Part shown: positions 1 to 64,000 of the stretch, piece after piece
Layout: each line of letters begins with the position of its first letter
Numbering within the stretch: position 1 is the first letter of the stretch
Assembly: GCF_029267515.1 (NCBI RefSeq)
Contig: NZ_JAJUIS010000001.1
Coordinates: 248,001 to 312,000 of the forward strand
Length of the DNA: 64,000 nt
Direction: 5' to 3'
Source: Seleniivibrio woodruffii
GTDB lineage: Bacteria; Chrysiogenota; Deferribacteres; Deferribacterales; Geovibrionaceae
Translations under genes and position numbers: made by a program
Notes under the pieces: model-generated
Database searches by the model: none
Told to the model about the DNA's origin: nothing
What the model saw: only the letters and a program-made list of their open reading frames with translations

Positions 1-2668
<2,668 letters not shown>

Positions 2669-2676
2669 GTGTATTA

Positions 2677-5166
2677 ATGGAAGATAAAAAACGAATTGTC
2701 GGAATAACCGTAGAGGAATCCGTAAAGAACAGCTACCTTGATTACGCCATGAGCGTTATCGTGGGCAGAGCACTCCCCGACGTGCGCGACGGTCTTAAAC
2801 CCGTCCACCGCCGTGTGCTTTACTCAATGAGCGAAATGGGTGTTGAATATAATAAACCTTATAAAAAGTCAGCACGTATTGTCGGTGACGTTATCGGTAA
2901 GTACCACCCACACGGTGACAGTGCCGTATACGATACACTCGTCCGTATGGCACAGAACTTCTCGCTTCGTTATCCGCTGGTTGACGGTCAGGGTAACTTC
3001 GGTTCAGTAGACGGCGACAGCGCCGCTGCTATGAGATATACAGAGGTTCGACTTTCTAAGATTGCAGACGAACTTCTTTCCGACCTCGATAAAGATACAG
3101 TCGATTTCACACCGAACTACGACGGTTCACTTGATGAACCTGCCGTGCTTCCCACACGCGTACCAACTCTGCTTATAAACGGCACAAGCGGTATCGCTGT
3201 CGGTATGGCGACAAATATTCCTCCGCATAATATTACAGAGGTTATTACTGCACTCAACTTCATGATAGACAACGAAAATTATACTGAGGAAGATATCCTC
3301 GGCATAGTTAAAGGTCCTGACTTCCCCACATACGGTCTTATCATGGGCAAAAAGGATATCCTTAATGCCTACAGAACAGGACGCGGTTCTATCACTATTC
3401 GCTCAAGAGTTGTTATTGAAGAGACCAAATCAGGCAAACCCGTTATTATAGTCCGTGAGATACCCTATCAGGTGAACAAGGCGTCAATGATTGAAAAAAT
3501 TGCTGAACTTGTTCATGATAAAAAGATAACCGGAATCACGGATCTTCGCGATGAATCTGATAAGGACGGCATAAGGGTTGTTATTGAACTGCGCAAAGGC
3601 GAAAACGCCGACGTGGTTCTTAACAGACTTTATAAGTTCACTCAGATGCAGACCTCTTTCGGTTTTAACATGGTTGCTCTGGTTGACGGCAAACCTCACA
3701 CACTCTCTCTTATGCGCATCCTTCAGGAGTTTATTGCTCACAGAGTCACTGTGGTTACCCGAAGAACAAAATTCCTGCTCAGAAAAGCTGAAGACAGACT
3801 GCATATCTTGGAAGGTCTGATAAAAGCGGTTGAAAACATTGACGAAGTTATCAAGACCATCAAGTCTTCAAAAGATACGCCTGAAGCTAAACGCAACCTG
3901 TGCGAAAAATTCGGCTTCAGCGAGATTCAGGCACAGTCCATTCTTGAGATGAGACTGCAGAAACTGACCGGACTCGAAATTGAAAAACTTCAGGAAGAGT
4001 ATCACAACACTCTGAAAGATATAGAATATTACAGAAGCATACTCGGCAACAGACACGTTATGATGTCTGTTATCAAAACTGAACTTGAAGAAGTAAAAGC
4101 GAAATACGGTGATGAAAGACGCACAGAAATCACTGCCGACGTACAGGATTTCGAAGACGAAGACCTCATCCCTAATACAGAGAAGGTTGTGACTATGACT
4201 CATCAGGGTTATATCAAATCCACTCTGCTCAGCGCATTTACATCGCAGAAACGCGGCGGAAAGGGTAAAACAGGTGCCGGAAGCAAAGATGAAGACTTCA
4301 TCGAACGCATCATCGTCACAAGCAACCACACCCGTCTTATGTTCTTCACTAACACAGGCAAGGTGCATTATCTCAAGGTATACAACCTCCCCGAAGCTCT
4401 TAAAGAGGCGAAGGGAAGACATATCTCTAACCTTCTGACACTTGAAGCAGACGAAAAGATTGCAAGCGTTCTGCCTATGCCCACAGACATAGAGAATAAG
4501 TTTCTGTTCTTCGCCACCAAAGAGGGCGTTGCGAAAAAGACCAGCCTTGAAGAGTTCTCAAGCGGCAGAAGCGGTATTGTGGCGATCAAAATGCGCGAAG
4601 GCGACGAGATCATCGCGGCAGATCTTACAACAGACGAAGATCATGTTATCTTCACAACTAGGGACGGTAAAAACATCCAGTTCTCATCCAAAGATGTACG
4701 CCCCATGGGAAGAAGCGCAACCGGCGTCCGTGGTATTACACTTGAAATAAGAGACTTCGTGGTTTCTATGGAAGTTCTCACAGGCGATCCCTATATTCTC
4801 TCTGTAACGGCGGGCGGATACGGAAAACTTACCGACCGTTCCGAGTACAGAGTGCAGACAAGGGGCGGCAAGGGTGTTAAACTTTGCAGAGTAAGCTCGA
4901 AAACAGGCTTCGTATGCGGTGCAAAACAGGTTCGCCCCGGCGACGAGGTCATGCTGATAACGAAATCGGGCAAAACAATCAGAATAGACGTCTCTGATAT
5001 ATCCACTATGGGGCGCGACACAATGGGTGTTAAACTTATGGATATAGAAGAGGATAACGAGATCATATCTTTTGCGGTTGTTAAGGAGGGACAGGACAAT
5101 GGCAACAGTGATGGACGGGAAGATACTGGCAGCGAAGGTGAGAGCGGAGCTGAAACAGAAGGTTGA
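2677..5166 (+). CDS. gyrA: DNA gyrase subunit A
   Basis: GyrA is the DNA breakage-reunion subunit of gyrase. The 829-residue protein has catalytic Tyr121 in the AAMRYTE motif and a quinolone-determining region [10 protein letters not shown] with Ser82 and Asp86, which match the drug-sensitive E. coli Ser83/Asp87. The C-terminal beta-pinwheel carries a GyrA box ([10 protein letters not shown], from Gln524), which identifies gyrase rather than topoisomerase IV. The protein ends in a Gly/Glu/Asp-rich acidic tail. The last 68 bases also encode the start of folD in another frame, so tail sequence and the folD start region are constrained together. Confidence 0.97.
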
Positions 5167-5944
5167 CGGCTATAAGGCAAAAACGGGCAGAGTTCCCGGT
5201 CTTGCCGTAGTTCTCGTTGGTGAAGACCCTGCAAGTCAGGTCTATGTAAGGATGAAAAACAAAGCGTGTGAAGAGGCAGGGTATAAATCCATAGTCAACA
5301 GAATGCCCGCTGAAACCACGACTGAGGAGCTTCTGGCAGTTGTAAACGAGTATAACAACGACGATACCATCAACGGTATTCTCGTTCAGCTCCCTCTGCC
5401 AAAGCAGATAGACGAGAAAAAAATACTCTACGCCATCAAACCCGAAAAGGATGTAGACGGCTTCCACCCCTTTAACGTGGGGCTGATGAACATAGGCGAG
5501 GAGACACTGTTTCCCTGTACTCCTTACGGATGTATGAAGTTCTTCGAAGAATACGGGATAGAGACTAGCGGTAAGAACGCCGTCGTGATAGGCAGAAGCA
5601 ACATCGTGGGCAAACCTATGACATCACTGCTTATCAAGGCTAACTGCACCGTTACAGTGTGCCACTCCAAAACGAAAGATATAGCAGGTATCTGCCGTCA
5701 GGCCGATATCATCGTTGCGGCGATAGGCAAACCTGAATTTGTCACGGCAGATTTTGTTAAAGATGGCGCAGTGGTTATCGACGTAGGCATTAACAGGGTA
5801 AACGACAAACTTGTGGGCGACGTTGCATATGAAGAGGTGGCGAAAAAAGCAAGCTACATCACTCCCGTGCCCGGCGGCGTGGGACCTATGACCATCGCAA
5901 TGCTGCTTGCTAATACTATGAAAGCATTTGAGGCTACACTTTAA
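5099..5944 (+). CDS. folD: bifunctional methylenetetrahydrofolate dehydrogenase / methenyltetrahydrofolate cyclohydrolase
   Basis: FolD interconverts 5,10-methylene-, methenyl- and 10-formyl-tetrahydrofolate in the cytoplasm, supplying one-carbon units. The 281-residue protein has the substrate motif around Tyr49-x3-Lys53 ([14 protein letters not shown]), VQLPLP, the NAD(P)-binding [10 protein letters not shown] segment and the closing [10 protein letters not shown] signature. The ATG at 5099 is chosen because a near-perfect AAGGAGG at 5083-5089 precedes it. An upstream in-frame start at 5072 would place this Shine-Dalgarno sequence inside the gene. It overlaps gyrA by 68 bases, and mnmE starts 4 bases after its stop. 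Confidence 0.95.
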
Positions 5945-5948
5945 TAAT

Positions 5949-7271
5949 ATGGATACCATTTATGCGGCGATAAGCCCGCTGATATCTTCGGCAATCATAG
6001 TCGTGCGGATTTCGGGGGACAGAGCCGTTGAGGTCTTTAAACTTTTAAACGGGGCGGATGTGAAAAGCATCCAGCCCCGTCATGTTTATAACCTGAAATA
6101 CGGCGGCAGTGTTACGGACGATGTTCTCGCTGTCTATTTCAAGGCTCCAAACTCTTACACCGGAGAGGATATTATTGAAATATCCTTTCACGGGAACCCA
6201 ATTATTGTTTCATCCGCTTTTAAGGATTTTGAAAAGCTGGGCTTTGTCACAGCGGAACCCGGAGAGTTTACAAAAAGGGCTTTTCTGAACGGAAAAATGG
6301 ATCTTACTCAGGCGGAATCCGTTGCGGAGCTTATCTCCTCAAAAACCTTACAAGGCATTGATTATTCCTATAAACAGCTAAAAGGCAGTCTGCGCAAAGA
6401 GATAGAGTACATAAAAGACCTGTTTATAAATGCGCTGACCATAGTTGAGGCACATATCGACTTCCCTGAAGAGGATATCGAAGATGCCCACGCACGGATA
6501 GTTTTTGAGAATCTTGAGCTTTTAAAGGCTGAACTGTCTGCTATTCTGGCTTCATATGACAGCCACAGAATAATGCGTGACGGTTACCGTATCGCAATCG
6601 CGGGAAAACCCAATACGGGGAAATCATCGTTGATGAATTACCTTCTCAAAGAGGAACGTGCGATTGTTTCAGACGTTGCAGGCACCACAAGGGACTATAT
6701 AGAGTCCAGTTTCGTGCTGAACGGCGTACCTGTAAGCCTTGTTGATACAGCAGGATTGCGTACTACGTTTGATGCCGTTGAAAGAGCCGGTATAGAGCGC
6801 ACCGGTGAGGTCATAAAAGATGCCGACCTTGTGATTGTTCTTCTGGATGGTTCTACACAACTGGATGATGAGGACAAAAGTGTTCTTGAAAGCACCAGCA
6901 GTATGAAAAGGCTTGTGGTTGTCAATAAGTCTGACTGCCCTCTTCTTCTCAGTGATGTTGAATATGACTGTCTTGTTTCCGTTAAGGATGGCTCAGGAAT
7001 GGCAGAGCTTTTGAAAAAGTGTGGTGAACTCGTCAGTATTTCTGATTCAGACCGATACGGTAAAGCAGTCATGGTTACTGCACGACAGCGGGGATATTTT
7101 CTTAAAATTCTAGGCACTGTGGAAAAGCTGTCTGATGAGTCAGAGATAGATTTTGATATATTTGAATATGAATTGAACAGTTCCCTTCGTCTCCTTTCGG
7201 AGATAACGGGGCTTTCATACACTGAGGATATTCTTTCCAATATCTTCAATAATTTTTGTATTGGAAAATAA
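5949..7271 (+). CDS. mnmE: tRNA uridine-34 5-carboxymethylaminomethyl modification GTPase MnmE
   Basis: MnmE works with MnmG to install carboxymethylaminomethyl groups at wobble uridine 34 of tRNAs. The 440-residue protein has the N-terminal folate-binding domain, a central G domain with P-loop GKPNTGKSS at residues 219-227, DTAGLR and NKSD, and the catalytic C-terminal CIGK ending, which is complete. The ATG at 5949 yields the conserved N-terminus MDTIYAAISP; an upstream in-frame start at 5928 only adds seven residues and lies in folD. The partner gene mnmG follows after a 51-base gap that holds DnaA and parS sites. Confidence 0.96.
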   Translation: MDTIYAAISPLISSAIIVVRISGDRAVEVFKLLNGADVKSIQPRHVYNLKYGGSVTDDVLAVYFKAPNSYTGEDIIEISFHGNPIIVSSAFKDFEKLGFVTAEPGEFTKRAFLNGKMDLTQAESVAELISSKTLQGIDYSYKQLKGSLRKEIEYIKDLFINALTIVEAHIDFPEEDIEDAHARIVFENLELLKAELSAILASYDSHRIMRDGYRIAIAGKPNTGKSSLMNYLLKEERAIVSDVAGTTRDYIESSFVLNGVPVSLVDTAGLRTTFDAVERAGIERTGEVIKDADLVIVLLDGSTQLDDEDKSVLESTSSMKRLVVVNKSDCPLLLSDVEYDCLVSVKDGSGMAELLKKCGELVSISDSDRYGKAVMVTARQRGYFLKILGTVEKLSDESEIDFDIFEYELNSSLRLLSEITGLSYTEDILSNIFNNFCIGK

Positions 7272-7280
7272 TGTGGATAA
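7272..7280 (-). promoter_or_regulatory. DnaA box (perfect)
   Basis: The plus strand reads TGTGGATAA, the complement of the consensus DnaA box TTATCCACA. It begins at the last base region of the mnmE stop and lies 6 bases before the parS site. Location next to mnmG near gyrA/gyrB fits an origin-proximal context. Single perfect boxes also occur by chance, so function rests on its neighbours. Confidence 0.55.
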
Positions 7281-7286
7281 GTTGAT

Positions 7287-7302
7287 TGTTTCACGTGAAA
7301 CA
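7287..7302. promoter_or_regulatory. parS centromere site (perfect palindrome)
   Basis: The 16-base palindrome TGTTTCACGTGAAACA matches the ParB-binding parS consensus at every position. It lies between mnmE and mnmG, close to the replication-gene cluster, where parS sites are usually found. The window also encodes a chromosomal ParA/ParB pair at 47085-48688 with the CTP-binding GERR motif, the expected reader of this site. The exact match is seen; ParB loading is inferred from the family. Confidence 0.92.
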
Positions 7303-7314
7303 TCGGCTTCTTGT

Positions 7315-7323
7315 GGTGGATAA
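7315..7323 (-). promoter_or_regulatory. DnaA-like box (8 of 9)
   Basis: GGTGGATAA differs at one position from the complement of a DnaA box. It lies on the other side of parS from the perfect box and overlaps the mnmG start region (GGTGG is also the likely ribosome binding site). Because of that double role it may simply be a translation signal. Confidence 0.3.
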
Positions 7324-9182
7324 TGTTAGTTTATGACAAAAAGTACGACGTGATTATTGTCGGAGCAGGACACGCAGGGTGCGAAGCAGCCCTTAGCTCT
7401 GCCAGAATGGGAGCAAAGACTCTTCTGTTTACAATTTCAGTGGAATCTCTGGCACAGATGAGCTGTAATCCTGCCATTGGCGGCTTGGCAAAAGGGAATA
7501 TAGTTAAGGATATTGATGCCCTCGGCGGAGAGATGGCAAAGAATACAGACGAGACAGGTATCCAATTCCGTATACTTAATATGAAAAAAGGTCCTGCAGT
7601 GCGCAGCAGCCGCGCACAGGCGGATAAAGAACTTTACCGTCAGCGTATGCTTGAAGTCATTATGCAGGAACCAATGCTTGATCTTAAACAGGGTCTTGTT
7701 CATGAAGTATCTGCTGAAAACGGCAAAGTAAACGGTGTAATAAGCGACACCGGTATGCTTTACAGGTCAGAAAAAGTGATTCTGACTACAGGAACATTCC
7801 TTAAAGGACTTATTCATATAGGTGATAAGCACTATGAAGCCGGAAGAATGAATGAGTTTGCTTCAGTTGAACTTGTATATTCTCTCCATAGACTTGGCTT
7901 TGAAACAAAAAGACTGAAAACCGGAACTCCTGCAAGGCTGGATTTTTCAACAATCGATTTTTCCAGACTGGAAGCGCAGGGAGGCGACAATCCACCACTG
8001 CCCTTTTCTTTTGAAACCAAAGAGATAAAACTTCCGCAGGTACCCTGCTATATAACGTATACAAATGAGCAAACGCATGAAATTATCCGTGCGAATATGC
8101 ACCGTTCTCCTCTGTATGCCGGTGTGATTCAAGGTGTGGGTCCAAGGTATTGCCCGTCTATTGAGGACAAAGTCAAAAAATTTCCTGAAAAGACAAGGCA
8201 TCAGATTTTTCTTGAACCCGAAGGTCTTCGTTCTAAGGAATGGTATGCAAACGGATTTTCATCTTCGCTCCCAATAGACGTACAGATTGCAATGTACAGG
8301 AGCGTTGAAGGACTTGAAAAGGTTGAGTTCGTTCGCCCTGCATATGCCATAGAATATGACTTTGTGCAGCCTACAGCGCTTAAACCGACTCTTGAGACAA
8401 AACTTATCAGCGGTCTATATTTTGCAGGTCAGCTCAATGGTACCAGCGGATACGAAGAAGCAGCAGCGCAGGGGCTGGTAGCAGGAATTAACGCTGTACT
8501 GGCACTAGACAAAAAAGATCCCATGATTTTACAGAGGAACGAAAGCTATATTGGGGTGATGTGTGATGACCTTGTGAACAAAGGAGTGGACGAACCCTAC
8601 AGGATGTTCAGTTCCAGAGCGGAATACCGTCTGTGGCTGCGTGAGGATAACGCTGAGTTCAGGCTGTTAGGGAAAGGATACGAGCTTGGACTTATCAGCA
8701 AAACGCGGTATGAAAGATTTAATACTGAGAAGGCAGAGTTTGAGCAGGAACTTGAAAGAATAACCAGGATAAATGTCAATCCGAATAAAGAGACCAACAG
8801 CATACTTGAACAGTTCGGATTTCAGATACGTTCAGGGGTTACAGCCAAAGAACTTCTGAGACGTCCGGAAATGGATTATGAAAAACTTAAAATCCTTTAC
8901 GGCGGCACTGAAAATGCGAGAGTTGCAGAACAGGTTGAAATAGCTGTAAAATATGAGGGTTATCTCGACAAGCAGCTCGAAGAGATAGACAAATTTGACA
9001 AAATAGAAAAGATACGGATACCGGAAGATCTCGATATAGACAACATTCAGGGACTCCGTAAGGAATATAAAGATAAGCTCAAAGCAATACGCCCGGAAAC
9101 GCTGGGTCAGGCAGGGCGCATACAGGGTATGACACCTGCCGCGGTTTCACTCCTGCACGTTTATATTACGGGTAAAAAATGA
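7323..9182 (+). CDS. mnmG: tRNA uridine-34 5-carboxymethylaminomethyl modification enzyme MnmG (GidA)
   Basis: MnmG is the FAD-dependent partner of MnmE in wobble-uridine modification. The 619-residue protein has the FAD dinucleotide fold GAGHAGCE (Gly14-Gly19), the conserved MSCNPAIGG segment, the C-terminal FAD motif GQLNGTSGYEEAAAQG and the GMTPAAVSLL ending of the MnmE-binding tail. Start ATG 7323 follows a GGTGG; an in-frame TTG at 7311 would add only four residues. The stop overlaps the rsmG start by four bases (ATGA), indicating translational coupling. Confidence 0.97.
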   Translation: MLVYDKKYDVIIVGAGHAGCEAALSSARMGAKTLLFTISVESLAQMSCNPAIGGLAKGNIVKDIDALGGEMAKNTDETGIQFRILNMKKGPAVRSSRAQADKELYRQRMLEVIMQEPMLDLKQGLVHEVSAENGKVNGVISDTGMLYRSEKVILTTGTFLKGLIHIGDKHYEAGRMNEFASVELVYSLHRLGFETKRLKTGTPARLDFSTIDFSRLEAQGGDNPPLPFSFETKEIKLPQVPCYITYTNEQTHEIIRANMHRSPLYAGVIQGVGPRYCPSIEDKVKKFPEKTRHQIFLEPEGLRSKEWYANGFSSSLPIDVQIAMYRSVEGLEKVEFVRPAYAIEYDFVQPTALKPTLETKLISGLYFAGQLNGTSGYEEAAAQGLVAGINAVLALDKKDPMILQRNESYIGVMCDDLVNKGVDEPYRMFSSRAEYRLWLREDNAEFRLLGKGYELGLISKTRYERFNTEKAEFEQELERITRINVNPNKETNSILEQFGFQIRSGVTAKELLRRPEMDYEKLKILYGGTENARVAEQVEIAVKYEGYLDKQLEEIDKFDKIEKIRIPEDLDIDNIQGLRKEYKDKLKAIRPETLGQAGRIQGMTPAAVSLLHVYITGKK

Positions 9183-9796
9183 TAGAAAAATATTTTCCGT
9201 TCACTCATGAACAGCTTGCTAAAATTGAACAATTCTATGAAATACATGTCAATGCGGTACTTAATGTCACAGCTATAAAGGACAGAGAAGATTTTTACAG
9301 AAAACATGTTCTCGACAGTTTTCTGATTTTTACAGAGAGAAAGCGTCTCCTGAAATCCCCTGTTTGCGACATTGGGACCGGGGGTGGATTTCCCGGGATA
9401 ATCCTTGCGATAATGTTTCCTCAAGTAAAATTTACACTGGTGGACAGCATCGCGAAAAAATGTAAGTTTGTTGAGGATGCGGCAAAAGAACTCGGACTTG
9501 ACAACGTAGAAGTAATCACTTCCCGTGCCGAAAATATTAAAGACAGGAAATTTGCGACAATACTCTCCAGAGGAGTAGCAAAAACCGCTGAGATACTGAA
9601 ATACACAGATAAACTGGCAGAAAGAAAAAGCGTTTGGGTGCTTTACAAAGGCGAAAACGCCGAAAACGAACTTTACTCTGCCAAAAACATTATAATAAAA
9701 AAACACTTGGAGTGGGAAAATGTCAGATATGATGAGCCGATTCAGAGGACGTATACTGTTATTCACCATACTGATGATTACAGCAGGCTCGCTTAG
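9179..9796 (+). CDS. rsmG: 16S rRNA (guanine-527-N7)-methyltransferase RsmG
   Basis: RsmG methylates N7 of G527 in 16S rRNA using S-adenosylmethionine. The 205-residue protein carries the SAM-binding motif VCDIGTGGGFPGI (about residues 62-74) and the typical RKHVLDS and SRGVAK segments. It is coupled to mnmG by an ATGA overlap, the common mnmG-rsmG (gidA-gidB) arrangement. Unusually, its last 77 bases also encode the start and signal peptide of the next gene in another frame. Confidence 0.94.
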   Translation: MIEKYFPFTHEQLAKIEQFYEIHVNAVLNVTAIKDREDFYRKHVLDSFLIFTERKRLLKSPVCDIGTGGGFPGIILAIMFPQVKFTLVDSIAKKCKFVEDAAKELGLDNVEVITSRAENIKDRKFATILSRGVAKTAEILKYTDKLAERKSVWVLYKGENAENELYSAKNIIIKKHLEWENVRYDEPIQRTYTVIHHTDDYSRLA

Positions 9797-11294
9797 CGCA
9801 TTTGCAGCGGATGAGCTTATCATTTTCAATCGTGAATACTATGCCATTAAAGACCTTAACGCAACTGACGTGTGGAAACTGAAAGAGCTTTCTATCAGTC
9901 AGGATAAAGGTGCCGCAAAAAATGCAGGGGTAATTCTTGGGCGCCATTATGTCAGACAGGGTGAACTTGAAAAAGGATATAAGCTGCTGCAGGAAAACAT
10001 GGACGACAGCTATTTTGACCGATTTATGAAAATCAACGCACATCTCTGGCTGCTTGACGCCGCTCAGAAAAGTAAAGAAAGCGACATTGCCGCAAAAGAG
10101 AAAGAATACCTTGCAAAGCAGGATATGGACGATAAAGCGGAAAAAGCATACAGATTGTACTGTACACAGGAAAAACTGCCGATAGACGATAAAAATGTAA
10201 AAGAATGTATGGACCGCAAGCCCGGGAAAAAACCTGAAACGGTATTCGACCTGAAACCAGTGGTGAAAGAAGCTCCGAAAACTGAAATGCCTCAGGTTGA
10301 ATCTCCCCTGCCTCAGTCAGTTTTTGCAGTTCCTGCTGTTGTTCCGGAAACTGCAATGGCTCCGAGGGTATCCGATGAAAAGGAACCTGAACCTCTGAAA
10401 TCAGGCGAACCAGCTCCTCAGATAAAACCGGAACCTGTTAAGGAACAGCCTAAACAGCCTGTTCTTACAAGAGGTAAAATAGTCGTTAATGTTGTGAACA
10501 GCTTTCAGAATCCTGAGATAATAGAAGCCATGCTTTACACCATCAGCAGACAGAAAACGAACATTGAACTGGATTTTAAGGGCGATCGCAATTTTTATGA
10601 TTATGTAATTGATGCCGGAGCAGCAACCATAACCGCAGGAAACACAACCTATGATTTCTCCTCCGCAAGAAAAGAAAATATGATGAAAGCTGCCGATATG
10701 GCGGTTGATATGGGTGCTAAAATAATAGTGCTCGGATACAGTGAAGGATACAGAGACACCGCGTCAGAGATTGCCGACAGGCTGAAAGACCGTGCGCAGT
10801 TCTTTCTGTTTAACATTCAGGAAAAAGACTATCAGGGAAAACTGAAAGAGTTTAAAGGGAAAGCCGGCGGGCACCCGCTTAACTATGTTATCGGCGGGAC
10901 TCAGGAGCAGGTAATTAAGATTCTTCCTTTTATGAAATATTACTCTCCAAGACCGGATAAAACAATTATAGTCAACGCCGTGGACACGGTAAGTAAAAAA
11001 TATCTGACTGGCGAATACGGTGAATTTTCAAGAAACACATATATTGTGAGTGATATTGTTCTTACAGAAAAGCCGGAAGCGGAAGAGTTTGCAGCTATTT
11101 TTACGAAGGACTTTAATAAAGCCCCTGTTATGAGCGATTATATCGGACACGACTTTATTCAGTTCATGGAAAAACGTAAAGTAGGCGGCAGCGGAAGCTA
11201 TATCTCAAATATAAAAGAGACTTCCGACGGAATAAAAAGAATGGGTGGAGCTTACCGCATAACAGCGGGCGGCAAGCTCACTAAAATAGATTAA
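9720..11294 (+). CDS. secreted protein with proline-rich linker and periplasmic-binding-like C-terminal domain, function unknown
   Basis: The 524-residue protein begins with a signal peptide (Arg-rich start, hydrophobic core, likely cut after AFA near residue 29). A helical, TPR-like N-terminal region of about 150 residues leads into a Pro/Glu/Lys-rich linker (about 165-255). The rest resembles the type I periplasmic-binding fold used by amino-acid binding proteins and LpoA-like penicillin-binding-protein activators (IVVNVVNSF, IIVLGYSEG, MSDYIGHDF). This family resemblance is an impression only. A GGAG at 9709-9712 sets the start at 9720, inside the rsmG 3' end. It ends tail to tail with the DUF362 gene, the stop codons overlapping by 4 bases. 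Confidence 0.75.
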   Translation: MSDMMSRFRGRILLFTILMITAGSLSAFAADELIIFNREYYAIKDLNATDVWKLKELSISQDKGAAKNAGVILGRHYVRQGELEKGYKLLQENMDDSYFDRFMKINAHLWLLDAAQKSKESDIAAKEKEYLAKQDMDDKAEKAYRLYCTQEKLPIDDKNVKECMDRKPGKKPETVFDLKPVVKEAPKTEMPQVESPLPQSVFAVPAVVPETAMAPRVSDEKEPEPLKSGEPAPQIKPEPVKEQPKQPVLTRGKIVVNVVNSFQNPEIIEAMLYTISRQKTNIELDFKGDRNFYDYVIDAGAATITAGNTTYDFSSARKENMMKAADMAVDMGAKIIVLGYSEGYRDTASEIADRLKDRAQFFLFNIQEKDYQGKLKEFKGKAGGHPLNYVIGGTQEQVIKILPFMKYYSPRPDKTIIVNAVDTVSKKYLTGEYGEFSRNTYIVSDIVLTEKPEAEEFAAIFTKDFNKAPVMSDYIGHDFIQFMEKRKVGGSGSYISNIKETSDGIKRMGGAYRITAGGKLTKID

Positions 11295-12358
11295 TCAACT
11301 TCAATAAGTCTGTAGTCGGCTGTGCCTATGCCGAGCTTCTCGGCATGGGCAAGCTGAACAGCAGAATTAACATCAGGATACCTCTCCTTAAACGGATCTT
11401 TTCCACCATAAGCCTTAATGACAAGATCATGGCATGCTTTATCAAGAGCCACCGGATCAGTTGACGCAGCAAAGCCTATATCAGAGACCACAGGTCTGTC
11501 ATTACCCGGATAGCAGTCGCAGGCAGGTGAAACTGAAAGTATAATACTGAGAAAAATCAGCTTTCTGTCCAGTGCATTGAAAACACCTGCAGCGTATTCT
11601 GCCATTTTTTTCTGAGTTGATGATGAAGAAGCATTCCAGTTAATCTGGATTGCATTGTGAGGACAAACGCTGATGCACATGGCGCAACCTGTGCATTTAT
11701 CAGTGATAGACGCTTTAGGGTTAAGATCTATAGCCTTTGAAGCGCAGAAAAGAAGACAGCGCCCGCAGGCAGTACAATGATCCTGATTAACAAAAGGTCT
11801 TGAATCGGAGTGCATGTCAAGTTTTCCCTGTCTGCAGGAACACCCCATAGAAATGTTTTTTATCGCTCCGCCAAAACCTGTGACCTCATGTCCTTTAAAG
11901 TGAGAAACAACCAGCATCCCGTCGGCAGAAGCTATTTCAGCGGCAAGTTTTACGCAGGAAAGAAGCTCTCCTTCAACAGGAACGGAAACAGAGTTGTCAC
12001 CCCTCAGACCGTCGGCAATAATAACGGGTACCTGAAGGGTGGAATAATTAAAACCGTTCATGGTCGCGTTGTGCAGGTGGTCAACAGAATTAGTGCGCAT
12101 ACCGACATAAAGAGTGTTGGTATCTGTAAGGAAAGGTTTTGCGCCAAGTTTATTCAGCAGTTCCAGAACAGGGCGCAAAAAAACAGGACGAATGAACGCA
12201 GTATTTCCTAATTCTCCGAAATGCGTTTTAACAGCAATAAGATCACCACTGGTAAAAATAGACTGTGGATTGCATCTGTTTAGTAATTTTGCAATTTTAA
12301 GTAAAGGGCTTTTATGTTTTTTACTATCAATTGAAGAAAAAAAGACGTCTGATGTCAT
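11291..12358 (-). CDS. DUF362 domain protein with two [4Fe-4S] ferredoxin motifs
   Basis: The 355-residue protein has an N-terminal DUF362 domain (VKTHFGELGNTAF, VSHFKGHEVTGFGGAIKN) followed by two 4Fe-4S motifs, CTACGRCLLFC then CTGCAMCISVCP. The first lacks the usual Pro after its last Cys. DUF362 proteins are common in anaerobes and are presumed electron-transfer or Fe-S-linked proteins, but no reaction is known. The start at 12358 is preceded by a perfect GGGAGG (12365-12370); an upstream in-frame ATG at 12391 lacks such a site. It is transcribed away from the EAL-HDOD gene, the two sharing a 120-base A+T-rich control region. Confidence 0.88.
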   Translation of the reverse strand: MTSDVFFSSIDSKKHKSPLLKIAKLLNRCNPQSIFTSGDLIAVKTHFGELGNTAFIRPVFLRPVLELLNKLGAKPFLTDTNTLYVGMRTNSVDHLHNATMNGFNYSTLQVPVIIADGLRGDNSVSVPVEGELLSCVKLAAEIASADGMLVVSHFKGHEVTGFGGAIKNISMGCSCRQGKLDMHSDSRPFVNQDHCTACGRCLLFCASKAIDLNPKASITDKCTGCAMCISVCPHNAIQINWNASSSSTQKKMAEYAAGVFNALDRKLIFLSIILSVSPACDCYPGNDRPVVSDIGFAASTDPVALDKACHDLVIKAYGGKDPFKERYPDVNSAVQLAHAEKLGIGTADYRLIEVD

Positions 12359-12478
12359 AAAATACCTCCCAAAAGTGGTAATATAGTACAATATTAGAGT
12401 GAAAACTCACAACAATATATTTAACTTAATGATGGTAAGAAAAAAGATTTTCACATATACACAATGAGAGGAGACAAG

Positions 12479-13705
12479 ATGAGTGATTTTTATATAGGAA
12501 GACAGCCTATTCTCGATGAGAAGGGGCACATCTTTGCGTATGAGATACTTTACAGAAGTCAGGGGAAAACAGGTGCTTCTGTAACCGACAACGCGGCTGC
12601 AACCGCGCGGGTTCTCATAAATGCAATGCAGAATTTCGGACTGGAAAAGCTGCTCGGCGGGAAGAAGGGGTTCATAAACGCCGAGGAGAGCATGATCCTT
12701 GACGGTGCAATAGACCTGCTCCCCAAGGAAAGTTTTGTGATTGAGGTGCTTGAAAGCACGGTAATGAGCCGTAAGCTGATGGAAAAGATAAAATATTACA
12801 TCGGCAAAGGCTACAGGTTTGCGCTGGACGATATCGAATTCACGCCTCAATACATGAATACCTTTGAAGAGCTTTTCCCACTGGCGGACTATCTGAAGAT
12901 AGACTATATGCTTTCCGACAAAGAGAAGCTGGCTGCCAACATGACCAGACTGAAGGGACTTAAAGGCAAAACACTGGCAGAGAAGGTTGAGACCCACGAA
13001 GAGTATGAAAAATGCAGGAGAATCGGTTTTAACCTCTTTCAAGGGTACTATTTCGCTAAACCTGTTGTTATATCCCAGAAAGCAGTCGATCCGTCGAAGG
13101 CGGCAACAGTGCAGCTTATTAATATGCTGCGAAGTGATGCGGAGGCAAGCGAGATAGAAAAAGTGATAAAGAACTACCCTGATCTTTATCTTAACCTGCT
13201 AAAATTTATGAATTCGTCAGCATTTTTTACACGCGGGACAGTAACCTCTATAAAACATGCGATGGCTATGCTCGGCAGGTCAAACCTTTCTAAGTGGCTT
13301 TACCTTATTCTTTACGCTGGGCCGAACAACGACAGTCAGCATAATCCGGTTCTGATAACAGCCCAGATAAGGGCGAAGACTATGGAAAGACTCTGTCAGG
13401 TAAGCCCTAATATCAGAAAAAAAGCTGACAGCGCATACCTTGTCGGGCTTATGTCGCTGCTGGACGTTATTTTCCACAGAGAAATTGATGAAATTGTAAA
13501 GGAATTTAATGTTGACGAAGAAATAAAACAGGCGGTTACAAAACAGACAGGAGATCTTGGACTTCTGCTTAAAACAGTTATGTGCTATGAAAGCGACGAC
13601 GTATGCGAAATAGTTGACTGCTTCGGTATGCTCCAGATCAGTTTTGACGAGTTTAACAGAATAATGATGGAGAGCTACGACTATACTAATAATTTCCTGA
13701 TATAA
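12479..13705 (+). CDS. degenerate EAL domain plus HDOD domain signalling protein (YuxH/CdgJ type)
   Basis: The 408-residue protein has an EAL-like domain (about 1-190) followed by an HDOD domain (about 200-400). Catalytic signatures of c-di-GMP phosphodiesterases are eroded: EAL reads EIL in FAYEILYRS, and the second metal motif reads ALDDIEF instead of DDFG. KIDYML and the terminal QGYYFAKP remain. Such proteins usually act as c-di-GMP-independent regulators of motility or adhesion, which is inferred here. The start at 12479 has AGGAG nine bases upstream; an ATG at 12464 lies before that site and is rejected. The next gene is the IclR regulator on the same strand. Confidence 0.88.
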   Translation: MSDFYIGRQPILDEKGHIFAYEILYRSQGKTGASVTDNAAATARVLINAMQNFGLEKLLGGKKGFINAEESMILDGAIDLLPKESFVIEVLESTVMSRKLMEKIKYYIGKGYRFALDDIEFTPQYMNTFEELFPLADYLKIDYMLSDKEKLAANMTRLKGLKGKTLAEKVETHEEYEKCRRIGFNLFQGYYFAKPVVISQKAVDPSKAATVQLINMLRSDAEASEIEKVIKNYPDLYLNLLKFMNSSAFFTRGTVTSIKHAMAMLGRSNLSKWLYLILYAGPNNDSQHNPVLITAQIRAKTMERLCQVSPNIRKKADSAYLVGLMSLLDVIFHREIDEIVKEFNVDEEIKQAVTKQTGDLGLLLKTVMCYESDDVCEIVDCFGMLQISFDEFNRIMMESYDYTNNFLI

Positions 13706-13816
13706 ACATTACCTTATACGTTAAAAGATTGTGTTGACGAAGGCGTATTTATTTGCAAAGATAACTAATAGTCGTAAAATAGTACAATGTTATGCAGAAA
13801 GCATACGGAGACAGGG

Positions 13817-14608
13817 ATGAAAAGGGAAAAATCTGAATATGCTGTGCAGGCGGTGAGCAATGCCATTGATATACTGGAACTTCTTGGTGACAGTGACAAT
13901 GAGCTGAGTATAACAGACATAGTATCAACGCTCAATCTCACCAGAAGCAATGTGAATAAGCTCCTCGCAACTCTGGAAATGCTCGGATATGTCGAACACA
14001 ACAGATATACCGGCAACTTTCGTCTGGGAGTTAAAACTTTCCAGATTTCACAGGCATATATAAACAAGCTGAACCTCATTGAGATATCTATCCAGGTTCT
14101 TCAGCAGCTTAAAAACGATACGAACGAATCTGCATATATAAGCGTTCTGCGCGAAGGGAACGTGGTTTATCTGAACGTAGTTGAAACAGAACAGGCTGTC
14201 AGGGTTCTGCCGAGGATCGGTAATGTCGGACCTGCATATGCGACGGCAACAGGGAAAGCTCAGCTTGCTTTTTATGACCCGATGGAACTCGAAAAACTCT
14301 ATTCCGGCGAATTTAAAAAGATAACTCCGAACACTATAAAGAATTTTGACCAGTTGAAAGACGAACTGGACGAGATAAAAAGAAACGGGTATGCTGTAGA
14401 TAATGAAGAATATGAACTTGGCGTGCGCTGCGTAGGTGCGCCTATCAAAGACTTCATGGGCAATATAATTGCCGGCATCAGCGTTTCCGCACCCGCGGAA
14501 AGGATGCCTATGGACTCCGTAAGGGACAGTGTTGCCCCTATGGTGCTTGAAGCTGCTAAGGTTCTCTCGAAAAAATTCGGATACAGAGAGCTTACAGACG
14601 AAGAGTAG
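13817..14608 (+). CDS. IclR family transcriptional regulator
   Basis: The 263-residue protein has an N-terminal winged helix-turn-helix (ELSITDIVSTLNLTRSNVNKLLATLEMLGYV, written here in part) and a C-terminal IclR effector-binding domain (YATATGKAQLA, GYAVDNEEYELGVRCVGAPI). IclR proteins typically control catabolic operons in response to small carboxylic acids or aromatics; the ligand cannot be told from sequence. ATG 13817 is chosen because GGAG at 13807-13810 is well spaced. A small hairpin (TATGC-AGAAA-GCATA, about 13794-13806) lies just before this ribosome site. No obvious target operon adjoins it; the neighbours are signalling genes. Confidence 0.92.
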   Translation: MKREKSEYAVQAVSNAIDILELLGDSDNELSITDIVSTLNLTRSNVNKLLATLEMLGYVEHNRYTGNFRLGVKTFQISQAYINKLNLIEISIQVLQQLKNDTNESAYISVLREGNVVYLNVVETEQAVRVLPRIGNVGPAYATATGKAQLAFYDPMELEKLYSGEFKKITPNTIKNFDQLKDELDEIKRNGYAVDNEEYELGVRCVGAPIKDFMGNIIAGISVSAPAERMPMDSVRDSVAPMVLEAAKVLSKKFGYRELTDEE

Positions 14609-14625
14609 CAAACAGTTTCAGTAAC

Positions 14626-14643
14626 CCGGCTCGAAAGAGCCGG
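14626..14643 (+). terminator. GC-rich hairpin after the IclR gene, possible terminator
   Basis: CCGGCTC-GAAA-GAGCCGG forms a perfect 7-bp stem with a GNRA-type tetraloop between the IclR and histidine-kinase genes. There is no T-run after it, so it is not a standard intrinsic terminator; it could be a pause, an attenuator or an mRNA stabiliser. Confidence 0.45.
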
Positions 14644-14661
14644 AACCGGTTAAGTTAAAAG

Positions 14662-16908
14662 ATGGAAAACCCGACAGGCATTATCTTTCTTTCTGCCGAT
14701 AAACAGCTTTGCACGGAAATTCAGACATACCTTGGAAGTGTATGCTGCGACCATACATTTGAAGTCACAAGCGACCTCAGCACATTTTCAGAAAAACTCC
14801 TTTCAGGTAAAACTCTTATATCACTTGCCGATACAGGGCTTGGCGAAACGTATATTTCACAGGCTCTTTCCATATTAAAATCCATTGATCACGATCTGCC
14901 GCTGATTCTTGTAACAAACAAAGATAAACAGGAACAGGCTGCAAAATATATCAGCAGCGGAGCTGCGGACTATGTTACAACCGATAACCTTATAAGGCTC
15001 TGCCCTGTCATAAAACGTGAAGTAAAAAGCTACAGAGAAATTGCAGCGGGTAAGAAAGCAAAGCAGGAGATAAAGGAACTTCAGAATATAATCAATTCCG
15101 CGGAGGACGAGATATACGTTCTTAACGGATCTGATTTCCGAATAAAATTTGCAAACCGCAAGGCGATGCAGAACCTCAGATATTCAGAGGAAAAACTGAA
15201 GTGCATGTCTATGAACGACATAATGACCGAGGTTATGCCTGTCGGCTTCATGAGCGGATGGGACAAGGTTCGCACGCGGAAAACCTTTTATACCCGTATG
15301 AAACGCGGAGACGGTACCGTATACCCTGCTGAGGCGGTATTTCAGTCTGTTAAAACAGACGGGAAAACAGCTATTCTCGGCATAATCCATGATATAACTG
15401 AAAAAGAATCAGCAAAACAGCAGGCTATGATTCTTAATAAGGCTATAGATGCAAGCGCATCGTCTGTAATAATCACGGACGAAGACTATAAGATATTCTA
15501 TGTAAACAAGGCATACTGCGCTTTCACAGGGAAGTCCAGAAGCGAAGCAATAGGCGGGGATATCCTTGATACGATAGTTAAGAACGATAAAATGGCTGAT
15601 TTCAGAAGAGCGCTGGAAAACTGCTCCGGCGGTCAGAGCTGGGTCGGGGAATATAATCGGCTGAGTAAAGACGGAGAAGAGTTCATAGTTCTCGGCTCGG
15701 TCTCCCCTGTTCTCAACGAAAAGGGAGATCTGCAGAATATCGTTATCGTTGAAGAGGACATCACAGAGCGCCTTCGAATCAAAAGCCAGCTAATGCACGC
15801 ACAAAAGATGGAGACTGTGGGCGAACTGACAAGCGGCATAGCCCATGATTTTACGAATATGCTCACTGCAATAGGCGGCTTTGCATCCATAATGAAGCGC
15901 AAGATGGATCCTGAAAGCAGCTTTTATATGTACGTTGATAAAATCGTCGAGCTTACCATCAGGGCGAAAAGTCTCACACAGAACCTGCTCACCTTTTCCC
16001 GCAAGCAGATGCAGTCTGAAAGAGTTTTGAATCTCAACGATCTTGTGGATACGGTCAGCGGTTTTCTGTCGATGGTTATAGGCAACAAACTGGAAATAAG
16101 GAAAGAGCTCAGCCCTGAAGAAATAAACATCGTAGGTGATCCGGTTCAGCTTGAACAGGTGATAATAAACCTTGCAACAAACGCAAGGGATGCTGTCGCA
16201 AAAGACGGCATACTCACCATCACAACGGACAGGCTTATGATAAGCAGCAAAGATGGCGGATTTAAGGAATATGCAGTCATAAGCGTTAAAGATAACGGCA
16301 GCGGCATAGATGAAAAGAAGCTGAAAAAAATCTTCGAACCCTTTTACACCACAAAAGAAGAGGGAAAAGGTACCGGTCTTGGGCTTTATATAGTCAGCGA
16401 TATTATAAACAGACACCACGGAATGATAGAGTGCCAGAGCGAACCGGGCATCGGGACTGAGTTTATAATCAAACTGCCTGTCACTGAGAAAAAACCGGAC
16501 GAACTCAAAGAGGAGATTGAGGTTAAATCAACCAAGAGTGCCGTTATACTGCTCATTGAGGACGAAAAGATGGTTCGCGAAAGCCTGATGAATGCACTGG
16601 ACGCTTACGGGTACAAGGTCATTGAGGCGCCAAACGGAAAAGAAGCTGTTGAAATATACAGTAAACAGCACAACAGCATAGATCTTGTAATAAGCGATAT
16701 AGTCATGCCTGTTATGGACGGTATAGAGGCTTATGCTCGTATGAGCGCAATAAACCCTGATGTGAAGATGATATTTACCACAGGTTATGTGGGCGAGACC
16801 CACAAACGCGATAATTTCGACGAAAGCGAACATGTGGTTCTTCTTAAACCCCTCCTTGTAAAAGAACTCATAAAGCGTATTGAACAGCTTATCTCAAAAA
16901 AGCAGTAA
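14662..16908 (+). CDS. hybrid sensor histidine kinase with pseudo-receiver, two PAS domains and C-terminal receiver
   Basis: The 748-residue protein is soluble, with no transmembrane segment seen. Order: a receiver-like N-terminus (about 1-125) lacking the conserved Lys, a PAS domain (about 137-255), a second PAS domain (about 260-375), a HisKA helix with His395 in GELTSGIAHDF, a HATPase domain (NLATNARDA, DNGSGID, GKGTGLGL) and a receiver with phospho-acceptor Asp679 in VISDIVMPVMDG. It is probably a cytoplasmic sensor, its PAS domains perhaps sensing redox or a small ligand (inference). The receiver-GGDEF gene starts 66 bases downstream and may be a partner. Confidence 0.93.
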   Translation: MENPTGIIFLSADKQLCTEIQTYLGSVCCDHTFEVTSDLSTFSEKLLSGKTLISLADTGLGETYISQALSILKSIDHDLPLILVTNKDKQEQAAKYISSGAADYVTTDNLIRLCPVIKREVKSYREIAAGKKAKQEIKELQNIINSAEDEIYVLNGSDFRIKFANRKAMQNLRYSEEKLKCMSMNDIMTEVMPVGFMSGWDKVRTRKTFYTRMKRGDGTVYPAEAVFQSVKTDGKTAILGIIHDITEKESAKQQAMILNKAIDASASSVIITDEDYKIFYVNKAYCAFTGKSRSEAIGGDILDTIVKNDKMADFRRALENCSGGQSWVGEYNRLSKDGEEFIVLGSVSPVLNEKGDLQNIVIVEEDITERLRIKSQLMHAQKMETVGELTSGIAHDFTNMLTAIGGFASIMKRKMDPESSFYMYVDKIVELTIRAKSLTQNLLTFSRKQMQSERVLNLNDLVDTVSGFLSMVIGNKLEIRKELSPEEINIVGDPVQLEQVIINLATNARDAVAKDGILTITTDRLMISSKDGGFKEYAVISVKDNGSGIDEKKLKKIFEPFYTTKEEGKGTGLGLYIVSDIINRHHGMIECQSEPGIGTEFIIKLPVTEKKPDELKEEIEVKSTKSAVILLIEDEKMVRESLMNALDAYGYKVIEAPNGKEAVEIYSKQHNSIDLVISDIVMPVMDGIEAYARMSAINPDVKMIFTTGYVGETHKRDNFDESEHVVLLKPLLVKELIKRIEQLISKKQ

Positions 16909-16974
16909 TTGAATTTGCTATCTGTGTAATAAGTGGTATAATTTTATTTTAGAAGGTCTTCCGAGGTCTGTCCA

Positions 16975-18240
16975 ATGAACGTTAAATCGCATCTTATCCG
17001 AGAACTGTCAGTGCTTTATGTTGAGGATAATTCAGAGACGGCAGAAGCAGTAAGGTTCACGTTTGAAAATTCTCTTAAAAGTCTTAAAGTTCTGCCCACT
17101 GCCGAAGAAGCGTTTGAATATTTTCAGGCTTTCCGCCCGGACCTTGTAATAACAGAATCAGTTCTGCCCTTTTCCGATGGAATAGAACTGACAAAACGTA
17201 TCAAAGAGATAAGTCCGGACACACCAGTGCTGATGATAAGCGGGCACAAAGATGAAAAGATACTGCTGGGCTCGCTGGATGCAAACGTTGAATGTTATCT
17301 GATGAAACCGGTAAACCTGCGCCAGATGAAGAAGCATATTGGTCTGGCTGCGGAAAGAATACACAGACAGCAGGCGGCGGCACGAAGCAGAAATCTGCTT
17401 ACAAGGATTCTTGACACATCGAGAGAAATGTACATGGCGGGATATGGAGAAACTGTAACATATATGAATGCTTCTCTGCTGGAGTTTTTCGGTTTCAGTT
17501 CAGTTGTTCACACAAACGGCATGACAAATGTGGACGTTGTGGAGAACAGAAGAAACGATTCTCCTGTCCCCTTCCCTTCATGGCTTAAAAAAGTTCGAGG
17601 TCTCGGAGGGTTTGAGACGGTAGTCAGTCTGATGCGCAGGGATATGCTGAAAAGTGACGCCAAAACTTATATCGCAAGGGTGACAAGAATCGAAGAGGAG
17701 GACGGATTCGCTATCTCATTCATAGACGTTACCATGATGGAGTCACAAAAACGGTTTTTCCACAACCTTGCAATGAAGGACCCGCTCACTGATATCTTTA
17801 ACAGGCAGAAATTCAGCGAGGAACTGGACAGGGAGATAACACGCAGCAGACGGTACGGCATAAAACTTGGGCTGATAATGTTCGATATCGACAGATTTGG
17901 CGATATAAACGACAAATTCGGACAACAGGCGGGTGATGGCTTGCTTAAAGAGCTTTCGTCGCTTGTAGGGGCAAATATAAGGACCACTGACATATTCGCG
18001 CGTTACGGAGGCGAGGAATTCCTGATCATGACCCCGGAAGTGGGGATGGAAGGTGCTTTGAAGCTGGCGGAAAAGCTGAGAGTCAGTATCTCCGGACATG
18101 AGTTTGAAAACGTCGGAGAGGTAACGTGCAGTTTCGGCGTGGTTCAGTTCAGCGGAGAGGATGCGGATGAGTTTTTAAAATCTGCCGACGATGCCCTCTT
18201 CCGTGCGAAGGCAAAAGGAAGAAACATCGTATCAGAATAA
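16975..18240 (+). CDS. receiver-PAS-like-GGDEF diguanylate cyclase with Glu at the phospho-acceptor site
   Basis: The 421-residue protein has an N-terminal receiver (1-125), a PAS-like middle region and a C-terminal GGDEF domain. The GGDEF active site reads RYGGEEF, and an RTTD inhibitory site lies five residues before it, so c-di-GMP synthesis with product feedback is expected. In the receiver the acid pair Glu17-Asp18, Ser89 and Lys111 are kept, but the position normally held by phospho-accepting Asp is Glu61 (VITESVLP; GAA at 17155-17157). This could mimic constant phosphorylation. A hairpin terminator follows directly. Confidence 0.93.
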   Translation: MNVKSHLIRELSVLYVEDNSETAEAVRFTFENSLKSLKVLPTAEEAFEYFQAFRPDLVITESVLPFSDGIELTKRIKEISPDTPVLMISGHKDEKILLGSLDANVECYLMKPVNLRQMKKHIGLAAERIHRQQAAARSRNLLTRILDTSREMYMAGYGETVTYMNASLLEFFGFSSVVHTNGMTNVDVVENRRNDSPVPFPSWLKKVRGLGGFETVVSLMRRDMLKSDAKTYIARVTRIEEEDGFAISFIDVTMMESQKRFFHNLAMKDPLTDIFNRQKFSEELDREITRSRRYGIKLGLIMFDIDRFGDINDKFGQQAGDGLLKELSSLVGANIRTTDIFARYGGEEFLIMTPEVGMEGALKLAEKLRVSISGHEFENVGEVTCSFGVVQFSGEDADEFLKSADDALFRAKAKGRNIVSE

Positions 18241-18264
18241 AAAAGGGAGCCGAAAGGCTCCCTT
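18237..18264. terminator. bidirectional intrinsic terminator
   Basis: GGGAGCC-GAAA-GGCTCCC (18245-18262) is a perfect 7-bp stem. The A-run on its left gives a strong T-run on the minus strand for the aminotransferase; the TTAATT on the right is a weaker tract for the plus-strand GGDEF gene. It lies exactly between these convergent genes. Confidence 0.85.
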
Positions 18265-18269
18265 AATTG

Positions 18270-19580
18270 TTAGCAGCTTCCTGATTCCACGTATTCAACT
18301 ATCTTTTCTTTGATGGTCTTAACAGTCTGCTCAAACTTTTCAACGTTCTTTTCAAGCAGTGTCATACGGAAACCGGGTATTGATGTAAAGAAAGATGTCA
18401 GCGGAACCACACAGATACCTGTTGCCCCGAGCAGATAATAAACGAAGCGTTTGTCGTGGCTCATCTTGTCCTCGCACATCTTGTCAACGATATCCCTTAC
18501 CTCTTTTATTGGGATATGCAGTTTCTGGTTCTTGTTCAGCACCGCTTCATTGAAGACCACAGACATGTAGAACGCGCCGTTTGAACGGTTCACAACTATG
18601 TAGGGACAGTCTTTTAGCATATTGTATGCTATGTTGGACAGTTTTTCATAGTGTTTGAGCCTTTCATTCAGGTAAGTCGTGTACATGGCATGGTTCATTA
18701 TGTGAGGAATTGACATTTGCGGAAGCGTTGTTGAGCATACTTCAGCCATTTTCTGGTTCAGAATGGCGTTTACGAATCTGGAGAAGGCTTCGTCCTTGTC
18801 AGCGTTGTAAACTTCCATCCAGCCGCAGCGTGCGCCAGGCCAGGGGAACTCTTTTGATATACCCTTCATGGCTATACCGGGAACGTCGCCGATTATGTCT
18901 GAAAGAGCGATGGTCTTTTTGCCGTTGTAAACCATGTTGAGGTAAATTTCGTCAAAAATGAGCATAAGGTCGTGTTCTTTCGCCATATTCACGATTCTCC
19001 GCAGGTCGTCTTCCGTGTGGACGTAGCCTGTGGGGTTGTCCGGATTAATGACCAGAATACCAACTATGGACTTGTGGCTCTCAACTTTTTTCTCAAGCTC
19101 GTTAAGATCCGGTGCCCAGTTGTTATAGGGGTTCATTCTGTATGTGTTAGGCGGAAATGATGCGTGTAAAACTTCCGCCAGAAGGTGTGTTGAGTAGGTC
19201 GGCTCAGGCAGCATCACCCTTGCATCAACCCTGATTGAGCTATACGCTCGTGCTATTGCGTCGCCAAGTCCGTTGAAAAAAATGATATCGTCTTTTGTAA
19301 TCTGCACGCCGCCTCTGGCGTTTGTGCGCTCCGCGAGAAACTCGCGAACGTCATAGTCGCCTTTTGTGGGGCAGTAGGCAAAGGTCATGTTGTTGCTTTT
19401 AACGAGATCCGCGATGGTTTCTTTCATCCAGTCGGGGATAATCTCGCCTTTTGCCACTGGGTCGCCGATGTTTTCATAACAGATCTCGACGCCGTGCTGC
19501 TCAAGCAGTTTAGCAACGTTGACAATATTGCGGATTTCATAGGTCAGGCCGTTTCCGCTTTTGGCCAGATCGTAACGCAT
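18270..19580 (-). CDS. pyridoxal-phosphate-dependent class I/II aminotransferase
   Basis: The 436-residue fold-type I aminotransferase probably moves an amino group between an amino acid and a 2-oxo acid in the cytoplasm. Expected residues are visible: NPDNPTG (Asn182), FDEIY (Asp210, Tyr213), the Schiff-base Lys243 in KGISKEF and Arg251 in GARCGW. It resembles alanine/aspartate-type enzymes (AlaA-like), but the substrate cannot be fixed from sequence. The ATG at 19578-19580 has an AAGGTG Shine-Dalgarno (plus-strand CACCTT at 19585-19590) that can pair with an upstream CACCT, suggesting translational control by its leader. Confidence 0.9.
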   Translation of the reverse strand: MRYDLAKSGNGLTYEIRNIVNVAKLLEQHGVEICYENIGDPVAKGEIIPDWMKETIADLVKSNNMTFAYCPTKGDYDVREFLAERTNARGGVQITKDDIIFFNGLGDAIARAYSSIRVDARVMLPEPTYSTHLLAEVLHASFPPNTYRMNPYNNWAPDLNELEKKVESHKSIVGILVINPDNPTGYVHTEDDLRRIVNMAKEHDLMLIFDEIYLNMVYNGKKTIALSDIIGDVPGIAMKGISKEFPWPGARCGWMEVYNADKDEAFSRFVNAILNQKMAEVCSTTLPQMSIPHIMNHAMYTTYLNERLKHYEKLSNIAYNMLKDCPYIVVNRSNGAFYMSVVFNEAVLNKNQKLHIPIKEVRDIVDKMCEDKMSHDKRFVYYLLGATGICVVPLTSFFTSIPGFRMTLLEKNVEKFEQTVKTIKEKIVEYVESGSC

Positions 19581-19648
19581 ATAACACCTTCGGTTTTTAT
19601 TAGGTGGTCTCCCACCCGACGACTCTTTAAGTTGCGACGCAAAAAGAG
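19581..19648 (-). promoter_or_regulatory. structured 5' leader with alternative Shine-Dalgarno pairing, candidate riboswitch or translational switch
   Basis: On the minus strand the leader has a 10-bp hairpin with a 3-base bulge (plus positions 19623-19648), then GGTGG-GAGA-CCACC (plus 19603-19616), then the Shine-Dalgarno AAGGTG (plus 19585-19590). The CCACCT arm can pair either with the upstream GGTGG or with AGGTG of the ribosome site, so the two folds exclude each other. I could not match it to a riboswitch class I know. Confidence 0.5.
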
Positions 19649-19665
19649 CTGGTTTCTGATAATGT

Positions 19666-19702
19666 AAACCGCAAAACCCGTTGTTTTCGGATTTTGCGGT
19701 TT
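19666..19702. terminator. intrinsic terminator downstream of der
   Basis: AAACCGCAAAA (19666-19676) is fully complementary to TTTTGCGGTTT (19692-19702), with a further CCG/CGG pair inside. The A/T-rich arm supplies the U-tract. It separates der (minus strand) from the leader of the aminotransferase gene. Confidence 0.65.
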
Positions 19703-19758
19703 TCCTTATTAATACAAGTTATCGGAGATTACCAGAACAAAATGAAGATACGTTAACT

Positions 19759-21099
19759 TTAATATTCGGAAATGGGTGTATTTCTGGATTCGCCCCGTTG
19801 GCGGAAGTGTATTTTGATGGGCACTCCGTCAAATCCGTGGTGAGCGCGGATGATGTTAACAATGAAGCGCTGATATGAAAAATGCACAGCATCAGGGTAG
19901 TTTACGAAGACCACAAACTCAGGAGGACAGGTGGAAACCTGAGTGATGAAGTAGAATTTCACCCTTCTGTTGCGTGTTACGGGGGGCTGGTGGCGCTGAA
20001 CCGCTTCTTCAAGAACTTCCTGAAGTTTATGAGTGGAAATACGTTTGCTGTATTCCTTATAAAGCTCTTTTGCGGCTTCGAATACCTTGAAGATATTTTT
20101 TCCTGTTAGCGTAGAGGTATAAATCAGCGAAGGTTTGTTGAGAAACTGAAGATGATGGTCTATATCCTTGTGAAAGTCCTTAGCCTTTTCGTCTTTGTTT
20201 TCAATAAGATCCCACTTGTTCGCAACCAGTATAACGGGTCTGCCCGCTTCCCAGTTGTCTGCTATGACCTTTACGTCCCTGTCGGTAAGCCCTTCATTGC
20301 TGTCTATGATACAAACGGCGATATCTGCGCGGGAAACGGCGTCTTCCCATCGGTGATATCCGTATTTCTCTATCTTGTCCTTGAACATTATCTTCTTTTT
20401 GCGGATACCGGCAGTGTCTATGAGGACGTATTTCTGGTCTTCGTACTCAAAGAAGGTATCCACAGCGTCGCGTGTTGTTCCGGGGATGGGGGTAACGATG
20501 AGCCTGTCCTGTCCAAGCCATTTGTTTATCATGCTGGATTTGCCCACGTTGGGTCGTCCTGTGACGATGAGCTTAATCCTGCCTTCGTAAGGGTCGGTTT
20601 TGTCGCTGTCTTCGGGTATCTGCTCAACTATCCTGTCGAGCAACTCGTCAACGTTTCGCCCGTGGGTTGCGCTGATACCTATGATATCTTCCACGCCGAG
20701 ACGGTAAAAATCATAAGTAAGCGTTTCCTTTGCATCGCTGTCAACTTTATTGACGACAACCTGATAAGGCTTGCCCGTCTGGCGGAGCAGGTCGATCACA
20801 ATTTCATCCAGAGGGTGCACGCCCTCCTGTCCGTCGGTCATAAGGATGAAGTAGTCAGCCTCGCGCAGGTTGTTCATGAACTGTGCCTGCATCTCTTTTT
20901 TCAGCAGTTCTTCCTTGAGGTCGAATCCTGCAGTGTCAACAATGTTGAACCTGTGTCCGTTCCAGTCGGTGACAAATTCTATTCTGTCGCGGGTAACACC
21001 CGGCATGTCGTCAACGATGGCGATTTTCTTTCCTGCCAGTCTGTTGAAAAGTGTGGATTTGCCCACGTTGGGGCGTCCTATTATTCCTATGGTAAACAT
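19759..21099 (-). CDS. der: ribosome biogenesis GTPase Der (EngA)
   Basis: Der is a tandem-GTPase needed for 50S subunit assembly. The 446-residue protein has two G domains, each with a P-loop (GRPNVGKST near residues 8-16, and GRPNVGKSS in the second), DTAG boxes and NKVD/NKWD specificity motifs, plus the C-terminal KH-like domain. The upstream lipoprotein stop and this ATG share one base (TAATG at 21097-21101), with GAGG upstream, so translation is coupled to the argH-lipoprotein unit. A long plus-strand open frame across this gene is an antisense shadow. Confidence 0.96.
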   Translation of the reverse strand: MFTIGIIGRPNVGKSTLFNRLAGKKIAIVDDMPGVTRDRIEFVTDWNGHRFNIVDTAGFDLKEELLKKEMQAQFMNNLREADYFILMTDGQEGVHPLDEIVIDLLRQTGKPYQVVVNKVDSDAKETLTYDFYRLGVEDIIGISATHGRNVDELLDRIVEQIPEDSDKTDPYEGRIKLIVTGRPNVGKSSMINKWLGQDRLIVTPIPGTTRDAVDTFFEYEDQKYVLIDTAGIRKKKIMFKDKIEKYGYHRWEDAVSRADIAVCIIDSNEGLTDRDVKVIADNWEAGRPVILVANKWDLIENKDEKAKDFHKDIDHHLQFLNKPSLIYTSTLTGKNIFKVFEAAKELYKEYSKRISTHKLQEVLEEAVQRHQPPVTRNRRVKFYFITQVSTCPPEFVVFVNYPDAVHFSYQRFIVNIIRAHHGFDGVPIKIHFRQRGESRNTPISEY

Positions 21100-21974
21100 T
21101 ATTCCTCTTCCGGTTTGCAGTAGCGTATCTTTGTCGGTTTGGACTCGCCGTCTGCATTCACGGCGGTAACTGTTATGTCCAGACAGCTTTTTATCTTTCT
21201 GGGATAGATAACTGATGTGTTCTGCGTTGTAAACGTTTCACATGAAACATTTTCGCACGCTTTAACGTTATATGTGCCGGCATTTTCCGAATCAGACCAT
21301 GCTATGCGCACGTCAGGTCCGATGTTAAGCACTGTCACAGCCGTCACAGGTGCCGGGGGAGTGAGCACCCTGTTTACAGGTAACTCAATGGTATAGGGTG
21401 TACCTCTGTTTCCGTCATAGTCAGAGAGGATAAGGAAAAATTTGTTGTCAACAACTGCCACGACGGGAAAAGTTATTGTCTTTCCTCCTGTCTGGGCAAT
21501 GGTTTTTCCGCCTGAATAGACGTCGAAACGGGTAAATTTATCTTCGGTCTCAATGTTGACGCGATAAATTTCACCCTCTTTGTGATATTCGGCGGAAGCA
21601 ACCTTCATGGGTTTTGCGTATATCACTTTTGCCAGATACGGTTCGGAGAGCACACCGTATTTAATGGACTTTTTACGGAGCCTGTAGAAATATTTTTCGC
21701 CGGTTTTTACATTTTCATCAATAAAGACCGATTTAGGGTCAATGAGTTTAAGAGGCGAGAACACAGAGCACTCCTCCCCTTCGGATGTTCCCTTTTCTAT
21801 GAAGAGCAGGTCTGATTCCTGATTTTCAATGCGCACGCCCTCGTCTGCAACTGAGACAAAAACTGCTGACGGCGGAGCCATATCCGCAAGGACGCTTTTC
21901 GGAATGGGGTCTGTTTTTTTACCGCATCCTGCAAGCAGGATAAAAAGTGCGATGATAAGGTTAACGTATTTCAT
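21099..21974 (-). CDS. lipoprotein with fibronectin-type-III-like C-terminus, function unknown
   Basis: The 291-residue protein has a signal peptide ending in lipobox LLAGC with lipidated Cys17 followed by GKKTDP, so it is probably anchored at the outer membrane. Two beta-rich regions follow; the last 90 residues ([30 protein letters not shown]) look like a fibronectin type III domain. It overlaps argH by 14 bases and der by one base. A short lipoprotein gene next to argH-type genes is common in Proteobacteria (LptM-like), but this one is much longer. A near-perfect parS sequence lies inside it at 21234-21249. Confidence 0.75.
21234..21249. promoter_or_regulatory. parS-like site, 14 of 16 matches
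   Basis: CGTTTCACATGAAACA differs from the parS consensus found at 7287-7302 by two bases, one at the edge and one at the centre. It is inside the lipoprotein coding sequence. Known chromosomal ParB proteins tolerate one or two mismatches at some positions, so it may be a secondary site. Confidence 0.4.
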
Positions 21975-23346
21975 TTAAGAAGTTTTTCCCGTTGTTAATC
22001 TGGGTTTCAACGGCGGATTTTGCAGTGCCGCCATATGCTTTTCTTGCGTTAACTGATGCCTCAAGTGTTATTGAAGCGTATATATCCGATTCTATCACGT
22101 CTGAAAATCTTTTGAATTCATCAATTGTCAGTTCGCTTATGTCCACGCCCTTTTCAATAGCATACGCAACGGTTGAGCCGACGATATGATGGGACTGTCT
22201 GAACGGAACACCCTTTCGCACAAGGTAGTCTGCGTAGTCGGTGGCTGTGGAATAGCCTGCTGTTGCCGCCTGTTCCATTTTAGGAGTGAGGAGTTTCATT
22301 TTTTCCACCATGGGGGCGAAGATTTTAAGAGACGCCTTTATGGTGTCCACAGCGTCGAATACAGGTTCCTTGTCCTCCTGCATGTCCTTATTGTATGCGA
22401 GGGGCAGTCCCTTCATGGTTGTGAGCATACTTATAAGGCTGCCGTAAACCCTTCCGGTTTTTCCGCGGATAAGCTCCGGCATGTCGGGGTTTTTTTTCTG
22501 CGGCATGATGCTGGAGCCTGTGCAGAAGTCGTCGGAAAGCTCTATGAAGGCGAACTCCGATGTAGAGTAGATTATCAGTTCTTCGGAAAATCTTGAAAGA
22601 TGCATCTGGCAGATTGCGCAGGCAGAGAGAAATTCAATTGCAAAATCCCTGTCGCTGACTGAATCCAGAGTGTTTTCTGTGGGTGCCTGGAAACCAAGCT
22701 CGTTCGCTGTGAAGTGTCTGTCTATGGGGAAAGTTGTTCCCGCAAGCGCACCGGAACCGAGTGGGGAAAAGTCCATGCGCTCAAGACAGTCGGCGAACCT
22801 GCCGTAGTCCCTTCTGAGCATCTGGAAATATGCCATGATGTATTGCGCAAAAAGGATTGGCTGGGCGGTTTGCAGGTGCGTGAAACCTGGCATGTATACG
22901 TCAATGTTCTTTTCAGCTTTGGCGATTATGGTCTCAAGAAGGTTCTCGACAAGCGCCATGGTTTCAGCTATTTCCGCTTTCAGGTACATGCGGAAGTCCA
23001 CAGCAACCTGATCGTTGCGGCTTCTGCCTGTGTGCAGACGTTTTCCGGCATCACCGATTATCTCCGTAAGACGTTTTTCCACAGCCATGTGGATATCTTC
23101 ATCCTCTGTGCGGAACAGAAACTTTCCGGTCTCGATTTCTTCCAGAACCTGTGCCAGTCCCCGTTCGATGTCCTTAACGTCGGTATCGGAGATTATCCCC
23201 TGTTTTCCGAGCATACGGGCATGTGCAAGGCTTCCTTTGATGTCATATTTATAAAATCTTTTGTCAAAGTGGATGGATGCGTTAAATTCTTCCACAAACC
23301 TGTCAGTGGGCAGCGTAAAGCGCCCTGACCACATCTTTTCGGACAT
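21961..23346 (-). CDS. argH: argininosuccinate lyase
   Basis: ArgH cleaves argininosuccinate to arginine and fumarate, the last step of arginine synthesis. The 461-residue protein has the fumarase/aspartase superfamily signature [12 protein letters not shown], the N-terminal WSGRF motif and [10 protein letters not shown]. The ATG at 23344-23346 has an AAGGAGAG upstream on the minus strand. Its 3' end overlaps the lipoprotein start by 14 bases, forming an argH-lipoprotein-der unit. No other arg genes lie nearby. Confidence 0.97.
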
Positions 23347-23431
23347 AATTCGGCTCTCCTTATGAGTTCAAACTTCATATATAGGTAATTTACGGGAATT
23401 AATCCAGATAAAACTTAAAAAGTATAGGTTA

Positions 23432-23459
23432 TTGAATAATTTTCCGTATCGGTTATCAT
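23432..23459 (+). promoter_or_regulatory. predicted sigma-70 promoter for the FUSC-like gene
   Basis: TTGAAT (23432-23437) and TATCAT (23454-23459) are separated by 16 bases, about 25 bases before the start codon at 23485. Each hexamer matches four or five of six consensus bases. Confidence 0.45.
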
Positions 23460-23484
23460 AAATATTACATAAAAGGTGAGGGAT

Positions 23485-23982
23485 ATGATCAGAAGTTTAT
23501 TGAACAACATGTGGGTTAAGCACTCCTTCTGGACAGCAATGGCAGCCATGATATCCCTTTCTACGGCAAAGCTGCTGAGTCTGTCGGAATTTTACTGGGC
23601 GCCCATATCGGCAATAATTGTGATGCAGTCCACTTTGGGGCAGTCGTGGGACACATCCAAACAGAGACTCATCGGCACAGTGATAGGTGCATTATTCGCA
23701 GGAGCTTTTAATTTTGTATTTCCCGATGTGAATACGCTGAATTTCGGGCTGGGGATATTCATCATGGGGATGATATGCTACGGGCTGAAACTCACCATGA
23801 GCGCATACAGGCTCGGCGGTGTGACCTTTGCGATAATCCTTCTGATGCACCACAGCGAGGTGGCATGGAGGATAGGTTTCGACAGGTTTGTGGAGGTTGC
23901 GCTGGGTATCTGCGCGGCTTTGCTGGTCAGTTTTGTAGATAATAAATGTCCGGCGATGAAGGCGTTAAAAAAGGCGGCATGA
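23485..23982 (+). CDS. FUSC-family / aromatic acid exporter-like inner-membrane protein
   Basis: The 165-residue protein consists almost entirely of about five membrane segments. WAPISAIIVMQSTLGQSWDTS followed by RLIGTVIGALFAG is characteristic of the short FUSC_2/ArAE_1 domain. Full-length FUSC exporters have an additional cytoplasmic domain, absent here, so it is a stand-alone membrane domain of unknown cargo. ATG 23485 is preferred, with AAGGTGAG upstream; an in-frame GTG at 23476 lies within that site. It is a single-gene unit converging on dnaJ, whose terminator overlaps its stop codon. Confidence 0.8.
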   Translation: MIRSLLNNMWVKHSFWTAMAAMISLSTAKLLSLSEFYWAPISAIIVMQSTLGQSWDTSKQRLIGTVIGALFAGAFNFVFPDVNTLNFGLGIFIMGMICYGLKLTMSAYRLGGVTFAIILLMHHSEVAWRIGFDRFVEVALGICAALLVSFVDNKCPAMKALKKAA

Positions 23983-23990
23983 AAGCCGCC
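23967..23990 (-). terminator. intrinsic terminator for dnaJ
   Basis: On the minus strand GGCGGC-TTTCAT-GCCGCC is followed by six T residues. The hairpin (plus 23973-23990) contains the stop codon of the convergent FUSC-like gene, so one element serves both ends. Confidence 0.85.
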
Positions 23991-24002
23991 CAGATATAGG
24001 TG

Positions 24003-25121
24003 TTAGCCTTTAAAAAACTCTTTCATCCTGTCCCAGAGTGACTTCTGGGAGTGGTATGTCTCTTCGGTAACCGTCAGGTCAAACTGTTCCAGAAGCTCTT
24101 TCTGGTCTTTCGTAAGCTGTGTGGGCAGAAGCACTTTAAGCTCGATGTTCATGTTGCCTATGCCGATACCCTGAACGTCGGGAAGCCCCTTGCCTTTCAG
24201 AACTATTTTATCGCCGGGCTGAGAACCCGCCTTTATGGTTATTTTTTCATTTCCGTTCAGCGTGGGTATCTCTATAGATTTACCGAGTATAGCATCAACG
24301 AAGGATATGGGCAGTTCCATATATATTTCTCTGCCTTCGCGTTTGAACAGTTTGTGGGGGATAACTGAAACCTCTATGAAAAGGTCGCCAGCGGGACCTC
24401 CGTTACTGCCTGAGTTTCCCTTTCCGGAGAGGCGCATTGTCATGCCGTCCTCTATTCCTGCGGGAACCTTTACGTTGAGCTTAGTTGTGACGCGCTTTGT
24501 GCCTTCGCCGCGGCACTCTTTGCAGAGTTCCTTGATAATCTGTCCGGTACCGCCGCATGTGCCGCAGGGTGTGCTGATGGCAAAAAGTCCCTGTCTGCGC
24601 TGTATGGTGCCTGAGCCGTGGCATGTGGGGCATGTTTCAACAGCTCCGGGTTCTGCGCCTGTGCCGTCGCAGCGGGAGCAGTTCTCTGTTTTGGGTACGT
24701 TGAGTTCCTTTTCGCAGCCGAACGCCGCCTCTTCAAAAGTTATCTCGATGCCCATCTGTATGTTTGTGCCCTTCTGGGGTCTGCGTTTGCGTCTTGTGCT
24801 GCCCGCCGTACCAAAGAAATCGCCGAAGACGTCCCCGAAGAACTCCTCGAAGATGGTGTCGCCGCCGAAACCGCCGCCGCCGCCGAATCCGTTGTTTTTA
24901 TCGTCAAAGACTCTTCCGTACTGATCATACTGCGCACGCTTCGTGCCGTCGGACAGAACGGAATATGCCTCGTTGATTTCTCTGAATTTCTCTTCCGCCT
25001 CTTTGTTCCCCTGATTTCTGTCGGGGTGATACTGCATGGCGAGTTTTCTATATGCTTTTTTCAGTTCGGTTTCTGTGGCGTTTTTGTTGACGCCCAGAGT
25101 TTCGTAGTAATCTTTAGCCAA
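24003..25121 (-). CDS. dnaJ: chaperone protein DnaJ
   Basis: DnaJ is the Hsp40 co-chaperone that delivers clients to DnaK and stimulates its ATPase. The 372-residue protein has the J domain with the HPD motif (YHPDRN), a Gly/Phe-rich linker (about 75-105), four zinc motifs ([32 protein letters not shown]) and the C-terminal substrate domain. It is separated from dnaK by a strong terminator and a REP-like inverted pair, so expression may not simply follow the CIRCE-controlled hrcA-grpE-dnaK unit. Confidence 0.97.
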
Positions 25122-25142
25122 GATGCCGCTCCAAGTCTTGTT

Positions 25143-25222
25143 CCCCTCTTTAACAAAGAGGGGTTAGGGGAGATTTATATTATAAATCGCCGCCCATCCC
25201 TTTATAAATGAGGTTGGGAAAT
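25143..25222. repeat. REP-like inverted pair between dnaJ and dnaK
   Basis: 25143-25163 is a perfect 9-bp inverted repeat, CCCCTCTTT-AAC-AAAGAGGGG, followed by GGTTAGGGGAGATTT-like sequence. After ATATTAT a diverged copy begins in the opposite direction (AAATCGCCGCCC... to about 25222). This head-to-head layout resembles repetitive extragenic palindromes mobilised by TnpA-REP transposases. Only this copy is present in the window, so family membership is inferred. Confidence 0.5.
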
Positions 25223-25226
25223 AAAG

Positions 25227-25255
25227 AAAGGGCTGATAAATATTACCAGCCCTTT
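25227..25255 (-). terminator. intrinsic terminator for dnaK
   Basis: AAAGGGCTG (25227-25235) pairs with CAGCCCTTT (25247-25255). On the minus strand the stem is followed by TTTCTTTATTT, immediately after the dnaK stop codon. Confidence 0.85.
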
Positions 25256-25263
25256 TTTGATAA

Positions 25264-27186
25264 TTATTTCTTTTCGTCTTTAACTTCTTCAAACTCGGCG
25301 TCAACCACGTCGTCGGCAGACTTTTGCTGTGTTCCCTCTGTGCCGTCGGGAGACTGAGGTTCCTGCTGCTGTGCCTGAGCCGCTTTATAAATTTCTTCCG
25401 CAAGTTTATGAGCAGCCTTTGTCAGCTCCTCGATTGCGGCGTTGATTGCGGCTGGGTCTTCACCTGCTGATTTCTCTTTCAGGTCGGCAAGAGCTTTTTC
25501 AATAGCTTCTTTTGTCTGCGCATCAACCTTGTCACCGTGTTCGGACAGTGATTTTTCAGTTGAGTATACAAGGGTATCAGCCTGATTTCTCGCTTCGACA
25601 AGCTCTTTTTTCTTCTTGTCTGCGTCGGCGTTAAGCTCTGCGTCTTTGACCATTTTGTTTATCTCTTCATCGGACAGACCGCTTGAAGGAGTGATGCGGA
25701 TGGACTGTTCCTTGCCTGTTCCCTGATCTTTCGCGGAAACGTGGAGGATACCGTTTGCATCTATGTCGAACGTAACTTCGATCTGCGGAACGCCGCGGGG
25801 TGCCGCGGGGATGCCCACGAGGTCGAAACGTCCGATGTGTTTGTTGTCGTTTGCCATTTCACGTTCGCCCTGAAGCACGCTGATGGTAACTGATGTCTGG
25901 CTGTCAGCAGCAGTCGTGAATGTCTGGCTCTGACGTGCGGGTATAGTTGTGTTTCTGGGGATGATCTTGGTCATAACGCCGCCCAGAGTCTCAATTCCCA
26001 GTGACAGAGGCGTTACGTCGAGCAGAAGAACGTCTTTAACGTCGCCCGCAAGAACCGCACCCTGAATAGCCGCGCCCACTGCAACAACTTCATCGGGGTT
26101 GATACCTTTGTGGGGTTCTTTGCCGAAAAATTCTTTAACCTTCTGCTGAACAAGGGGCATACGGGTCATACCGCCGACGAGGATAACCTCGTCAATCTGG
26201 CTTGCGGAGAGACCTGCATCCTGCAGGGCTTTTTTGCAAGGCTCAAGGGAGTTTACCACGAGATCCATAACCAGAGACTCGAATTTTGCTCTGGAAAGTT
26301 TTACCACAAGGTGTTTGGGACCTGTAGCGTCAGCAGTGATGAACGGAAGGTTTATTTCTGTTTCGCCAGCTGTTGAAAGTTCGTGTTTGGCTTTTTCAGC
26401 AGCCTCTTTCAGACGCTGGAGAGCCATTTTGTCGTTGCGCAGGTCGATACCGTTTGATTTCTGGAATTCAGCCACCAGCCACTCGACTACGCGCATATCG
26501 AAGTCGTCACCGCCGAGGAACGTGTCGCCGTTGGTTGATTTAACTTCGAAAACGCCGTCGCCAAGCTCAAGGATGGAGATATCGAAAGTACCGCCGCCAA
26601 GGTCGTATACGGCGATCTTTTCATCATGTTTTTTGTCCAGACCGTATGCAAGAGCAGCCGCTGTGGGCTCGTTGATGATACGGAGCACGTTGAGACCGGC
26701 GATTCTGCCCGCATCTTTCGTAGCCTGACGCTGTGCGTCGTTGAAGTATGCGGGAACGGTGATAACAGCGTCTGTGACTGTTTCGCCGAGGTAGTCCTCA
26801 GCAGTGGATTTCAGCTTCTGAAGTATCATAGCCGAAACTTCCTGAGGAGCGTATTTTTTGCCTTTAACTTCGACCCATGCGTCGTTGTTGTCGGAGCCTA
26901 CAATTTTGTAGGGAAGAACTTTCTTTGCTTTTGCCACTTCGGGCGCGTCAGATTTGCGTCCGATGAGACGTTTGATAGAGAAAATTGTGTTTTCGGGGTT
27001 GGTTATCGCCTGTCTTTTCGCCAGCATACCGACCAGTCTGTCAGAATCTGTGAACGCCACAACTGAAGGGGTGGTAAGCGCGCCTTCGGAGTTTGCGATA
27101 ACTTTAGGCTGTCCGCCCTCCATAATGCTTACGCATGAGTTTGTGGTTCCAAGGTCAATACCGATAACCTTTTTGGATGTTGCCAT
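25264..27186 (-). CDS. dnaK: chaperone protein DnaK (Hsp70)
   Basis: DnaK is the ATP-driven Hsp70 chaperone. The 640-residue protein is full length, with the N-terminal [11 protein letters not shown] phosphate loop, [10 protein letters not shown], the VGGMTRMP segment and a substrate domain ending in an acidic tail rich in Gln, Glu and Asp (VVDAEFEEV). A GGAGGA Shine-Dalgarno precedes the ATG at 27184-27186. It is the third gene of hrcA-grpE-dnaK and is followed by a strong terminator. Confidence 0.98.
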
Positions 27187-27213
27187 TGTGTCCTCCTGAG
27201 ATTGTATATCTTA

Positions 27214-27738
27214 TTACTTATTCCTTTTGTTGACCTTCACTTTTGAGGGGCGAACCACTCTTCCGTGGAGGGTGTATCCTTTCTGAAGTACCATCAGTAC
27301 TTTGTTGTCGTCATATTCTTCATTGCAGTCAACCATCAGCGCCTCGTGGAACTGGGGATTGAAGTCGTCGCCGATGTTAAGCTCTATCTCTTTCAGTCCG
27401 TATTTTTCAAGGGTCTCACTCATCTGTTTCAGCGTGAGCTGAACGCCCTCTTTAAGAGCCTCCACCGGATTTTCACCGGAGATGTGACTGAGCGCCATCT
27501 CGAAGTTGTCCATAACCGGGAACAGGGCGGATATCAGGTTCAGGTTGGAGTATTTCAGTTTGTCGTCGAACTCCTTTGTGAGCCTTTTGCGTACGTTGTC
27601 CATTTCGGCAAGGGAACGCAGTTCGCTGTCTTTCGCCGCCGCCAGAGACTCGGCGAGTCTTTCATTCTGCTCACGCAGAAGGGTCAGTTCGTCTTTCGGC
27701 GTCTCTTCCTGCTGCTCTTTGTTTTCCATCTCTTCCAT
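27214..27738 (-). CDS. grpE: nucleotide exchange factor GrpE
   Basis: GrpE exchanges ADP for ATP on DnaK and acts as a homodimer. The 174-residue protein has a Glu/Lys/Gln-rich charged start, a long coiled-coil helix (about 20-75), and the signature region FNPQFHEALM...VLQKGYTLHGRVVRPSKVKV in the C-terminal beta domain. It sits between hrcA and dnaK with short gaps of 17 and 27 bases. Confidence 0.95.
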   Translation of the reverse strand: MEEMENKEQQEETPKDELTLLREQNERLAESLAAAKDSELRSLAEMDNVRKRLTKEFDDKLKYSNLNLISALFPVMDNFEMALSHISGENPVEALKEGVQLTLKQMSETLEKYGLKEIELNIGDDFNPQFHEALMVDCNEEYDDNKVLMVLQKGYTLHGRVVRPSKVKVNKRNK

Positions 27739-27755
27739 TATCTATTTCCTCTTGT

Positions 27756-28793
27756 TTATTTCTCTAAAAATTTGCCCATAATGCCCGAAACGAGTTCGGC
27801 GGAGCAGTCCACAACGGAAACAACATCCGTGTAGCGCATCCTCTTGGGTCCGATGATCCCCAGCATTCCGATAACGTTGCCGCCTCTGGAATAGGTCTTG
27901 GTAACAAGTCCCAGTTCGCTCACCTCTGAGCGCCCGATCTCGGACCCGATGAAGATGTTTACCCCTGTAGCGTTCTGGCATTTATCAAGTATGTCGAAGA
28001 TGAATTTTTTCTCTTCAAATGTCTGGAAAAGTCCTTTTAGTCTGGATACGTCACTGAATTCCGGCAGGTCAAGTATGCCTGTCGTGCCGCTTACGATTAT
28101 GTCCTGACCGAAATCACCCTTATTGAATACCCGTTCTGTAACGTTCATGATATTGCGGTATAAGGAGTCCATGCGGTTTTTGTCTTTGCGCATCTCGTCC
28201 AGAACGGCTGTTTTGACCTCCATAAGGCTTTTGTCCATGAAGTGTGTGTTAAGGTAGTTGCTTATCTGGGTCAGGTCGCTGTCGGTTACGTTCGGCGCAA
28301 TGTCTATCATGACATTGTGCACTATGCCCGTTCTGGCGACTATGACAGCCAGCACAGTAGTGCTGTTGAGCCTTATAAATTCAATATGTTTAAGTAGCAT
28401 GGTGTTGAGCTTGGGCGAGATTACAAACCCGACGGAGCGGGTCAGGCGGCTGAGGTTGTCGCTGACCTTTTTGAACATGCCGTTTATGTTTTCAGCGCTG
28501 CAATCGTTTTTAAGCTGTTCCATAACAGCTTTGTCGGAAAGGCTGAAAGTGACCAGCTTGTCTATATAATATCTGTAACCCTCGTCCGAAGGTATTCTGC
28601 CCGCAGATGTATGGGGCTGAAGAATGTACCCTTTTTCCTCCAGATCGCTCATTATGTTGCGTATGGAGGCGGGACCGAGCTTCAGCGGACCTGTCTTTGA
28701 GATGTGCCTTGAGCCGACAGGTTCATTGCTCTGCACAAACTCCTCAATGATTGTTTTAAGTACGGCTTCTTCTCTGTCGTTCAGGAAATTCAT
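27756..28793 (-). CDS. hrcA: heat-inducible transcription repressor HrcA
   Basis: HrcA represses heat-shock genes by binding CIRCE. The 345-residue protein has a winged helix N-terminus (REEAVLKTIIEEFVQS, GSRHIS, GPASIRNIMSDLEEKGY), the QPHTSAGRIPSDEGYRYY signature and the C-terminal GAF-like domain ending IIGPKRMRY. A CIRCE element and consensus promoter lie directly upstream, so autoregulation is expected. Confidence 0.97.
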   Translation of the reverse strand: MNFLNDREEAVLKTIIEEFVQSNEPVGSRHISKTGPLKLGPASIRNIMSDLEEKGYILQPHTSAGRIPSDEGYRYYIDKLVTFSLSDKAVMEQLKNDCSAENINGMFKKVSDNLSRLTRSVGFVISPKLNTMLLKHIEFIRLNSTTVLAVIVARTGIVHNVMIDIAPNVTDSDLTQISNYLNTHFMDKSLMEVKTAVLDEMRKDKNRMDSLYRNIMNVTERVFNKGDFGQDIIVSGTTGILDLPEFSDVSRLKGLFQTFEEKKFIFDILDKCQNATGVNIFIGSEIGRSEVSELGLVTKTYSRGGNVIGMLGIIGPKRMRYTDVVSVVDCSAELVSGIMGKFLEK

Positions 28794-28809
28794 TGCTCAC
28801 ACCGTTTTG

Positions 28810-28836
28810 TTAGCACTCATTGGCAAGGAGTGCTAA
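28810..28836. promoter_or_regulatory. CIRCE operator (HrcA binding site), perfect
   Basis: TTAGCACTC, nine spacer bases, then GAGTGCTAA exactly match the CIRCE consensus. It lies 17 bases before the hrcA start and directly downstream of the promoter -10 box. Confidence 0.97.
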
Positions 28837-28841
28837 AGCAT

Positions 28842-28870
28842 AGAATATGAGTTGAGTCTGTTGCTGTCAA
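28842..28870 (-). promoter_or_regulatory. sigma-70 promoter of hrcA-grpE-dnaK
   Basis: Read on the minus strand, TTGACA (plus 28865-28870) and TATTCT (plus 28842-28847) are separated by exactly 17 bases. CIRCE overlaps the expected transcription start, as in other HrcA-controlled operons. Confidence 0.88.
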
Positions 28871-28890
28871 GCCTTTTTTAGTATGTTTTG

Positions 28891-29730
28891 TCAGAGTAAG
28901 TTAAGGATTTTTGCGATGGCTTGAAAAGCGGGGAGCGAGCGCTCTTTTATGAAAAGGTCCGGTGTGCACACCATTGCAGAAGAAGGATCCGGATTGACGG
29001 TTATGATTTTTGAACCGTACTGCTGCATCCGTTTTGCTATGTAATCGTTTGTAGGTATCTGGCTGCTGGAACCTATGAGGAAAACGAGGTCGATGCGTTT
29101 GTGTCTGCTGAGAAAATCATCAAAATGGTTAAGTTGTATATCGTTTTCAATATATTCCCAGTCGCCGAACATCAGTATGTTGGGACGAAGAATGTCTCCG
29201 CATAAAGGGCAGCAGGGCATTGTCAGTGCGGACATGGTGTTTTCGTCCATTTCAAGCAGCGGAACGTCGGTGTTGTTCCGCACACCGTACCGGCATGAGG
29301 AGCCGTTTATACATTGCAGCCGCCACATGCTGCCGTGTATTTCGGTCACTCTGTCCGCCGACATACCGGAGATGATATGGTACCCGTCGGTATTGGTGGT
29401 GTGGACGAAACTGTCTTCAAAAATCTCCGCCGCCATAAGGTTTATGACATGATAGCCGGAGTGCGGAATATTTTTGCGGGCATTGCGCCTGCGCCATTCG
29501 TAAAACGCCCAGCTATGCTGCGGCTGTTTGCGGAAGGACGCGGGGGATGCAAGCTCCTGCGGGAGAAGTCCCTTGTCTTTGAACACCGGAAAATTCTTCC
29601 AGTAGCCGTCGCGGTCTCTGAATGTCGGGATACCGCTGTCGGCGCTCATCCCCGCCCCTGTCAGAAAAAGGCAGGTCTTCGAATTTTTAATCAGGCTTTT
29701 CAGTTCGTCGTACATGACATATTTTAGCAT
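28891..29730 (-). CDS. SIR2-family NAD-dependent protein deacylase-like protein
   Basis: Sirtuins remove acyl groups from lysines using NAD. The protein (about 279 residues from 29730) has the NAD motif GAGMSADSGIPTFR, the catalytic His in TEIHGSMW and zinc-ligand pairs around CINGSSC and CCPLCG. Two motifs deviate: the usual TQNID reads TTNTD, and FGE after the zinc domain reads FGD. The start is uncertain: ATGs at 29730 and 29715 both lack a clear ribosome site, and a further upstream frame runs through a hairpin cluster. Activity could be altered, so deacylase function is inferred only. Confidence 0.8.
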   Translation of the reverse strand: MLKYVMYDELKSLIKNSKTCLFLTGAGMSADSGIPTFRDRDGYWKNFPVFKDKGLLPQELASPASFRKQPQHSWAFYEWRRRNARKNIPHSGYHVINLMAAEIFEDSFVHTTNTDGYHIISGMSADRVTEIHGSMWRLQCINGSSCRYGVRNNTDVPLLEMDENTMSALTMPCCPLCGDILRPNILMFGDWEYIENDIQLNHFDDFLSRHKRIDLVFLIGSSSQIPTNDYIAKRMQQYGSKIITVNPDPSSAMVCTPDLFIKERSLPAFQAIAKILNLL

Positions 29731-29741
29731 GAAAATGTCAA

Positions 29742-29833
29742 AAGCACATGGATGTGCTTCGCGGCTTGAGACGAGACGCCTTTGGTGTCGAGTCGAGAGA
29801 AGCGTTGCGAACAAACGACATGGAAGTCGTTTG
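29742..29833. repeat. cluster of three consecutive hairpins
   Basis: Three inverted repeats lie in 92 bases: AAGCACAT-GG-ATGTGCTT (29742-29759), an imperfect 11-bp pair closing on TTT (29770-29794), and CAAACGAC-ATGGAA-GTCGTTTG (29812-29833). The arms differ in sequence, but each centre contains TGG. The cluster sits directly upstream of the sirtuin-like gene and could be its leader or an intergenic repeat. Confidence 0.5.
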
Positions 29834-29847
29834 AGAGTGTATAATTG

Positions 29848-29872
29848 AAAAAGGGCGACATTTCTGCCGCCC
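29848..29872 (-). terminator. intrinsic terminator for the DUF2917 gene
   Basis: On the minus strand a GGGCG/CGCCC stem with an extra C-G pair and a 6-base loop is followed by TTTTT. It lies downstream of the DUF2917 gene. Confidence 0.6.
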
Positions 29873-29941
29873 CTTTCCTACGCTTGAAGAGATAAGGAGG
29901 ATGTATGTGTAAAGGCGCGGTGCGCCCCACTTAATCGTATT

Positions 29942-30208
29942 CTAGTTGTTGTCCGCCGTCATTGTATGGGGATGTGGCATATCCGCCATGACTGTGACAA
30001 AAGACACGCTGTCTGCGAGAGCTTCAACGACAACCTTGTCGGATGCGATGATGTGGAGTTCCTTGCCTGCGTAAAGCACACGGTCGCCCAGTGCGTTTCC
30101 TGCAGTTATCCATAATGAACCCTCGCTGCAATAGATGCTGATTGATTTTGCGTCTTCAAAACCTTTGGTCTGAAACCGTTTTAATCTTAGCTCCTGTCTG
30201 CTTGTCAT
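29942..30208 (-). CDS. DUF2917 domain small protein
   Basis: The 88-residue protein has the short beta-rich DUF2917 pattern (ISIYCSEGSLWITAGNALGD then RVLYAGKELHI, VVVEAL), a cupin-like strand series seen in small bacterial proteins of unknown role. A His/Met-rich segment (ADMPHPHTM) near the C-terminus could bind metal, but this is speculative. The ATG at 30206-30208 has GAGGTGG upstream. It is transcribed away from the MocR-type regulator across a 213-base region with three ATAACAG repeats, so that regulator may control it. Confidence 0.8.
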   Translation of the reverse strand: MTSRQELRLKRFQTKGFEDAKSISIYCSEGSLWITAGNALGDRVLYAGKELHIIASDKVVVEALADSVSFVTVMADMPHPHTMTADNN

Positions 30209-30360
30209 GATGCCACCTCATGTTTCGGAATTAAGTGTTCGCCCTATGGTGATTCTTATATTCTAAAAAATCGTTAATTACCATCGGTCTTTTTGAAAGC
30301 CAGCCTTCTGAATTTCAAAAGCCTCTTCTGCTGCCCACTTTCTGATTGTAAAATACAGCA

Positions 30361-30410
30361 ATAACAGTTACCATAACAGATACAGAAAAAAAGAAATGTT
30401 TACATAACAG
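30361..30410 (+). promoter_or_regulatory. three ATAACAG direct repeats, candidate MocR operator
   Basis: ATAACAG occurs at 30361-30367, 30373-30379 and 30404-30410, all in the same orientation, in the divergent region before the MocR-type gene. MocR/GntR regulators commonly bind direct repeats near their own promoters; binding here is inferred. Confidence 0.45.
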
Positions 30411-30421
30411 TTGAGGACTGT

Positions 30422-31852
30422 ATGGCAAAAGTTAAGCAGGAATTCCGGTACAGACAGGTTATGGACGTTATCGTAACCATGATGGAGAACGAGGTTCTGC
30501 GTCCCGGCGACAAGGTTCCGTCGCTGCGGAAGATGAGTGAGGAACAGAGTGTAAGCCTTTCGACAGTGATGCAGGCATACATGGAACTTGAGAGCGTAGG
30601 TATGCTGGAAGCCCGCCCCCAGTCGGGGTTCTACGTTTCCGGCGGCACCATTGTCCCCCGCGAGACGGTGCGGGTGACCAAGCCCAGCGACCAGCCCATG
30701 CAGGTTAAAAACAGCAACCTGATACAGGAGATATTGTACGCGGTCACCAATCCGGAGATAATTCCGTTGGGATGCGCCATGCCTGCAACTGAACTGTTAC
30801 CCCACAGGGAACTGAACAGTATAATGAAAAAACTGTTATCCACCGACAGCGAAACGCGGGTGGAATACGGCGACGTTCAGGGACATAAATTTTTCCGCCA
30901 GCAGCTCGCCTATTACATGAATATGAACGGCAATTCCATAAGCAGCGACAATATAATCATTACAAACGGCGCTTCCGAAGGCATAACCATGGCGATGCGC
31001 GCCGTGACGCGTCCCGGAGACCTTGTTCTGATGGAATCGCCCAGCTATTTCGGATTCATGCACCTGCTTGAAACAGCTAAGGTTTATGCTCTGGAGCTTC
31101 CGACCAGCCCGCAGGACGGCATACTTATGAAGGATTTCCGTGAAGCGCTGAACAGATTCGACGTTAAAGCGGTTCTGGTTCAGCCTAACTATGGCAATCC
31201 CATGGGGCACACCTACCCCGAAGACGCGCGTAAAGAGCTTGTGGAGCTTTGCAACAAAAAGGATATCCCCGTTATTGAGGACGATATCAACGGCGATTTC
31301 AACTTTTCCGGCAGGCGGCTCAGCAACCTGAAAAAATACGACAAAAACGGCAACGTGATACACGTTTCATCCTTTTCAAAGAGTCTCGCGCCGGGTTATC
31401 GCGTGGGCTGGATCGAACCGGGCAAATATTTCGACGAGATACTGCGCCAGAAGATAGCGTCCAGCATGGCGACGAACACTGTGCCGCAGCTTACCGTTGC
31501 GCACTTCCTCGCATCGGGCAAATTTCCCAGACACCTGCGCAAAATGAATAACAGTTTCAAGGCGCAGGTTGAGACATATACATATCAGATTCTCCGCCAC
31601 TTCCCCGAAGGAACGCGGGTGACACGCCCGCAGGGCGGATTCGTTCTTTGGGTGGAGATGCCGGACAAGGTGGACACGCTGGACATGTACCCCAGAGCGC
31701 TTAAAGAGAAGATATCTTTTTCGCCTGGCGGGATTTTCTCATCTCAGCAGAAATACAATAACTGTATGCGGATAAACTGCGGATTTCCTTGGGACAGCAA
31801 GTTTGAGAAATCGATAATCAGGCTGGGTGGGATAGCTAAGAGCTACCTGTAA
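30422..31852 (+). CDS. MocR-type (GntR wHTH plus aminotransferase fold) transcriptional regulator or aminotransferase
   Basis: The 476-residue protein fuses an N-terminal GntR winged helix (about 8-72; PGDKVPSLRKMSEEQ, STVMQAYMELESVGML) to a class I aminotransferase fold with NGASEG (182-187), Asp288 and PLP-lysine Lys320 in SSFSKSLAPGYRVGW. MocR proteins use PLP or an amino-acid adduct as effector; PdxR, GabR and YdcR-like members are examples. GAGG at 30413-30416 supports the start. The divergent DUF2917 gene and the ATAACAG repeats suggest local control. Its stop is two bases from the stop of the convergent foreign cassette. Confidence 0.92.
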   Translation: MAKVKQEFRYRQVMDVIVTMMENEVLRPGDKVPSLRKMSEEQSVSLSTVMQAYMELESVGMLEARPQSGFYVSGGTIVPRETVRVTKPSDQPMQVKNSNLIQEILYAVTNPEIIPLGCAMPATELLPHRELNSIMKKLLSTDSETRVEYGDVQGHKFFRQQLAYYMNMNGNSISSDNIIITNGASEGITMAMRAVTRPGDLVLMESPSYFGFMHLLETAKVYALELPTSPQDGILMKDFREALNRFDVKAVLVQPNYGNPMGHTYPEDARKELVELCNKKDIPVIEDDINGDFNFSGRRLSNLKKYDKNGNVIHVSSFSKSLAPGYRVGWIEPGKYFDEILRQKIASSMATNTVPQLTVAHFLASGKFPRHLRKMNNSFKAQVETYTYQILRHFPEGTRVTRPQGGFVLWVEMPDKVDTLDMYPRALKEKISFSPGGIFSSQQKYNNCMRINCGFPWDSKFEKSIIRLGGIAKSYL

Positions 31853-31854
31853 GC

Positions 31855-32592
31855 CTATTTTATAAATGACTTTATATTTGTTGTATATTTTGGCATTTCA
31901 TTCCATATTTTACCATCAAGAGTACGACCTGAAATTTTTTTGTTTGTTCCTCCCCATTGTTTGAAAAAAAATGAAACATTTTCATCCACACATTTGTCAC
32001 GGATTTCTCTAGCCCAATCAATCAATAACGGTCTTGCATTAGCTCCAGACTCTCCACCGGCAACAACCCAATTTATATCTTTGAGATTTATATTTTTAAT
32101 CGAACTAATCAATGGTTCTGCTGATATAAATCTAATTTTTGCAGGAATTTGTCTTAAATGTTCCGCTCTAAACATCACTTCAGAATTTTCAACAGTGACA
32201 CCAGCCCAAGCGTTTGATGGAAAGCCGTATTTATTGGTAAATATTGCGAATCTTTCGCTTCGTTTAGTTAGTATTTGAAATGTATGCCAATATGCGTTTT
32301 TTATAACATCAAAAATATTAATGATAAAATTATCGGGGACATCATTGTGGAATAAATCACTCATGGAACACACAAAAATCATTCGTGGCTTTTTCCAGAG
32401 CAATGGTGCATTTAGTACATGATTATGACAGGTGAGTTTAAAGCCATTCATATAATTTTTGCTTCCCATCATTTTGAGTCTATTTGCCATTTTTTCTGCG
32501 TAGCAGTTATTGCACCCTGAGCTTATTTTTGTGCATCCTGTAATTGGGTTCCATGAAGATTCAGTCCATTCAATTCTTGAAATATTACTCAT
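31855..32592 (-). CDS. DUF5131 (phage Gp37/Gp68-like) three-Cys-motif protein
   Basis: The 245-residue protein has the full set of family motifs: IEWTESSWNPITGC, then C-x6-C-x2-C with Cys20, Cys27 and Cys30 (GCNNCYAE), CSMSDLFH, WAGVTVEN, SAEPL, WVVAGGESG and FFKQWGG. The Cys spacing resembles, but is wider than, the radical-SAM CX3CX2C motif; the family is thought to be TIM-barrel-like and its reaction is unknown. It lies 7 bases downstream of tcmP, its known gene partner. Base composition is clearly A+T-richer than its neighbours, indicating acquisition by transfer. No phage structural genes adjoin. Confidence 0.9.
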   Translation of the reverse strand: MSNISRIEWTESSWNPITGCTKISSGCNNCYAEKMANRLKMMGSKNYMNGFKLTCHNHVLNAPLLWKKPRMIFVCSMSDLFHNDVPDNFIINIFDVIKNAYWHTFQILTKRSERFAIFTNKYGFPSNAWAGVTVENSEVMFRAEHLRQIPAKIRFISAEPLISSIKNINLKDINWVVAGGESGANARPLLIDWAREIRDKCVDENVSFFFKQWGGTNKKISGRTLDGKIWNEMPKYTTNIKSFIK

Positions 32593-32599
32593 TTTGTTC

Positions 32600-33736
32600 C
32601 TAAGGAAACAAAATCACGACAGCATCTTCACAAAATGCTTTTCCTCTTGGAGTGCCATCTGATTTTATTTCAGATAAATTTATTCGCTTGTTTTTTACCA
32701 TATATTTAATTGTATCGCAGTAATTTGTTCTGCAATAGTTCGTTTTTATATGGTGTTGTTTAAAGAGCTTATTAAAGGTAATTTTTTCCCCTTTGAAATC
32801 ACTTAGCAAATCACAAGCCAAATCCTCTTTCCTATTGGTAATATAATTATCGACAGCGTTATTGTTCGCTCTCGGATTATATTCATATATAGGGAATCCA
32901 TTTGAATCTGAATTGATTTTTCTTATAATATCTTTGAATAATAAATAACCTACTTCGCTTTTGGTTATATGAAATAGGTAGTGTTGTGTGCAATTTGCTT
33001 TTTTACTTAAAAATCTAAAATGTGATACATAAGTTTTTGGAAAAAGTTTTGTTAATTCCTTTTTAAAAGATTCTACAATAAGATTTTGCTTTTGGTGTTG
33101 AGATAAACATTGTTCTTGTTGTTTGATGCTTATGTAGCTGTCTCCAAAAAGAGGAGCTAAATTTGAATCAGAATTTTTTAGTCTCAATGCTCTAATTACG
33201 CCGACATAATTAAAAAAAATAAAACAGTCAGAACCAAACTCCTCTATTCCGGTTCTTATAGATTCTAAACTTAGCCCCTTATAACCAAAAGGATCCAAAA
33301 AAAGCAAGGTTGGAAAATTACATCTTTTGAATATATTGTTAACTAGAGTGACGTCAACTTTTTGATTAGTAAATTGTGGTGGATACCTAAAATTAAGATT
33401 TGAACAAATATTGCCAACGCAACCAGACAATGACTCAATTGATGCCTTATGACTATCATTGAATATTGCTTCAACGCAGTTTCGTTGCTGCTCAGATTGT
33501 ACAATCTTTGACATAATTGACATTGCAGTTCCATGTGAGCCATCTTTATATGCACCTGCACCAGCATACAAATCAATATACCCAAAATGAGTCTCATGAA
33601 AATTTTTATTTGGAGATGATTTAGCTGAATTCATCATTTTTTCAATCCAAGATGAATAATAATCAGTGACTATTTTAGTTTTAATGCTACTGCTAGTTGT
33701 TTTAGATTGAAAAAACTCATCAGACGTTTTACCCAT
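32600..33736 (-). CDS. tcmP: three-Cys-motif partner protein TcmP
   Basis: The 378-residue protein matches the TcmP family, described as the regular partner of the three-Cys DUF5131 protein. It has features of a class I methyltransferase-like Rossmann fold: YIDLYAGAG (53-61), acidic FNDSH (92-96), LDPFG (147-151) in place of a DPPY motif, and NYVG (176-179). The last 70 residues (SDFKGEKITFNKLFKQHH onward) look like a winged helix. Function is unknown; nucleic-acid modification or defence is conjecture. A 60-base sample at 33181-33240 has 19 G+C, compared with 30 in a sample of the upstream MocR gene. Confidence 0.88.
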   Translation of the reverse strand: MGKTSDEFFQSKTTSSSIKTKIVTDYYSSWIEKMMNSAKSSPNKNFHETHFGYIDLYAGAGAYKDGSHGTAMSIMSKIVQSEQQRNCVEAIFNDSHKASIESLSGCVGNICSNLNFRYPPQFTNQKVDVTLVNNIFKRCNFPTLLFLDPFGYKGLSLESIRTGIEEFGSDCFIFFNYVGVIRALRLKNSDSNLAPLFGDSYISIKQQEQCLSQHQKQNLIVESFKKELTKLFPKTYVSHFRFLSKKANCTQHYLFHITKSEVGYLLFKDIIRKINSDSNGFPIYEYNPRANNNAVDNYITNRKEDLACDLLSDFKGEKITFNKLFKQHHIKTNYCRTNYCDTIKYMVKNKRINLSEIKSDGTPRGKAFCEDAVVILFP

Positions 33737-33827
33737 TTTTTAACCTCATTCATGCCATGTGAATAATAATCGGATAAAAGAATAAAAGTCATGAGAAGTT
33801 AATTAGAGTAAAAAAGGAAAAACAGGA

Positions 33828-33845
33828 GGGGGCATTTCAGCCCCC
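33828..33845 (-). terminator. intrinsic terminator for the peroxiredoxin gene
   Basis: GGGGGC-ATTTCA-GCCCCC is a perfect 6-bp GC stem. On the minus strand it is followed by TCCTGTTTTTCCTTTTTT, just after the peroxiredoxin stop codon. Confidence 0.8.
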
Positions 33846-33853
33846 ATGTTTCG

Positions 33854-34558
33854 TTACTTTTTAAGTTTGGAATCTATTTCCTGTGCGCTGACAGGTTTTG
33901 TACAGAAGTACCAGTCGTAGCACTTAACGTTTTCCTCTTTGCCTTCGACCCTGTCTTTTGCAACGCCGCATGAGCCTGCGGGCGGAACGATAACTTCGTC
34001 GCCGGGTCTCCAGTCGGCAGGTGTGGCACATGTGAAAGCGTCCGCTGTCTGAAGAGCAACAACGATTCTCAGAAGCTCGTCAAAGTTGCGTCCGGTGCTC
34101 AGCGGATAGTAAAGCACGGTGCGTATCACGCCTTTGGGGTCGATTACGAATACCGCCCTGACAGCTTTTGTGTTGCTTTCGCCCTCCTGAATCATGCCGT
34201 ATTTCTTTGCCACTTCCATTGTTATGTCTTCGATAAGGGGGAACTTGACCTCCATGCCTTTCATGCCTTTGAAGTCAATCTTCTCCTTGATGTTGCGCAG
34301 CCATGCTATGTGGCTGTAAAGCCCGTCAACGGAGAGACCCACCAGCTTACAGTTGTATGCGGCGAAGTCCTTTTCCATCTTTGCAAATGTCATGAACTCG
34401 GATGTGCATACGGGTGTGAAATCCGCGGGGTGGCTGAAAAGTATGACCCAGCTACCGTTATAGTCTGCGGGAAAATTTATCTCGCCCTGTGTTGTCACAG
34501 CTTTGAATTCGGGTGCCTGTTCCCCTATTCTGGGAATTGATACTACAGTGTTTTCCAT
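33854..34558 (-). CDS. peroxiredoxin (Prx6 / archaeal-type AhpC-TSA)
   Basis: The 234-residue enzyme reduces peroxides in the cytoplasm. The peroxidatic Cys51 lies in HPADFTPVCTSE, and the C-terminal extension carries Cys197, Cys213 and Cys219, the last two as CYDWYFC. This pattern is typical of the archaeal-type peroxiredoxins found in many anaerobes, in which C-terminal cysteines take part in resolution. It has its own consensus promoter (34596-34624) and terminator (33828-33845), so it appears to be a single-gene oxidative-stress unit. Confidence 0.94.
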   Translation of the reverse strand: MENTVVSIPRIGEQAPEFKAVTTQGEINFPADYNGSWVILFSHPADFTPVCTSEFMTFAKMEKDFAAYNCKLVGLSVDGLYSHIAWLRNIKEKIDFKGMKGMEVKFPLIEDITMEVAKKYGMIQEGESNTKAVRAVFVIDPKGVIRTVLYYPLSTGRNFDELLRIVVALQTADAFTCATPADWRPGDEVIVPPAGSCGVAKDRVEGKEENVKCYDWYFCTKPVSAQEIDSKLKK

Positions 34559-34595
34559 GTTTGCCTCCTTGGAAATTCATATATTCGATAAAGTG

Positions 34596-34624
34596 TATAT
34601 AAGAGGAAAAAGATAATTAGTCAA
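34596..34624 (-). promoter_or_regulatory. sigma-70 promoter of the peroxiredoxin gene
   Basis: On the minus strand TTGACT (plus 34619-34624) and TATATA (plus 34596-34601) are separated by exactly 17 bases, about 38 bases from the start codon. No clear PerR or OxyR palindrome was recognised. Confidence 0.7.
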
Positions 34625-34689
34625 TAATTTTTTTCCAAAAGAGACAAGAAAAATTTATCCTGTATAAAATCAGGTTAACTGCCAATAGA

Positions 34690-35454
34690 TTAAAGGGCTA
34701 CTTTTTTAGACTGTAGTCCGCCCGCCAACACATTTTTCAGTGTTTCGAAAGCGGGTGATTCGTCTGTGAGGTAAATCTCGCGTATTCCCGACTGCTCTGT
34801 TGGGATTTTCAGCTCTTTGATGCACTCAAGAACCGCCTGCGATGAATCGACAATGTTGAAATGGGGAAATTTTTCCAGTATGCGCCCTTTAAGGAGGGGA
34901 TAGTGGGTGCAGCCGAGGATGAGGGTGTCGATGCCGGAGCCTGCCAGCTCGGACAGATACATCTGTACAACCTGCTTTGCCACGTCTGTTTCGATGAGCA
35001 TTTCCTCAACAATCGGAACGAAAAGAGGACATGCTGTCTGGTAGACCTGAACATCGGGTTTAAGGGCTTTCAGCGCTTTGACATACGATTCGCTGCGCAC
35101 GGTTGCGCGGGTGCCTATAACGCCTATTCTGTTGTTATGAGTCACAGCAACAGCGCTTTTTGCGCCCGGTTCAACAACGCCGATAACGTTCACTCCGAAC
35201 TGCTTTTTGATGGCGTCAATTGCGTATGACGATGCCGTGTTACATGCAATTACGATGGTGTCTATCCTGAAGTTCTTAACGAGGAATCCTGCGCACTCAA
35301 GACTGTAGCTGATAACTGTTTCAGGCGATTTGTTGCCGTAAGGCACGCGTGCCGTATCGCCGAGGTAGTACATATCCAGTTTCGGGAAATATTCGCTGAT
35401 AGTTTTGTAAACCGTGAGTCCGCCCACGCCTGAGTCAAAGATTCCGATAGACAC
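34690..35454 (-). CDS. murI: glutamate racemase
   Basis: MurI converts L-glutamate to D-glutamate for peptidoglycan. The 254-residue enzyme has the catalytic cysteine pair Cys71 (ACNTAS) and Cys182 (GCTHYPLL), with Asp7 in GIFDSGVGGLT. Translation probably begins at a GTG (35452-35454) with GGAGAG upstream at suitable distance, giving MSIGIFDSG, the family's usual N-terminus. It lies downstream of the SDR39U1 fusion and membrane-protein genes on the same strand; a 63-base gap separates it from them. Confidence 0.96.
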   Translation of the reverse strand: MSIGIFDSGVGGLTVYKTISEYFPKLDMYYLGDTARVPYGNKSPETVISYSLECAGFLVKNFRIDTIVIACNTASSYAIDAIKKQFGVNVIGVVEPGAKSAVAVTHNNRIGVIGTRATVRSESYVKALKALKPDVQVYQTACPLFVPIVEEMLIETDVAKQVVQMYLSELAGSGIDTLILGCTHYPLLKGRILEKFPHFNIVDSSQAVLECIKELKIPTEQSGIREIYLTDESPAFETLKNVLAGGLQSKKVAL

Positions 35455-35517
35455 TTGTTCTCTCCTTTATAAAACAAGACAGGATAATATTACCGTCAGG
35501 ACAAATTGGCAAGAATT

Positions 35518-36618
35518 TTATATGCCTGCCGGGTTCACTCCTGTCGGTTTTGAGAAGAACATTGCATACAGGAACACCGCGTAAGCTCCTACAGCCACCA
35601 GAGCAACCCACGGAATATAGAACCCTATGGGTGCAAGAAGCGCAACAATGAGCCAGTGGAGCGCGATCACTTTGCCGGAGTGCAGCATTATGGGGAAGTC
35701 ATTATGGCGGCATATCACCGCGAGACCGCTTATGTTCCATCCGTAAAGGGACAGTGTTCTGTGATAAAGTATTGTGAGCTGCCGCATCTGTTCGGAAGGC
35801 TCGCCCATTGCATATATAAGGATGTAGAAGACACCGGAAACGGCGGTCATAACCAGAAAAACTATACCCGATGTCAGAAACGCCTTCTGCTGCTCCATGT
35901 ATCCTGTCTTTATATATAGGAGAAGCACGGCGGAAACTGCGACGAACAGGGTGAGCGAAATCGAAAGCTCAAGCCACACCGCCTCGAACAGGATGAACAG
36001 GAAGAATATAATGACGCCGACGGTGATTGTCCAGAACAGCGCTGTTTTGAAAAAGATAATCCGTGCAGTTCCGTATTTTCGCATGGCGGCGAAGAGCACG
36101 CTGAGCGTTATCAGCGAACTGGGGAATGAAAAACCAAGAAAAAAGGTGTTCAGCGACAGTTTTTCGAAGTCCAGCCAGTGATAATATTCATGGTTGAGTA
36201 TCGCAAGGACTGAAATCAGAAGTCCTATGGACAGGCAAAGCAGCGCTGCGTTGTGGAATTTTACTGACACTGAGTCCTTTGTCGTGAAAAACTGCCACGG
36301 AAAAAAGCCGAATTTTTTTATCCGTACGGACTCGGTTATGAAGCAGAGCGCCAGAGCTATTATAATGCACGGCACATACAGCTTGAAAAAAGCAAAAACC
36401 GCGAACGCAAACGCCAGAACATAAAACAATATAAGCCGTTTAGGCATTTCGTTCCTCTGCATTGTAAAATAGAGGATTATCGTGCCTCCGGAACAGAGGT
36501 TGAAAAGGAAGATATGGAGCCTCTCAAAGTCATAGCCGCCCACGACATGGTGCATAAAGCCGAAACTCAGCGCCACGGTCATTGTCACAAGAAACAGCAT
36601 TTTCAAAGAGACGCTCAT
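35518..36618 (-). CDS. polytopic inner-membrane protein, function unknown
   Basis: The 366-residue protein has about ten hydrophobic segments spread over its whole length and no signal peptide. Histidines at membrane edges (MHHVVGG near residue 23, NHEYYHW near 167, YHRT near 288) could bind metal or haem, but no family was recognised. It starts 5 bases after the SDR39U1 fusion gene on the same strand, so the two are almost certainly cotranscribed. This link is the only clue to its role. Confidence 0.7.
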   Translation of the reverse strand: MSVSLKMLFLVTMTVALSFGFMHHVVGGYDFERLHIFLFNLCSGGTIILYFTMQRNEMPKRLILFYVLAFAFAVFAFFKLYVPCIIIALALCFITESVRIKKFGFFPWQFFTTKDSVSVKFHNAALLCLSIGLLISVLAILNHEYYHWLDFEKLSLNTFFLGFSFPSSLITLSVLFAAMRKYGTARIIFFKTALFWTITVGVIIFFLFILFEAVWLELSISLTLFVAVSAVLLLYIKTGYMEQQKAFLTSGIVFLVMTAVSGVFYILIYAMGEPSEQMRQLTILYHRTLSLYGWNISGLAVICRHNDFPIMLHSGKVIALHWLIVALLAPIGFYIPWVALVAVGAYAVFLYAMFFSKPTGVNPAGI

Positions 36619-36623
36619 GATGC

Positions 36624-38009
36624 CTACCCTCCCAGAAGATGCCCGAAAGCCTGGATAAGATCCGGATACCTGAACCGGAATCCGCTCTTAATGAGTTTTT
36701 CGGGGTAAACGTTTGCTCCGGACAAAAGAACTTCTTTGCCCATCTGCCCGTACATCTTCATGATAACATAGGGCGGAATATTAATAAATCTAGGTTTTCG
36801 CATATAATCGGCAAGTGTATCGGAAAATTCTTCAGATGTGACTGCTTTCGGAGAGGTAAGATTCACGGCACCGCTTATCTCCTTGTGTTCCAGAAGATGT
36901 CCTACACTGTACAGTACGTCGTCCATGGCAACCCAGCTCAGGTATTGCTTTCCGCTTCCGAAGACAGGACCAAGACCAAGGGAAAAAGGCAGGGACATTC
37001 TTTGCAGTGCGCCGCCAGCAGGTGTGAGCACCACGCCGATGCGCAGAAAAATGACGCGGATGCCTTTGTCCAGAGCAGGTTTTGCAGCCTCTTCCCATTT
37101 TTTGCATACTTTCGCTATAAAGTCGTGACCGCCAGCCTTTTCGTCTTCAGTGATTATCTCGTCTCCGTGTGCACCGTAATAACCGATTGCTGAGGCGCAG
37201 ATAAAAGTTTTCGGCGGGTTTTTCATTTTCGCCAGAGTGTTTGCAAGCAGAGCAGTGCTGCGCACGCGGCTGTCGATTATCTCGCGCTTCTTTTCGTCCG
37301 TCCATTTGCCCTCGCCTATGGGTTCTCCTGTGAGATGGATAACCGCATCGGCGTTTTCGAACTTATCCTCTATTATGCCAGCGTTGGGGTTCCAGCATAC
37401 GTCGCCTATGCAGAGTTTGGACTTATCCCTCAGAAGGCGTATGACTCTGTGTCCCTGGGTCTGAAGAAAGGGAATCAGCGCCGAGCCGACAACACCGGAC
37501 GAGCCTGACACCACAACGGTTTTAGGGGCGGGGCTGTACTCCTTGTAAAATTCTATGTCGTTTCTGCATACGTCTTCTCTGTAGCGAAACATTTTTTCAA
37601 GTTTTGTCCGCACAAAGTTCCCTGCCACAGCCGTTGAGAAAGGATGCAGGGGCAGTCTGTATTCAACGTGGTCTTTAACTGTTGTTATGCCGTCTGATTC
37701 AGTGAAATAATGCGAATGTTCCCATTTGGAAAAGGGTCCATTGTTCTGTCTGTCTTTAAAGAATGAATTTTTTTCGTAACCGATGTGCTCTGCTTTCCAT
37801 ACCATTGAAACGGGTCCGGTTTTGAGTCTGATGTCGCACTTTGCGCCGACCTGAATGCCGTCGTCGCGCCTTATGAGTGATACATTCTCCCATGGCGGAC
37901 TAAGCCGGAACAGCGCTCCCTCCCTTTCGTGCCATTCAAAAACGGTGGAAATATCTGCTTTAATACTGGTTTCGTGTTCAAAAATATTGGGTGAGTAATT
38001 TTTAACCAT
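36624..38009 (-). CDS. SRPBCC domain fused to TIGR01777 (SDR39U1) epimerase-like protein
   Basis: The 461-residue protein joins an N-terminal START/SRPBCC-like ligand-binding domain (about 1-160; FEHETSIKADISTVFEWH) to a C-terminal NAD(P)-binding SDR39U1 domain (about 165-461) with VVVSGSSGVVGSALIPFL, IHLTGEPI, SAIGYYG and WVAMDDV. Many bacteria encode the SDR part alone; the fusion occurs in some lineages, and neither form has a settled reaction. The long A+T-rich region 38010-38369 supplies its upstream control region, shared with the divergent pta gene. Confidence 0.88.
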   Translation of the reverse strand: MVKNYSPNIFEHETSIKADISTVFEWHEREGALFRLSPPWENVSLIRRDDGIQVGAKCDIRLKTGPVSMVWKAEHIGYEKNSFFKDRQNNGPFSKWEHSHYFTESDGITTVKDHVEYRLPLHPFSTAVAGNFVRTKLEKMFRYREDVCRNDIEFYKEYSPAPKTVVVSGSSGVVGSALIPFLQTQGHRVIRLLRDKSKLCIGDVCWNPNAGIIEDKFENADAVIHLTGEPIGEGKWTDEKKREIIDSRVRSTALLANTLAKMKNPPKTFICASAIGYYGAHGDEIITEDEKAGGHDFIAKVCKKWEEAAKPALDKGIRVIFLRIGVVLTPAGGALQRMSLPFSLGLGPVFGSGKQYLSWVAMDDVLYSVGHLLEHKEISGAVNLTSPKAVTSEEFSDTLADYMRKPRFINIPPYVIMKMYGQMGKEVLLSGANVYPEKLIKSGFRFRYPDLIQAFGHLLGG

Positions 38010-38369
38010 TTCTCAGTGTAAATCGAAATTTTAATATATGCAACGGTGTGTTGCTTTTTTTTTGTGCACCGAAAACGGTTCTGAGAATGCGTTTAGAACA
38101 AGTAGGCAAAAGACAAACAGTATTTATATTTTCCGCGTTTGCGGATATATTATGTTTTTACATACGGATAAGCATATGTAAGATATTTGGCAATAACCTT
38201 ATTTCAGTAAATATTTCCAGAATTTAACTAATAATTCCAGATTATTATCGGCAAAAATCTATCGGAAAAAATCTATCTGGAGACCGTATAGTCAGCTTAA
38301 AATTTTGCATTGAAGTTTTTTATAATGTAATGTAAAACGTAGTATCATTTTGGTCTATCGGAGGTCTTT
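38010..38369. other. 360-base A+T-rich divergent control region of the epimerase and pta genes
   Basis: No gene is visible. It holds a small plus-strand terminator-like hairpin (GCAAC-GGTGT-GTTGC then nine T, 38040-38063), an ACCG-AAAA-CGGT hairpin just after it, TCCGC-GTTT-GCGGA (38132-38145), and a near-tandem direct repeat whose units share CGG-x-AAAAATCTATC (38249-38277). A TTGCAT and TAATGT pair with 17 bases between them occurs about 50 bases before pta. None of these is certain. Confidence 0.5.
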
Positions 38370-39359
38370 ATGTCACTGATGCAGAAATTCTGGGATATTG
38401 CGAAGGCGAGAAACAAAACCATCGTCCTACCAGAAGGCTGGGATGAACGTACCATAGATGCGGCGAACGCCATTGCGGAAAACGGTCTTGCAAACGTTAT
38501 AGTTCTCGGAAAAGAGGATGCTGTTAAAGGTCTTTTTCAGTCAAAAGGTTATGAAGTGCGCTGCAAAATAATCGACCCCGAAACCAGTGAATATTATGTT
38601 GATTTTGTAAATACATACTATGAAAGCAGAAAAGCCAAAGGGATGACCCTCGAAGAGGCTCAGGCAAGTATGAAAGACGTAAACTATTTCGGTTCCATGC
38701 TTGTTCAGAAAGGCATTGCCCACGGCGCCGTTACAGGAGCCTGCCACACCACAGGCGACGTGCTCCGCGCTGCTATACGCGTTATCGGTACGAAAAAGGG
38801 AATGAAAACCGTATCAAGCTGTTTTATTATGGTGACACCAAAGACCGAGTTCGGAAAGGACGGGGCGGTTCTTTTTGCAGACTGTGCGGTTATTCCGAAC
38901 CCGGATGCGCAGACCCTTGCGGAGATAGCCGTTGCCACGGCGGACAGTTGCAGGTCTTTCCTTGAGGTTGAGCCTAAGGTGGCTATGCTGTCTTTTTCCA
39001 CAAAGGGAAGCGCACAAAGCCCCGAAACGGAAAAAGTTATCGAGGCGACGAAGATAGCGAAAACTCTCGCACCCTCTCTTAAAATAGACGGAGAACTTCA
39101 GGCGGACGCTGCGCTTCTTGCGGCTGTCGGAGCGAAGAAAGCCCCCGGAAGCGAAGTTGCAGGCTCTGCGAATGTTCTTGTGTTCCCCACACTTGACGCG
39201 GGAAATATTGGGTATAAACTTGTAGAAAGGATTGCAGGCGCAGAAGCGATAGGGCCTGTCATTCAGGGACTTGCGAAACCGGTTAACGACCTCTCCAGAG
39301 GATGCAAATACATGGATATCGTCAATGTGGCGGCTATAACCGCCGTTCAGGCTGACTAG
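38370..39359 (+). CDS. pta: phosphate acetyltransferase
   Basis: Pta interconverts acetyl-CoA and acetyl phosphate. The 329-residue protein is the short form, consisting only of the catalytic PTA_PTB domain without the N-terminal regulatory part of the 700-residue E. coli enzyme. Motifs include [11 protein letters not shown], the Ser/Thr-rich [18 protein letters not shown] and [25 protein letters not shown] upstream supplies a strong GGAGG site. It forms an operon with ackA, 13 bases downstream, for acetate excretion or activation. Confidence 0.96.
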
Positions 39360-39372
39360 GGGGTTTATTTAG

Positions 39373-40623
39373 ATGGATATTCTCGCTCTTAACTGCGGCA
39401 GTTCATCGGTTAAATACCAGCTTTACAGCTGGACCAACAAGCAGGTCATTGCAAAGGGTCTGGTTGAAAGAATAGGTATCGGCGATTCTTTCATCGTGCA
39501 CGAGGTTCCGGGAAAGGAGACGCTGCGTGAGGAATATGAGTGCCACGACCACTCCGCGGCAATAGGTCTTATTATCAAAACACTCTCAAGAGGCGCATCT
39601 GCCGTCATTGACAGCATGGAGCAGATATCTGCCGTCGGACACAGGGTTGTCCACGGAGGCGAGGTTTTTGCCAGAAGTGTACTTATCAACGAAGAAGTTC
39701 TTAAAACAATAGAAGATGTTGCGCATCTTGCGCCGCTGCACAACCCGCCCAACCTTGCGGGTATCCGCGCCGCGCAGAAGGTTATGCCCAACGTTCCCCA
39801 CGTTGCGATATTCGATACGGCATTTCATCAGACAATGCCGGACTATGCATACACATATCCCGTGCCCTATGAATGGTATGAAAAATACGGTGTGCGCAGA
39901 TACGGTTTCCACGGAACAAGCCACCTTTACGTTTCAAAACGTGCGGCGTCTCTGCTTGGAAAACCTGCGAAAGATTGCAATATCATCACCATGCACATCG
40001 GTAACGGCGTTTCTCACACAGCCATAAAAAACGGAGTGAGTGTGGATACGTCAATGGGTATGACTCCACTTGAAGGCGCTGTTATGGGAACAAGATGCGG
40101 CGACGTTGACCCGGCTGTTCCGCTTTTCATGATGCAGAAGCTGAACGTTGACGCGAAAGCCATGGACAACCTGCTGAACAAAAAATCAGGCGTTCTCGGC
40201 ATAACAGGCAGATTTACCGACAGACGCGACGTCATAAGCTGCGAAGACGAGGACTACAAACACCGCTGTACTCTTTCGCTTGAGGTGGAGGCATACAGAC
40301 TTCGCAAATACATCGGCGCATATTATGCAGTGCTCGGCAGGGTGGACGCTATCGTGTTCACTGCGGGCGTTGGCGAGAACGCAGGTGTTATACGTCAGAT
40401 GGCTATAGAAAATCTTGAGCCGATGGGGATTGTTGTTGATAAAGAGAAGAATCTGAAAACTTTCTCCAAGCACGGTGAGACAGAGATATCCACACCCGAT
40501 TCAAAAGTGAAAGTTTTTGTTATCCCCACGAACGAGGAACTTGTGTTTGTGGAGGATGTGGTTGCGATACTTGAGGGGACTTACAAAGATCATACGGAGT
40601 ATCCCTATTCTTTCTTAAAATAG
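39373..40623 (+). CDS. ackA: acetate kinase
   Basis: AckA makes ATP and acetate from acetyl phosphate and ADP. The 416-residue protein shows the ASKHA-fold motifs LNCGSSSVKYQL, GHRVVHGG, the catalytic FHGTSH, HIGNG, DTSMGMTPLEG and FTAGVGENAG. It completes the pta-ackA pathway, which links acetyl-CoA to substrate-level phosphorylation, as is usual in anaerobic respirers and fermenters. A strong terminator directly follows the stop codon. Confidence 0.97.
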   Translation: MDILALNCGSSSVKYQLYSWTNKQVIAKGLVERIGIGDSFIVHEVPGKETLREEYECHDHSAAIGLIIKTLSRGASAVIDSMEQISAVGHRVVHGGEVFARSVLINEEVLKTIEDVAHLAPLHNPPNLAGIRAAQKVMPNVPHVAIFDTAFHQTMPDYAYTYPVPYEWYEKYGVRRYGFHGTSHLYVSKRAASLLGKPAKDCNIITMHIGNGVSHTAIKNGVSVDTSMGMTPLEGAVMGTRCGDVDPAVPLFMMQKLNVDAKAMDNLLNKKSGVLGITGRFTDRRDVISCEDEDYKHRCTLSLEVEAYRLRKYIGAYYAVLGRVDAIVFTAGVGENAGVIRQMAIENLEPMGIVVDKEKNLKTFSKHGETEISTPDSKVKVFVIPTNEELVFVEDVVAILEGTYKDHTEYPYSFLK

Positions 40624-40648
40624 CCCGCTTCGGCGGGCTTCTCTTTTT
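40622..40648 (+). terminator. intrinsic terminator of pta-ackA
   Basis: AGCCCGC-TTCG-GCGGGCT (40622-40639) is a perfect 7-bp stem with a UUCG tetraloop, followed by TCTCTTTTT. It overlaps the ackA stop codon. Confidence 0.95.
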
Positions 40649-40662
40649 GCCGCATATCTGCT

Positions 40663-40731
40663 TCATTCTACCGCGTCAGATTCCATTCTCTCGCAACACA
40701 TACAGAGTACGTATGCTTTTGCTTGTCTCAT
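40663..40731 (-). CDS. possible 22-residue small ORF, doubtful
   Basis: On the minus strand ATG at 40731 opens a 22-codon frame ending in TGA, with AAGGAAG about seven bases upstream. The peptide begins MRQAKAYVLCMCC. The surrounding sequence looks like an intergenic repeat rather than a selected gene, and codon content cannot be judged at this length. Confidence 0.2.
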   Translation of the reverse strand: MRQAKAYVLCMCCERMESDAVE

Positions 40732-40789
40732 AAAATCTTCCTTGTATAACCCGCATCTAAGCAGCAAATTTTAAGACAGTCTGGGAATC

Positions 40790-40817
40790 GTCACTGCGAG
40801 CGATGCGGAGCAGTCTC
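40790..40817. repeat. REP-like sequence
   Basis: The stretch GTCACTGCGAGCGATGCGGA followed by GCAGTCTC has ACTGC and GCAGT arms around a purine-rich centre. It resembles the dispersed GTCATTGCGAG...AAGCAATCTC family seen between genes in many bacterial genomes (from memory). It is the only copy noticed in the window. Confidence 0.45.
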
Positions 40818-40981
40818 AAGAATTTCTATCGTAAAAAAAATCTGCAATTATTTTAAATTTCCCCTTTAAAAAGATAAAAAAAGTCCTATTCTGATTTTTA
40901 GAGCTGCTAAATAAAAGGTGACACCCTTTTAATCCTCAAAACCACCCGTTAAAAAGGCATAACATGAATGCCACCTCTTGG

Positions 40982-41012
40982 GACGGTGCGGGCAGCCCCC
41001 CGCACCGTCATT
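40982..41012 (+). terminator. strong GC hairpin upstream of ruvB
   Basis: GACGGTGCGGG (40982-40992) pairs perfectly with CCCGCACCGTC (40999-41009), an 11-bp stem followed by ATTTTAC. It could stop residual transcripts before ruvB or terminate an unrecognised small RNA. Confidence 0.55.
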
Positions 41013-41087
41013 TTACTCCCAAACCTTGCAATTATCTGTAAAACTGCTATTGTAGTACATCTATTAAATCAATCCACAGGCGGACGG

Positions 41088-42116
41088 ATGGACGACATCT
41101 TTTCCAAAGACAAGCAGCCGGAGGACTTTCAGACACAGAACATCAGACCCGGCGGGTTTGACGATTATGTAGGTCAGTCAAAGGTTAAGGAGAATCTCAA
41201 GGTCTTTGTTCAGGCGGCGAAAAAGCGCGGACAGAGCCTTGACCACTGCCTTTTCCACGGTCCCCCCGGACTGGGAAAGACCACCCTTGCAAACATCATT
41301 GCCCACGAAATGGGAGTGAATATAAATTCCACCAGCGGTCCCGTCATAGAGCGTGCAGGAGATCTTGCCGCACTTCTGACGAATTTACAGGAGGGTGACG
41401 TTCTCTTCATAGACGAGATACACAGGCTCCACTCAAACGTTGAGGAGATTCTGTATCCCGCAATGGAAGACTATAAACTCGACATTCTCATCGGTCAGGG
41501 TCCTGCCGCAAGAACCGTTAAAATAGACCTGCCCCCCTTCACCCTCGTTGGCGCCACAACCCGCGCCGGCCTTCTCACCTCCCCTCTTAGAGACAGGTTC
41601 GGGATGATTCTTAAACTTGAATTTTACGGCATAGACGAGCTTACCAGCATAATTCTGCGCGGAGCATCAATCCTTGAAACGAAAATAGAGGATGCCGCCG
41701 CGAAAGAGATAGCTTCCAGAAGCCGCGGCACACCCCGTATCGCGCACAGGATACTCCGGCGTATCAGGGACTTTGCAGACGTGCTGAACAACGGCTTTGT
41801 TTCGCTGGACATAGCGCGTGAAGGACTCTCCCGTCTGGAGATAGACCGGGAAGGACTGGATAATTCAGACCGTTCCCTGCTGCTCTCCATAATAGAGAAG
41901 TATGGCGGCGGTCCTGTAGGCGTGGATACGCTGGCGGCTACGCTCAGCGAGGAGCGCGATACCATAGAGGATGTTATCGAACCCTATCTTATATACAGAG
42001 GCTTCATCAAAAAAACCCCCAGAGGGCGCATGGCAACAGCCATGGCTTATGAGCACCTGCGGCTCACGGCACCCAACCGCGTTACAGTTGCGGATTTTCT
42101 GGACGAGAACGACTAG
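41088..42116 (+). CDS. ruvB: Holliday junction branch migration ATPase RuvB
   Basis: RuvB is the AAA+ motor that, with RuvA, drives branch migration of Holliday junctions. The 342-residue protein has Walker A GPPGLGKT, Walker B LFIDEIHR, sensor GATTRAGLL and the C-terminal [15 protein letters not shown] winged-helix segment. The ATG at 41088 is chosen because the family starts near MDDIF...[12 protein letters not shown]; an upstream in-frame ATG at 40968 lies in the hairpin region and would add 40 unrelated residues. radA begins directly after the stop. ruvA and ruvC are not in the window. Confidence 0.96.
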
Positions 42117-43454
42117 ATGGCGAAAAAGAAGAGCCGTTACGTCTGCCAGAACTGCGGATACGTTTCGCCGGGCTGGATAGGCAAATGTCCGGAATGTTCA
42201 AGCTGGAGCAGCTTCATTGAAGAGATTGAAGAACCGTCTGCGCCTGCAGGTAAAAAAAGTCAGACGGCAAACGTTACGGCAGTGAATCTGCGTGAGGTCA
42301 GGGGACTTGAAACCGAGCGCACCCGCACCGGCATAGGTGAACTGGATCAGGTGCTTGGCGGCGGACTTGTAAAGGGTTCGGTGATACTGGTCGGCGGAGA
42401 GCCGGGGATCGGTAAATCGACGATAGTTTTGCAGTCGGCGGGTATACTTTCCGGCGGAAACAGGAAAGTGCTGTACGTTTCCGGCGAGGAATCGGCAGCA
42501 CAGATAAAGCTGAGAGCCGACAGGCTTGGGATGTCATCTGCGGATATCAGCATCCTGCCCACCAACAGTCTTGAGGATGTGCTTTCGGCGCTGGATAATG
42601 AGAGATTTGATTTTGTCGTACTGGACTCAATACAGACGGTCGCCTCTGCGGAACTTAATTCTGCCGCAGGAACCGTAGGGCAGGTTCGGCACGTTACATA
42701 CAGACTGGTTGAGGTTGCAAAGAGCCGCGCCATAACCGTTCTTATTATCGGTCAGGTGACTAAGGACGGCTACATCGCGGGTCCTAAACTTCTGGAACAC
42801 CTTGTGGACACAGTGCTTTATTTTGAAGGGGACTACAGCCGCGGGCTTCGCATCCTGCGCTCCGTGAAGAACCGTTTCGGTCCCACGGACGAGGTGGGCA
42901 TCTTCGAAATGAGCGACAAGGGGCTGATGGAGCTGAAGAACTACAGCTTTGCAGACGACGCGGACAGGAGTGTTTCCGGACGGGTGAACGTTCCCGTTAT
43001 AGAGGGTACGAGGGCTTTTCTCGTAGAGGTGCAGGCACTTGTTGCGCCGACCTTTTATCAGTTTCCCAAGCGCAACGCCATGGGAATTGACCTTAACCGT
43101 ATGAACATGCTCATGGCGGTGCTGGACAAAAAGGGCGGGCTTAACCTTGCGGGCAGTGACGTTTATGTGAACGTTGCCGGAGGCATGAAAATAACGGAGA
43201 CCAGTGCCGATCTTGCGTTGTGCGCTGCAATCGTTTCATCATACAGAGAGCAGGCGATATCGCCTGAGACCACCTTCATAGGCGAAGTGGGACTCACAGG
43301 AACCGTGCGTCCGGTATCAAATATGAAGAGCAGAGTTGCCGAATGTTATAAAATGGGTATCAGGAAATTTTTCCTTCCCGAAAAAGTCGAGTTTGACAAA
43401 AAAATAGAAATCGTTTTAACTAAGGATATATCAGGGTTCCTTGATATGTTTTAA
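42117..43454 (+). CDS. radA: DNA repair protein RadA (Sms)
   Basis: RadA is a RecA-like helicase/ATPase that promotes branch extension in recombination. The 445-residue protein has an N-terminal zinc finger (Cys10, Cys13, Cys24, Cys27), Walker A GGEPGIGKST, the diagnostic KNRFG motif in SVKNRFGPTDEVG and a C-terminal Lon-protease-like domain. The start codon touches the ruvB stop with no gap, so these two recombination genes are probably coupled. fabI follows after 12 bases. Confidence 0.96.
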   Translation: MAKKKSRYVCQNCGYVSPGWIGKCPECSSWSSFIEEIEEPSAPAGKKSQTANVTAVNLREVRGLETERTRTGIGELDQVLGGGLVKGSVILVGGEPGIGKSTIVLQSAGILSGGNRKVLYVSGEESAAQIKLRADRLGMSSADISILPTNSLEDVLSALDNERFDFVVLDSIQTVASAELNSAAGTVGQVRHVTYRLVEVAKSRAITVLIIGQVTKDGYIAGPKLLEHLVDTVLYFEGDYSRGLRILRSVKNRFGPTDEVGIFEMSDKGLMELKNYSFADDADRSVSGRVNVPVIEGTRAFLVEVQALVAPTFYQFPKRNAMGIDLNRMNMLMAVLDKKGGLNLAGSDVYVNVAGGMKITETSADLALCAAIVSSYREQAISPETTFIGEVGLTGTVRPVSNMKSRVAECYKMGIRKFFLPEKVEFDKKIEIVLTKDISGFLDMF

Positions 43455-43466
43455 TAAGGAGAGAAT

Positions 43467-44234
43467 ATGGGACTTCTTGACGGTAAGAAGGCATTGGTTT
43501 TCGGTGTTGCGAACAATAAAAGCATCGCATATGCCATCGCCAGAAATTTCATTGAACAGGGCGCGGAAGTGGCTTTCAGCTATGCAGGCGAAAAGCTGGA
43601 AAGCAGAGTGGCAAAGGTTTCCGAAGAACTCGGAGGGAAATTTCTCGTTCCCTGCGACGTTACCAAGGATGAAGAGATAGAGGCTTGCTTTAACATCGTT
43701 AAAGAGAAATGGGGCAAGTTCGATATCCTCGTCCACTCGGTTGCATACGCACCCGGCGATGCGCTTAAAGACCGCTACGTCGATACAAAAAGAGCGGATT
43801 TTGCTCTTGCAATGGACATCAGCGTATATTCGCTGCCTGCACTTGCAAAATATGCTGAACCCCTCATGAACGAGGGCGGCAGCATAATCTGCATGTCATA
43901 CCTCGGAGCGGAAAGAGTTATTCAGAACTATAATGTTATGGGTGTTGCGAAGGCGGCTCTTGAGGCTTCCACACGTTATCTTGCCGCCGACCTCGGCGTG
44001 AACAAGGTGCGCGTTAACGCTATCTCCGCAGGTCCCATAAAGACGCTCGCCGCTGCGGGAATATCCGATTTCAAAAAGATATTCAACCACATAGCGGAAC
44101 ATGCCCCCCTGCGCGACAACTGCACACAGGAAGACGTGGGCAAAACAGCCGTTTATCTTGCAAGTGACCTCTCATCCGCTGTAACTGGCGAGGTCATTTA
44201 TGTGGACAACGGCTACAATATAATGGGTATATAA
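43467..44234 (+). CDS. fabI: enoyl-[acyl-carrier-protein] reductase (NADH)
   Basis: FabI reduces enoyl-ACP in the last step of each fatty-acid elongation cycle. The 255-residue SDR-fold protein has the divergent cofactor motif GVANNKSIAYAIA, the catalytic Tyr145 and Tyr155 with Lys162 (SYLGAERVIQNYNVMGVAKAALE-type pattern, abbreviated), and the NAISAGPIKTLAA segment. AAGGAGAG precedes the ATG. It is the last gene of ruvB-radA-fabI, closed by an intrinsic terminator. FabI is the target of triclosan-type inhibitors. Confidence 0.95.
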   Translation: MGLLDGKKALVFGVANNKSIAYAIARNFIEQGAEVAFSYAGEKLESRVAKVSEELGGKFLVPCDVTKDEEIEACFNIVKEKWGKFDILVHSVAYAPGDALKDRYVDTKRADFALAMDISVYSLPALAKYAEPLMNEGGSIICMSYLGAERVIQNYNVMGVAKAALEASTRYLAADLGVNKVRVNAISAGPIKTLAAAGISDFKKIFNHIAEHAPLRDNCTQEDVGKTAVYLASDLSSAVTGEVIYVDNGYNIMGI

Positions 44235-44258
44235 AGTTACTTTTCAGTAAGCATATCG

Positions 44259-44285
44259 GAGGGCATTTTGTGTGCCCTCTTTTTA
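44259..44285 (+). terminator. intrinsic terminator of ruvB-radA-fabI
   Basis: GAGGGCA (44259-44265) pairs with TGCCCTC (44273-44279) around a 7-base loop and is followed by TTTTTATT. It lies only 14 bases before the next start codon. Confidence 0.9.
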
Positions 44286-44298
44286 TTCAGGCGGCATA

Positions 44299-45063
44299 AT
44301 GTCGGAAACGGAAACAGCAGTCAGTGTCAGAAATCTGAATTTTTCATACGGCGCAAATGAAGTTCTGCGCGATATCAGCTTCGACATAAAAAAAGGCGAA
44401 TTTCTCGCTGTGATAGGTCCCAACGGCGGAGGGAAGAGTACGCTTCTCAAGATACTTCTGGGTATCCTCAAGCCTCAGTCCGGCGATATCCGGGTGCTTG
44501 GTCAGAGACCGGGTACTGTGAACAGGATAGGCTACGTTCCCCAGAACGTAACCTCCGGCGGCGGATTTCCCATTACAGTGGAGGATGTGGCGCTGATGGG
44601 CAGGATGCTCACCCGCGGCGGGTTCACGAAAAAAAGCGACAGGGATTACGTCCGCATGGTGCTTGAAGAGCTTCAGATAGGCGAAATAGCCAAAAAACGG
44701 ATAGACGATCTTTCCGGCGGTCAGCGGCAGCGGGTGCTTATGGCGCGTGCGCTTGCAGGCGAGCCGGAGCTTCTGTTTCTGGACGAGCCGGCTTCAAACG
44801 TCGATATGGAGGGTCAGACCCGCATATACGATATCCTTGCGAAGCTGAACGAGAAAATGACCATCGTGGTTGTCAGCCACGATCTTACTATAATCCCTAA
44901 ATTTGCAACTTCCGTTGCCTGTGTGAGCACGACACTGCACAAACACGACGAGGCTGAAGTCACCGACGAAATGATGCAGATGTCATACGGCGCGGATGCC
45001 CAGTGTCCCGTTGAGCTTGTTGCCCACGGACACCCCCACAGGGTTCTCATGGAGCACAAATGA
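44299..45063 (+). CDS. znuC: metal ABC transporter ATP-binding protein (ZnuC/AdcC-like)
   Basis: The 254-residue ATPase powers uptake of zinc or manganese across the inner membrane. It has Walker A GPNGGGKS (40-47), the Q-loop VPQ, signature LSGGQRQR, Walker B LLFLDEP and the H-loop SHD. The C-terminal tail is rich in His and Cys (CPVELVAHGHPH), which could sense metal, as suggested for other family members. The ATG at 44299 is chosen because an upstream in-frame GTG at 44272 lies inside the fabI terminator. It overlaps the permease gene by ATGA. No substrate-binding protein gene is adjacent. Confidence 0.88.
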   Translation: MSETETAVSVRNLNFSYGANEVLRDISFDIKKGEFLAVIGPNGGGKSTLLKILLGILKPQSGDIRVLGQRPGTVNRIGYVPQNVTSGGGFPITVEDVALMGRMLTRGGFTKKSDRDYVRMVLEELQIGEIAKKRIDDLSGGQRQRVLMARALAGEPELLFLDEPASNVDMEGQTRIYDILAKLNEKMTIVVVSHDLTIIPKFATSVACVSTTLHKHDEAEVTDEMMQMSYGADAQCPVELVAHGHPHRVLMEHK

Positions 45064-45875
45064 CCGACATACTTTCATACGGATTCATACAGAACGCGCT
45101 CTGGGCAGGTGTTCTTGCCTCTATCGCGTGCGGGATAATCGGCACCCTTGTTGTTGTTAACCGCATAGTCTTCATATCCGGCGGTATAGCCCACACGGCA
45201 TACGGCGGTATAGGCATGGCATTCTTTCTGGGCATATCCCCTCTTCTGGGAGCCGGAATATTCGCAGTTGTTGCGGCAGTGATAATGGCGCTCATAACGC
45301 TCAAGGACAAGAACCGTTCCGATACGGTGATAGGTGTCATGTGGGCGTGCGGCATGGCGTTCGGTATCATTTTGGCTGATCTGACACCCGGTTACGGCGT
45401 TGATCTGATGAGCTATCTGTTCGGCAGCATCCTTGCGGTGCCAGACAGCGACCTTGTGTATATGGGTGTGCTCGATATCTTTATAATAGGATACGTTCTG
45501 TTCTATTTCAGGCAGATACACGCCGTCAGTTTCGATATGGAGTATGCCACCAGCATGGGTGTGCGTTCAGGACTGATCTACACCGTTCTTCTGGTTATGT
45601 CCGCACTTGCGGTTGTGCTTCTTATAAGGGTGGTGGGGCTTATTCTTGTAATAGCGATGCTTACTATCCCGCCATACATAGCTGAGAAAAAGGTCTGCTC
45701 TCTTAAAGGCATGATGATCCTTTCAAGTATCCTGTCGCTGGTGTTCACCATAGCTGGGCTTTACTGTGCTTATGTGTTCAATCTCACGTCCGGCGCAAGC
45801 ATAATAGCCGTATCGTCAGTATGTTTCTTCGTCTTTATATTATATGAGAAACTTAAAGAGAAACTGCGTTCCTGA
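45060..45875 (+). CDS. znuB: metal ABC transporter permease (ZnuB-like)
   Basis: The 271-residue membrane protein has about eight hydrophobic segments and the family features NRIVFISGGIAHTAYGGIG and VKVVGLILVIAMLTIP-like sequence (RVVGLILVIAMLTIPP). It forms the channel for the ATPase encoded immediately upstream. Its last 23 bases overlap, tail to tail, the GAF-GGDEF gene on the other strand. Zinc versus manganese cannot be told from sequence. Confidence 0.88.
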   Translation: MTDILSYGFIQNALWAGVLASIACGIIGTLVVVNRIVFISGGIAHTAYGGIGMAFFLGISPLLGAGIFAVVAAVIMALITLKDKNRSDTVIGVMWACGMAFGIILADLTPGYGVDLMSYLFGSILAVPDSDLVYMGVLDIFIIGYVLFYFRQIHAVSFDMEYATSMGVRSGLIYTVLLVMSALAVVLLIRVVGLILVIAMLTIPPYIAEKKVCSLKGMMILSSILSLVFTIAGLYCAYVFNLTSGASIIAVSSVCFFVFILYEKLKEKLRS

Positions 45876-46881
45876 CCTTCCGTTCTTTCTTGACCTTATA
45901 CATTGCTTTGTCGGCTATATCTATCAGCGCCTGCATATCTTCTGAATCATGGGGGAATATCGCATAGCCTATGCTCCCGCTGAAAGGCAGTGGATTATCT
46001 TCGAAGCTGAAAGGTCTTTCTATTTCCGCGTAAAGTCTGTCTGTAAGCATATTTCCGTCAGAGTTATTTTTTATATCTCCGCCTATGATACCGAACTCGT
46101 CTCCGCCGAGACGGGCAACCGTGTCATTTTCCCTCGAAGCGCTGCGTATTCTGAATGCGAACTCGTTTATAGCGGCATCACCTGCGAGGTGCCCGAAATT
46201 ATCATTGATATATTTCAGTCCGTCCATATCAAGTATCAAAACGCCGAAACTCAGAGCAGAACGGCGGGATAAGGTTACCTTTCTGCGCAGTTCGTCATAA
46301 AAAGCGGCACGGTTTGAAAGTCCTGTCATAAAGTCCGTGGTAGCTTTTTTGAACAGTTCCTCCGTATTGTTTCTGGACGCATTGTATATTGATGAACCGA
46401 GCATATCGGCTATAAGGGAGAGGACGCACATATCAGTCTCAGTGAAAAAATGCGGTCTGGAAGAAGTTACCTTGAGAACTCCGACACATTCTTCCTCATG
46501 TTTAAGCGGTACAACAAGCAGAGAAACGGCGCCGACCTGGAGACAGGCGGCTTTATTGACCCTTTCGTCACAAGTGGAATCCTTGCAGTACATGATATTG
46601 CATGAACCGACGCACATGCCGGAAAGACTTGTTCCTTTTTTGAGTCTTAGTCCAAGATATGAGGAGAGGCTGCCGGAAACTGCCCTGTAAACCATTTCAT
46701 CGTCTTCTGCCAGCTCAACGGTTGCTCCGTCTGCGTCAACAAGAAGCTGTGCCTGTTCGCATACGGCGTTCATTATGCTTCCAAGGTCGGGTCCGGCTTT
46801 GGTTATTTCGGACTGTGCCCTGATAATTTCAAGCATTTTGCCGCTGTCGGGGAGAAGTTTACATCCGGAAAAGTCAGACAT
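45853..46881 (-). CDS. GAF-GGDEF diguanylate cyclase with Cys-rich GAF domain
   Basis: The 342-residue protein has an N-terminal GAF domain (about 20-175) and a C-terminal GGDEF domain with an intact RLGGDEF active site. A REND inhibitory site five residues upstream allows product feedback, so c-di-GMP synthesis is likely. The GAF domain has five close cysteines (Cys90, 94, 99, 104, 113); some are shared by other GAF domains of this type, but the cluster could bind a metal or Fe-S centre. No transmembrane segment is present. It is a single gene with a 203-base intergenic region before parA. Confidence 0.92.
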   Translation of the reverse strand: MSDFSGCKLLPDSGKMLEIIRAQSEITKAGPDLGSIMNAVCEQAQLLVDADGATVELAEDDEMVYRAVSGSLSSYLGLRLKKGTSLSGMCVGSCNIMYCKDSTCDERVNKAACLQVGAVSLLVVPLKHEEECVGVLKVTSSRPHFFTETDMCVLSLIADMLGSSIYNASRNNTEELFKKATTDFMTGLSNRAAFYDELRRKVTLSRRSALSFGVLILDMDGLKYINDNFGHLAGDAAINEFAFRIRSASRENDTVARLGGDEFGIIGGDIKNNSDGNMLTDRLYAEIERPFSFEDNPLPFSGSIGYAIFPHDSEDMQALIDIADKAMYKVKKERKVRNAVSL

Positions 46882-47084
46882 ACATGCTCCGTTAATAATA
46901 TATATCCGATAATAAATGTATCCTTGGAGATAGTATTCCAGAAATCCTGCTTTCGCAAGGCGGTTTTTGAGACATAAATTAATAAATTTTGATTTTCACT
47001 TTTTTACAGATAAGGTATATTGAACGGCTTATGATAATAAACTGTCTTGATTTTTATACTGTAATTTATTAGGCTGTAAGACTA

Positions 47085-47849
47085 ATGGGAAAAATTATCG
47101 CAATTGCAAACCAAAAAGGCGGCGTAGGCAAGACCACGACCGCGATAAATTTAAGCTCGGCGCTGGCATTTGCCGAGGCAAAGGTTCTTGTTGTGGACAT
47201 GGACCCGCAGGGCAACGCCACAAGCGGTCTCGGTGTGTCCCTTGAGGAGGGGCAGCCGTCCATCTATGACGTTTTGATAGGCAGAGCGGAAGCGAAGGAC
47301 TCCATTATCCACACAAGCGTTGAAAACCTCGACATAATCCCCGGAAACATAAACCTTTCCGCAGCGGAGATTGAGCTTGTCACCGAGATATCAAGAGAAA
47401 CCAAGCTGAAAAAGGCGCTGGCAAAGATATCAGACGATTACACTCTGGTGATAATCGACTGTCCTCCTTCGCTGGGACTTCTCACCGTCAACTCGCTTAC
47501 GGCGGCAAACTCCGTGCTTATCCCGCTTCAGTGCGAATATTATGCTATGGAGGGTCTGGGGCAGCTTCTCAACACCATAGGTCTGATACGCGAAAGCCTG
47601 AACGAAGAGCTTGAGATGGAGGGCATACTGCTCACCATGCACAACCCCAGCAACAACCTTTCAAAAGAGGTTCAGAAACAGGTGGAGGAATATTTCAGCG
47701 AAAGCCTGTTCAAGACCATCATCCCAAGAAATGTGAAACTTGCCGAGGCTCCCAGTTTCGGTCAGTCCATAATAGAATACGACCTTAAATCAAAGGGTGC
47801 CGCGAGCTATATTGACCTCGCAAAAGAGATGCTGGAGAGGATATCATGA
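47085..47849 (+). CDS. parA: chromosome partitioning ATPase ParA (Soj)
   Basis: ParA is the Walker-type ATPase whose nucleoid-bound gradient moves ParB-parS complexes. The 254-residue protein has the deviant Walker A motif KGGVGKTT (Lys11-Thr18) and DMDPQGNATSG, and lacks an N-terminal helix-turn-helix, as expected for chromosomal Soj-type proteins. The ATG at 47085 has no strong ribosome site. It overlaps parB by ATGA and starts a run of eight same-strand genes. Confidence 0.96.
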   Translation: MGKIIAIANQKGGVGKTTTAINLSSALAFAEAKVLVVDMDPQGNATSGLGVSLEEGQPSIYDVLIGRAEAKDSIIHTSVENLDIIPGNINLSAAEIELVTEISRETKLKKALAKISDDYTLVIIDCPPSLGLLTVNSLTAANSVLIPLQCEYYAMEGLGQLLNTIGLIRESLNEELEMEGILLTMHNPSNNLSKEVQKQVEEYFSESLFKTIIPRNVKLAEAPSFGQSIIEYDLKSKGAASYIDLAKEMLERIS

Positions 47850-48688
47850 AAAAAACCTCACTGGGCAAAGGACTTGAATCGCTGATACCTAAGGCTGACA
47901 AGCCAAGAACCATGGTCAGCGAGATAGACATCACGGATATCTATCCCAACCCCGACCAGCCGAGGAAAGTTTTTGATGAAGAGGCTCTTGCAGAACTCAC
48001 CGAATCTGTCCGCAGAAACGGTATAATTCAGCCTATCGTTCTGGCGAAAACAGAGGAAGGCTACGTTATCATAGCCGGAGAAAGGCGCTGGCGCGCGGCG
48101 GGTCTCGCCGGACTGCGCAGGGTGCCTGCGGTTGTGCGCGAGATAATCAGAGAGTCCGAGCAGATGGAGCTTGCCCTCATAGAGAATATCCAGAGGGAGG
48201 ATCTCGGCGCGCTGGAACTTGCAAGAGCGTATAAAAACCTGATGGAAACCCACGGCTACCGTCAGGAGGATGTTGCGGACGTAGTAGGAAAAAGCCGCTC
48301 CGCAGTGGCAAACACCATCCGCCTTCTGGGGCTTCCTTCACGTGTGATAGAAGCTCTGGAAATGAAGAAGATAACCGAAGGTCACGCAAGGTGTCTTATC
48401 GGTCTGGATGAGAAAAAGGCTGTTGAAATACTTATCAGAATAATAGAAAATGACCTTTCCGTCCGTGAAGCCGAAAAACTGGCTTCCAAAAAAGAGAAGC
48501 TGGAACCCGAAAAAACGGAAAAATCCGAAAACGTATTCCTGCTCAGTCTCAAAAGCGAGATGGAGGAATTTTTCAAAACTCAGGTTGAGATCAAATCCAG
48601 AAAAGACGGCGGAACAATTGAGATAAAATATACCAGCAATGATGAGCTTGACAGAATTATCAGGAGCATCAGAGGGGAATTAAGTTGA
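47846..48688 (+). CDS. parB: chromosome partitioning protein ParB (Spo0J)
   Basis: ParB is the CTP-dependent clamp that loads at parS and spreads on DNA. The 280-residue protein has the CTP-binding motif GERRWRAA (from Gly78), the ENIQRED segment (113-119), the helix-turn-helix around residues 138-160 (RQEDVADVVGKSRSAVAN) and a C-terminal dimerisation region. The perfect parS at 7287-7302 is the predicted target. Its stop overlaps a TTG start of the bactofilin gene. Confidence 0.96.
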   Translation: MKKTSLGKGLESLIPKADKPRTMVSEIDITDIYPNPDQPRKVFDEEALAELTESVRRNGIIQPIVLAKTEEGYVIIAGERRWRAAGLAGLRRVPAVVREIIRESEQMELALIENIQREDLGALELARAYKNLMETHGYRQEDVADVVGKSRSAVANTIRLLGLPSRVIEALEMKKITEGHARCLIGLDEKKAVEILIRIIENDLSVREAEKLASKKEKLEPEKTEKSENVFLLSLKSEMEEFFKTQVEIKSRKDGGTIEIKYTSNDELDRIIRSIRGELS

Positions 48689-49047
48689 TAAAGGGAAAAG
48701 ACACCGGCGGCATCGACGCGTTTCTCGGCAAAAACACGACGTTTCAGGGTACATTGATTTTCGACGGACTGGTCAGAATCGACGGTAACTTTGAAGGTAA
48801 TATAAAAACAGAGGACACTCTGGTTATTGCAAACTCCGGCAATGTTAAGGCGGAGATTGAAGCGGGGGACATAAAAATTTCCGGACGCTTTGACGGCGTT
48901 ATCACTGCGAAGACAAAGGTCGAGCTTTATAAGCCAGCATATGTGACAGGAACCATTATCACACCGGTTTTCAAGGTTGAAGAGGGTGTTGTGTTCAACG
49001 GAAGCTGTCAGATGGGCGAGGACAGAAGCATCGGCACAGAGGAGTGA
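48685..49047 (+). CDS. bactofilin family cytoskeletal protein
   Basis: Bactofilins polymerise without nucleotide into membrane-linked filaments that place cell-wall enzymes or ParAB machinery. The 120-residue protein is a short beta-helix with repeated strands (TTFQGTLIFDGLVRIDGNFEG, split here, then VIANSGNVKAEIEAGDI, ISGRFDGVITA) and little beyond the core. It probably starts at TTG 48685 (TTGA overlap with the parB stop) with GAGGGG upstream. Being coupled to parAB suggests a role in chromosome positioning or cell shape. Confidence 0.9.
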   Translation: MIKGKDTGGIDAFLGKNTTFQGTLIFDGLVRIDGNFEGNIKTEDTLVIANSGNVKAEIEAGDIKISGRFDGVITAKTKVELYKPAYVTGTIITPVFKVEEGVVFNGSCQMGEDRSIGTEE

Positions 49048-49052
49048 CCCCC

Positions 49053-49814
49053 ATGAGAAAACCCCTTATATTCGGCAACTGGAAGATGAACCTCGACGTG
49101 AAGCAGTCAGATGACCTTGTGCGTTCTCTGCTCTCTGTCAAACTGGACTACGGAATGGTTGACGTCGGTGTTGCGCCGGATTTCTGCAGCCTTTCCACAG
49201 TGGCAAGAACAATCAGGGACATGGGTGTTCCGATATCCGTTGCCGGACAAAACGTTTCCCAGCATGAAAAAGGAGCATTCACAGGTGATGTAAACGCCGA
49301 TATGCTTCTTACAGCGGGAGCAGATTCCGTTATTATCGGACATTCAGAGAGAAGAACGGTTTTCGGAGAAAGTGATGAACTTATCAACGAGAAGGTGCGT
49401 CTTGCTCTTAGATGTAAACTCCACACCATCCTCTGCGTCGGCGAGCTTCTTGCTGAAAGAGAGGCTGGAGTTCATGTTGAAAAAGTGCTTTACCAGCTTG
49501 GTATGGGTCTTAAAGGGGTAAGCGTTGACCGTGTAAACAACATTGTCATTGCTTATGAACCTGTTTGGGCGATAGGTACAGGAAAGACGGCAACCCCCGC
49601 GGACGCGGAGGAGATGCACGCCGCCATAAGAAAGTTTCTGTCTAAGACTTATGGACCTGTAATAGCAAACAAGATACGCATCCTTTACGGCGGAAGCGTT
49701 AAGCCCGACAACATCGGAGCGCTGATGCTCAGAGAGAATATTGACGGAGCACTGGTTGGCGGAGCCAGCCTTGTTGCTGAAGATTTTATAAAAATAATCA
49801 ACTATTATAAATAA
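49053..49814 (+). CDS. tpiA: triosephosphate isomerase
   Basis: TpiA interconverts dihydroxyacetone phosphate and glyceraldehyde 3-phosphate. The 253-residue enzyme has GNWKMN, the catalytic His in IIGHSERR, the catalytic Glu in AYEPVWAIGTG and the phosphate loop ILYGGSVKPDN. The ATG at 49053 is preferred over an in-frame GTG at 49044, which lies within the GGAG ribosome site. It is embedded in the parAB-bactofilin-secG run. Confidence 0.96.
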   Translation: MRKPLIFGNWKMNLDVKQSDDLVRSLLSVKLDYGMVDVGVAPDFCSLSTVARTIRDMGVPISVAGQNVSQHEKGAFTGDVNADMLLTAGADSVIIGHSERRTVFGESDELINEKVRLALRCKLHTILCVGELLAEREAGVHVEKVLYQLGMGLKGVSVDRVNNIVIAYEPVWAIGTGKTATPADAEEMHAAIRKFLSKTYGPVIANKIRILYGGSVKPDNIGALMLRENIDGALVGGASLVAEDFIKIINYYK

Positions 49815-49829
49815 CTCGGAGATTTTTTA

Positions 49830-50147
49830 ATGTACACTGTAATTCTCGCAATCCATATCGTAATCTGCTTTCTGCTTATCCTTGCGGTTCTTATACAGTC
49901 AGGCAAGGGTTCTTCACTCGGTTCTGCATTCGGCGGCGGAGCCGGCGACGTTTTCGGACCAGGCGCACCGGTTAACATAATGAACAAGGTTACAACCGTT
50001 ATTGCCATTATCTTTATGCTGACATCGCTTACTCTGGCTGTTCTTTCCACGCAGAAAACAACCGGCAGCATCATGCAGAGCAACCCCGCTGGTCAGCAGG
50101 CACCTGCCGAAACCAAAAAACCTGTTATCCCGATGGAGTCTAAGTAA
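49830..50147 (+). CDS. secG: preprotein translocase subunit SecG
   Basis: SecG is the small accessory subunit of the SecYEG channel. The 105-residue protein has two transmembrane helices (about 3-22 and 50-70) joined by the Gly-rich loop QSGKGSSLGSAFGGGAGDVF, typical of the family, and a Pro/Ala-rich tail. It follows tpiA, a common tpiA-secG pairing in bacteria, with 15 bases between them. Confidence 0.93.
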   Translation: MYTVILAIHIVICFLLILAVLIQSGKGSSLGSAFGGGAGDVFGPGAPVNIMNKVTTVIAIIFMLTSLTLAVLSTQKTTGSIMQSNPAGQQAPAETKKPVIPMESK

Positions 50148-50148
50148 G

Positions 50149-51792
50149 GTGATCAAAAAGTTTCTTGCCGTACTGCTTGTTTTTGCCGTTTTCGGCTGCG
50201 GGCAGAAAAAATCGGACAGCGGCGCAGAGCCGGAAGTTTCGCGTAAACGGGCTATTCCCAATGCGGTTTACGGAGATGCTGTTGTTGTTTCAATGCTCGG
50301 TGACGCGACGGGGCTTATTTACAATATAACCTCAGATTCCGCATCACACGACGTAGCTGATAAGATTTACAACGGTCTGGTGCGATACGACAAGAACATG
50401 AATATAGTCGGAGATCTGGCTGACAGCTGGGAGATTGTTGACGACGGAAAAGGTATCATCTTTCACCTGAATCAGGACGTCAGATGGCACGACGGCAAAC
50501 CTTTTACTGCTGAGGATGTGGAGTTTACCTATAAATTCATGATAGATGACAAAACGCCCACTTCTTACGATGCGGATTTCAGGCTTGTCAGCAAATTTGA
50601 AATTATTGACAAATACACAGTAAAGGTTTCTTACAACGAACCGTTTGCTCCGGCACTCATAAGCTGGGGAATGCCTATGCTGCCCAAGCATCTTTTGCAG
50701 GGGCAGGATGTTAAAAAGTCCCCTCTGCTCAGAAGACCGGTGGGTACAGGTCCTTATAAGTTTCTTGAATGGAAGGCGGGTGATTCAATCACCCTTGTGG
50801 CAAACGACGACTATTTCCTCGGAAGACCGTATCTTGACAGATACATCTTCCGGATAATCCCAGACACTGCAACGACGTTCCTTGAACTACTCAACGGTTC
50901 CATAGATATTATGGGGCTTTCACCTCTGCAATGGTCAAAGCAGACAGACAGCAACCCCAGGTTCACCAGCCAGTATAACAAGCATATGTATCTGGCTTCC
51001 AGCTATGACTATGTGGGATATAATCAGAAAAAACCCATGTTTCAGGATAAGCGCGTGCGTCAGGCTCTGGCATACGCAACTCCGAAGCAGGACATAATAA
51101 AAGGTCTTCAGTTCGGGCTTGGTGTTGAGGCGACAGGACCATATAAACCAGGAACGGTCTGGTATAATCCCAACGTCAAAAAATATGATTACAACATTGA
51201 AACCGCTAAAAAACTCCTTGCTCAGGCGGGATACAAAGATACCAACGGCGACGGAATCGTTGAAAAAGAAGGTAAACCCCTGAAATTTGAACTGATAACC
51301 AATCAGGGCAACACTGTCCGTACCAGCATATGCGAGGTTTTGCAGAAAAGCTGGGAGAAGATAGGGGTCAAGGTTGATATACGGGTCCTTGAATGGGCGA
51401 CCTTCATAAACGAATATATAAACAAACAGAAATTCGATGCAGTTGTGCTCGGCTGGAACATTCTGAACGATCCAGACCTGTACGATGTTTGGTATTCCGG
51501 CAACTGCGGCGGACAGAAGCTGAACTTCATCTGCTATCAGAACAAAGAGCTTGATGAACAGCTCATCGCCGGACGCAAAGAGTTCGATCCTCAAAAACGT
51601 AAAGAATATTACTTCAAGGCTCAGGAGATTCTGGCTGAGGATCAGCCCTATACATTCCTTATGGTGCCCAATGCTCTTGTTGCGGTAAGCAAGCGTTTCA
51701 ACGAAGTGCGACCCGCGCCCGCCGGCATAGGATACAATCAGGAAGACTGGTGGGTTGAGAAGGACAAGCAGAAATACAGCTTCCAGAAGTAA
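50149..51792 (+). CDS. peptide/solute ABC transporter substrate-binding lipoprotein (SBP family 5)
   Basis: The 547-residue protein starts at GTG 50149 and has a signal peptide with a C at residue 17 (VFAVFGCGQKK), though the lipobox is non-standard at position -3. It shows the family 5 features LADSWEIVDDGKGIIFHL, VRWHDGKPFTAEDV and GTGPYKFLEW. Such proteins capture oligopeptides, dipeptides or nickel chelates for ABC uptake; the ligand is not evident. It is followed by the two permease genes but no ATPase genes, which must lie elsewhere. Confidence 0.9.
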   Translation: MIKKFLAVLLVFAVFGCGQKKSDSGAEPEVSRKRAIPNAVYGDAVVVSMLGDATGLIYNITSDSASHDVADKIYNGLVRYDKNMNIVGDLADSWEIVDDGKGIIFHLNQDVRWHDGKPFTAEDVEFTYKFMIDDKTPTSYDADFRLVSKFEIIDKYTVKVSYNEPFAPALISWGMPMLPKHLLQGQDVKKSPLLRRPVGTGPYKFLEWKAGDSITLVANDDYFLGRPYLDRYIFRIIPDTATTFLELLNGSIDIMGLSPLQWSKQTDSNPRFTSQYNKHMYLASSYDYVGYNQKKPMFQDKRVRQALAYATPKQDIIKGLQFGLGVEATGPYKPGTVWYNPNVKKYDYNIETAKKLLAQAGYKDTNGDGIVEKEGKPLKFELITNQGNTVRTSICEVLQKSWEKIGVKVDIRVLEWATFINEYINKQKFDAVVLGWNILNDPDLYDVWYSGNCGGQKLNFICYQNKELDEQLIAGRKEFDPQKRKEYYFKAQEILAEDQPYTFLMVPNALVAVSKRFNEVRPAPAGIGYNQEDWWVEKDKQKYSFQK

Positions 51793-51801
51793 GAGTTGCA
51801 A

Positions 51802-52782
51802 ATGCTCAGATACATAGCCGCGAGACTCGCAGGGATGATCCCTCTGCTCTTCGGCATCACCCTGATCTGCTTTTTTGTTATCCATCTTGCTCCGGGGGAT
51901 CCCGCGCAGTTTCTTGCGTCCATGAATCCGAAATTTTCGGAGACTGCATACCAGAAATTTGAAAAGATGTACGGGCTGGACAAGCCTCTCCCCGAACAGT
52001 ACATTATATGGCTGAAACGTGTTGCGGTGCTGGATTTCGGGGAATCTTTCAGTCAGGACGGAAAGACCGTCACTGCAAAAATAATGGAGCGGATGCCCGT
52101 CACTATCTATCTGAACGTTATGGGTATGCTCCTCATATTCCTCATAGCCCTGCCTCTTGGGGTCTGGTCGGCGTATAAACAGAACAGCCTGTTCGATAAA
52201 AGCGTTACAGTGTTCGTATTCATAGGGTTTGCCGTACCAACTTTCTGGCTGGCGCTCCTCTGCATGTACTATTTCGGTGTGATAAAGGGCTGGCTGCCCA
52301 TATCCGGTCTTACTTCATATAATTTCGATCAGCTTTCATTTTTAGGCAAGGTATGGGATGTCGCGTGGCATTCTTTTCTGCCTGTTCTTCTGTCGGTTTT
52401 CGGCGGTCTGGCGGGATTGAGCCGTTTTGCCAGAAACTCAATGCTTGAGGTGCTGGGTGAGGATTACATTATCAGCGCACGGGCGAGAGGGCTTTCTGAG
52501 CGCAGAGTTGTTTTCAAACATGCACTGAAAAATGCTATGCTGCCTGTGGTCACTATACTGGGGCTTTCCGTTCCGGGGCTTATCGGCGGCAGTGTCATTT
52601 TCGAATCAATATTCGGCATAGCCGGAATGGGGCAGCTTTTCTATCAGGCTGTTATGATGCGTGACTATCCCGTTGTCATGGGTATACTGGTGATGGGTGC
52701 CGTGCTCACCCTTATCGGCAACCTTATTGCGGATATCTGCTACGGGCTTGTAGATCCAAGGATACGATATGGCAAAAAATAG
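51802..52782 (+). CDS. ABC transporter permease (DppB/OppB family)
   Basis: The 326-residue inner-membrane protein has six predicted helices, the DppB N-terminus [19 protein letters not shown] and the EAA-type loop [20 protein letters not shown] that contacts the ATPases. It should pair with the following DppC-like permease to import the solute bound by the upstream lipoprotein. The ATG at 51802 is preferred; an in-frame TTG at 51796 adds only two residues. Its 3' end overlaps the next gene by 14 bases. Confidence 0.93.
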
Positions 52783-53599
52783 GCTGCTCGGTAAGGTTAA
52801 GGGGAGTTACCTGTTTTATTCAGGTCTTGCAGTGGTGCTGTTTTTTATAATTCTTGCAGTGTTTGCACCTGTTATCGCTACTCATGACCCAACCGCAATA
52901 GACCTTAATAATATATTCGCCGCACCATCCGCAGAGCATTTCTTCGGTACTGATGAGCTTGGCAGAGATGTTTTCAGCCGCATTCTATACGGCAGCCGCA
53001 TATCTTTGTTTGTCGGCTTTGTCGCAGTGGGTATATCGCTTATAATAGGTGTTTTCCTCGGACTTATCGCCGGATATTTCGGCGGCTGGACAGATATAAT
53101 CATAATGCGCATTGTTGACATAATGCTCTGTTTCCCCGCTTTTTTCCTGATACTTGCGGTTATAGCATTTCTTAACCCCTCAGTTTTCAACGTAATGGCA
53201 GTAATAGGGCTAACCGGCTGGATGGGAGTGACCCGTCTTGTGCGGGCAGAGGTTATGAGCGTTAAAACCCGTGATTACATAACCGCGGCGCAGGTGCAGG
53301 GAATTTCAGGAAGAATAATAATGTTCAAGCACATTCTGCCAAACGTAATGACGCCTATTTTCGTAACGGCGACTCTGGGCATAGCGGGAGCTATACTCAC
53401 TGAAAGTTCTCTGAGTTTCCTTGGGCTCGGCGTTCAGCCCCCTACCCCTTCATGGGGAAATATCCTGACAGCAGGCAAGGACAATATCATGTTTGCTTGG
53501 TGGCTGTCCATGTTCCCCGGTCTTGCCATATTCGTCACTGTACTGGGTTATAATCTTCTGGGCGAAGGTCTGAGAGATATTTTAGACCCGAAAAACTAG
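52769..53599 (+). CDS. ABC transporter permease (DppC/OppC family)
   Basis: The 276-residue inner-membrane protein has the DppC landmarks [19 protein letters not shown], the EAA loop [20 protein letters not shown] and [19 protein letters not shown]. It completes the binding-protein/permease set, but the two ATPases (DppD, DppF) are missing from this locus: the next gene is on the other strand and overlaps its stop by 4 bases. The ATPases are presumably encoded elsewhere or shared. Confidence 0.93.
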
Positions 53600-54786
53600 C
53601 GTCTGGGCGGCTCTATGTTCATAAGGACGGAAGGGTCCGCCTTAACGATGGTACATCTTCCCACAGCTTCTTCCAGAGAGAGATCGTAGCCGTCTCTGAT
53701 ATCCGCAAGGGTGTTCGCCAGAAAAAGCGCTTCCACACATGCCTTTGTGTTTGCAGATGCAAGCTCAGGCGTATGATGAAACAGGGCTGATTCCACTGCA
53801 TACTGGTTAAAATTCCACATTTTCAGAAAATATGCTCCTACCTCTGCATGGTTGACAGAAAAGTTGCCCGATTCCTTTTCACATGTAAAATAGTCAGTAT
53901 CGGGATTCTCCGCTCTGTATGCCGTAATGCTCTGAAATTCCAGAGGAAAGAAGACAAGCTGGATTATTTTGCCTATGTCGTGGATGATGCCCACAGAGTT
54001 ATTAAGCGGTGAGAGCGAGCACTCCCTGTATATGTGGGAGATGCTGTTCAGATAATAGTTTGTTTCGACTGAATGTTTGACTGTAGCCTCAAAATACTGG
54101 TTCTGCTCGGCTGTCATGTTAAGGTTTGCAGCCAGCGAGTGCATCAGCACAATGTCTTTAACAGTGTTAAGCCCCATGAAGATTATCGCTTTTTCAACAG
54201 AGGTTCCCGCAAAGCTGCCGTAAAATGCTGAGTTGGCAACGTGAAGTATTTTTGATGTCAGGGTAACGTCGCCTGAGACTGTCTGGGCTATTCTGGTCAG
54301 TGGCAGGTCGTTGTTGAGCGCGTTCATAAGGGATTCGTAGATATTCATGACAATTGGAAAACTGTTGGAACCGTTATGTATCTGACGGATGCGCTTGTTA
54401 TCCATGCTGGTGTGCACACGCGCCATGTCCGCGAGTTTTGACATGATAAGGTGTCTGTTGGACGAGGAATCTATATATGCACAGGCTATACCTTTGATGA
54501 TGGCTTTGATGATAGTGTCTTCATTAGTGCTGCTGCCAACAATGAGACGGGTTGAAAAGCTGTTCAGGGACGCGGCGTATTGAAGAAATTTAATTCCGTC
54601 GGTTCCGTCCAGATCGAATTCTGAAACGATTATATCAAAATTTCTTTTTGTAAGCAGGTCATATGCTTCTTCGGTATTTGCCGCAATGGTCATATCAAAA
54701 CAGAGGCTGCCGAGAACCTCCTTAACGTCCATGCAGGCACGGCTGTGGTTGCATAAGATCAGCAGGGAAATATCAGGGTGTGTCAT
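53596..54786 (-). CDS. pseudo-receiver plus HDOD domain protein
   Basis: The 396-residue protein has an N-terminal receiver-like domain (1-125) and an HDOD domain (about 135-390) that keeps the HDIGK motif. The receiver lacks the acid pair (Asn13-His14), has Glu56 in place of the phospho-acceptor Asp (IIVSEFDLDG) and lacks the switch Lys, so conventional phosphorylation is unlikely. HDOD proteins are regulatory hubs for motility or stress, with targets unknown here. It is a single gene convergent with the peptide transporter. Confidence 0.88.
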   Translation of the reverse strand: MTHPDISLLILCNHSRACMDVKEVLGSLCFDMTIAANTEEAYDLLTKRNFDIIVSEFDLDGTDGIKFLQYAASLNSFSTRLIVGSSTNEDTIIKAIIKGIACAYIDSSSNRHLIMSKLADMARVHTSMDNKRIRQIHNGSNSFPIVMNIYESLMNALNNDLPLTRIAQTVSGDVTLTSKILHVANSAFYGSFAGTSVEKAIIFMGLNTVKDIVLMHSLAANLNMTAEQNQYFEATVKHSVETNYYLNSISHIYRECSLSPLNNSVGIIHDIGKIIQLVFFPLEFQSITAYRAENPDTDYFTCEKESGNFSVNHAEVGAYFLKMWNFNQYAVESALFHHTPELASANTKACVEALFLANTLADIRDGYDLSLEEAVGRCTIVKADPSVLMNIEPPRR

Positions 54787-54836
54787 ATATTTTCTCTAAT
54801 CTGAGTATAGAACATTTGTTATGGTTTGGAAAGCGA

Positions 54837-57065
54837 TTATAGATTCATGTTGGTCAATTTGTGAAAATTTGCAAAGAACGCCTGACCAAGGGAGATACAC
54901 CCGTCGTTGGGCGGTACTTTTGAGTGCAGGTGCAGCCGGACGGGACTTTGGGCAAAGAGAGAAACAAGCCTTCGAACGAGAAATATATTCTGGAAAACGC
55001 CGCCGGAAATAACGGCGTCCGTTATACTGTTTTCACTGCACAGCCTGACTGTCTGACTGAAAATCCAGTCCGCAAATCCGTTATGAAATGCGGAGGCTAT
55101 GAGCCGTCTGTCGGTGCCTTTGTTCAGGTCGTCAATAACGCAGGAGAAAAGTTCGTCTGGAGATGAAATGTTGTAAGTTCTGGTGTTATCACAGCAAAAA
55201 CCTTCAAGTTTCATGGCTGCATGTGCCTCGAAAAGATTTACAGGGGTTTGTGTGATAAGCGCTCCGGCACTTTCAAACATGCGCCCTGTGCTGGTTGTGG
55301 ATATACAGTTTATATTCTTTTCCGTCATTGTTGTGATAAAACTGATATCCTTTTCGGGCAGCCCGGTTTCGGCAGTGACCAGCTGGATATTGTCTTTAAG
55401 CAGACCGAAGCTGTTAAGATAGGACACCAGCATCCGCGCAGGGTTCTTCGCTGCTGAGTCCAATCCCGGCTGCGGAACGGACGGCAGATGCAATGCGCGT
55501 GAGATGTTCATATCTTTCATAACGAAGAACTCCCCGCCCCAGATGGTGCGGTCTGTGCCGAGACCTGTCCCGTCGAGAATTATTCCGACAACGTTGTCTG
55601 TAAGTCCGTTCTCCGCCATACATGCGAACATATGGGCGAGATGATGCTGAACCTCTATTGTATCAATACCCAGAGAACGGGCATAGCGCGTGCCGTGGTA
55701 ATCGGGGTGGAGGTCGCAGACGACAGTTTCCGGAGTGAGCCCGTAAAGGGACTGCATCTTTTTGACAGTTTCATCGTAAAACGAGCAGGTAGCAGGGTTG
55801 TCCAGATCGCCTATGTACTGGCTGACGAAGCCGTAACCGTCCTTTGCCAGCGTTACGGTGCTTTTAAGATGGGCTCCGGTGCCGATAACACATTTTTCTG
55901 ATTTTGATGGCAAAATTACCGGATAGGGTGCAAAGCCTCTGGCACGACGCATGATGTACGGATATCCGTTGACCACCGCGGCGAGAGAATCATCGCACCT
56001 GTTATGTATAGGTCTGTTGTGGTGAAGAAAATGTTCAGTGAAGAGTGAAAGCGTCTCTTCCGCTTCATGGGGATCTTTTGCGATAGGTTCATCTTTCAGG
56101 TTTCCGCTGGTTGCTACGATGAATTTTGTTTTCAGATATTTCATGAGAACCATATGCAGCGGCGTGTATGCGGTCATGTACCCCACTGCACCGGACATTG
56201 GGCAGACCAGCGGACTTATTTCATGATTGTCACACTCCAGAACAACTATGGGTGCCGACTGGCTGAACAACAGGTTTTTTTCAGGTTCAGAGATGTTAAG
56301 CCGTTCTAAAGTTTCAGGCAGCGCCATCACAGCCAGCGGCTTATCAGGACGTTTTTTAAGTTCACGCAGTTTTCGGATGGGCGCATCGTTAGCAGCGTCG
56401 CATATGAGATGATACCCGCCAAGCCCTTTCACAGCGACCAGTTCTCCGCTGTCGATGAGCTTAGCAACAGCAATCACAGCTTCAATGCCAGTGAGGTGGC
56501 GATAGCTTACGGATGGGCCGCATACGGGGCAGGCGTTTGGCTGTGCGTGGAAGCGTCTGTCCGCGGGATTTAAATATTCATTCCGGCAGTCAGGGCACAT
56601 GGTGAACTCAGACATAACCGTGCGCGGTCTGTCGTAAGGCATATCCAGCATAATGGTGTAGCGCGGACCGCAGTCGGTGCAGTTGGTGAACGGATATTCA
56701 AACCGCCTGTCGGAAGGGTCGGAAATCTCTTTTGCACAGTTGGGGCATATGGCTGTATCCGGCGGAACAAGGGACAGTCCGCCGGAGTGGGTTGATTTTT
56801 CTATGGTAAAACCTTCGTAATGGGTGTGCGTAGCCTCGGAAACGGAGCTTTCGGTTATATGCGCCAGCGGCGGCGCGTTTTTAATGATTTCATGGAGGAG
56901 GTTTTCTGCATCCTGTAAAGACTGTGCGTTGATCTGCACCTCAACGCCGCGTCCGCTGTTTACCACAGAACCGTTTATTCCCCTTGCCACGGCAAGGTTG
57001 TAAACAAACGGGCGGAAGCCCACTCCCTGCACTATTCCGTTGATATGTAATATAAAAGTTTTCAT
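54837..57065 (-). CDS. hypF: carbamoyltransferase HypF ([NiFe]-hydrogenase maturation)
   Basis: HypF makes the CN ligands of the NiFe site from carbamoyl phosphate. The 742-residue protein has the acylphosphatase domain (GIVQGVGFRPFVYN, 10-23), two zinc-finger pairs (CPNC, CTDCGPRY, CPDC, CPVCGP), the YrdC-like domain (VAVKGLGGYHL, RPIHNRCDDSLA) and the Kae1-like carbamoyltransferase domain (QHHLAH, LDGTGLG, SGGVFQN). No other hyp or hydrogenase genes lie in the window. The start overlaps the trkH stop by ATGA, an unusual coupling to potassium transport. Confidence 0.95.
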   Translation of the reverse strand: MKTFILHINGIVQGVGFRPFVYNLAVARGINGSVVNSGRGVEVQINAQSLQDAENLLHEIIKNAPPLAHITESSVSEATHTHYEGFTIEKSTHSGGLSLVPPDTAICPNCAKEISDPSDRRFEYPFTNCTDCGPRYTIMLDMPYDRPRTVMSEFTMCPDCRNEYLNPADRRFHAQPNACPVCGPSVSYRHLTGIEAVIAVAKLIDSGELVAVKGLGGYHLICDAANDAPIRKLRELKKRPDKPLAVMALPETLERLNISEPEKNLLFSQSAPIVVLECDNHEISPLVCPMSGAVGYMTAYTPLHMVLMKYLKTKFIVATSGNLKDEPIAKDPHEAEETLSLFTEHFLHHNRPIHNRCDDSLAAVVNGYPYIMRRARGFAPYPVILPSKSEKCVIGTGAHLKSTVTLAKDGYGFVSQYIGDLDNPATCSFYDETVKKMQSLYGLTPETVVCDLHPDYHGTRYARSLGIDTIEVQHHLAHMFACMAENGLTDNVVGIILDGTGLGTDRTIWGGEFFVMKDMNISRALHLPSVPQPGLDSAAKNPARMLVSYLNSFGLLKDNIQLVTAETGLPEKDISFITTMTEKNINCISTTSTGRMFESAGALITQTPVNLFEAHAAMKLEGFCCDNTRTYNISSPDELFSCVIDDLNKGTDRRLIASAFHNGFADWIFSQTVRLCSENSITDAVISGGVFQNIFLVRRLVSLFAQSPVRLHLHSKVPPNDGCISLGQAFFANFHKLTNMNL

Positions 57066-58513
57066 TTGCGCCAGAACATCGGAGTGAAGAGCACGATAAC
57101 AGTGTATATCTCAAGCCTGCCGATGAGCATGGCAGCGCTTAAAACCCATTTGACGTATTCAGGGAAGAAAGCAAAATTTTCTGTGGGACCGATAAGCCCG
57201 AAACCGGGACCTATATTGCCCAGAGTCGTAAGCGAAGCGGAAAACGCAGTTGCTATGTCGACGCCTGATGTGGAGACTATCAGGGCAACAATGAGCGCCG
57301 TTGTTATGTACAGGAAGAAAAATCCGCTGATGGCATATACAATATTCTTTTTTACAGGCTGTCCGTTGATGCGCAGTGCGAAAACCGCGCGTGGGTGAAT
57401 CAGATATTTCATCTCGTTGAGCCCCTGTTTCAGCAGAGTGATTATCCTTATGACCTTTATACCGCCCCCTGTGGAGCCGGAACATCCGCCCACGAACATG
57501 AGGAGAAAAAGAACTGTCTGTGCCAGAAAAGGCCATTTTTCGTAATCGTCGTTGGCAAATCCTGTTGTGGTTATAAAGCTGGCTACGTTAAATACCGCAT
57601 AGCGCACGCTTGTTGCAAAGTCCGGATAAACAGTTCCCGTTAGTGAATATGCTGTGACCAGAGTGGCAATAGTTACTATCACCAAATAGGTTTTAAGCTC
57701 GGAATCAGCGAACACAGGCTTGAAATTCCCTGTGAGAAAGCGGAAATGAAGGGAGAAATTCAGCCCCGAAAGGAGCATGAAAACTGTTATCACATAGTCT
57801 ACATATGCGGAGTTATAGTGCTGGACATTAGTGTTCTTCGTTCCGAAACCGCCCGTGGCAACAGTTGCAAAAGTATGGTTGAGAGAATCGAAAAGGGTCA
57901 TTCCTCCAAGCATAAGAAGTACGGTTTCCGCAACTGTAAAGAAAAGATATATGTACCACAGATATTTTGCAGTTTCTGTGATTCTGGGTGTCAGCTTGTC
58001 CACTGTGGGACCGGGTGCTTCCGCCTGAATAAGCTGCATACCGCCGATTCCCAGAAGAGGCAGAACCGCAACGGCGAGAACAACTATGCCCATTCCGCCC
58101 AGCCAGTGGGTCAGCGAACGCCAGAATAGGATGGATCTTGGCAGTGCTTCAATGTCCGTAATGATGGTTGCGCCTGTTGTGGAGAAACCGGAGATGGTCT
58201 CGAAAACAGCATCGGCATATGTGGGCACAACACCCGCGATATGGTATGGAAGTGCACCAACGAGAACTGCGGCAACCCAGCTTGCGGTAACCAGAAGAAA
58301 CCCGTCTTTTGTTGAAAGGTTTTTCGGCTTTTCATCTTTAAGAATATACAGTGCGACGGCGCCAACGCTTATGAGCAGGCTGCCGGATATGAAAAAGCTG
58401 TTTGTTGCGTGGCTCTCTCCGAACCGGATGGCGAGAACACCGCACAAGAGGTGGAAAGCGGCAATTATCACCTGAAGAATGGCGATTGTTTTTATTATTG
58501 CCCTGTAGTGCAT
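57062..58513 (-). CDS. trkH: Trk potassium uptake system membrane protein TrkH
   Basis: The 483-residue protein forms the K+ channel of the Trk/Ktr system. Four pore-loop filters are visible: ISGFSTTGAT, TVATGGFGTKN, ITTTGFANDDY and LGNIGPGFG. GGCSGSTGGGIKVIR is also typical. The regulatory subunit TrkA is encoded 3 bases upstream in the same operon, and hypF overlaps its stop codon. Gating by TrkA-bound nucleotides is expected from the family. Confidence 0.95.
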   Translation of the reverse strand: MHYRAIIKTIAILQVIIAAFHLLCGVLAIRFGESHATNSFFISGSLLISVGAVALYILKDEKPKNLSTKDGFLLVTASWVAAVLVGALPYHIAGVVPTYADAVFETISGFSTTGATIITDIEALPRSILFWRSLTHWLGGMGIVVLAVAVLPLLGIGGMQLIQAEAPGPTVDKLTPRITETAKYLWYIYLFFTVAETVLLMLGGMTLFDSLNHTFATVATGGFGTKNTNVQHYNSAYVDYVITVFMLLSGLNFSLHFRFLTGNFKPVFADSELKTYLVIVTIATLVTAYSLTGTVYPDFATSVRYAVFNVASFITTTGFANDDYEKWPFLAQTVLFLLMFVGGCSGSTGGGIKVIRIITLLKQGLNEMKYLIHPRAVFALRINGQPVKKNIVYAISGFFFLYITTALIVALIVSTSGVDIATAFSASLTTLGNIGPGFGLIGPTENFAFFPEYVKWVLSAAMLIGRLEIYTVIVLFTPMFWRK

Positions 58514-58516
58514 GGC

Positions 58517-59860
58517 TTACTCAGAAAAGAACGACTGGAGCGATTCCGCTGTGTTCCCTGCGGAAAAGGTCAGCGCTATGTCGCCAGACTGCATAACGAA
58601 ATTGCCGTCGGGGATGAAGGTGTTGTTTCTTCTGGCAACGGCGATAACAAGGCTTCCTTTGGGCAGTCTGATATTTTTAAGAGGTTTTTCTGTAACATCC
58701 GCCCCGTGTGCCACAAAAAATTCCGCAACCTCCGCCATTCCGTTGAGGACCTTAATAACACTCTTGATATTACCCTTTCTGATATATTTCAGTATGGCGT
58801 TTACAGAACTGACTTTGGGGCTGACGGTGGAGTCTATGCCCAGATCGTCGGAAATTGTGATGTAGTTGCTTTTGTTGACCAGCGCAACCGCACGTTTGAT
58901 GCCTTTTGATTTTCCGTATATGGCGGCGAGGATATTCAGTTCCTCGTTGTGAGTCGTACAGATGATGGCGTCGCAGCCGAAAAGTTGCTCGTCCTCGAAT
59001 ATGCTCTCGTCGGATATGTCTGCGTTGAGCACCAGCGCGTTGGGGAAATCCGCCGTGAGCATTTTACATATCTCGTAATCCTTATCGATTATCTTGACGC
59101 TTTTGCCCTGTTTCAGAAGCATATCGGCAACATGGTGCCCTATGTTTCCACCGCCGAGTATTACGATGGATTTCAGTTTTTTGCCGTGCATCCCTGCCTT
59201 TTTAAGTATCCTCACAAAACTTCGGGACGATGCCACGAGATATATGTGGTCTTTGTCGAGAACAACCGTGTCGCCGTCTGGTATTACGATTTCTTCGTCG
59301 CGCATGATGCCGGCGATGAGAAATTCCTCTTTCAGATCGCGTTTGATGTCTTTAAGTGTCTTTCCGCAGAAGAAAGAATCGTCGTCAACGATGATGTCTC
59401 TGAGCTGGATATTTACGTCTTCGAAAAGGAAAATGTCGCTTGTTGCTCCGTGCTGAACGGTTGAAACGATGGTTTTTGCAGCTTCAATCTCAGGGTTAAC
59501 GACATAGTCAACGCCCGCCAGAGCAGTGCCGAACATTTTACGTTTGGAATAGCTTACGTTGCGCACGCGGGCAATTTTTACAGGCACTTCGAATTCGCTT
59601 GCGACGATGAAACAGGTTATCATGTTTACCTCGTCGTAGTCCGTTGCGCTGATGAAGGCGTCGGCACTGTCAATGCCCGCCTCTTTGAGTACGTCAGGGT
59701 TGGTTGCTTCGCCTGTTATTACGAGACAGTCCAGATGGGACGAGGCATACTTAGCCCGCGCCGGATTTTTTTCCACCAGAACAACGTCCTTGCCTTCGTT
59801 TATAAGGGAGGATGCGATATGAAAACCGACCTCTCCCGCGCCTGCAACAACTATTTTCAT
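58517..59860 (-). CDS. trkA: Trk potassium transporter peripheral subunit TrkA
   Basis: TrkA is the cytoplasmic NAD(H)/ATP-binding regulator of TrkH. The 447-residue protein has two tandem RCK (TrkA_N/TrkA_C) units with nucleotide-binding motifs GAGEVGFHIA (residues 7-16) and GGGNIGHHVA in the second half. It is the first gene of trkA-trkH-hypF and is transcribed away from the rRNA methyltransferase-like gene. Confidence 0.95.
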   Translation of the reverse strand: MKIVVAGAGEVGFHIASSLINEGKDVVLVEKNPARAKYASSHLDCLVITGEATNPDVLKEAGIDSADAFISATDYDEVNMITCFIVASEFEVPVKIARVRNVSYSKRKMFGTALAGVDYVVNPEIEAAKTIVSTVQHGATSDIFLFEDVNIQLRDIIVDDDSFFCGKTLKDIKRDLKEEFLIAGIMRDEEIVIPDGDTVVLDKDHIYLVASSRSFVRILKKAGMHGKKLKSIVILGGGNIGHHVADMLLKQGKSVKIIDKDYEICKMLTADFPNALVLNADISDESIFEDEQLFGCDAIICTTHNEELNILAAIYGKSKGIKRAVALVNKSNYITISDDLGIDSTVSPKVSSVNAILKYIRKGNIKSVIKVLNGMAEVAEFFVAHGADVTEKPLKNIRLPKGSLVIAVARRNNTFIPDGNFVMQSGDIALTFSAGNTAESLQSFFSE

Positions 59861-59919
59861 ATATGAAGCCTACTATATTACAGTTGTAAACTCAACATAA
59901 TTGTTTTATCCTTTACTCC

Positions 59920-61242
59920 ATGCTGAATAAGGATTTTATCGAAAAATACACCACTGTTTTCGGAAACGGTGCAGAAAAGTTCTTCGAAACACTGATGCGG
60001 GAGAAGAGCCGCCACATAAGGCTTGCTGCCGCCAGAAACGCCGATTATCTGAAAGAGCTTTCGGAGCTTTCCATAGGGTTTGAGACTTCGGAGATACCCT
60101 CGGTTTACAGGATAACGGAGAATGCTGACAGGCTTACGGACACAATAGGCTTTCAGACGGGCGGGTTTTATATTATGAATCCCTCCTCCGTTTTCACTGC
60201 CGGAGTGCTTACGTCCCTTATGCCCGACTATCCGTACATCCTCGACGTTTCAAGTGCGCCGGGCGGCAAGACGTGCGCCATGGCGGACATCCTGAAAAAC
60301 CGCTGTGCAATAATCGCCAACGAACCATCCCCGAAACGCCTTAAATCATTACAGTTCAACATAGAAAAATACGGAAGCTATTCGGTGCGCACCGTCAGCA
60401 TGGACGGACGGAGCCTGCACAAGGTGTTCGACGGATTTTTCGACGGTATATTGCTGGACGCACCATGCAGCAATGAAAACAAGATTGGGCGCAACAAAAC
60501 CGTCAACGCCGAGTGGTCGCAGGAGCTTACGGAGCGTATGGCGAAGCTGCAGAAGGAGATAGCGGATTCCGCCTTCGTGTCGCTTAAAGAGGGAGGCGTG
60601 ATGGTCTATTCCACCTGCACGTTTGCTGTCGAAGAGAATGAGGCGGTGGTCAGACACCTGCTGGACAGTTTTGATTGTGAACCGGTTGACATAAACAACG
60701 GTCAGTATACGAAAGGCATAAGCGGCGACAAGGAAGTGGACGAAAAGGTTATCCGTTTCCTGCCGCATCTGGATGAGTACGACGGCTTTTTTATTGCTGC
60801 CATACGAAAAAAAGGCAAGCCCTCGGAGGGCGGCAGTTTTGTTCGGTTTAAACCTGACAAAGAGGTTAACGAATTTTTCACGGAATTTCCGGAATACGCC
60901 GAAGTTTATGAAAAGGGCGGTTCAAAGTTCCTGACCACCCGCATGGACAGAAGCATCAATTTTAAGAGCAACGGCATAATGCTGTTTAAGAGAGAGGGCG
61001 AGCTCACCTCTCAGGCGCTCTGGCAGCTTGCGGACATCGTCAGGGATGATATAAAGTCACAGACCGATTATAATAATGCACTCAGGTACCTGAAAGGGTT
61101 TGACATAGACATGCCCTCTGACTATCATGGCGGGGCTGTTTTTTATGATAACATACCCGTCGGAATGTCGAAACCGGTTCAGGGTATGCTCAAAAATAAA
61201 CTGGATCGCTATTTCCTCTACGGAAAAAATATTGAATGGTAG
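59920..61242 (+). CDS. RNA m5C methyltransferase (NOL1/NOP2/Sun family, RsmF-like)
   Basis: The 440-residue enzyme probably methylates cytosine C5 in rRNA or tRNA. It has the SAM motif SAPGGKT, the proton-donor motif DAPCSNENKIG and the nucleophile Cys in YSTCTF. It lacks the N-terminal NusB-like domain of RsmB and has a C-terminal extension resembling the PUA-like part of RsmF, hence the RsmF-like call. The target base is unknown. The Csd6-like gene follows after 4 bases. Confidence 0.9.
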   Translation: MLNKDFIEKYTTVFGNGAEKFFETLMREKSRHIRLAAARNADYLKELSELSIGFETSEIPSVYRITENADRLTDTIGFQTGGFYIMNPSSVFTAGVLTSLMPDYPYILDVSSAPGGKTCAMADILKNRCAIIANEPSPKRLKSLQFNIEKYGSYSVRTVSMDGRSLHKVFDGFFDGILLDAPCSNENKIGRNKTVNAEWSQELTERMAKLQKEIADSAFVSLKEGGVMVYSTCTFAVEENEAVVRHLLDSFDCEPVDINNGQYTKGISGDKEVDEKVIRFLPHLDEYDGFFIAAIRKKGKPSEGGSFVRFKPDKEVNEFFTEFPEYAEVYEKGGSKFLTTRMDRSINFKSNGIMLFKREGELTSQALWQLADIVRDDIKSQTDYNNALRYLKGFDIDMPSDYHGGAVFYDNIPVGMSKPVQGMLKNKLDRYFLYGKNIEW

Positions 61243-61246
61243 GGTT

Positions 61247-62809
61247 ATGAAAAAGTTTCTGATTATTCTTCTGCTTTTAACCGCTTCCTGTGCATTTGCG
61301 GCAAACACAATAATTAACGTCGCGGCGCAAAGGGGAGAGAGCTTTAACGCTGTCATCGTTGAAAAGGAAAAGAGAAAACTGCACGTCGTGCGCGTCACGG
61401 GCGACGGGGTATCAATCATAAAATCGGTCAACGTGCTTGTGGGCAAGGGAAACGGGGACAAGGCTTCCCGCGGGGATCTTAAAACTCCGGAAGGTGTTTA
61501 CAGAATAACGGGTTTCCTCTCCGGTCAGCGCCTCATAGAGATGTACGGCAAAGAGACCGCAAAGATATACGGTTTCGGTGCGTTTCCTCTGAACTACCCT
61601 AACCTGCTTGATAACCTTAACGGGAAAACAGGAGGAGGCATCTGGCTCCACGGAAAGGAGGACAACAGGCAGGATCCCGCCACAAAAGGCTGTGTTGCTC
61701 TGGACAACCCCGACATCCGCGGACTTTCGCAATACTTAAAACCCGGTACTCCGGTTATAATAACAAGAAACGCTCTCATAGGTTCCTCTCAAACATACAG
61801 GCAGTCGTATGACACCGCCAGAGCCGCTGTTAATGAGTTTATAAACGCGTGGCAGGCGAATAACTTCGACAGATTCAAGAAAGCATACGGCAAAGGCTTC
61901 CGCTCCAAGGACGGCAAAAGCCTGCAGGCGTATCTCAACTATAAAAAATATCTGATGGACACCTATCCGGACAGGAAGATAGCCGCGGACAACTTCCGTA
62001 TCTTCCATGAGTCAAAGGATGAGGTTGTGGCACAGTTCGACCAGTATTATTCCGCGGCGAATATGACCGTTTACGGGCGTAAAACCCTTTATTTCCGTAA
62101 TGAGGGCGGGCAGCTCAGGATTGTTGCGGAAGATTTTGAACAGATGAAAGGCGGAAACGTGAGACTTGCGGCAAAAGCACAGGAGAGCAAGCCTGTTCTG
62201 CCGGAGCTTGCTGAAAAACCGAAAGAGCAGTCTAAAAAACCTGAGCCTGTGGTTGTTGCCTCTGCGAAGCCGTTACCCAAAAAAGAACCGGTGAAAGAGG
62301 TTGTTAAAGAAACGCCGAAAGAGACCCCGAAAGAAACTGTTAAACCTCTGTCTGAAAAGATAATCGCTCAGGTTGAGCCGGAAAAGACAGAAACCGCACA
62401 GCCCGAAATTCATGAAACTCCGGAACAGTCCGAGCCTGAAAAAATTCTGGAAGACAACATGACCGGCATCCGTGAAACTGCCGCCGCGCTTCTGGACGGA
62501 TGGCAGACTGCATGGGAAAGCAGAAATATAGACGAATATATGTCATACTATTCCGAAAGGTTCAAAGGCGGACGCATGAACTTTGACGCATGGAAAAAGG
62601 ACAAGGGCGGCAAGTTCGGAAGAATAGCCTCTATCTCCGTAACGATTGAAGACGTCAAGGTTGAGATGGGCAAAGACGACACTGTAGTTGTCACATTCAT
62701 ACAGAAATATACCGGCGATACCTACAGCGACACTGGTATCAAAACACTTATACTTGAAAACGGCGACAGCGGACTCCGTATAGTCTCCGAAAACTGGAGA
62801 GCGAAATGA
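61247..62809 (+). CDS. Csd6-like L,D-carboxypeptidase/transpeptidase (YkuD) with two NTF2-like domains
   Basis: The 520-residue protein has a signal peptide (cut near AFA, residue 18), a YkuD domain with His135 and catalytic Cys149 (WLHGKEDN...ATKGCVAL), an NTF2-like domain (about 195-305), a Lys/Pro/Glu-rich linker (about 310-400) and a second NTF2-like domain (about 405-520). In Helicobacter, Csd6 trims peptidoglycan tetrapeptides and helps set helical shape. Two NTF2-like domains are unusual; Csd6 has one. ATG 61247 is chosen, as an upstream in-frame start lies in the preceding gene. It overlaps the Csd4-like gene by ATGA. Confidence 0.85.
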   Translation: MKKFLIILLLLTASCAFAANTIINVAAQRGESFNAVIVEKEKRKLHVVRVTGDGVSIIKSVNVLVGKGNGDKASRGDLKTPEGVYRITGFLSGQRLIEMYGKETAKIYGFGAFPLNYPNLLDNLNGKTGGGIWLHGKEDNRQDPATKGCVALDNPDIRGLSQYLKPGTPVIITRNALIGSSQTYRQSYDTARAAVNEFINAWQANNFDRFKKAYGKGFRSKDGKSLQAYLNYKKYLMDTYPDRKIAADNFRIFHESKDEVVAQFDQYYSAANMTVYGRKTLYFRNEGGQLRIVAEDFEQMKGGNVRLAAKAQESKPVLPELAEKPKEQSKKPEPVVVASAKPLPKKEPVKEVVKETPKETPKETVKPLSEKIIAQVEPEKTETAQPEIHETPEQSEPEKILEDNMTGIRETAAALLDGWQTAWESRNIDEYMSYYSERFKGGRMNFDAWKKDKGGKFGRIASISVTIEDVKVEMGKDDTVVVTFIQKYTGDTYSDTGIKTLILENGDSGLRIVSENWRAK

Positions 62810-64000
62810 AAAAACTTTTATTGATTATTGTCACGCTTCTGACGGCGGTTTCCGCATTTGCCCAGACAAGACCCTATACGAAGGTGGAGAACTATTTCAG
62901 AGGAACAGACTACGAACTGCAGGTCTATAAGATATACGGGCGGCAGGACGGACCCACCATGCTTATCCTCGGCGGTATACAGGGTGACGAGCCGGGCGGG
63001 TTCCTTTCCGCGGATTTATATTCCGACCTGCGGCTTGAAAAAGGCAACCTGATAGTAATACCCAGAGCTAATTTCAAATCCGTTATCCTATTCGACAGAG
63101 GACCCGACGGAGACATGAACCGCAGATTTCTGGACGAACCGGAAAGGTTTGAGATGGACAAGGTTGTGTCCGTCGTAAAGAAACTTATGAAAGAATCTGA
63201 CGTATTCCTTAATCTGCACGACGGGTGGGGATATCACAATCCGGTTTATGTGGATGCAAACCGCAACCCCAACAGGTTCGGTCAGTCTGTTATTACTGAT
63301 GCCGACGTGTATAAATGTGCGGACGGCAGAAGCATTGACCTGAAAAGCCATGCCCTCGATGTCCTTGAGACCGTAAACTCAAAGATAAGCGATGAAAGGT
63401 ATCACCTGCACTATTTCAACACTGATACTGCTAATCCGAAAACCCCGTTCAGCGATATGCGCAAAACAGCCACCTATTATGCTGTTAAACAATACTGCAT
63501 TCCGGCATATGGGATAGAATCCTCCAAAAACCTGCCCAGTGTGGAGCTTAAAGTGCTTTACCATAACTACGCTGTGAACGAGTTTATGAAGATATACGGC
63601 ATTGTGCCGGAAGTTCCCTCAATTATCCTTGAAAAGCCGAGATTTGACTACGCCATAATCGCCGTTAACGATGAGCCCAAAAAAGTGGACAGAGGTGAAA
63701 CCCTTTATATCAGCAGGGGAGATGTGGTGGAGCTTAGGCACATCGAATCCAACTATGACAGAGGCGTTTCAGGCGATCTTCTTGGGTACGGCACCCTTAA
63801 CGATCTTAATTCTAAATTTATAATAAAAAACAATTCGGTACTCCAGTTACGCAAGGACAACGTAAAAATTGGAAATATCAATATAGCGGTTGCTAAAACG
63901 ACTAAGCCAAAGAAAGAAACCGTCACTGCAACTGCGAAACCTGAACCGGCTAAAGAACCTTCAGTTCAGGCTCCGGTTTCCGGCTATTCTTTCAGCATAA
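62806..64000 (+). CDS. Csd4-like M14-family peptidoglycan D,L-carboxypeptidase (3' end outside window)
   Basis: 398 residues are visible with no stop. A signal peptide (MKKLLLII start, cut after SAFA, near residue 19) precedes an M14 zinc peptidase domain in which the first ligand is Gln59 rather than His (GGIQGDEPGG, Gln59/Glu62) with His138 in LNLHDGWGY. The Gln-Glu-His set is that reported for Helicobacter Csd4, which cuts peptidoglycan tripeptides to dipeptides. A Lys/Pro/Thr-rich segment begins near residue 365. It is translationally coupled to the Csd6-like gene, so the two should act together in the periplasm. Confidence 0.85.
   Translation, partial: MKKLLLIIVTLLTAVSAFAQTRPYTKVENYFRGTDYELQVYKIYGRQDGPTMLILGGIQGDEPGGFLSADLYSDLRLEKGNLIVIPRANFKSVILFDRGPDGDMNRRFLDEPERFEMDKVVSVVKKLMKESDVFLNLHDGWGYHNPVYVDANRNPNRFGQSVITDADVYKCADGRSIDLKSHALDVLETVNSKISDERYHLHYFNTDTANPKTPFSDMRKTATYYAVKQYCIPAYGIESSKNLPSVELKVLYHNYAVNEFMKIYGIVPEVPSIILEKPRFDYAIIAVNDEPKKVDRGETLYISRGDVVELRHIESNYDRGVSGDLLGYGTLNDLNSKFIIKNNSVLQLRKDNVKIGNINIAVAKTTKPKKETVTATAKPEPAKEPSVQAPVSGYSFSI

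Follow-up and report, generated by a model that had tools for sequence, protein, structure and literature searches.

The mRNA of a PLP-dependent aminotransferase in Seleniivibrio woodruffii and its relatives carries two short sequences, one in the leader and one in the coding region, that are single copy, co-occurring, and complementary, and that comparison among genomes indicates to be strongly constrained beyond protein coding. We propose that they make up a bipartite cis-acting element in which a leader loop pairs with coding sequence about 370 nt away, an account to which we give somewhat less than an even chance. The locus lies in a 64,000-nucleotide stretch of DNA that was analyzed as a whole (here called the window), and its features are listed in Table 1. 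In a preliminary description, the leader had been put forward as a translational riboswitch. Both hairpins and the Shine-Dalgarno (SD) sequence were found at the minus-strand places given there, and the sequence facts were right. On the comparative evidence, however, constraint is strongest at two places, the apex of hairpin 1 and a coding segment that lies beyond the interval described there.

Table 1. Features of the aminotransferase locus, in positions of the window
Feature	Position	Strand	Remarks
Promoter-like block CTGGTAATCTCCGATAACTTGTATTAATAAGG	19704..19735	minus	alike by eye in 8 leaders
Terminator-like hairpin, 13 bp	19668..19700	minus	G000, G003, and G004 only
Hairpin 1	19623..19648	minus	lower stem CTCTTT/AAAGAG, upper stem TTGC/GCAA
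Invariant 15-mer TTTTTGCGTCGCAAC	19631..19645	minus	single copy; 8/8 genomes of two genera
Leader TTGCGTCGC	19634..19642	minus	proposed partner of coding-sequence GCGACGCAA
Hairpin 2, GGTGG-GAGA-CCACC (19616-19603)	19602..19617	minus	stem drawable in 8/8 leaders, with changing sequence
Shine-Dalgarno AAGGTG	19585..19590	minus	AGGTG in 8/8 leaders
PLP-dependent aminotransferase	18270..19580	minus	NCBIfam PRK06855 type, AlaA-like, 436 aa
Coding element, codons 103-116	19234..19274	minus	synonymous sites frozen in the same 8 genomes
Coding-sequence GCGACGCAA	19256..19264	minus	exact reverse complement of leader TTGCGTCGC
Potential small hairpin in coding element, GAGC-GTATA-GCTC	19237..19249	minus	predicted probability context-dependent

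The protein was assigned to its type with an NCBIfam score of 701 bits (cut-off, 443), and by sequence it is closest, among solved structures, to a putative transaminase and AlaA. The gene der lies upstream on the same strand, while the downstream gene is on the opposite strand. A protein search of 59 genomes returned 41 close orthologs; the remaining matches were distant aminotransferases and were left out. We compared the leaders of all 41 orthologs by reading up to 240 nt of each. The eight genomes that bear the element belong to two genera within a single family (g1, with G000 to G004, and g4, with G007, G009, and G011) and are of the Seleniivibrio or Denitrovibrio type. In a tree of the 41 ortholog proteins, these eight species formed one clade with a support of 1.0, so the element, by this phylogeny, arose or survived once. 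One clade represents one evolutionary origin, and this counts against our best explanation.

Hairpin 1 consists of 10 bp with a 3-nt bulge (CTT) and a GTC triloop. Its 15-mer, TTTTTGCGTCGCAAC, was invariant upstream of the aminotransferase in all eight genomes, 50 to 67 nt before the start codon, and was found with none of the 33 other orthologs. When one mismatch was allowed, it still occurred once per genome in the eight and not at all in four other family members. The 12-mer TTTGCGTCGCAA was likewise absent from the genomes of the 33 other orthologs; it was present in five distant genomes and, in G003, at one additional place. Along the alignment of the hairpin, 15 invariant columns are followed by two variable ones and then by an invariant AAA. 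Of 119 fourfold-degenerate sites in the gene, only 14 are the same in all of these genomes, and by this yardstick the invariance of hairpin 1 reflects strong constraint. Furthermore, columns 30 to 32, which pair with columns 13 to 15, are invariant while columns 28 and 29 vary, a pattern that fits a bulged hairpin and not a symmetric DNA palindrome.

Covariation among homologous leaders had been suggested as a check on the leader structure, and the support that it lends to hairpin 1 is weak. On the favorable side, two pairs in the lower stem show double changes. The shuffle statistics, however, were weak: the double-change pair count was reached in 167 of 500 column shuffles and the covariation score in 41 of 500. 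When flanks were swapped among leaders, native combinations were better than swapped ones with P = 0.048 for all eight, 0.053 without a near-copy, and 0.083 in two subsets of four. Sliding the register by +3 gave a covariation of 0.168 (versus 0.114), yet paired 63.8% of cells (versus 93.8%). The RNAalifold covariation term for the hairpin was +0.12, which is not favorable.

Across the whole genome collection, TTTTTGCGTCGCAAC occurred in 36 stretches. Five of these were in Deferribacterota, all upstream of the aminotransferase; the other 31 were in other groups, where about 150 nt was read around each. Repeated long hairpins, GTTCRTTTTTTCTTTTTGCGTCGCAACAAAAAGAAAAAATGAAY, with an apex identical to that of hairpin 1 were seen in Gastranaerophilales metagenome-assembled genomes (L078, L079, L082, L090, L091, L096, L099, L104, L105, and L107), and these represent either a repeat family unrelated to the element or a sign of shared recognition. 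We also considered a leader peptide beginning TTG CGT CGC AAC and rejected it: its length and sequence diverge at once, no SD precedes it (read by hand), and in G001 the frame continues in frame into the aminotransferase gene.

The second constrained sequence reads AAC GGA CTT GGC GAC GCA ATA GC[A/G] CGA GCG TAT AGC TCA AT, and 40 of its 41 positions are invariant in exactly the eight genomes that carry TTTTTGCGTCGCAAC. Codons 103 to 116 vary in the 33 other orthologs, with the peptide largely kept. The best 13-column window of the gene had a mean codon identity of 0.971, compared with 0.68 overall and with a maximum of 0.923 in 5,000 permutations. For control genes, we took 80 to 100 kb around the gene from the seven other genomes and compared it with the open reading frames of the window; 10 of the 50 frames, including the aminotransferase, had orthologs in all eight genomes by our cut-offs. 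Among the nine controls, the best window scored 0.827 and no invariant run was longer than 11 nt, versus 23 nt in the aminotransferase. Of 50 genomes from the phylum, 8 had a 35-nt core of the element, with up to three mismatches allowed, and each time it lay in the aminotransferase. Its left 20-mer had two other matches (three mismatches each) and its right 17-mer had three (two mismatches each), and neither the leader nor the coding element had a second exact copy.

The two sequences are linked by complementarity. Leader TTGCGTCGC, which sits 5′ of the SD, and coding-sequence GCGACGCAA form an exact 9-nt complement, and a match of this length arose in 0.14% of 200,000 shuffles of the 41-mer (P = 0.0014). 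In each of the eight genomes, the leader-coding duplex was the strongest among about 375 coding windows. Conserved, complementary segments thus lie far apart on one mRNA, with both sides invariant in the eight genomes and with distances of 374, 369, 374, 374, 375, 375, 376, and 359 nt between them. The invariance of both partners means that covariation cannot test this pairing itself. In addition, 9 nt of pairing is insufficient to explain all 41 frozen positions, and the accessibility of GCGACGCAA was average.

We folded the leader together with a further 420 nt using RNAfold. Leader-coding pairing was preferred in only two of the eight species (G001 and G009). The coding element instead paired with the coding start in G000, in G003, and, partly and in another register, in G007, while other folds were preferred in G002, G004, and G011. 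Ranked among about 375 windows, the pairing of the coding element with the SD/start region came out at 0, 17, 36, 0, and 20 in G000 to G004 and at 8, 25, and 10 in G007, G009, and G011, compared with 26 to 342 in the 33 other orthologs. In G000 and G003, this pairing can extend to about 13 bp (19574-19587 with 19250-19262, minus strand). Minimum-energy folding leaves the real pairing undecided between the leader-coding and coding-start alternatives.

In the bipartite element that we propose, the first part would be hairpin 1, whose apical strand UUGCGUCGC would be either self-closed (UUGC/GCAA) or paired with the second part. The second part would be the segment of codons 103 to 116, in which GCGACGCAA lies beside a possible small hairpin. 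Pairing between them would comprise 9 bp, seven of which would form a G/C-rich block around the loop, and it would close a loop of about 370 nt enclosing hairpin 2, the SD, and the start codon. Such a closed loop may adjust how translation starts or how the mRNA decays. The pairing would be melted by ribosomes passing codon 106, which would provide feedback from translation. We infer that the pairing forms in the cell and that it affects translation, as we do the sign of that effect and any ligand or protein that may set the balance. A further proposal, which we think rather doubtful, is a two-part RNA switch specific to this clade. The coding strand about 310 nt into the gene would then alternate between the leader loop, with the ribosome site left open, and the region of ribosome binding and start. 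If this were true, the message would read its own translation state.

The main rival holds that the two sequences are operators of one transcription factor, about 370 bp apart, which represses by DNA looping. In the lac system, looping between operators brings about repression, and an auxiliary operator lies inside coding sequence; here too, a second site would lie inside a gene, a few hundred base pairs from the first. The leader site, TTGCGTCGCAA, is a perfect DNA palindrome (TTGCG-T-CGCAA) just downstream of the promoter-like block, the site in the gene (TGGCG-A-CGCAA) differs from it at 1 of 11 positions, and two copies of one palindrome would give the same 9-nt complementarity. Overall, the counts of further sites argue against a regulon: over 12 genomes, TTTGCGNCGCAA with up to one mismatch had 546 matches versus 533 for the reversed control, and of its 14 exact matches (control, 8), 8 were at the aminotransferase gene. 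G004 alone had an excess of one-mismatch copies (87 versus 28 for the reversed control), and these were scattered. The absence of a second exact copy of either element also speaks against the operators, as do the 41 frozen positions, which exceed an 11-bp site. Unlike what would be expected of a lac-type auxiliary operator, which acts at the DNA level, conservation is asymmetric about the center of the palindrome, matching the bulged RNA stem, and the spacing between the sites is variable (359 to 376), does not follow helical-turn steps, and puts two species about half a turn out of phase. Neither a regulon nor symmetric conservation with a steady helical phase was found, and we consider paired operators unlikely. 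Nevertheless, given the palindrome and its near-copy, a pair of operators is a serious rival, and the factor that binds them may be a protein with this gene as its single target.

It is also conceivable, but to us improbable, that a protein or a trans-acting small RNA binds the mRNA separately at the leader hairpin and at the coding segment, with no pairing between the two. Long, contiguous invariant stretches are what recognition by such a partner would call for. The genome has a gene for CsrA, and AACGGA, with which the coding element opens, contains ACGGA, which we take to be a CsrA-like core. Hairpin 1, on the other hand, has no GGA, and a search of 12 genomes for the full-length coding 20-mer and its complement gave, apart from the gene, only two matches, with three mismatches each. 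Separate sites would also turn the exact leader-coding complementarity into a coincidence, at the P value given above.

The riboswitch reading, in which the SD is sequestered by the 3′ arm of hairpin 2 and ligand binding is hypothetical, now appears very improbable. As had been described, this arm is able to pair with the SD in the window (CACCU:AGGUG, 5 bp), and three congeners have CGCCU or UGCCU versions. Furthermore, the SD is predicted to be partly paired, with other partners included, in all eight leader excerpts (mean unpaired probability, 0.06 to 0.55). Yet the exchange that would hide or free the ribosome site is not conserved. At least five contiguous pairs can form in only four of the eight leaders, three of which need G-U wobbles: the strict pairing, with five Watson-Crick pairs, was found in one leader (G000), and G002, G003, and G004 reach five to six pairs with wobbles, whereas G001, G007, G009, and G011 have just 2 to 3 bp. 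Forcing the pairing cost 1.0 to 7.6 kcal/mol in the seven of eight leaders where it could be forced. A conserved, mutually exclusive helix that sequesters the SD was thus not found in the eight leaders, and the leader is very short for a ligand pocket. The preliminary description had not recognized the class, and Rfam did not supply one. With Rfam 15 at gathering thresholds, there were no matches across the 64-kb window. Permissive searches gave only sub-threshold matches to unrelated families, at E values up to 10 (19540-19760) or up to 5 (19150-19700), and T-boxes were absent from the matches at E values up to 10 (19540-19760). What stands of the earlier proposal is a leader that is conserved, probably structured, and outside known Rfam classes; its anti-SD switch is not conserved.

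A stretch of 151 nt around the leader hairpins, which also takes in the separate 13-bp hairpin (19700-19668), folded with a z score of −2.70, and 1 of 200 shuffles was equally good. When the window leader was taken alone, the folding P value was 0.12 in the hairpin-2 interval, 0.068 in the leader excerpt reaching to the SD, and 0.21 in the one that continues through codon 4. Combined over the eight leaders, the corresponding Fisher P values were 2.4e-5, 2.9e-5, and 0.015, which are optimistic, given the kinship of the species and the fact that three of the leaders are near-copies; for the hairpin-2 interval, single leaders ranged from 0.008 to 0.19. Between hairpin 1 and the SD, the stems that can be drawn are GGUGG/CCACC, GGC/GCC, CGGAGGC/GCCUCCG, GGCGG/CCGCC (twice), CGGG/CCCG, GGGG/CCCC, and CUAA/UUAG. 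On a MAFFT alignment, RNAalifold recovered hairpin 1 alone and not hairpin 2. We regard a hairpin between hairpin 1 and the SD as plausible. By its rules, a sigma-70 scan found neither a promoter nor a terminator at this leader. The terminator-like hairpin, which has a poor T-tract, lies between the promoter-like block and hairpin 1, and its loop is changed among the three leaders that have it. Meanwhile, the leaders of a sister genus (f1g3; L009, L010, and L012) have another hairpin, ACCCG-TAAAA-CGGGT, 3′ of a promoter-like block, and they come without the leader or coding element.

Overlapping reading frames were examined as a source of the frozen codons and rejected. In all eight genomes, stops interrupt the coding element in the two other sense frames and in one antisense frame. 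A second antisense frame is open but aligns wobble with wobble and therefore cannot freeze the element. The third, of 13 codons (19235-19276, plus strand, TTG...TGA/TAA), coincides almost exactly with the element, and stops bound it at both edges in seven of the eight genomes and at one edge in G009. That it is a gene is barely credible, because no SD-like sequence was seen by eye 5′ of the TTG, only 12 residues follow the start, a valine/alanine change lies within it (read by hand), and the leader element would be left unexplained.

A separate observation concerns relatives that we take to be of a Mucispirillum-like genus (G023 and L022 to L030). Upstream of the aminotransferase ortholog of G023 (L030, 969-1519) are three tandem units of about 166 nt, and related units occur in L022 to L029. 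Within the units, a copy of the SD and of the gene's opening codons (RADFA) is followed by an early stop. In L030, the ATG is kept in two of the three upstream copies and lost in the first, and there are altered copies in L023 and L028 as well. RNAs that bind CsrA are expected to have hairpins with GGA in the loop. On the antisense strand of the repeat region, 26 such hairpins with changing stems were found in eight of nine loci, compared with 5 in four of nine loci when the sense strand was scanned in the same way; csrA was present in all five genomes tested. A transcript of the antisense strand would be a candidate, predicted from sequence, for a CsrA-titrating RNA in Mucispirillum-like bacteria. 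The repeat region matched no Rfam family at the gathering score (a plant-virus element came closest, below threshold, with an E value of 0.051), and the literature listed for Mucispirillum with CsrA concerned mouse infection models.

Long-range pairing within an mRNA has precedents, and the element described here is new in its details. In icaR mRNA of Staphylococcus aureus, the 3′ untranslated region pairs with the 5′ untranslated region at the SD region and creates a substrate for RNase III (PMC3868564). The element proposed here would likewise bring a distant segment of the mRNA into pairing with its own leader, with an effect on translation initiation; it would differ in its partner, which lies within the coding sequence, and in using, on the leader side, a hairpin loop located 5′ of the SD. 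The bL20 operator of Escherichia coli rpmI-rplT mRNA is a long-range pseudoknot that mimics rRNA and is recognized in this way by a ribosomal protein (PMC10931766). It resembles our proposal as a long-range bacterial mRNA pairing that controls translation in competition with the ribosome, whereas the gene considered here encodes a metabolic enzyme, and mimicry was compared through Rfam only. Among the matches listed for Deferribacter riboswitches or a Denitrovibrio aminotransferase, there was no report on this leader.

Searches for cis-regulatory RNAs in bacteria are commonly restricted to leaders. The leader element at this locus seems meaningful only together with a segment deep in the coding sequence that is constrained at synonymous sites, and scans of leaders alone or of the Rfam style miss such arrangements. 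Leader invariance, a synonymous freeze in the coding sequence, and complementarity between the two together make a simple comparative test, which could reveal more elements of this type. In this case, it turns a little-studied enzyme of a little-studied phylum into a tractable model.

Follow-up and report, generated by a model that had tools for sequence, protein, structure and literature searches.

Organization and base composition of the TcmP/DUF5131 locus

Analysis of the window (the whole stretch of 64,000 nucleotides of Seleniivibrio woodruffii DNA that was analyzed) revealed two adjacent genes on the minus strand between the MocR and peroxiredoxin genes. The first gene, tcmP (32600 to 33736), encodes a TcmP protein of 378 amino acids, and the second gene (31855 to 32592) encodes a protein of 245 amino acids that belongs to the DUF5131 (phage Gp37/Gp68) family. 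The original prediction had placed such a pair, 7 bases apart and ending two bases from the MocR stop codon, at positions 31855 to 33736. This arrangement was confirmed. Both open reading frames are intact, the intergenic gap spans 7 bp (32593 to 32599), and the proteins match TIGR04474 (TcmP, 120.9 bits; cutoff, 53) and PF07505 (DUF5131, E value of 4e-95). Two bases separate the end of the MocR stop codon (31852) from the start of the DUF5131 stop codon (31855).

The G+C content of the cassette is 31.8%, compared to 46.6% for the window. In the rest of the window, non-overlapping stretches of 1,882 bp had a minimum G+C fraction of 0.408 (mean, 0.470; standard deviation, 0.025), and a 1-kb scan identified the cassette as the sole region of the window below 0.40. 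The GC3 values are 0.23 to 0.26 in the cassette and 0.56 to 0.66 in the MocR, peroxiredoxin, and murI genes. The counts given earlier for two 60-base segments (19/60 G+C at 33181 to 33240 versus 30/60 at 30541 to 30600) proved exact.

The tcmP leader (33737 to 33827, minus strand) lies within the inserted DNA and carries a Shine-Dalgarno-like GAGG ahead of the ATG. A promoter scan of this leader yielded a weak promoter-like match at 33792 to 33763, which is within chance expectation. An ancestral hairpin terminator (33828 to 33845, minus strand), which is also present in a sister genome, marks the boundary between the peroxiredoxin unit and the insert and lies outside the cassette. The presence of this terminator implies that tcmP expression is not a mere result of read-through from the peroxiredoxin gene. 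No defense gene neighbors the cassette at the window site. A gene for a SIR2-family deacetylase-like protein is located at 28891 to 29814 (minus strand); its G+C content is ordinary, and a defense context is not apparent.

Insertion of the pair and its horizontal origin

Four congeneric genomes have kept the MocR gene (74 to 92% DNA identity) together with the same downstream genes, and a search for DUF5131 across these four genomes revealed none. In the closest congener (G009), the MocR stop codon is followed within approximately 5 bp by the hairpin GGGGCATTTCAGCCCC, which ends the peroxiredoxin unit and is the same hairpin as that at 33828 to 33845 of the window. Approximately 1.97 kb has therefore been inserted between the MocR stop codon and the hairpin. 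In a further congener (G011), murI directly follows the MocR gene. The empty site in the four congeners and the absence of DUF5131 from them indicate that the cassette was gained by insertion, as the foreign origin and the empty-site comparison suggested in the original prediction had implied. Comparison with G009 (locus L003) placed the inserted A+T-rich DNA at approximately 31853 to 33822 (no strand assigned); the A+T-rich pair was thus correctly recognized, but the inserted DNA is somewhat longer than had been predicted.

Two other members of the family, G002 and G004, carry a TcmP-paired copy, both at other sites. The G002 pair adjoins a tyrosine recombinase gene, with a type I methyltransferase gene about 6 kb away, and the G004 pair lies beside an aminotransferase gene. 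The window TcmP shares 38% identity with the G002 (Denitrovibrio) copy, which is somewhat closer than the others (at most 33%). The presence of relatives in these two genomes would fit a resident, vertically inherited pair of odd base composition that was lost in the sister genomes. Such a history is extremely improbable, since all four congeners lack the pair and keep the junction, the family copies sit in unrelated neighborhoods, the window DUF5131 is as close to its best matches in other phyla (56 to 58%) as to the copies of its own family (55%), and the base composition is sharply unlike that of the flanks. A resident A+T-rich gene pair was rejected on the grounds of the empty site, the unrelated neighborhoods, and the composition. 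Judged from these genome comparisons, the pair was acquired horizontally.

The insert contains no open reading frame for a recombinase, transposase, or integrase, and neither terminal repeats nor a target duplication are visible at its ends. A transposon or integrative element was rejected because all of these features are missing at the window copy. The pair had been described as a mobile two-protein system; it holds as a horizontally acquired two-gene unit, and "mobile" for the window copy means horizontally acquired.

DUF5131 is a predicted radical-SAM protein

The DUF5131 protein contains the predicted motif C-x6-C-x2-C, formed by C20, C27, and C30. These three residues are invariant across 56 aligned DUF5131 sequences, and the spacing is kept in 162 of 165 relatives. 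An AlphaFold2 model of the protein (pLDDT of 93.2) was compared with the Protein Data Bank (PDB) using Foldseek. The best six matches were all spore photoproduct lyase (SPL), with E values of 8e-4 to 5e-3 and moderate TM-scores, normalized to the query, of up to 0.57. Queuine lyase, viperin, and biotin synthase, which are radical-SAM proteins, followed further down the list among other TIM barrels. The model and the Foldseek matches combine a radical-SAM-type barrel with an N-terminal Cys motif. One DUF5131 relative with an extra N-terminal region matched the Pfam family Radical_SAM (PF04055) with an E value of 6.8e-6, although its 26.8 bits are just below the curated cutoff of 29.5. Sequence searches of the PDB with either protein of the pair or its profile gave no significant match, and matches were obtained by fold comparison only. 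Judged by its predicted fold, DUF5131 resembles the SPL-type radical-SAM enzymes.

DUF5131 without TcmP occurs in genus g3 of the family, in several genomes, and on viral contigs; it is therefore not toxic without TcmP. In genus g3, a separate TcmP-less branch (LPIWNPWHGCTKISPGC; loci L023, L024, and L026 of genomes G004 to G006) is present in three of three genomes, with the same neighbors in two of them, and is possibly a housekeeping radical-SAM paralogue. In locus L025 (1447 to 2730), DUF5131 is fused to an N-terminal region of about 200 amino acids that appears ParB-like by eye and has no Pfam match. A TcmP-like open reading frame with a DPYG motif, matched by no profile, precedes this fusion.

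TcmP is a predicted class I methyltransferase with a winged helix

Analysis of the TcmP sequence identified motif I (YIDLYAGAG) and motif IV (LDPFGY), both as originally noted. The C-terminal tail, which had been called winged-helix-like, matched the GMT-like winged helix PF22560 over residues 304 to 354 (E value of 3e-7). Residues D55, G59, G61, and D148 are invariant across 64 aligned TcmP sequences, and nearly all relatives have D-P-[WF]-G-[YF] as motif IV. The AlphaFold2 model (pLDDT of 90.3) matched the RlmJ family, Trm1, MnmM, and CamA, with TM-scores, normalized to the query, of at most 0.37 among the top matches. TcmP has the hallmarks of class I SAM methyltransferases, namely a Rossmann-like fold, a motif I rich in glycine, and an acidic motif IV, and is accordingly a predicted class I methyltransferase with a winged helix. 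Structure prediction had been proposed as a check for SAM and Fe-S pockets. Both predicted folds are SAM-enzyme folds and do not contradict the original prediction; they agree with the radical-type chemistry suggested for the three-Cys protein and with the methyltransferase-like nature suggested for TcmP.

Pairing and incidence of TcmP and DUF5131

TcmP relatives were found with alignment queries instead of a single sequence; a single-sequence TcmP scan of viral contigs revealed no relatives. In genomes from many bacterial phyla and two archaea, DUF5131 adjoins TcmP at 78 of 80 TcmP loci, and the two loci without an adjacent DUF5131 gene both end at a contig edge. In an even sample of TcmP matches from cyanobacteria and Rhizobiaceae, DUF5131 lies within 1.5 kb of most TcmP genes. 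The gene order varies: TcmP comes first in most loci, the genes are convergent in cyanobacteria, and DUF5131 comes first in others. On viral contigs, a TcmP-like neighbor was found at no fewer than 45 of 80 DUF5131 loci.

TcmP was detected in 27 of 145 genomes from one class of cyanobacteria, in 13 of 121 genomes from the family of a Rhizobium, and in 2 of 40 genomes from a third group. The incidence of the pair is thus patchy, at 5 to 20% in the groups sampled. The distances of TcmP and DUF5131 in 77 pairs were correlated (r = 0.48), exceeding all 999 permutations (maximum, 0.25). When the cyanobacteria were left out, the correlation (r = 0.39) fell within the permutations (maximum, 0.45), so that partner swapping may also have occurred.

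Genomic context of the pair

The suggested link to defense loci was substantiated by copies in restriction and DISARM-like operons and beside Hna. In loci L062 and L103, a BPTD_3080 restriction enzyme, TcmP, DUF5131, and a DNA methylase are encoded in one operon. A gene for a DrmD-like SNF2 helicase lies directly upstream of the pair in the DISARM-like loci L075 and L090, and a type III Res gene occurs with the pair in L028. A methyltransferase and a second enzyme within Res/Mod operons could represent a restriction-modification-like pair, in which TcmP would mark self and the radical chemistry of DUF5131 would damage unmarked DNA. This is very unlikely, because TcmP-less DUF5131 is tolerated in several genomes and on viral contigs, unlike a free restriction enzyme. 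ResIII was found next to TcmP in 8/130 cases versus at most 1/103 among genes more than 5.5 kb away (P value of 0.01 to 0.08). The enrichment near defense genes that neighborhood analysis had been expected to reveal is therefore suggestive only, and it concerns restriction-type helicases beside TcmP.

In locus L250 (9221 to 14882, corresponding to Sinorhizobium meliloti pSymA 1254220 to 1259881), a DUF5131 gene and the gene for a long TcmP are convergent with the gene for a short TcmP. The short TcmP, of the PDC-M41A type, follows a helicase of 845 amino acids that matches PDC-S28 (1,020 bits) and whose position fits Hna (SMa2245). Hna is a reported phage defense gene, listed with the TcmP gene SMa2243 (PMC12445080). 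The locus contains two TcmP subtypes, and the same DUF5131-TcmP-L-TcmP-S layout is present in L234.

The lysogeny module of the Gordonia phage Fairfaxidum carries the pair, flanked by the integrase gene on one side and the immunity repressor gene on the other. In the viral loci L166, L173, L178, and L180, DUF5131 and a convergent TcmP-like gene lie beside a phage lysozyme-like gene, which is a cargo site other than the integrase/repressor module. The frequency of the pair on viral contigs would suit a self-modification function, in which the two proteins would produce a hypermodified base in the DNA or RNA of their own carrier, for restriction escape in phages and as an epigenetic or tRNA/rRNA mark in hosts. 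The fold matches of TcmP, which include RNA and DNA methyltransferases, and the lack of toxicity of DUF5131 alone are in line with this. Base-hypermodification genes were not noticed as regular neighbors, and the patchy incidence speaks against a conserved RNA mark; self-modification is a possible but doubtful explanation.

Plasmid copies of the pair occur near Tn3, Tn7-like, IS, and drmC genes. On a Comamonas plasmid (L192, 5366 to 6786), a gene for an S24 (LexA/UmuD-like) peptidase with a helix-turn-helix overlaps the start of the DUF5131 gene and is positioned ahead of tcmP, which suggests damage- or phage-responsive control. In cyanobacteria, copies of the pair have chromosomal positions in common, with ileS or NADH-dehydrogenase/homoserine-kinase-type genes next to them (names assigned partly by eye). 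Such sites beside ordinary genes would also fit a housekeeping role.

An accessory DNA repair pair was considered, in which DUF5131 would be a radical-SAM lyase that reverses photoproducts or adducts, TcmP would be its recognition partner, and the function would be lesion repair and not immunity. All of the best structural matches of DUF5131 belong to a DNA repair enzyme, and the S24 peptidase gene on the Comamonas plasmid points in the same direction. A response to mitomycin C has been reported for the mycobacterial cluster Rv2734-Rv2735c-recX-recA (PMC5057432), and BCG_2748c has been reported as a gene with a TcmP domain (PMC7387457); this would provide a further lead if BCG_2748c is a gene of that cluster. 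In contrast, TcmP is confined to 5 to 20% of the genomes in the groups sampled, its repeated placement in restriction operons and beside Hna is atypical of repair genes, and a Pfam survey of the immediate neighbors revealed no repair family among the 25 commonest. A repair function is therefore rather unlikely, although repair and self-modification are both serious competitors of the explanation preferred below.

Proposed function of the pair

The best explanation, to which we assign a probability of roughly 50%, is that the cassette is an acquired PDC-M30-type nucleic acid module of two SAM enzymes that is retained for use in conflicts with phages and mobile elements. This explanation builds on the insertion, the pairing and its patchy incidence, on the motifs, and on the repeated occurrence of the pair inside or next to defense loci and prophage modules, as well as on the two predicted folds; from these, we infer a cluster, catalysis, a shared substrate, and a defense phenotype. 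In DUF5131, C20, C27, and C30 would coordinate a [4Fe-4S] cluster, and the protein would convert SAM to a 5'-deoxyadenosyl radical in its SPL-like barrel. TcmP would act as a SAM-dependent methyltransferase whose winged helix binds DNA or RNA. Both proteins would share one nucleic acid substrate, with recognition and methylation performed by TcmP and the radical step performed by DUF5131, through which a modification may be installed, rearranged, or removed. The pair would be retained through an advantage against phages and other mobile elements.

In a more specific and unlikely alternative, TcmP would recognize and methylate a target base and the radical step of DUF5131 would disable invading DNA or RNA, or strip a protective modification, as the act of defense. 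To our knowledge, no established defense system uses radical-SAM chemistry on nucleic acid; the substrates of the radical-SAM protein viperin are free nucleotides.

The pair, which is widespread in archaea and in bacteria of many phyla as well as on plasmids and in phages, is filed in databases under "unknown function" and as a defense candidate without a mechanism. The structural assignments turn it into a concrete, testable hypothesis of two SAM enzymes. The window copy is small and intact, has its own leader, and faces a clean empty site in the sister genomes, which makes it convenient for transfer to a laboratory host.

Comparison with known systems

The fold predicted for DUF5131 resembles that of SPL. 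In a profile alignment with an SPL, the SPL motif VTGC-x3-C-x2-CY was placed on the DUF5131 motif, but the alignment was weak overall (probability of 9%). SPL has the spacing C-x3-C-x2-C (as in L198), whereas DUF5131 has C-x6-C-x2-C. DUF5131 was rejected as an SPL orthologue because of this spacing and the low profile probability. With an identity of about 10% and a query-normalized TM-score of about 0.5, the likeness is one of predicted fold. DUF5131 also resembles the radical SAM mobile pair protein A (TIGR04471), which it matches over residues 15 to 212 (E value of 2e-18); at 66.6 bits against a cutoff of 355, it is not a member of that family.

TcmP shares the class I methyltransferase fold with the 23S rRNA methyltransferase RlmJ and the tRNA guanine-26 methyltransferase Trm1. 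Motif IV of TcmP resembles the D-P-F-G of two archaeal Trm1 proteins and is unlike the D-P-P-F of an RlmJ homologue. TcmP differs from both enzymes in its winged helix and its near-obligate partner. No match of TcmP to the RlmJ or Trm1 families was found in Pfam, and hhalign comparisons with the RlmJ and Trm1 profiles were not significant (probabilities of 0.3 and 2%). TcmP was thus rejected as an orthologue of either enzyme.

Searching PADLOC-DB 2.0 revealed matches of both proteins to PDC-M30/PDC-M41, phage defense candidates derived from "guilt-by-embedding". TcmP matched PDC-M30A (E value of 6e-17), and DUF5131 matched the B component with E values of 5e-107 and 2e-109; its bit scores were 363 for PDC-M41B and 355 for PDC-M30B. 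The NCBIfam name of TcmP derives from the three-Cys partner. The original prediction had ranked the pair as an undescribed system, a view that these entries overturn. In Pseudomonas aeruginosa, 68.8% of 32 carriers of PDC-M30, assigned by prediction only, were phage resistant in one panel (PMC10855318), and two PDC-M30 copies are present in strain PA14, also by prediction only (PMC11878078). A literature search found neither an experimental test of PDC-M30/PDC-M41 or report of its anti-phage activity nor a paper on DUF5131 or the radical SAM mobile pair. The window locus has the composition of this candidate system, a TcmP-family protein adjacent to DUF5131. Its TcmP is a distant M30A member, and no feature sets the window copy apart. 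The window pair is a new, well-bounded copy of a known but unexplained candidate system, for which the predicted SPL-like radical-SAM fold of DUF5131 and the predicted methyltransferase and winged-helix architecture of TcmP offer a structural hypothesis that is sharper than anything in the database entries.
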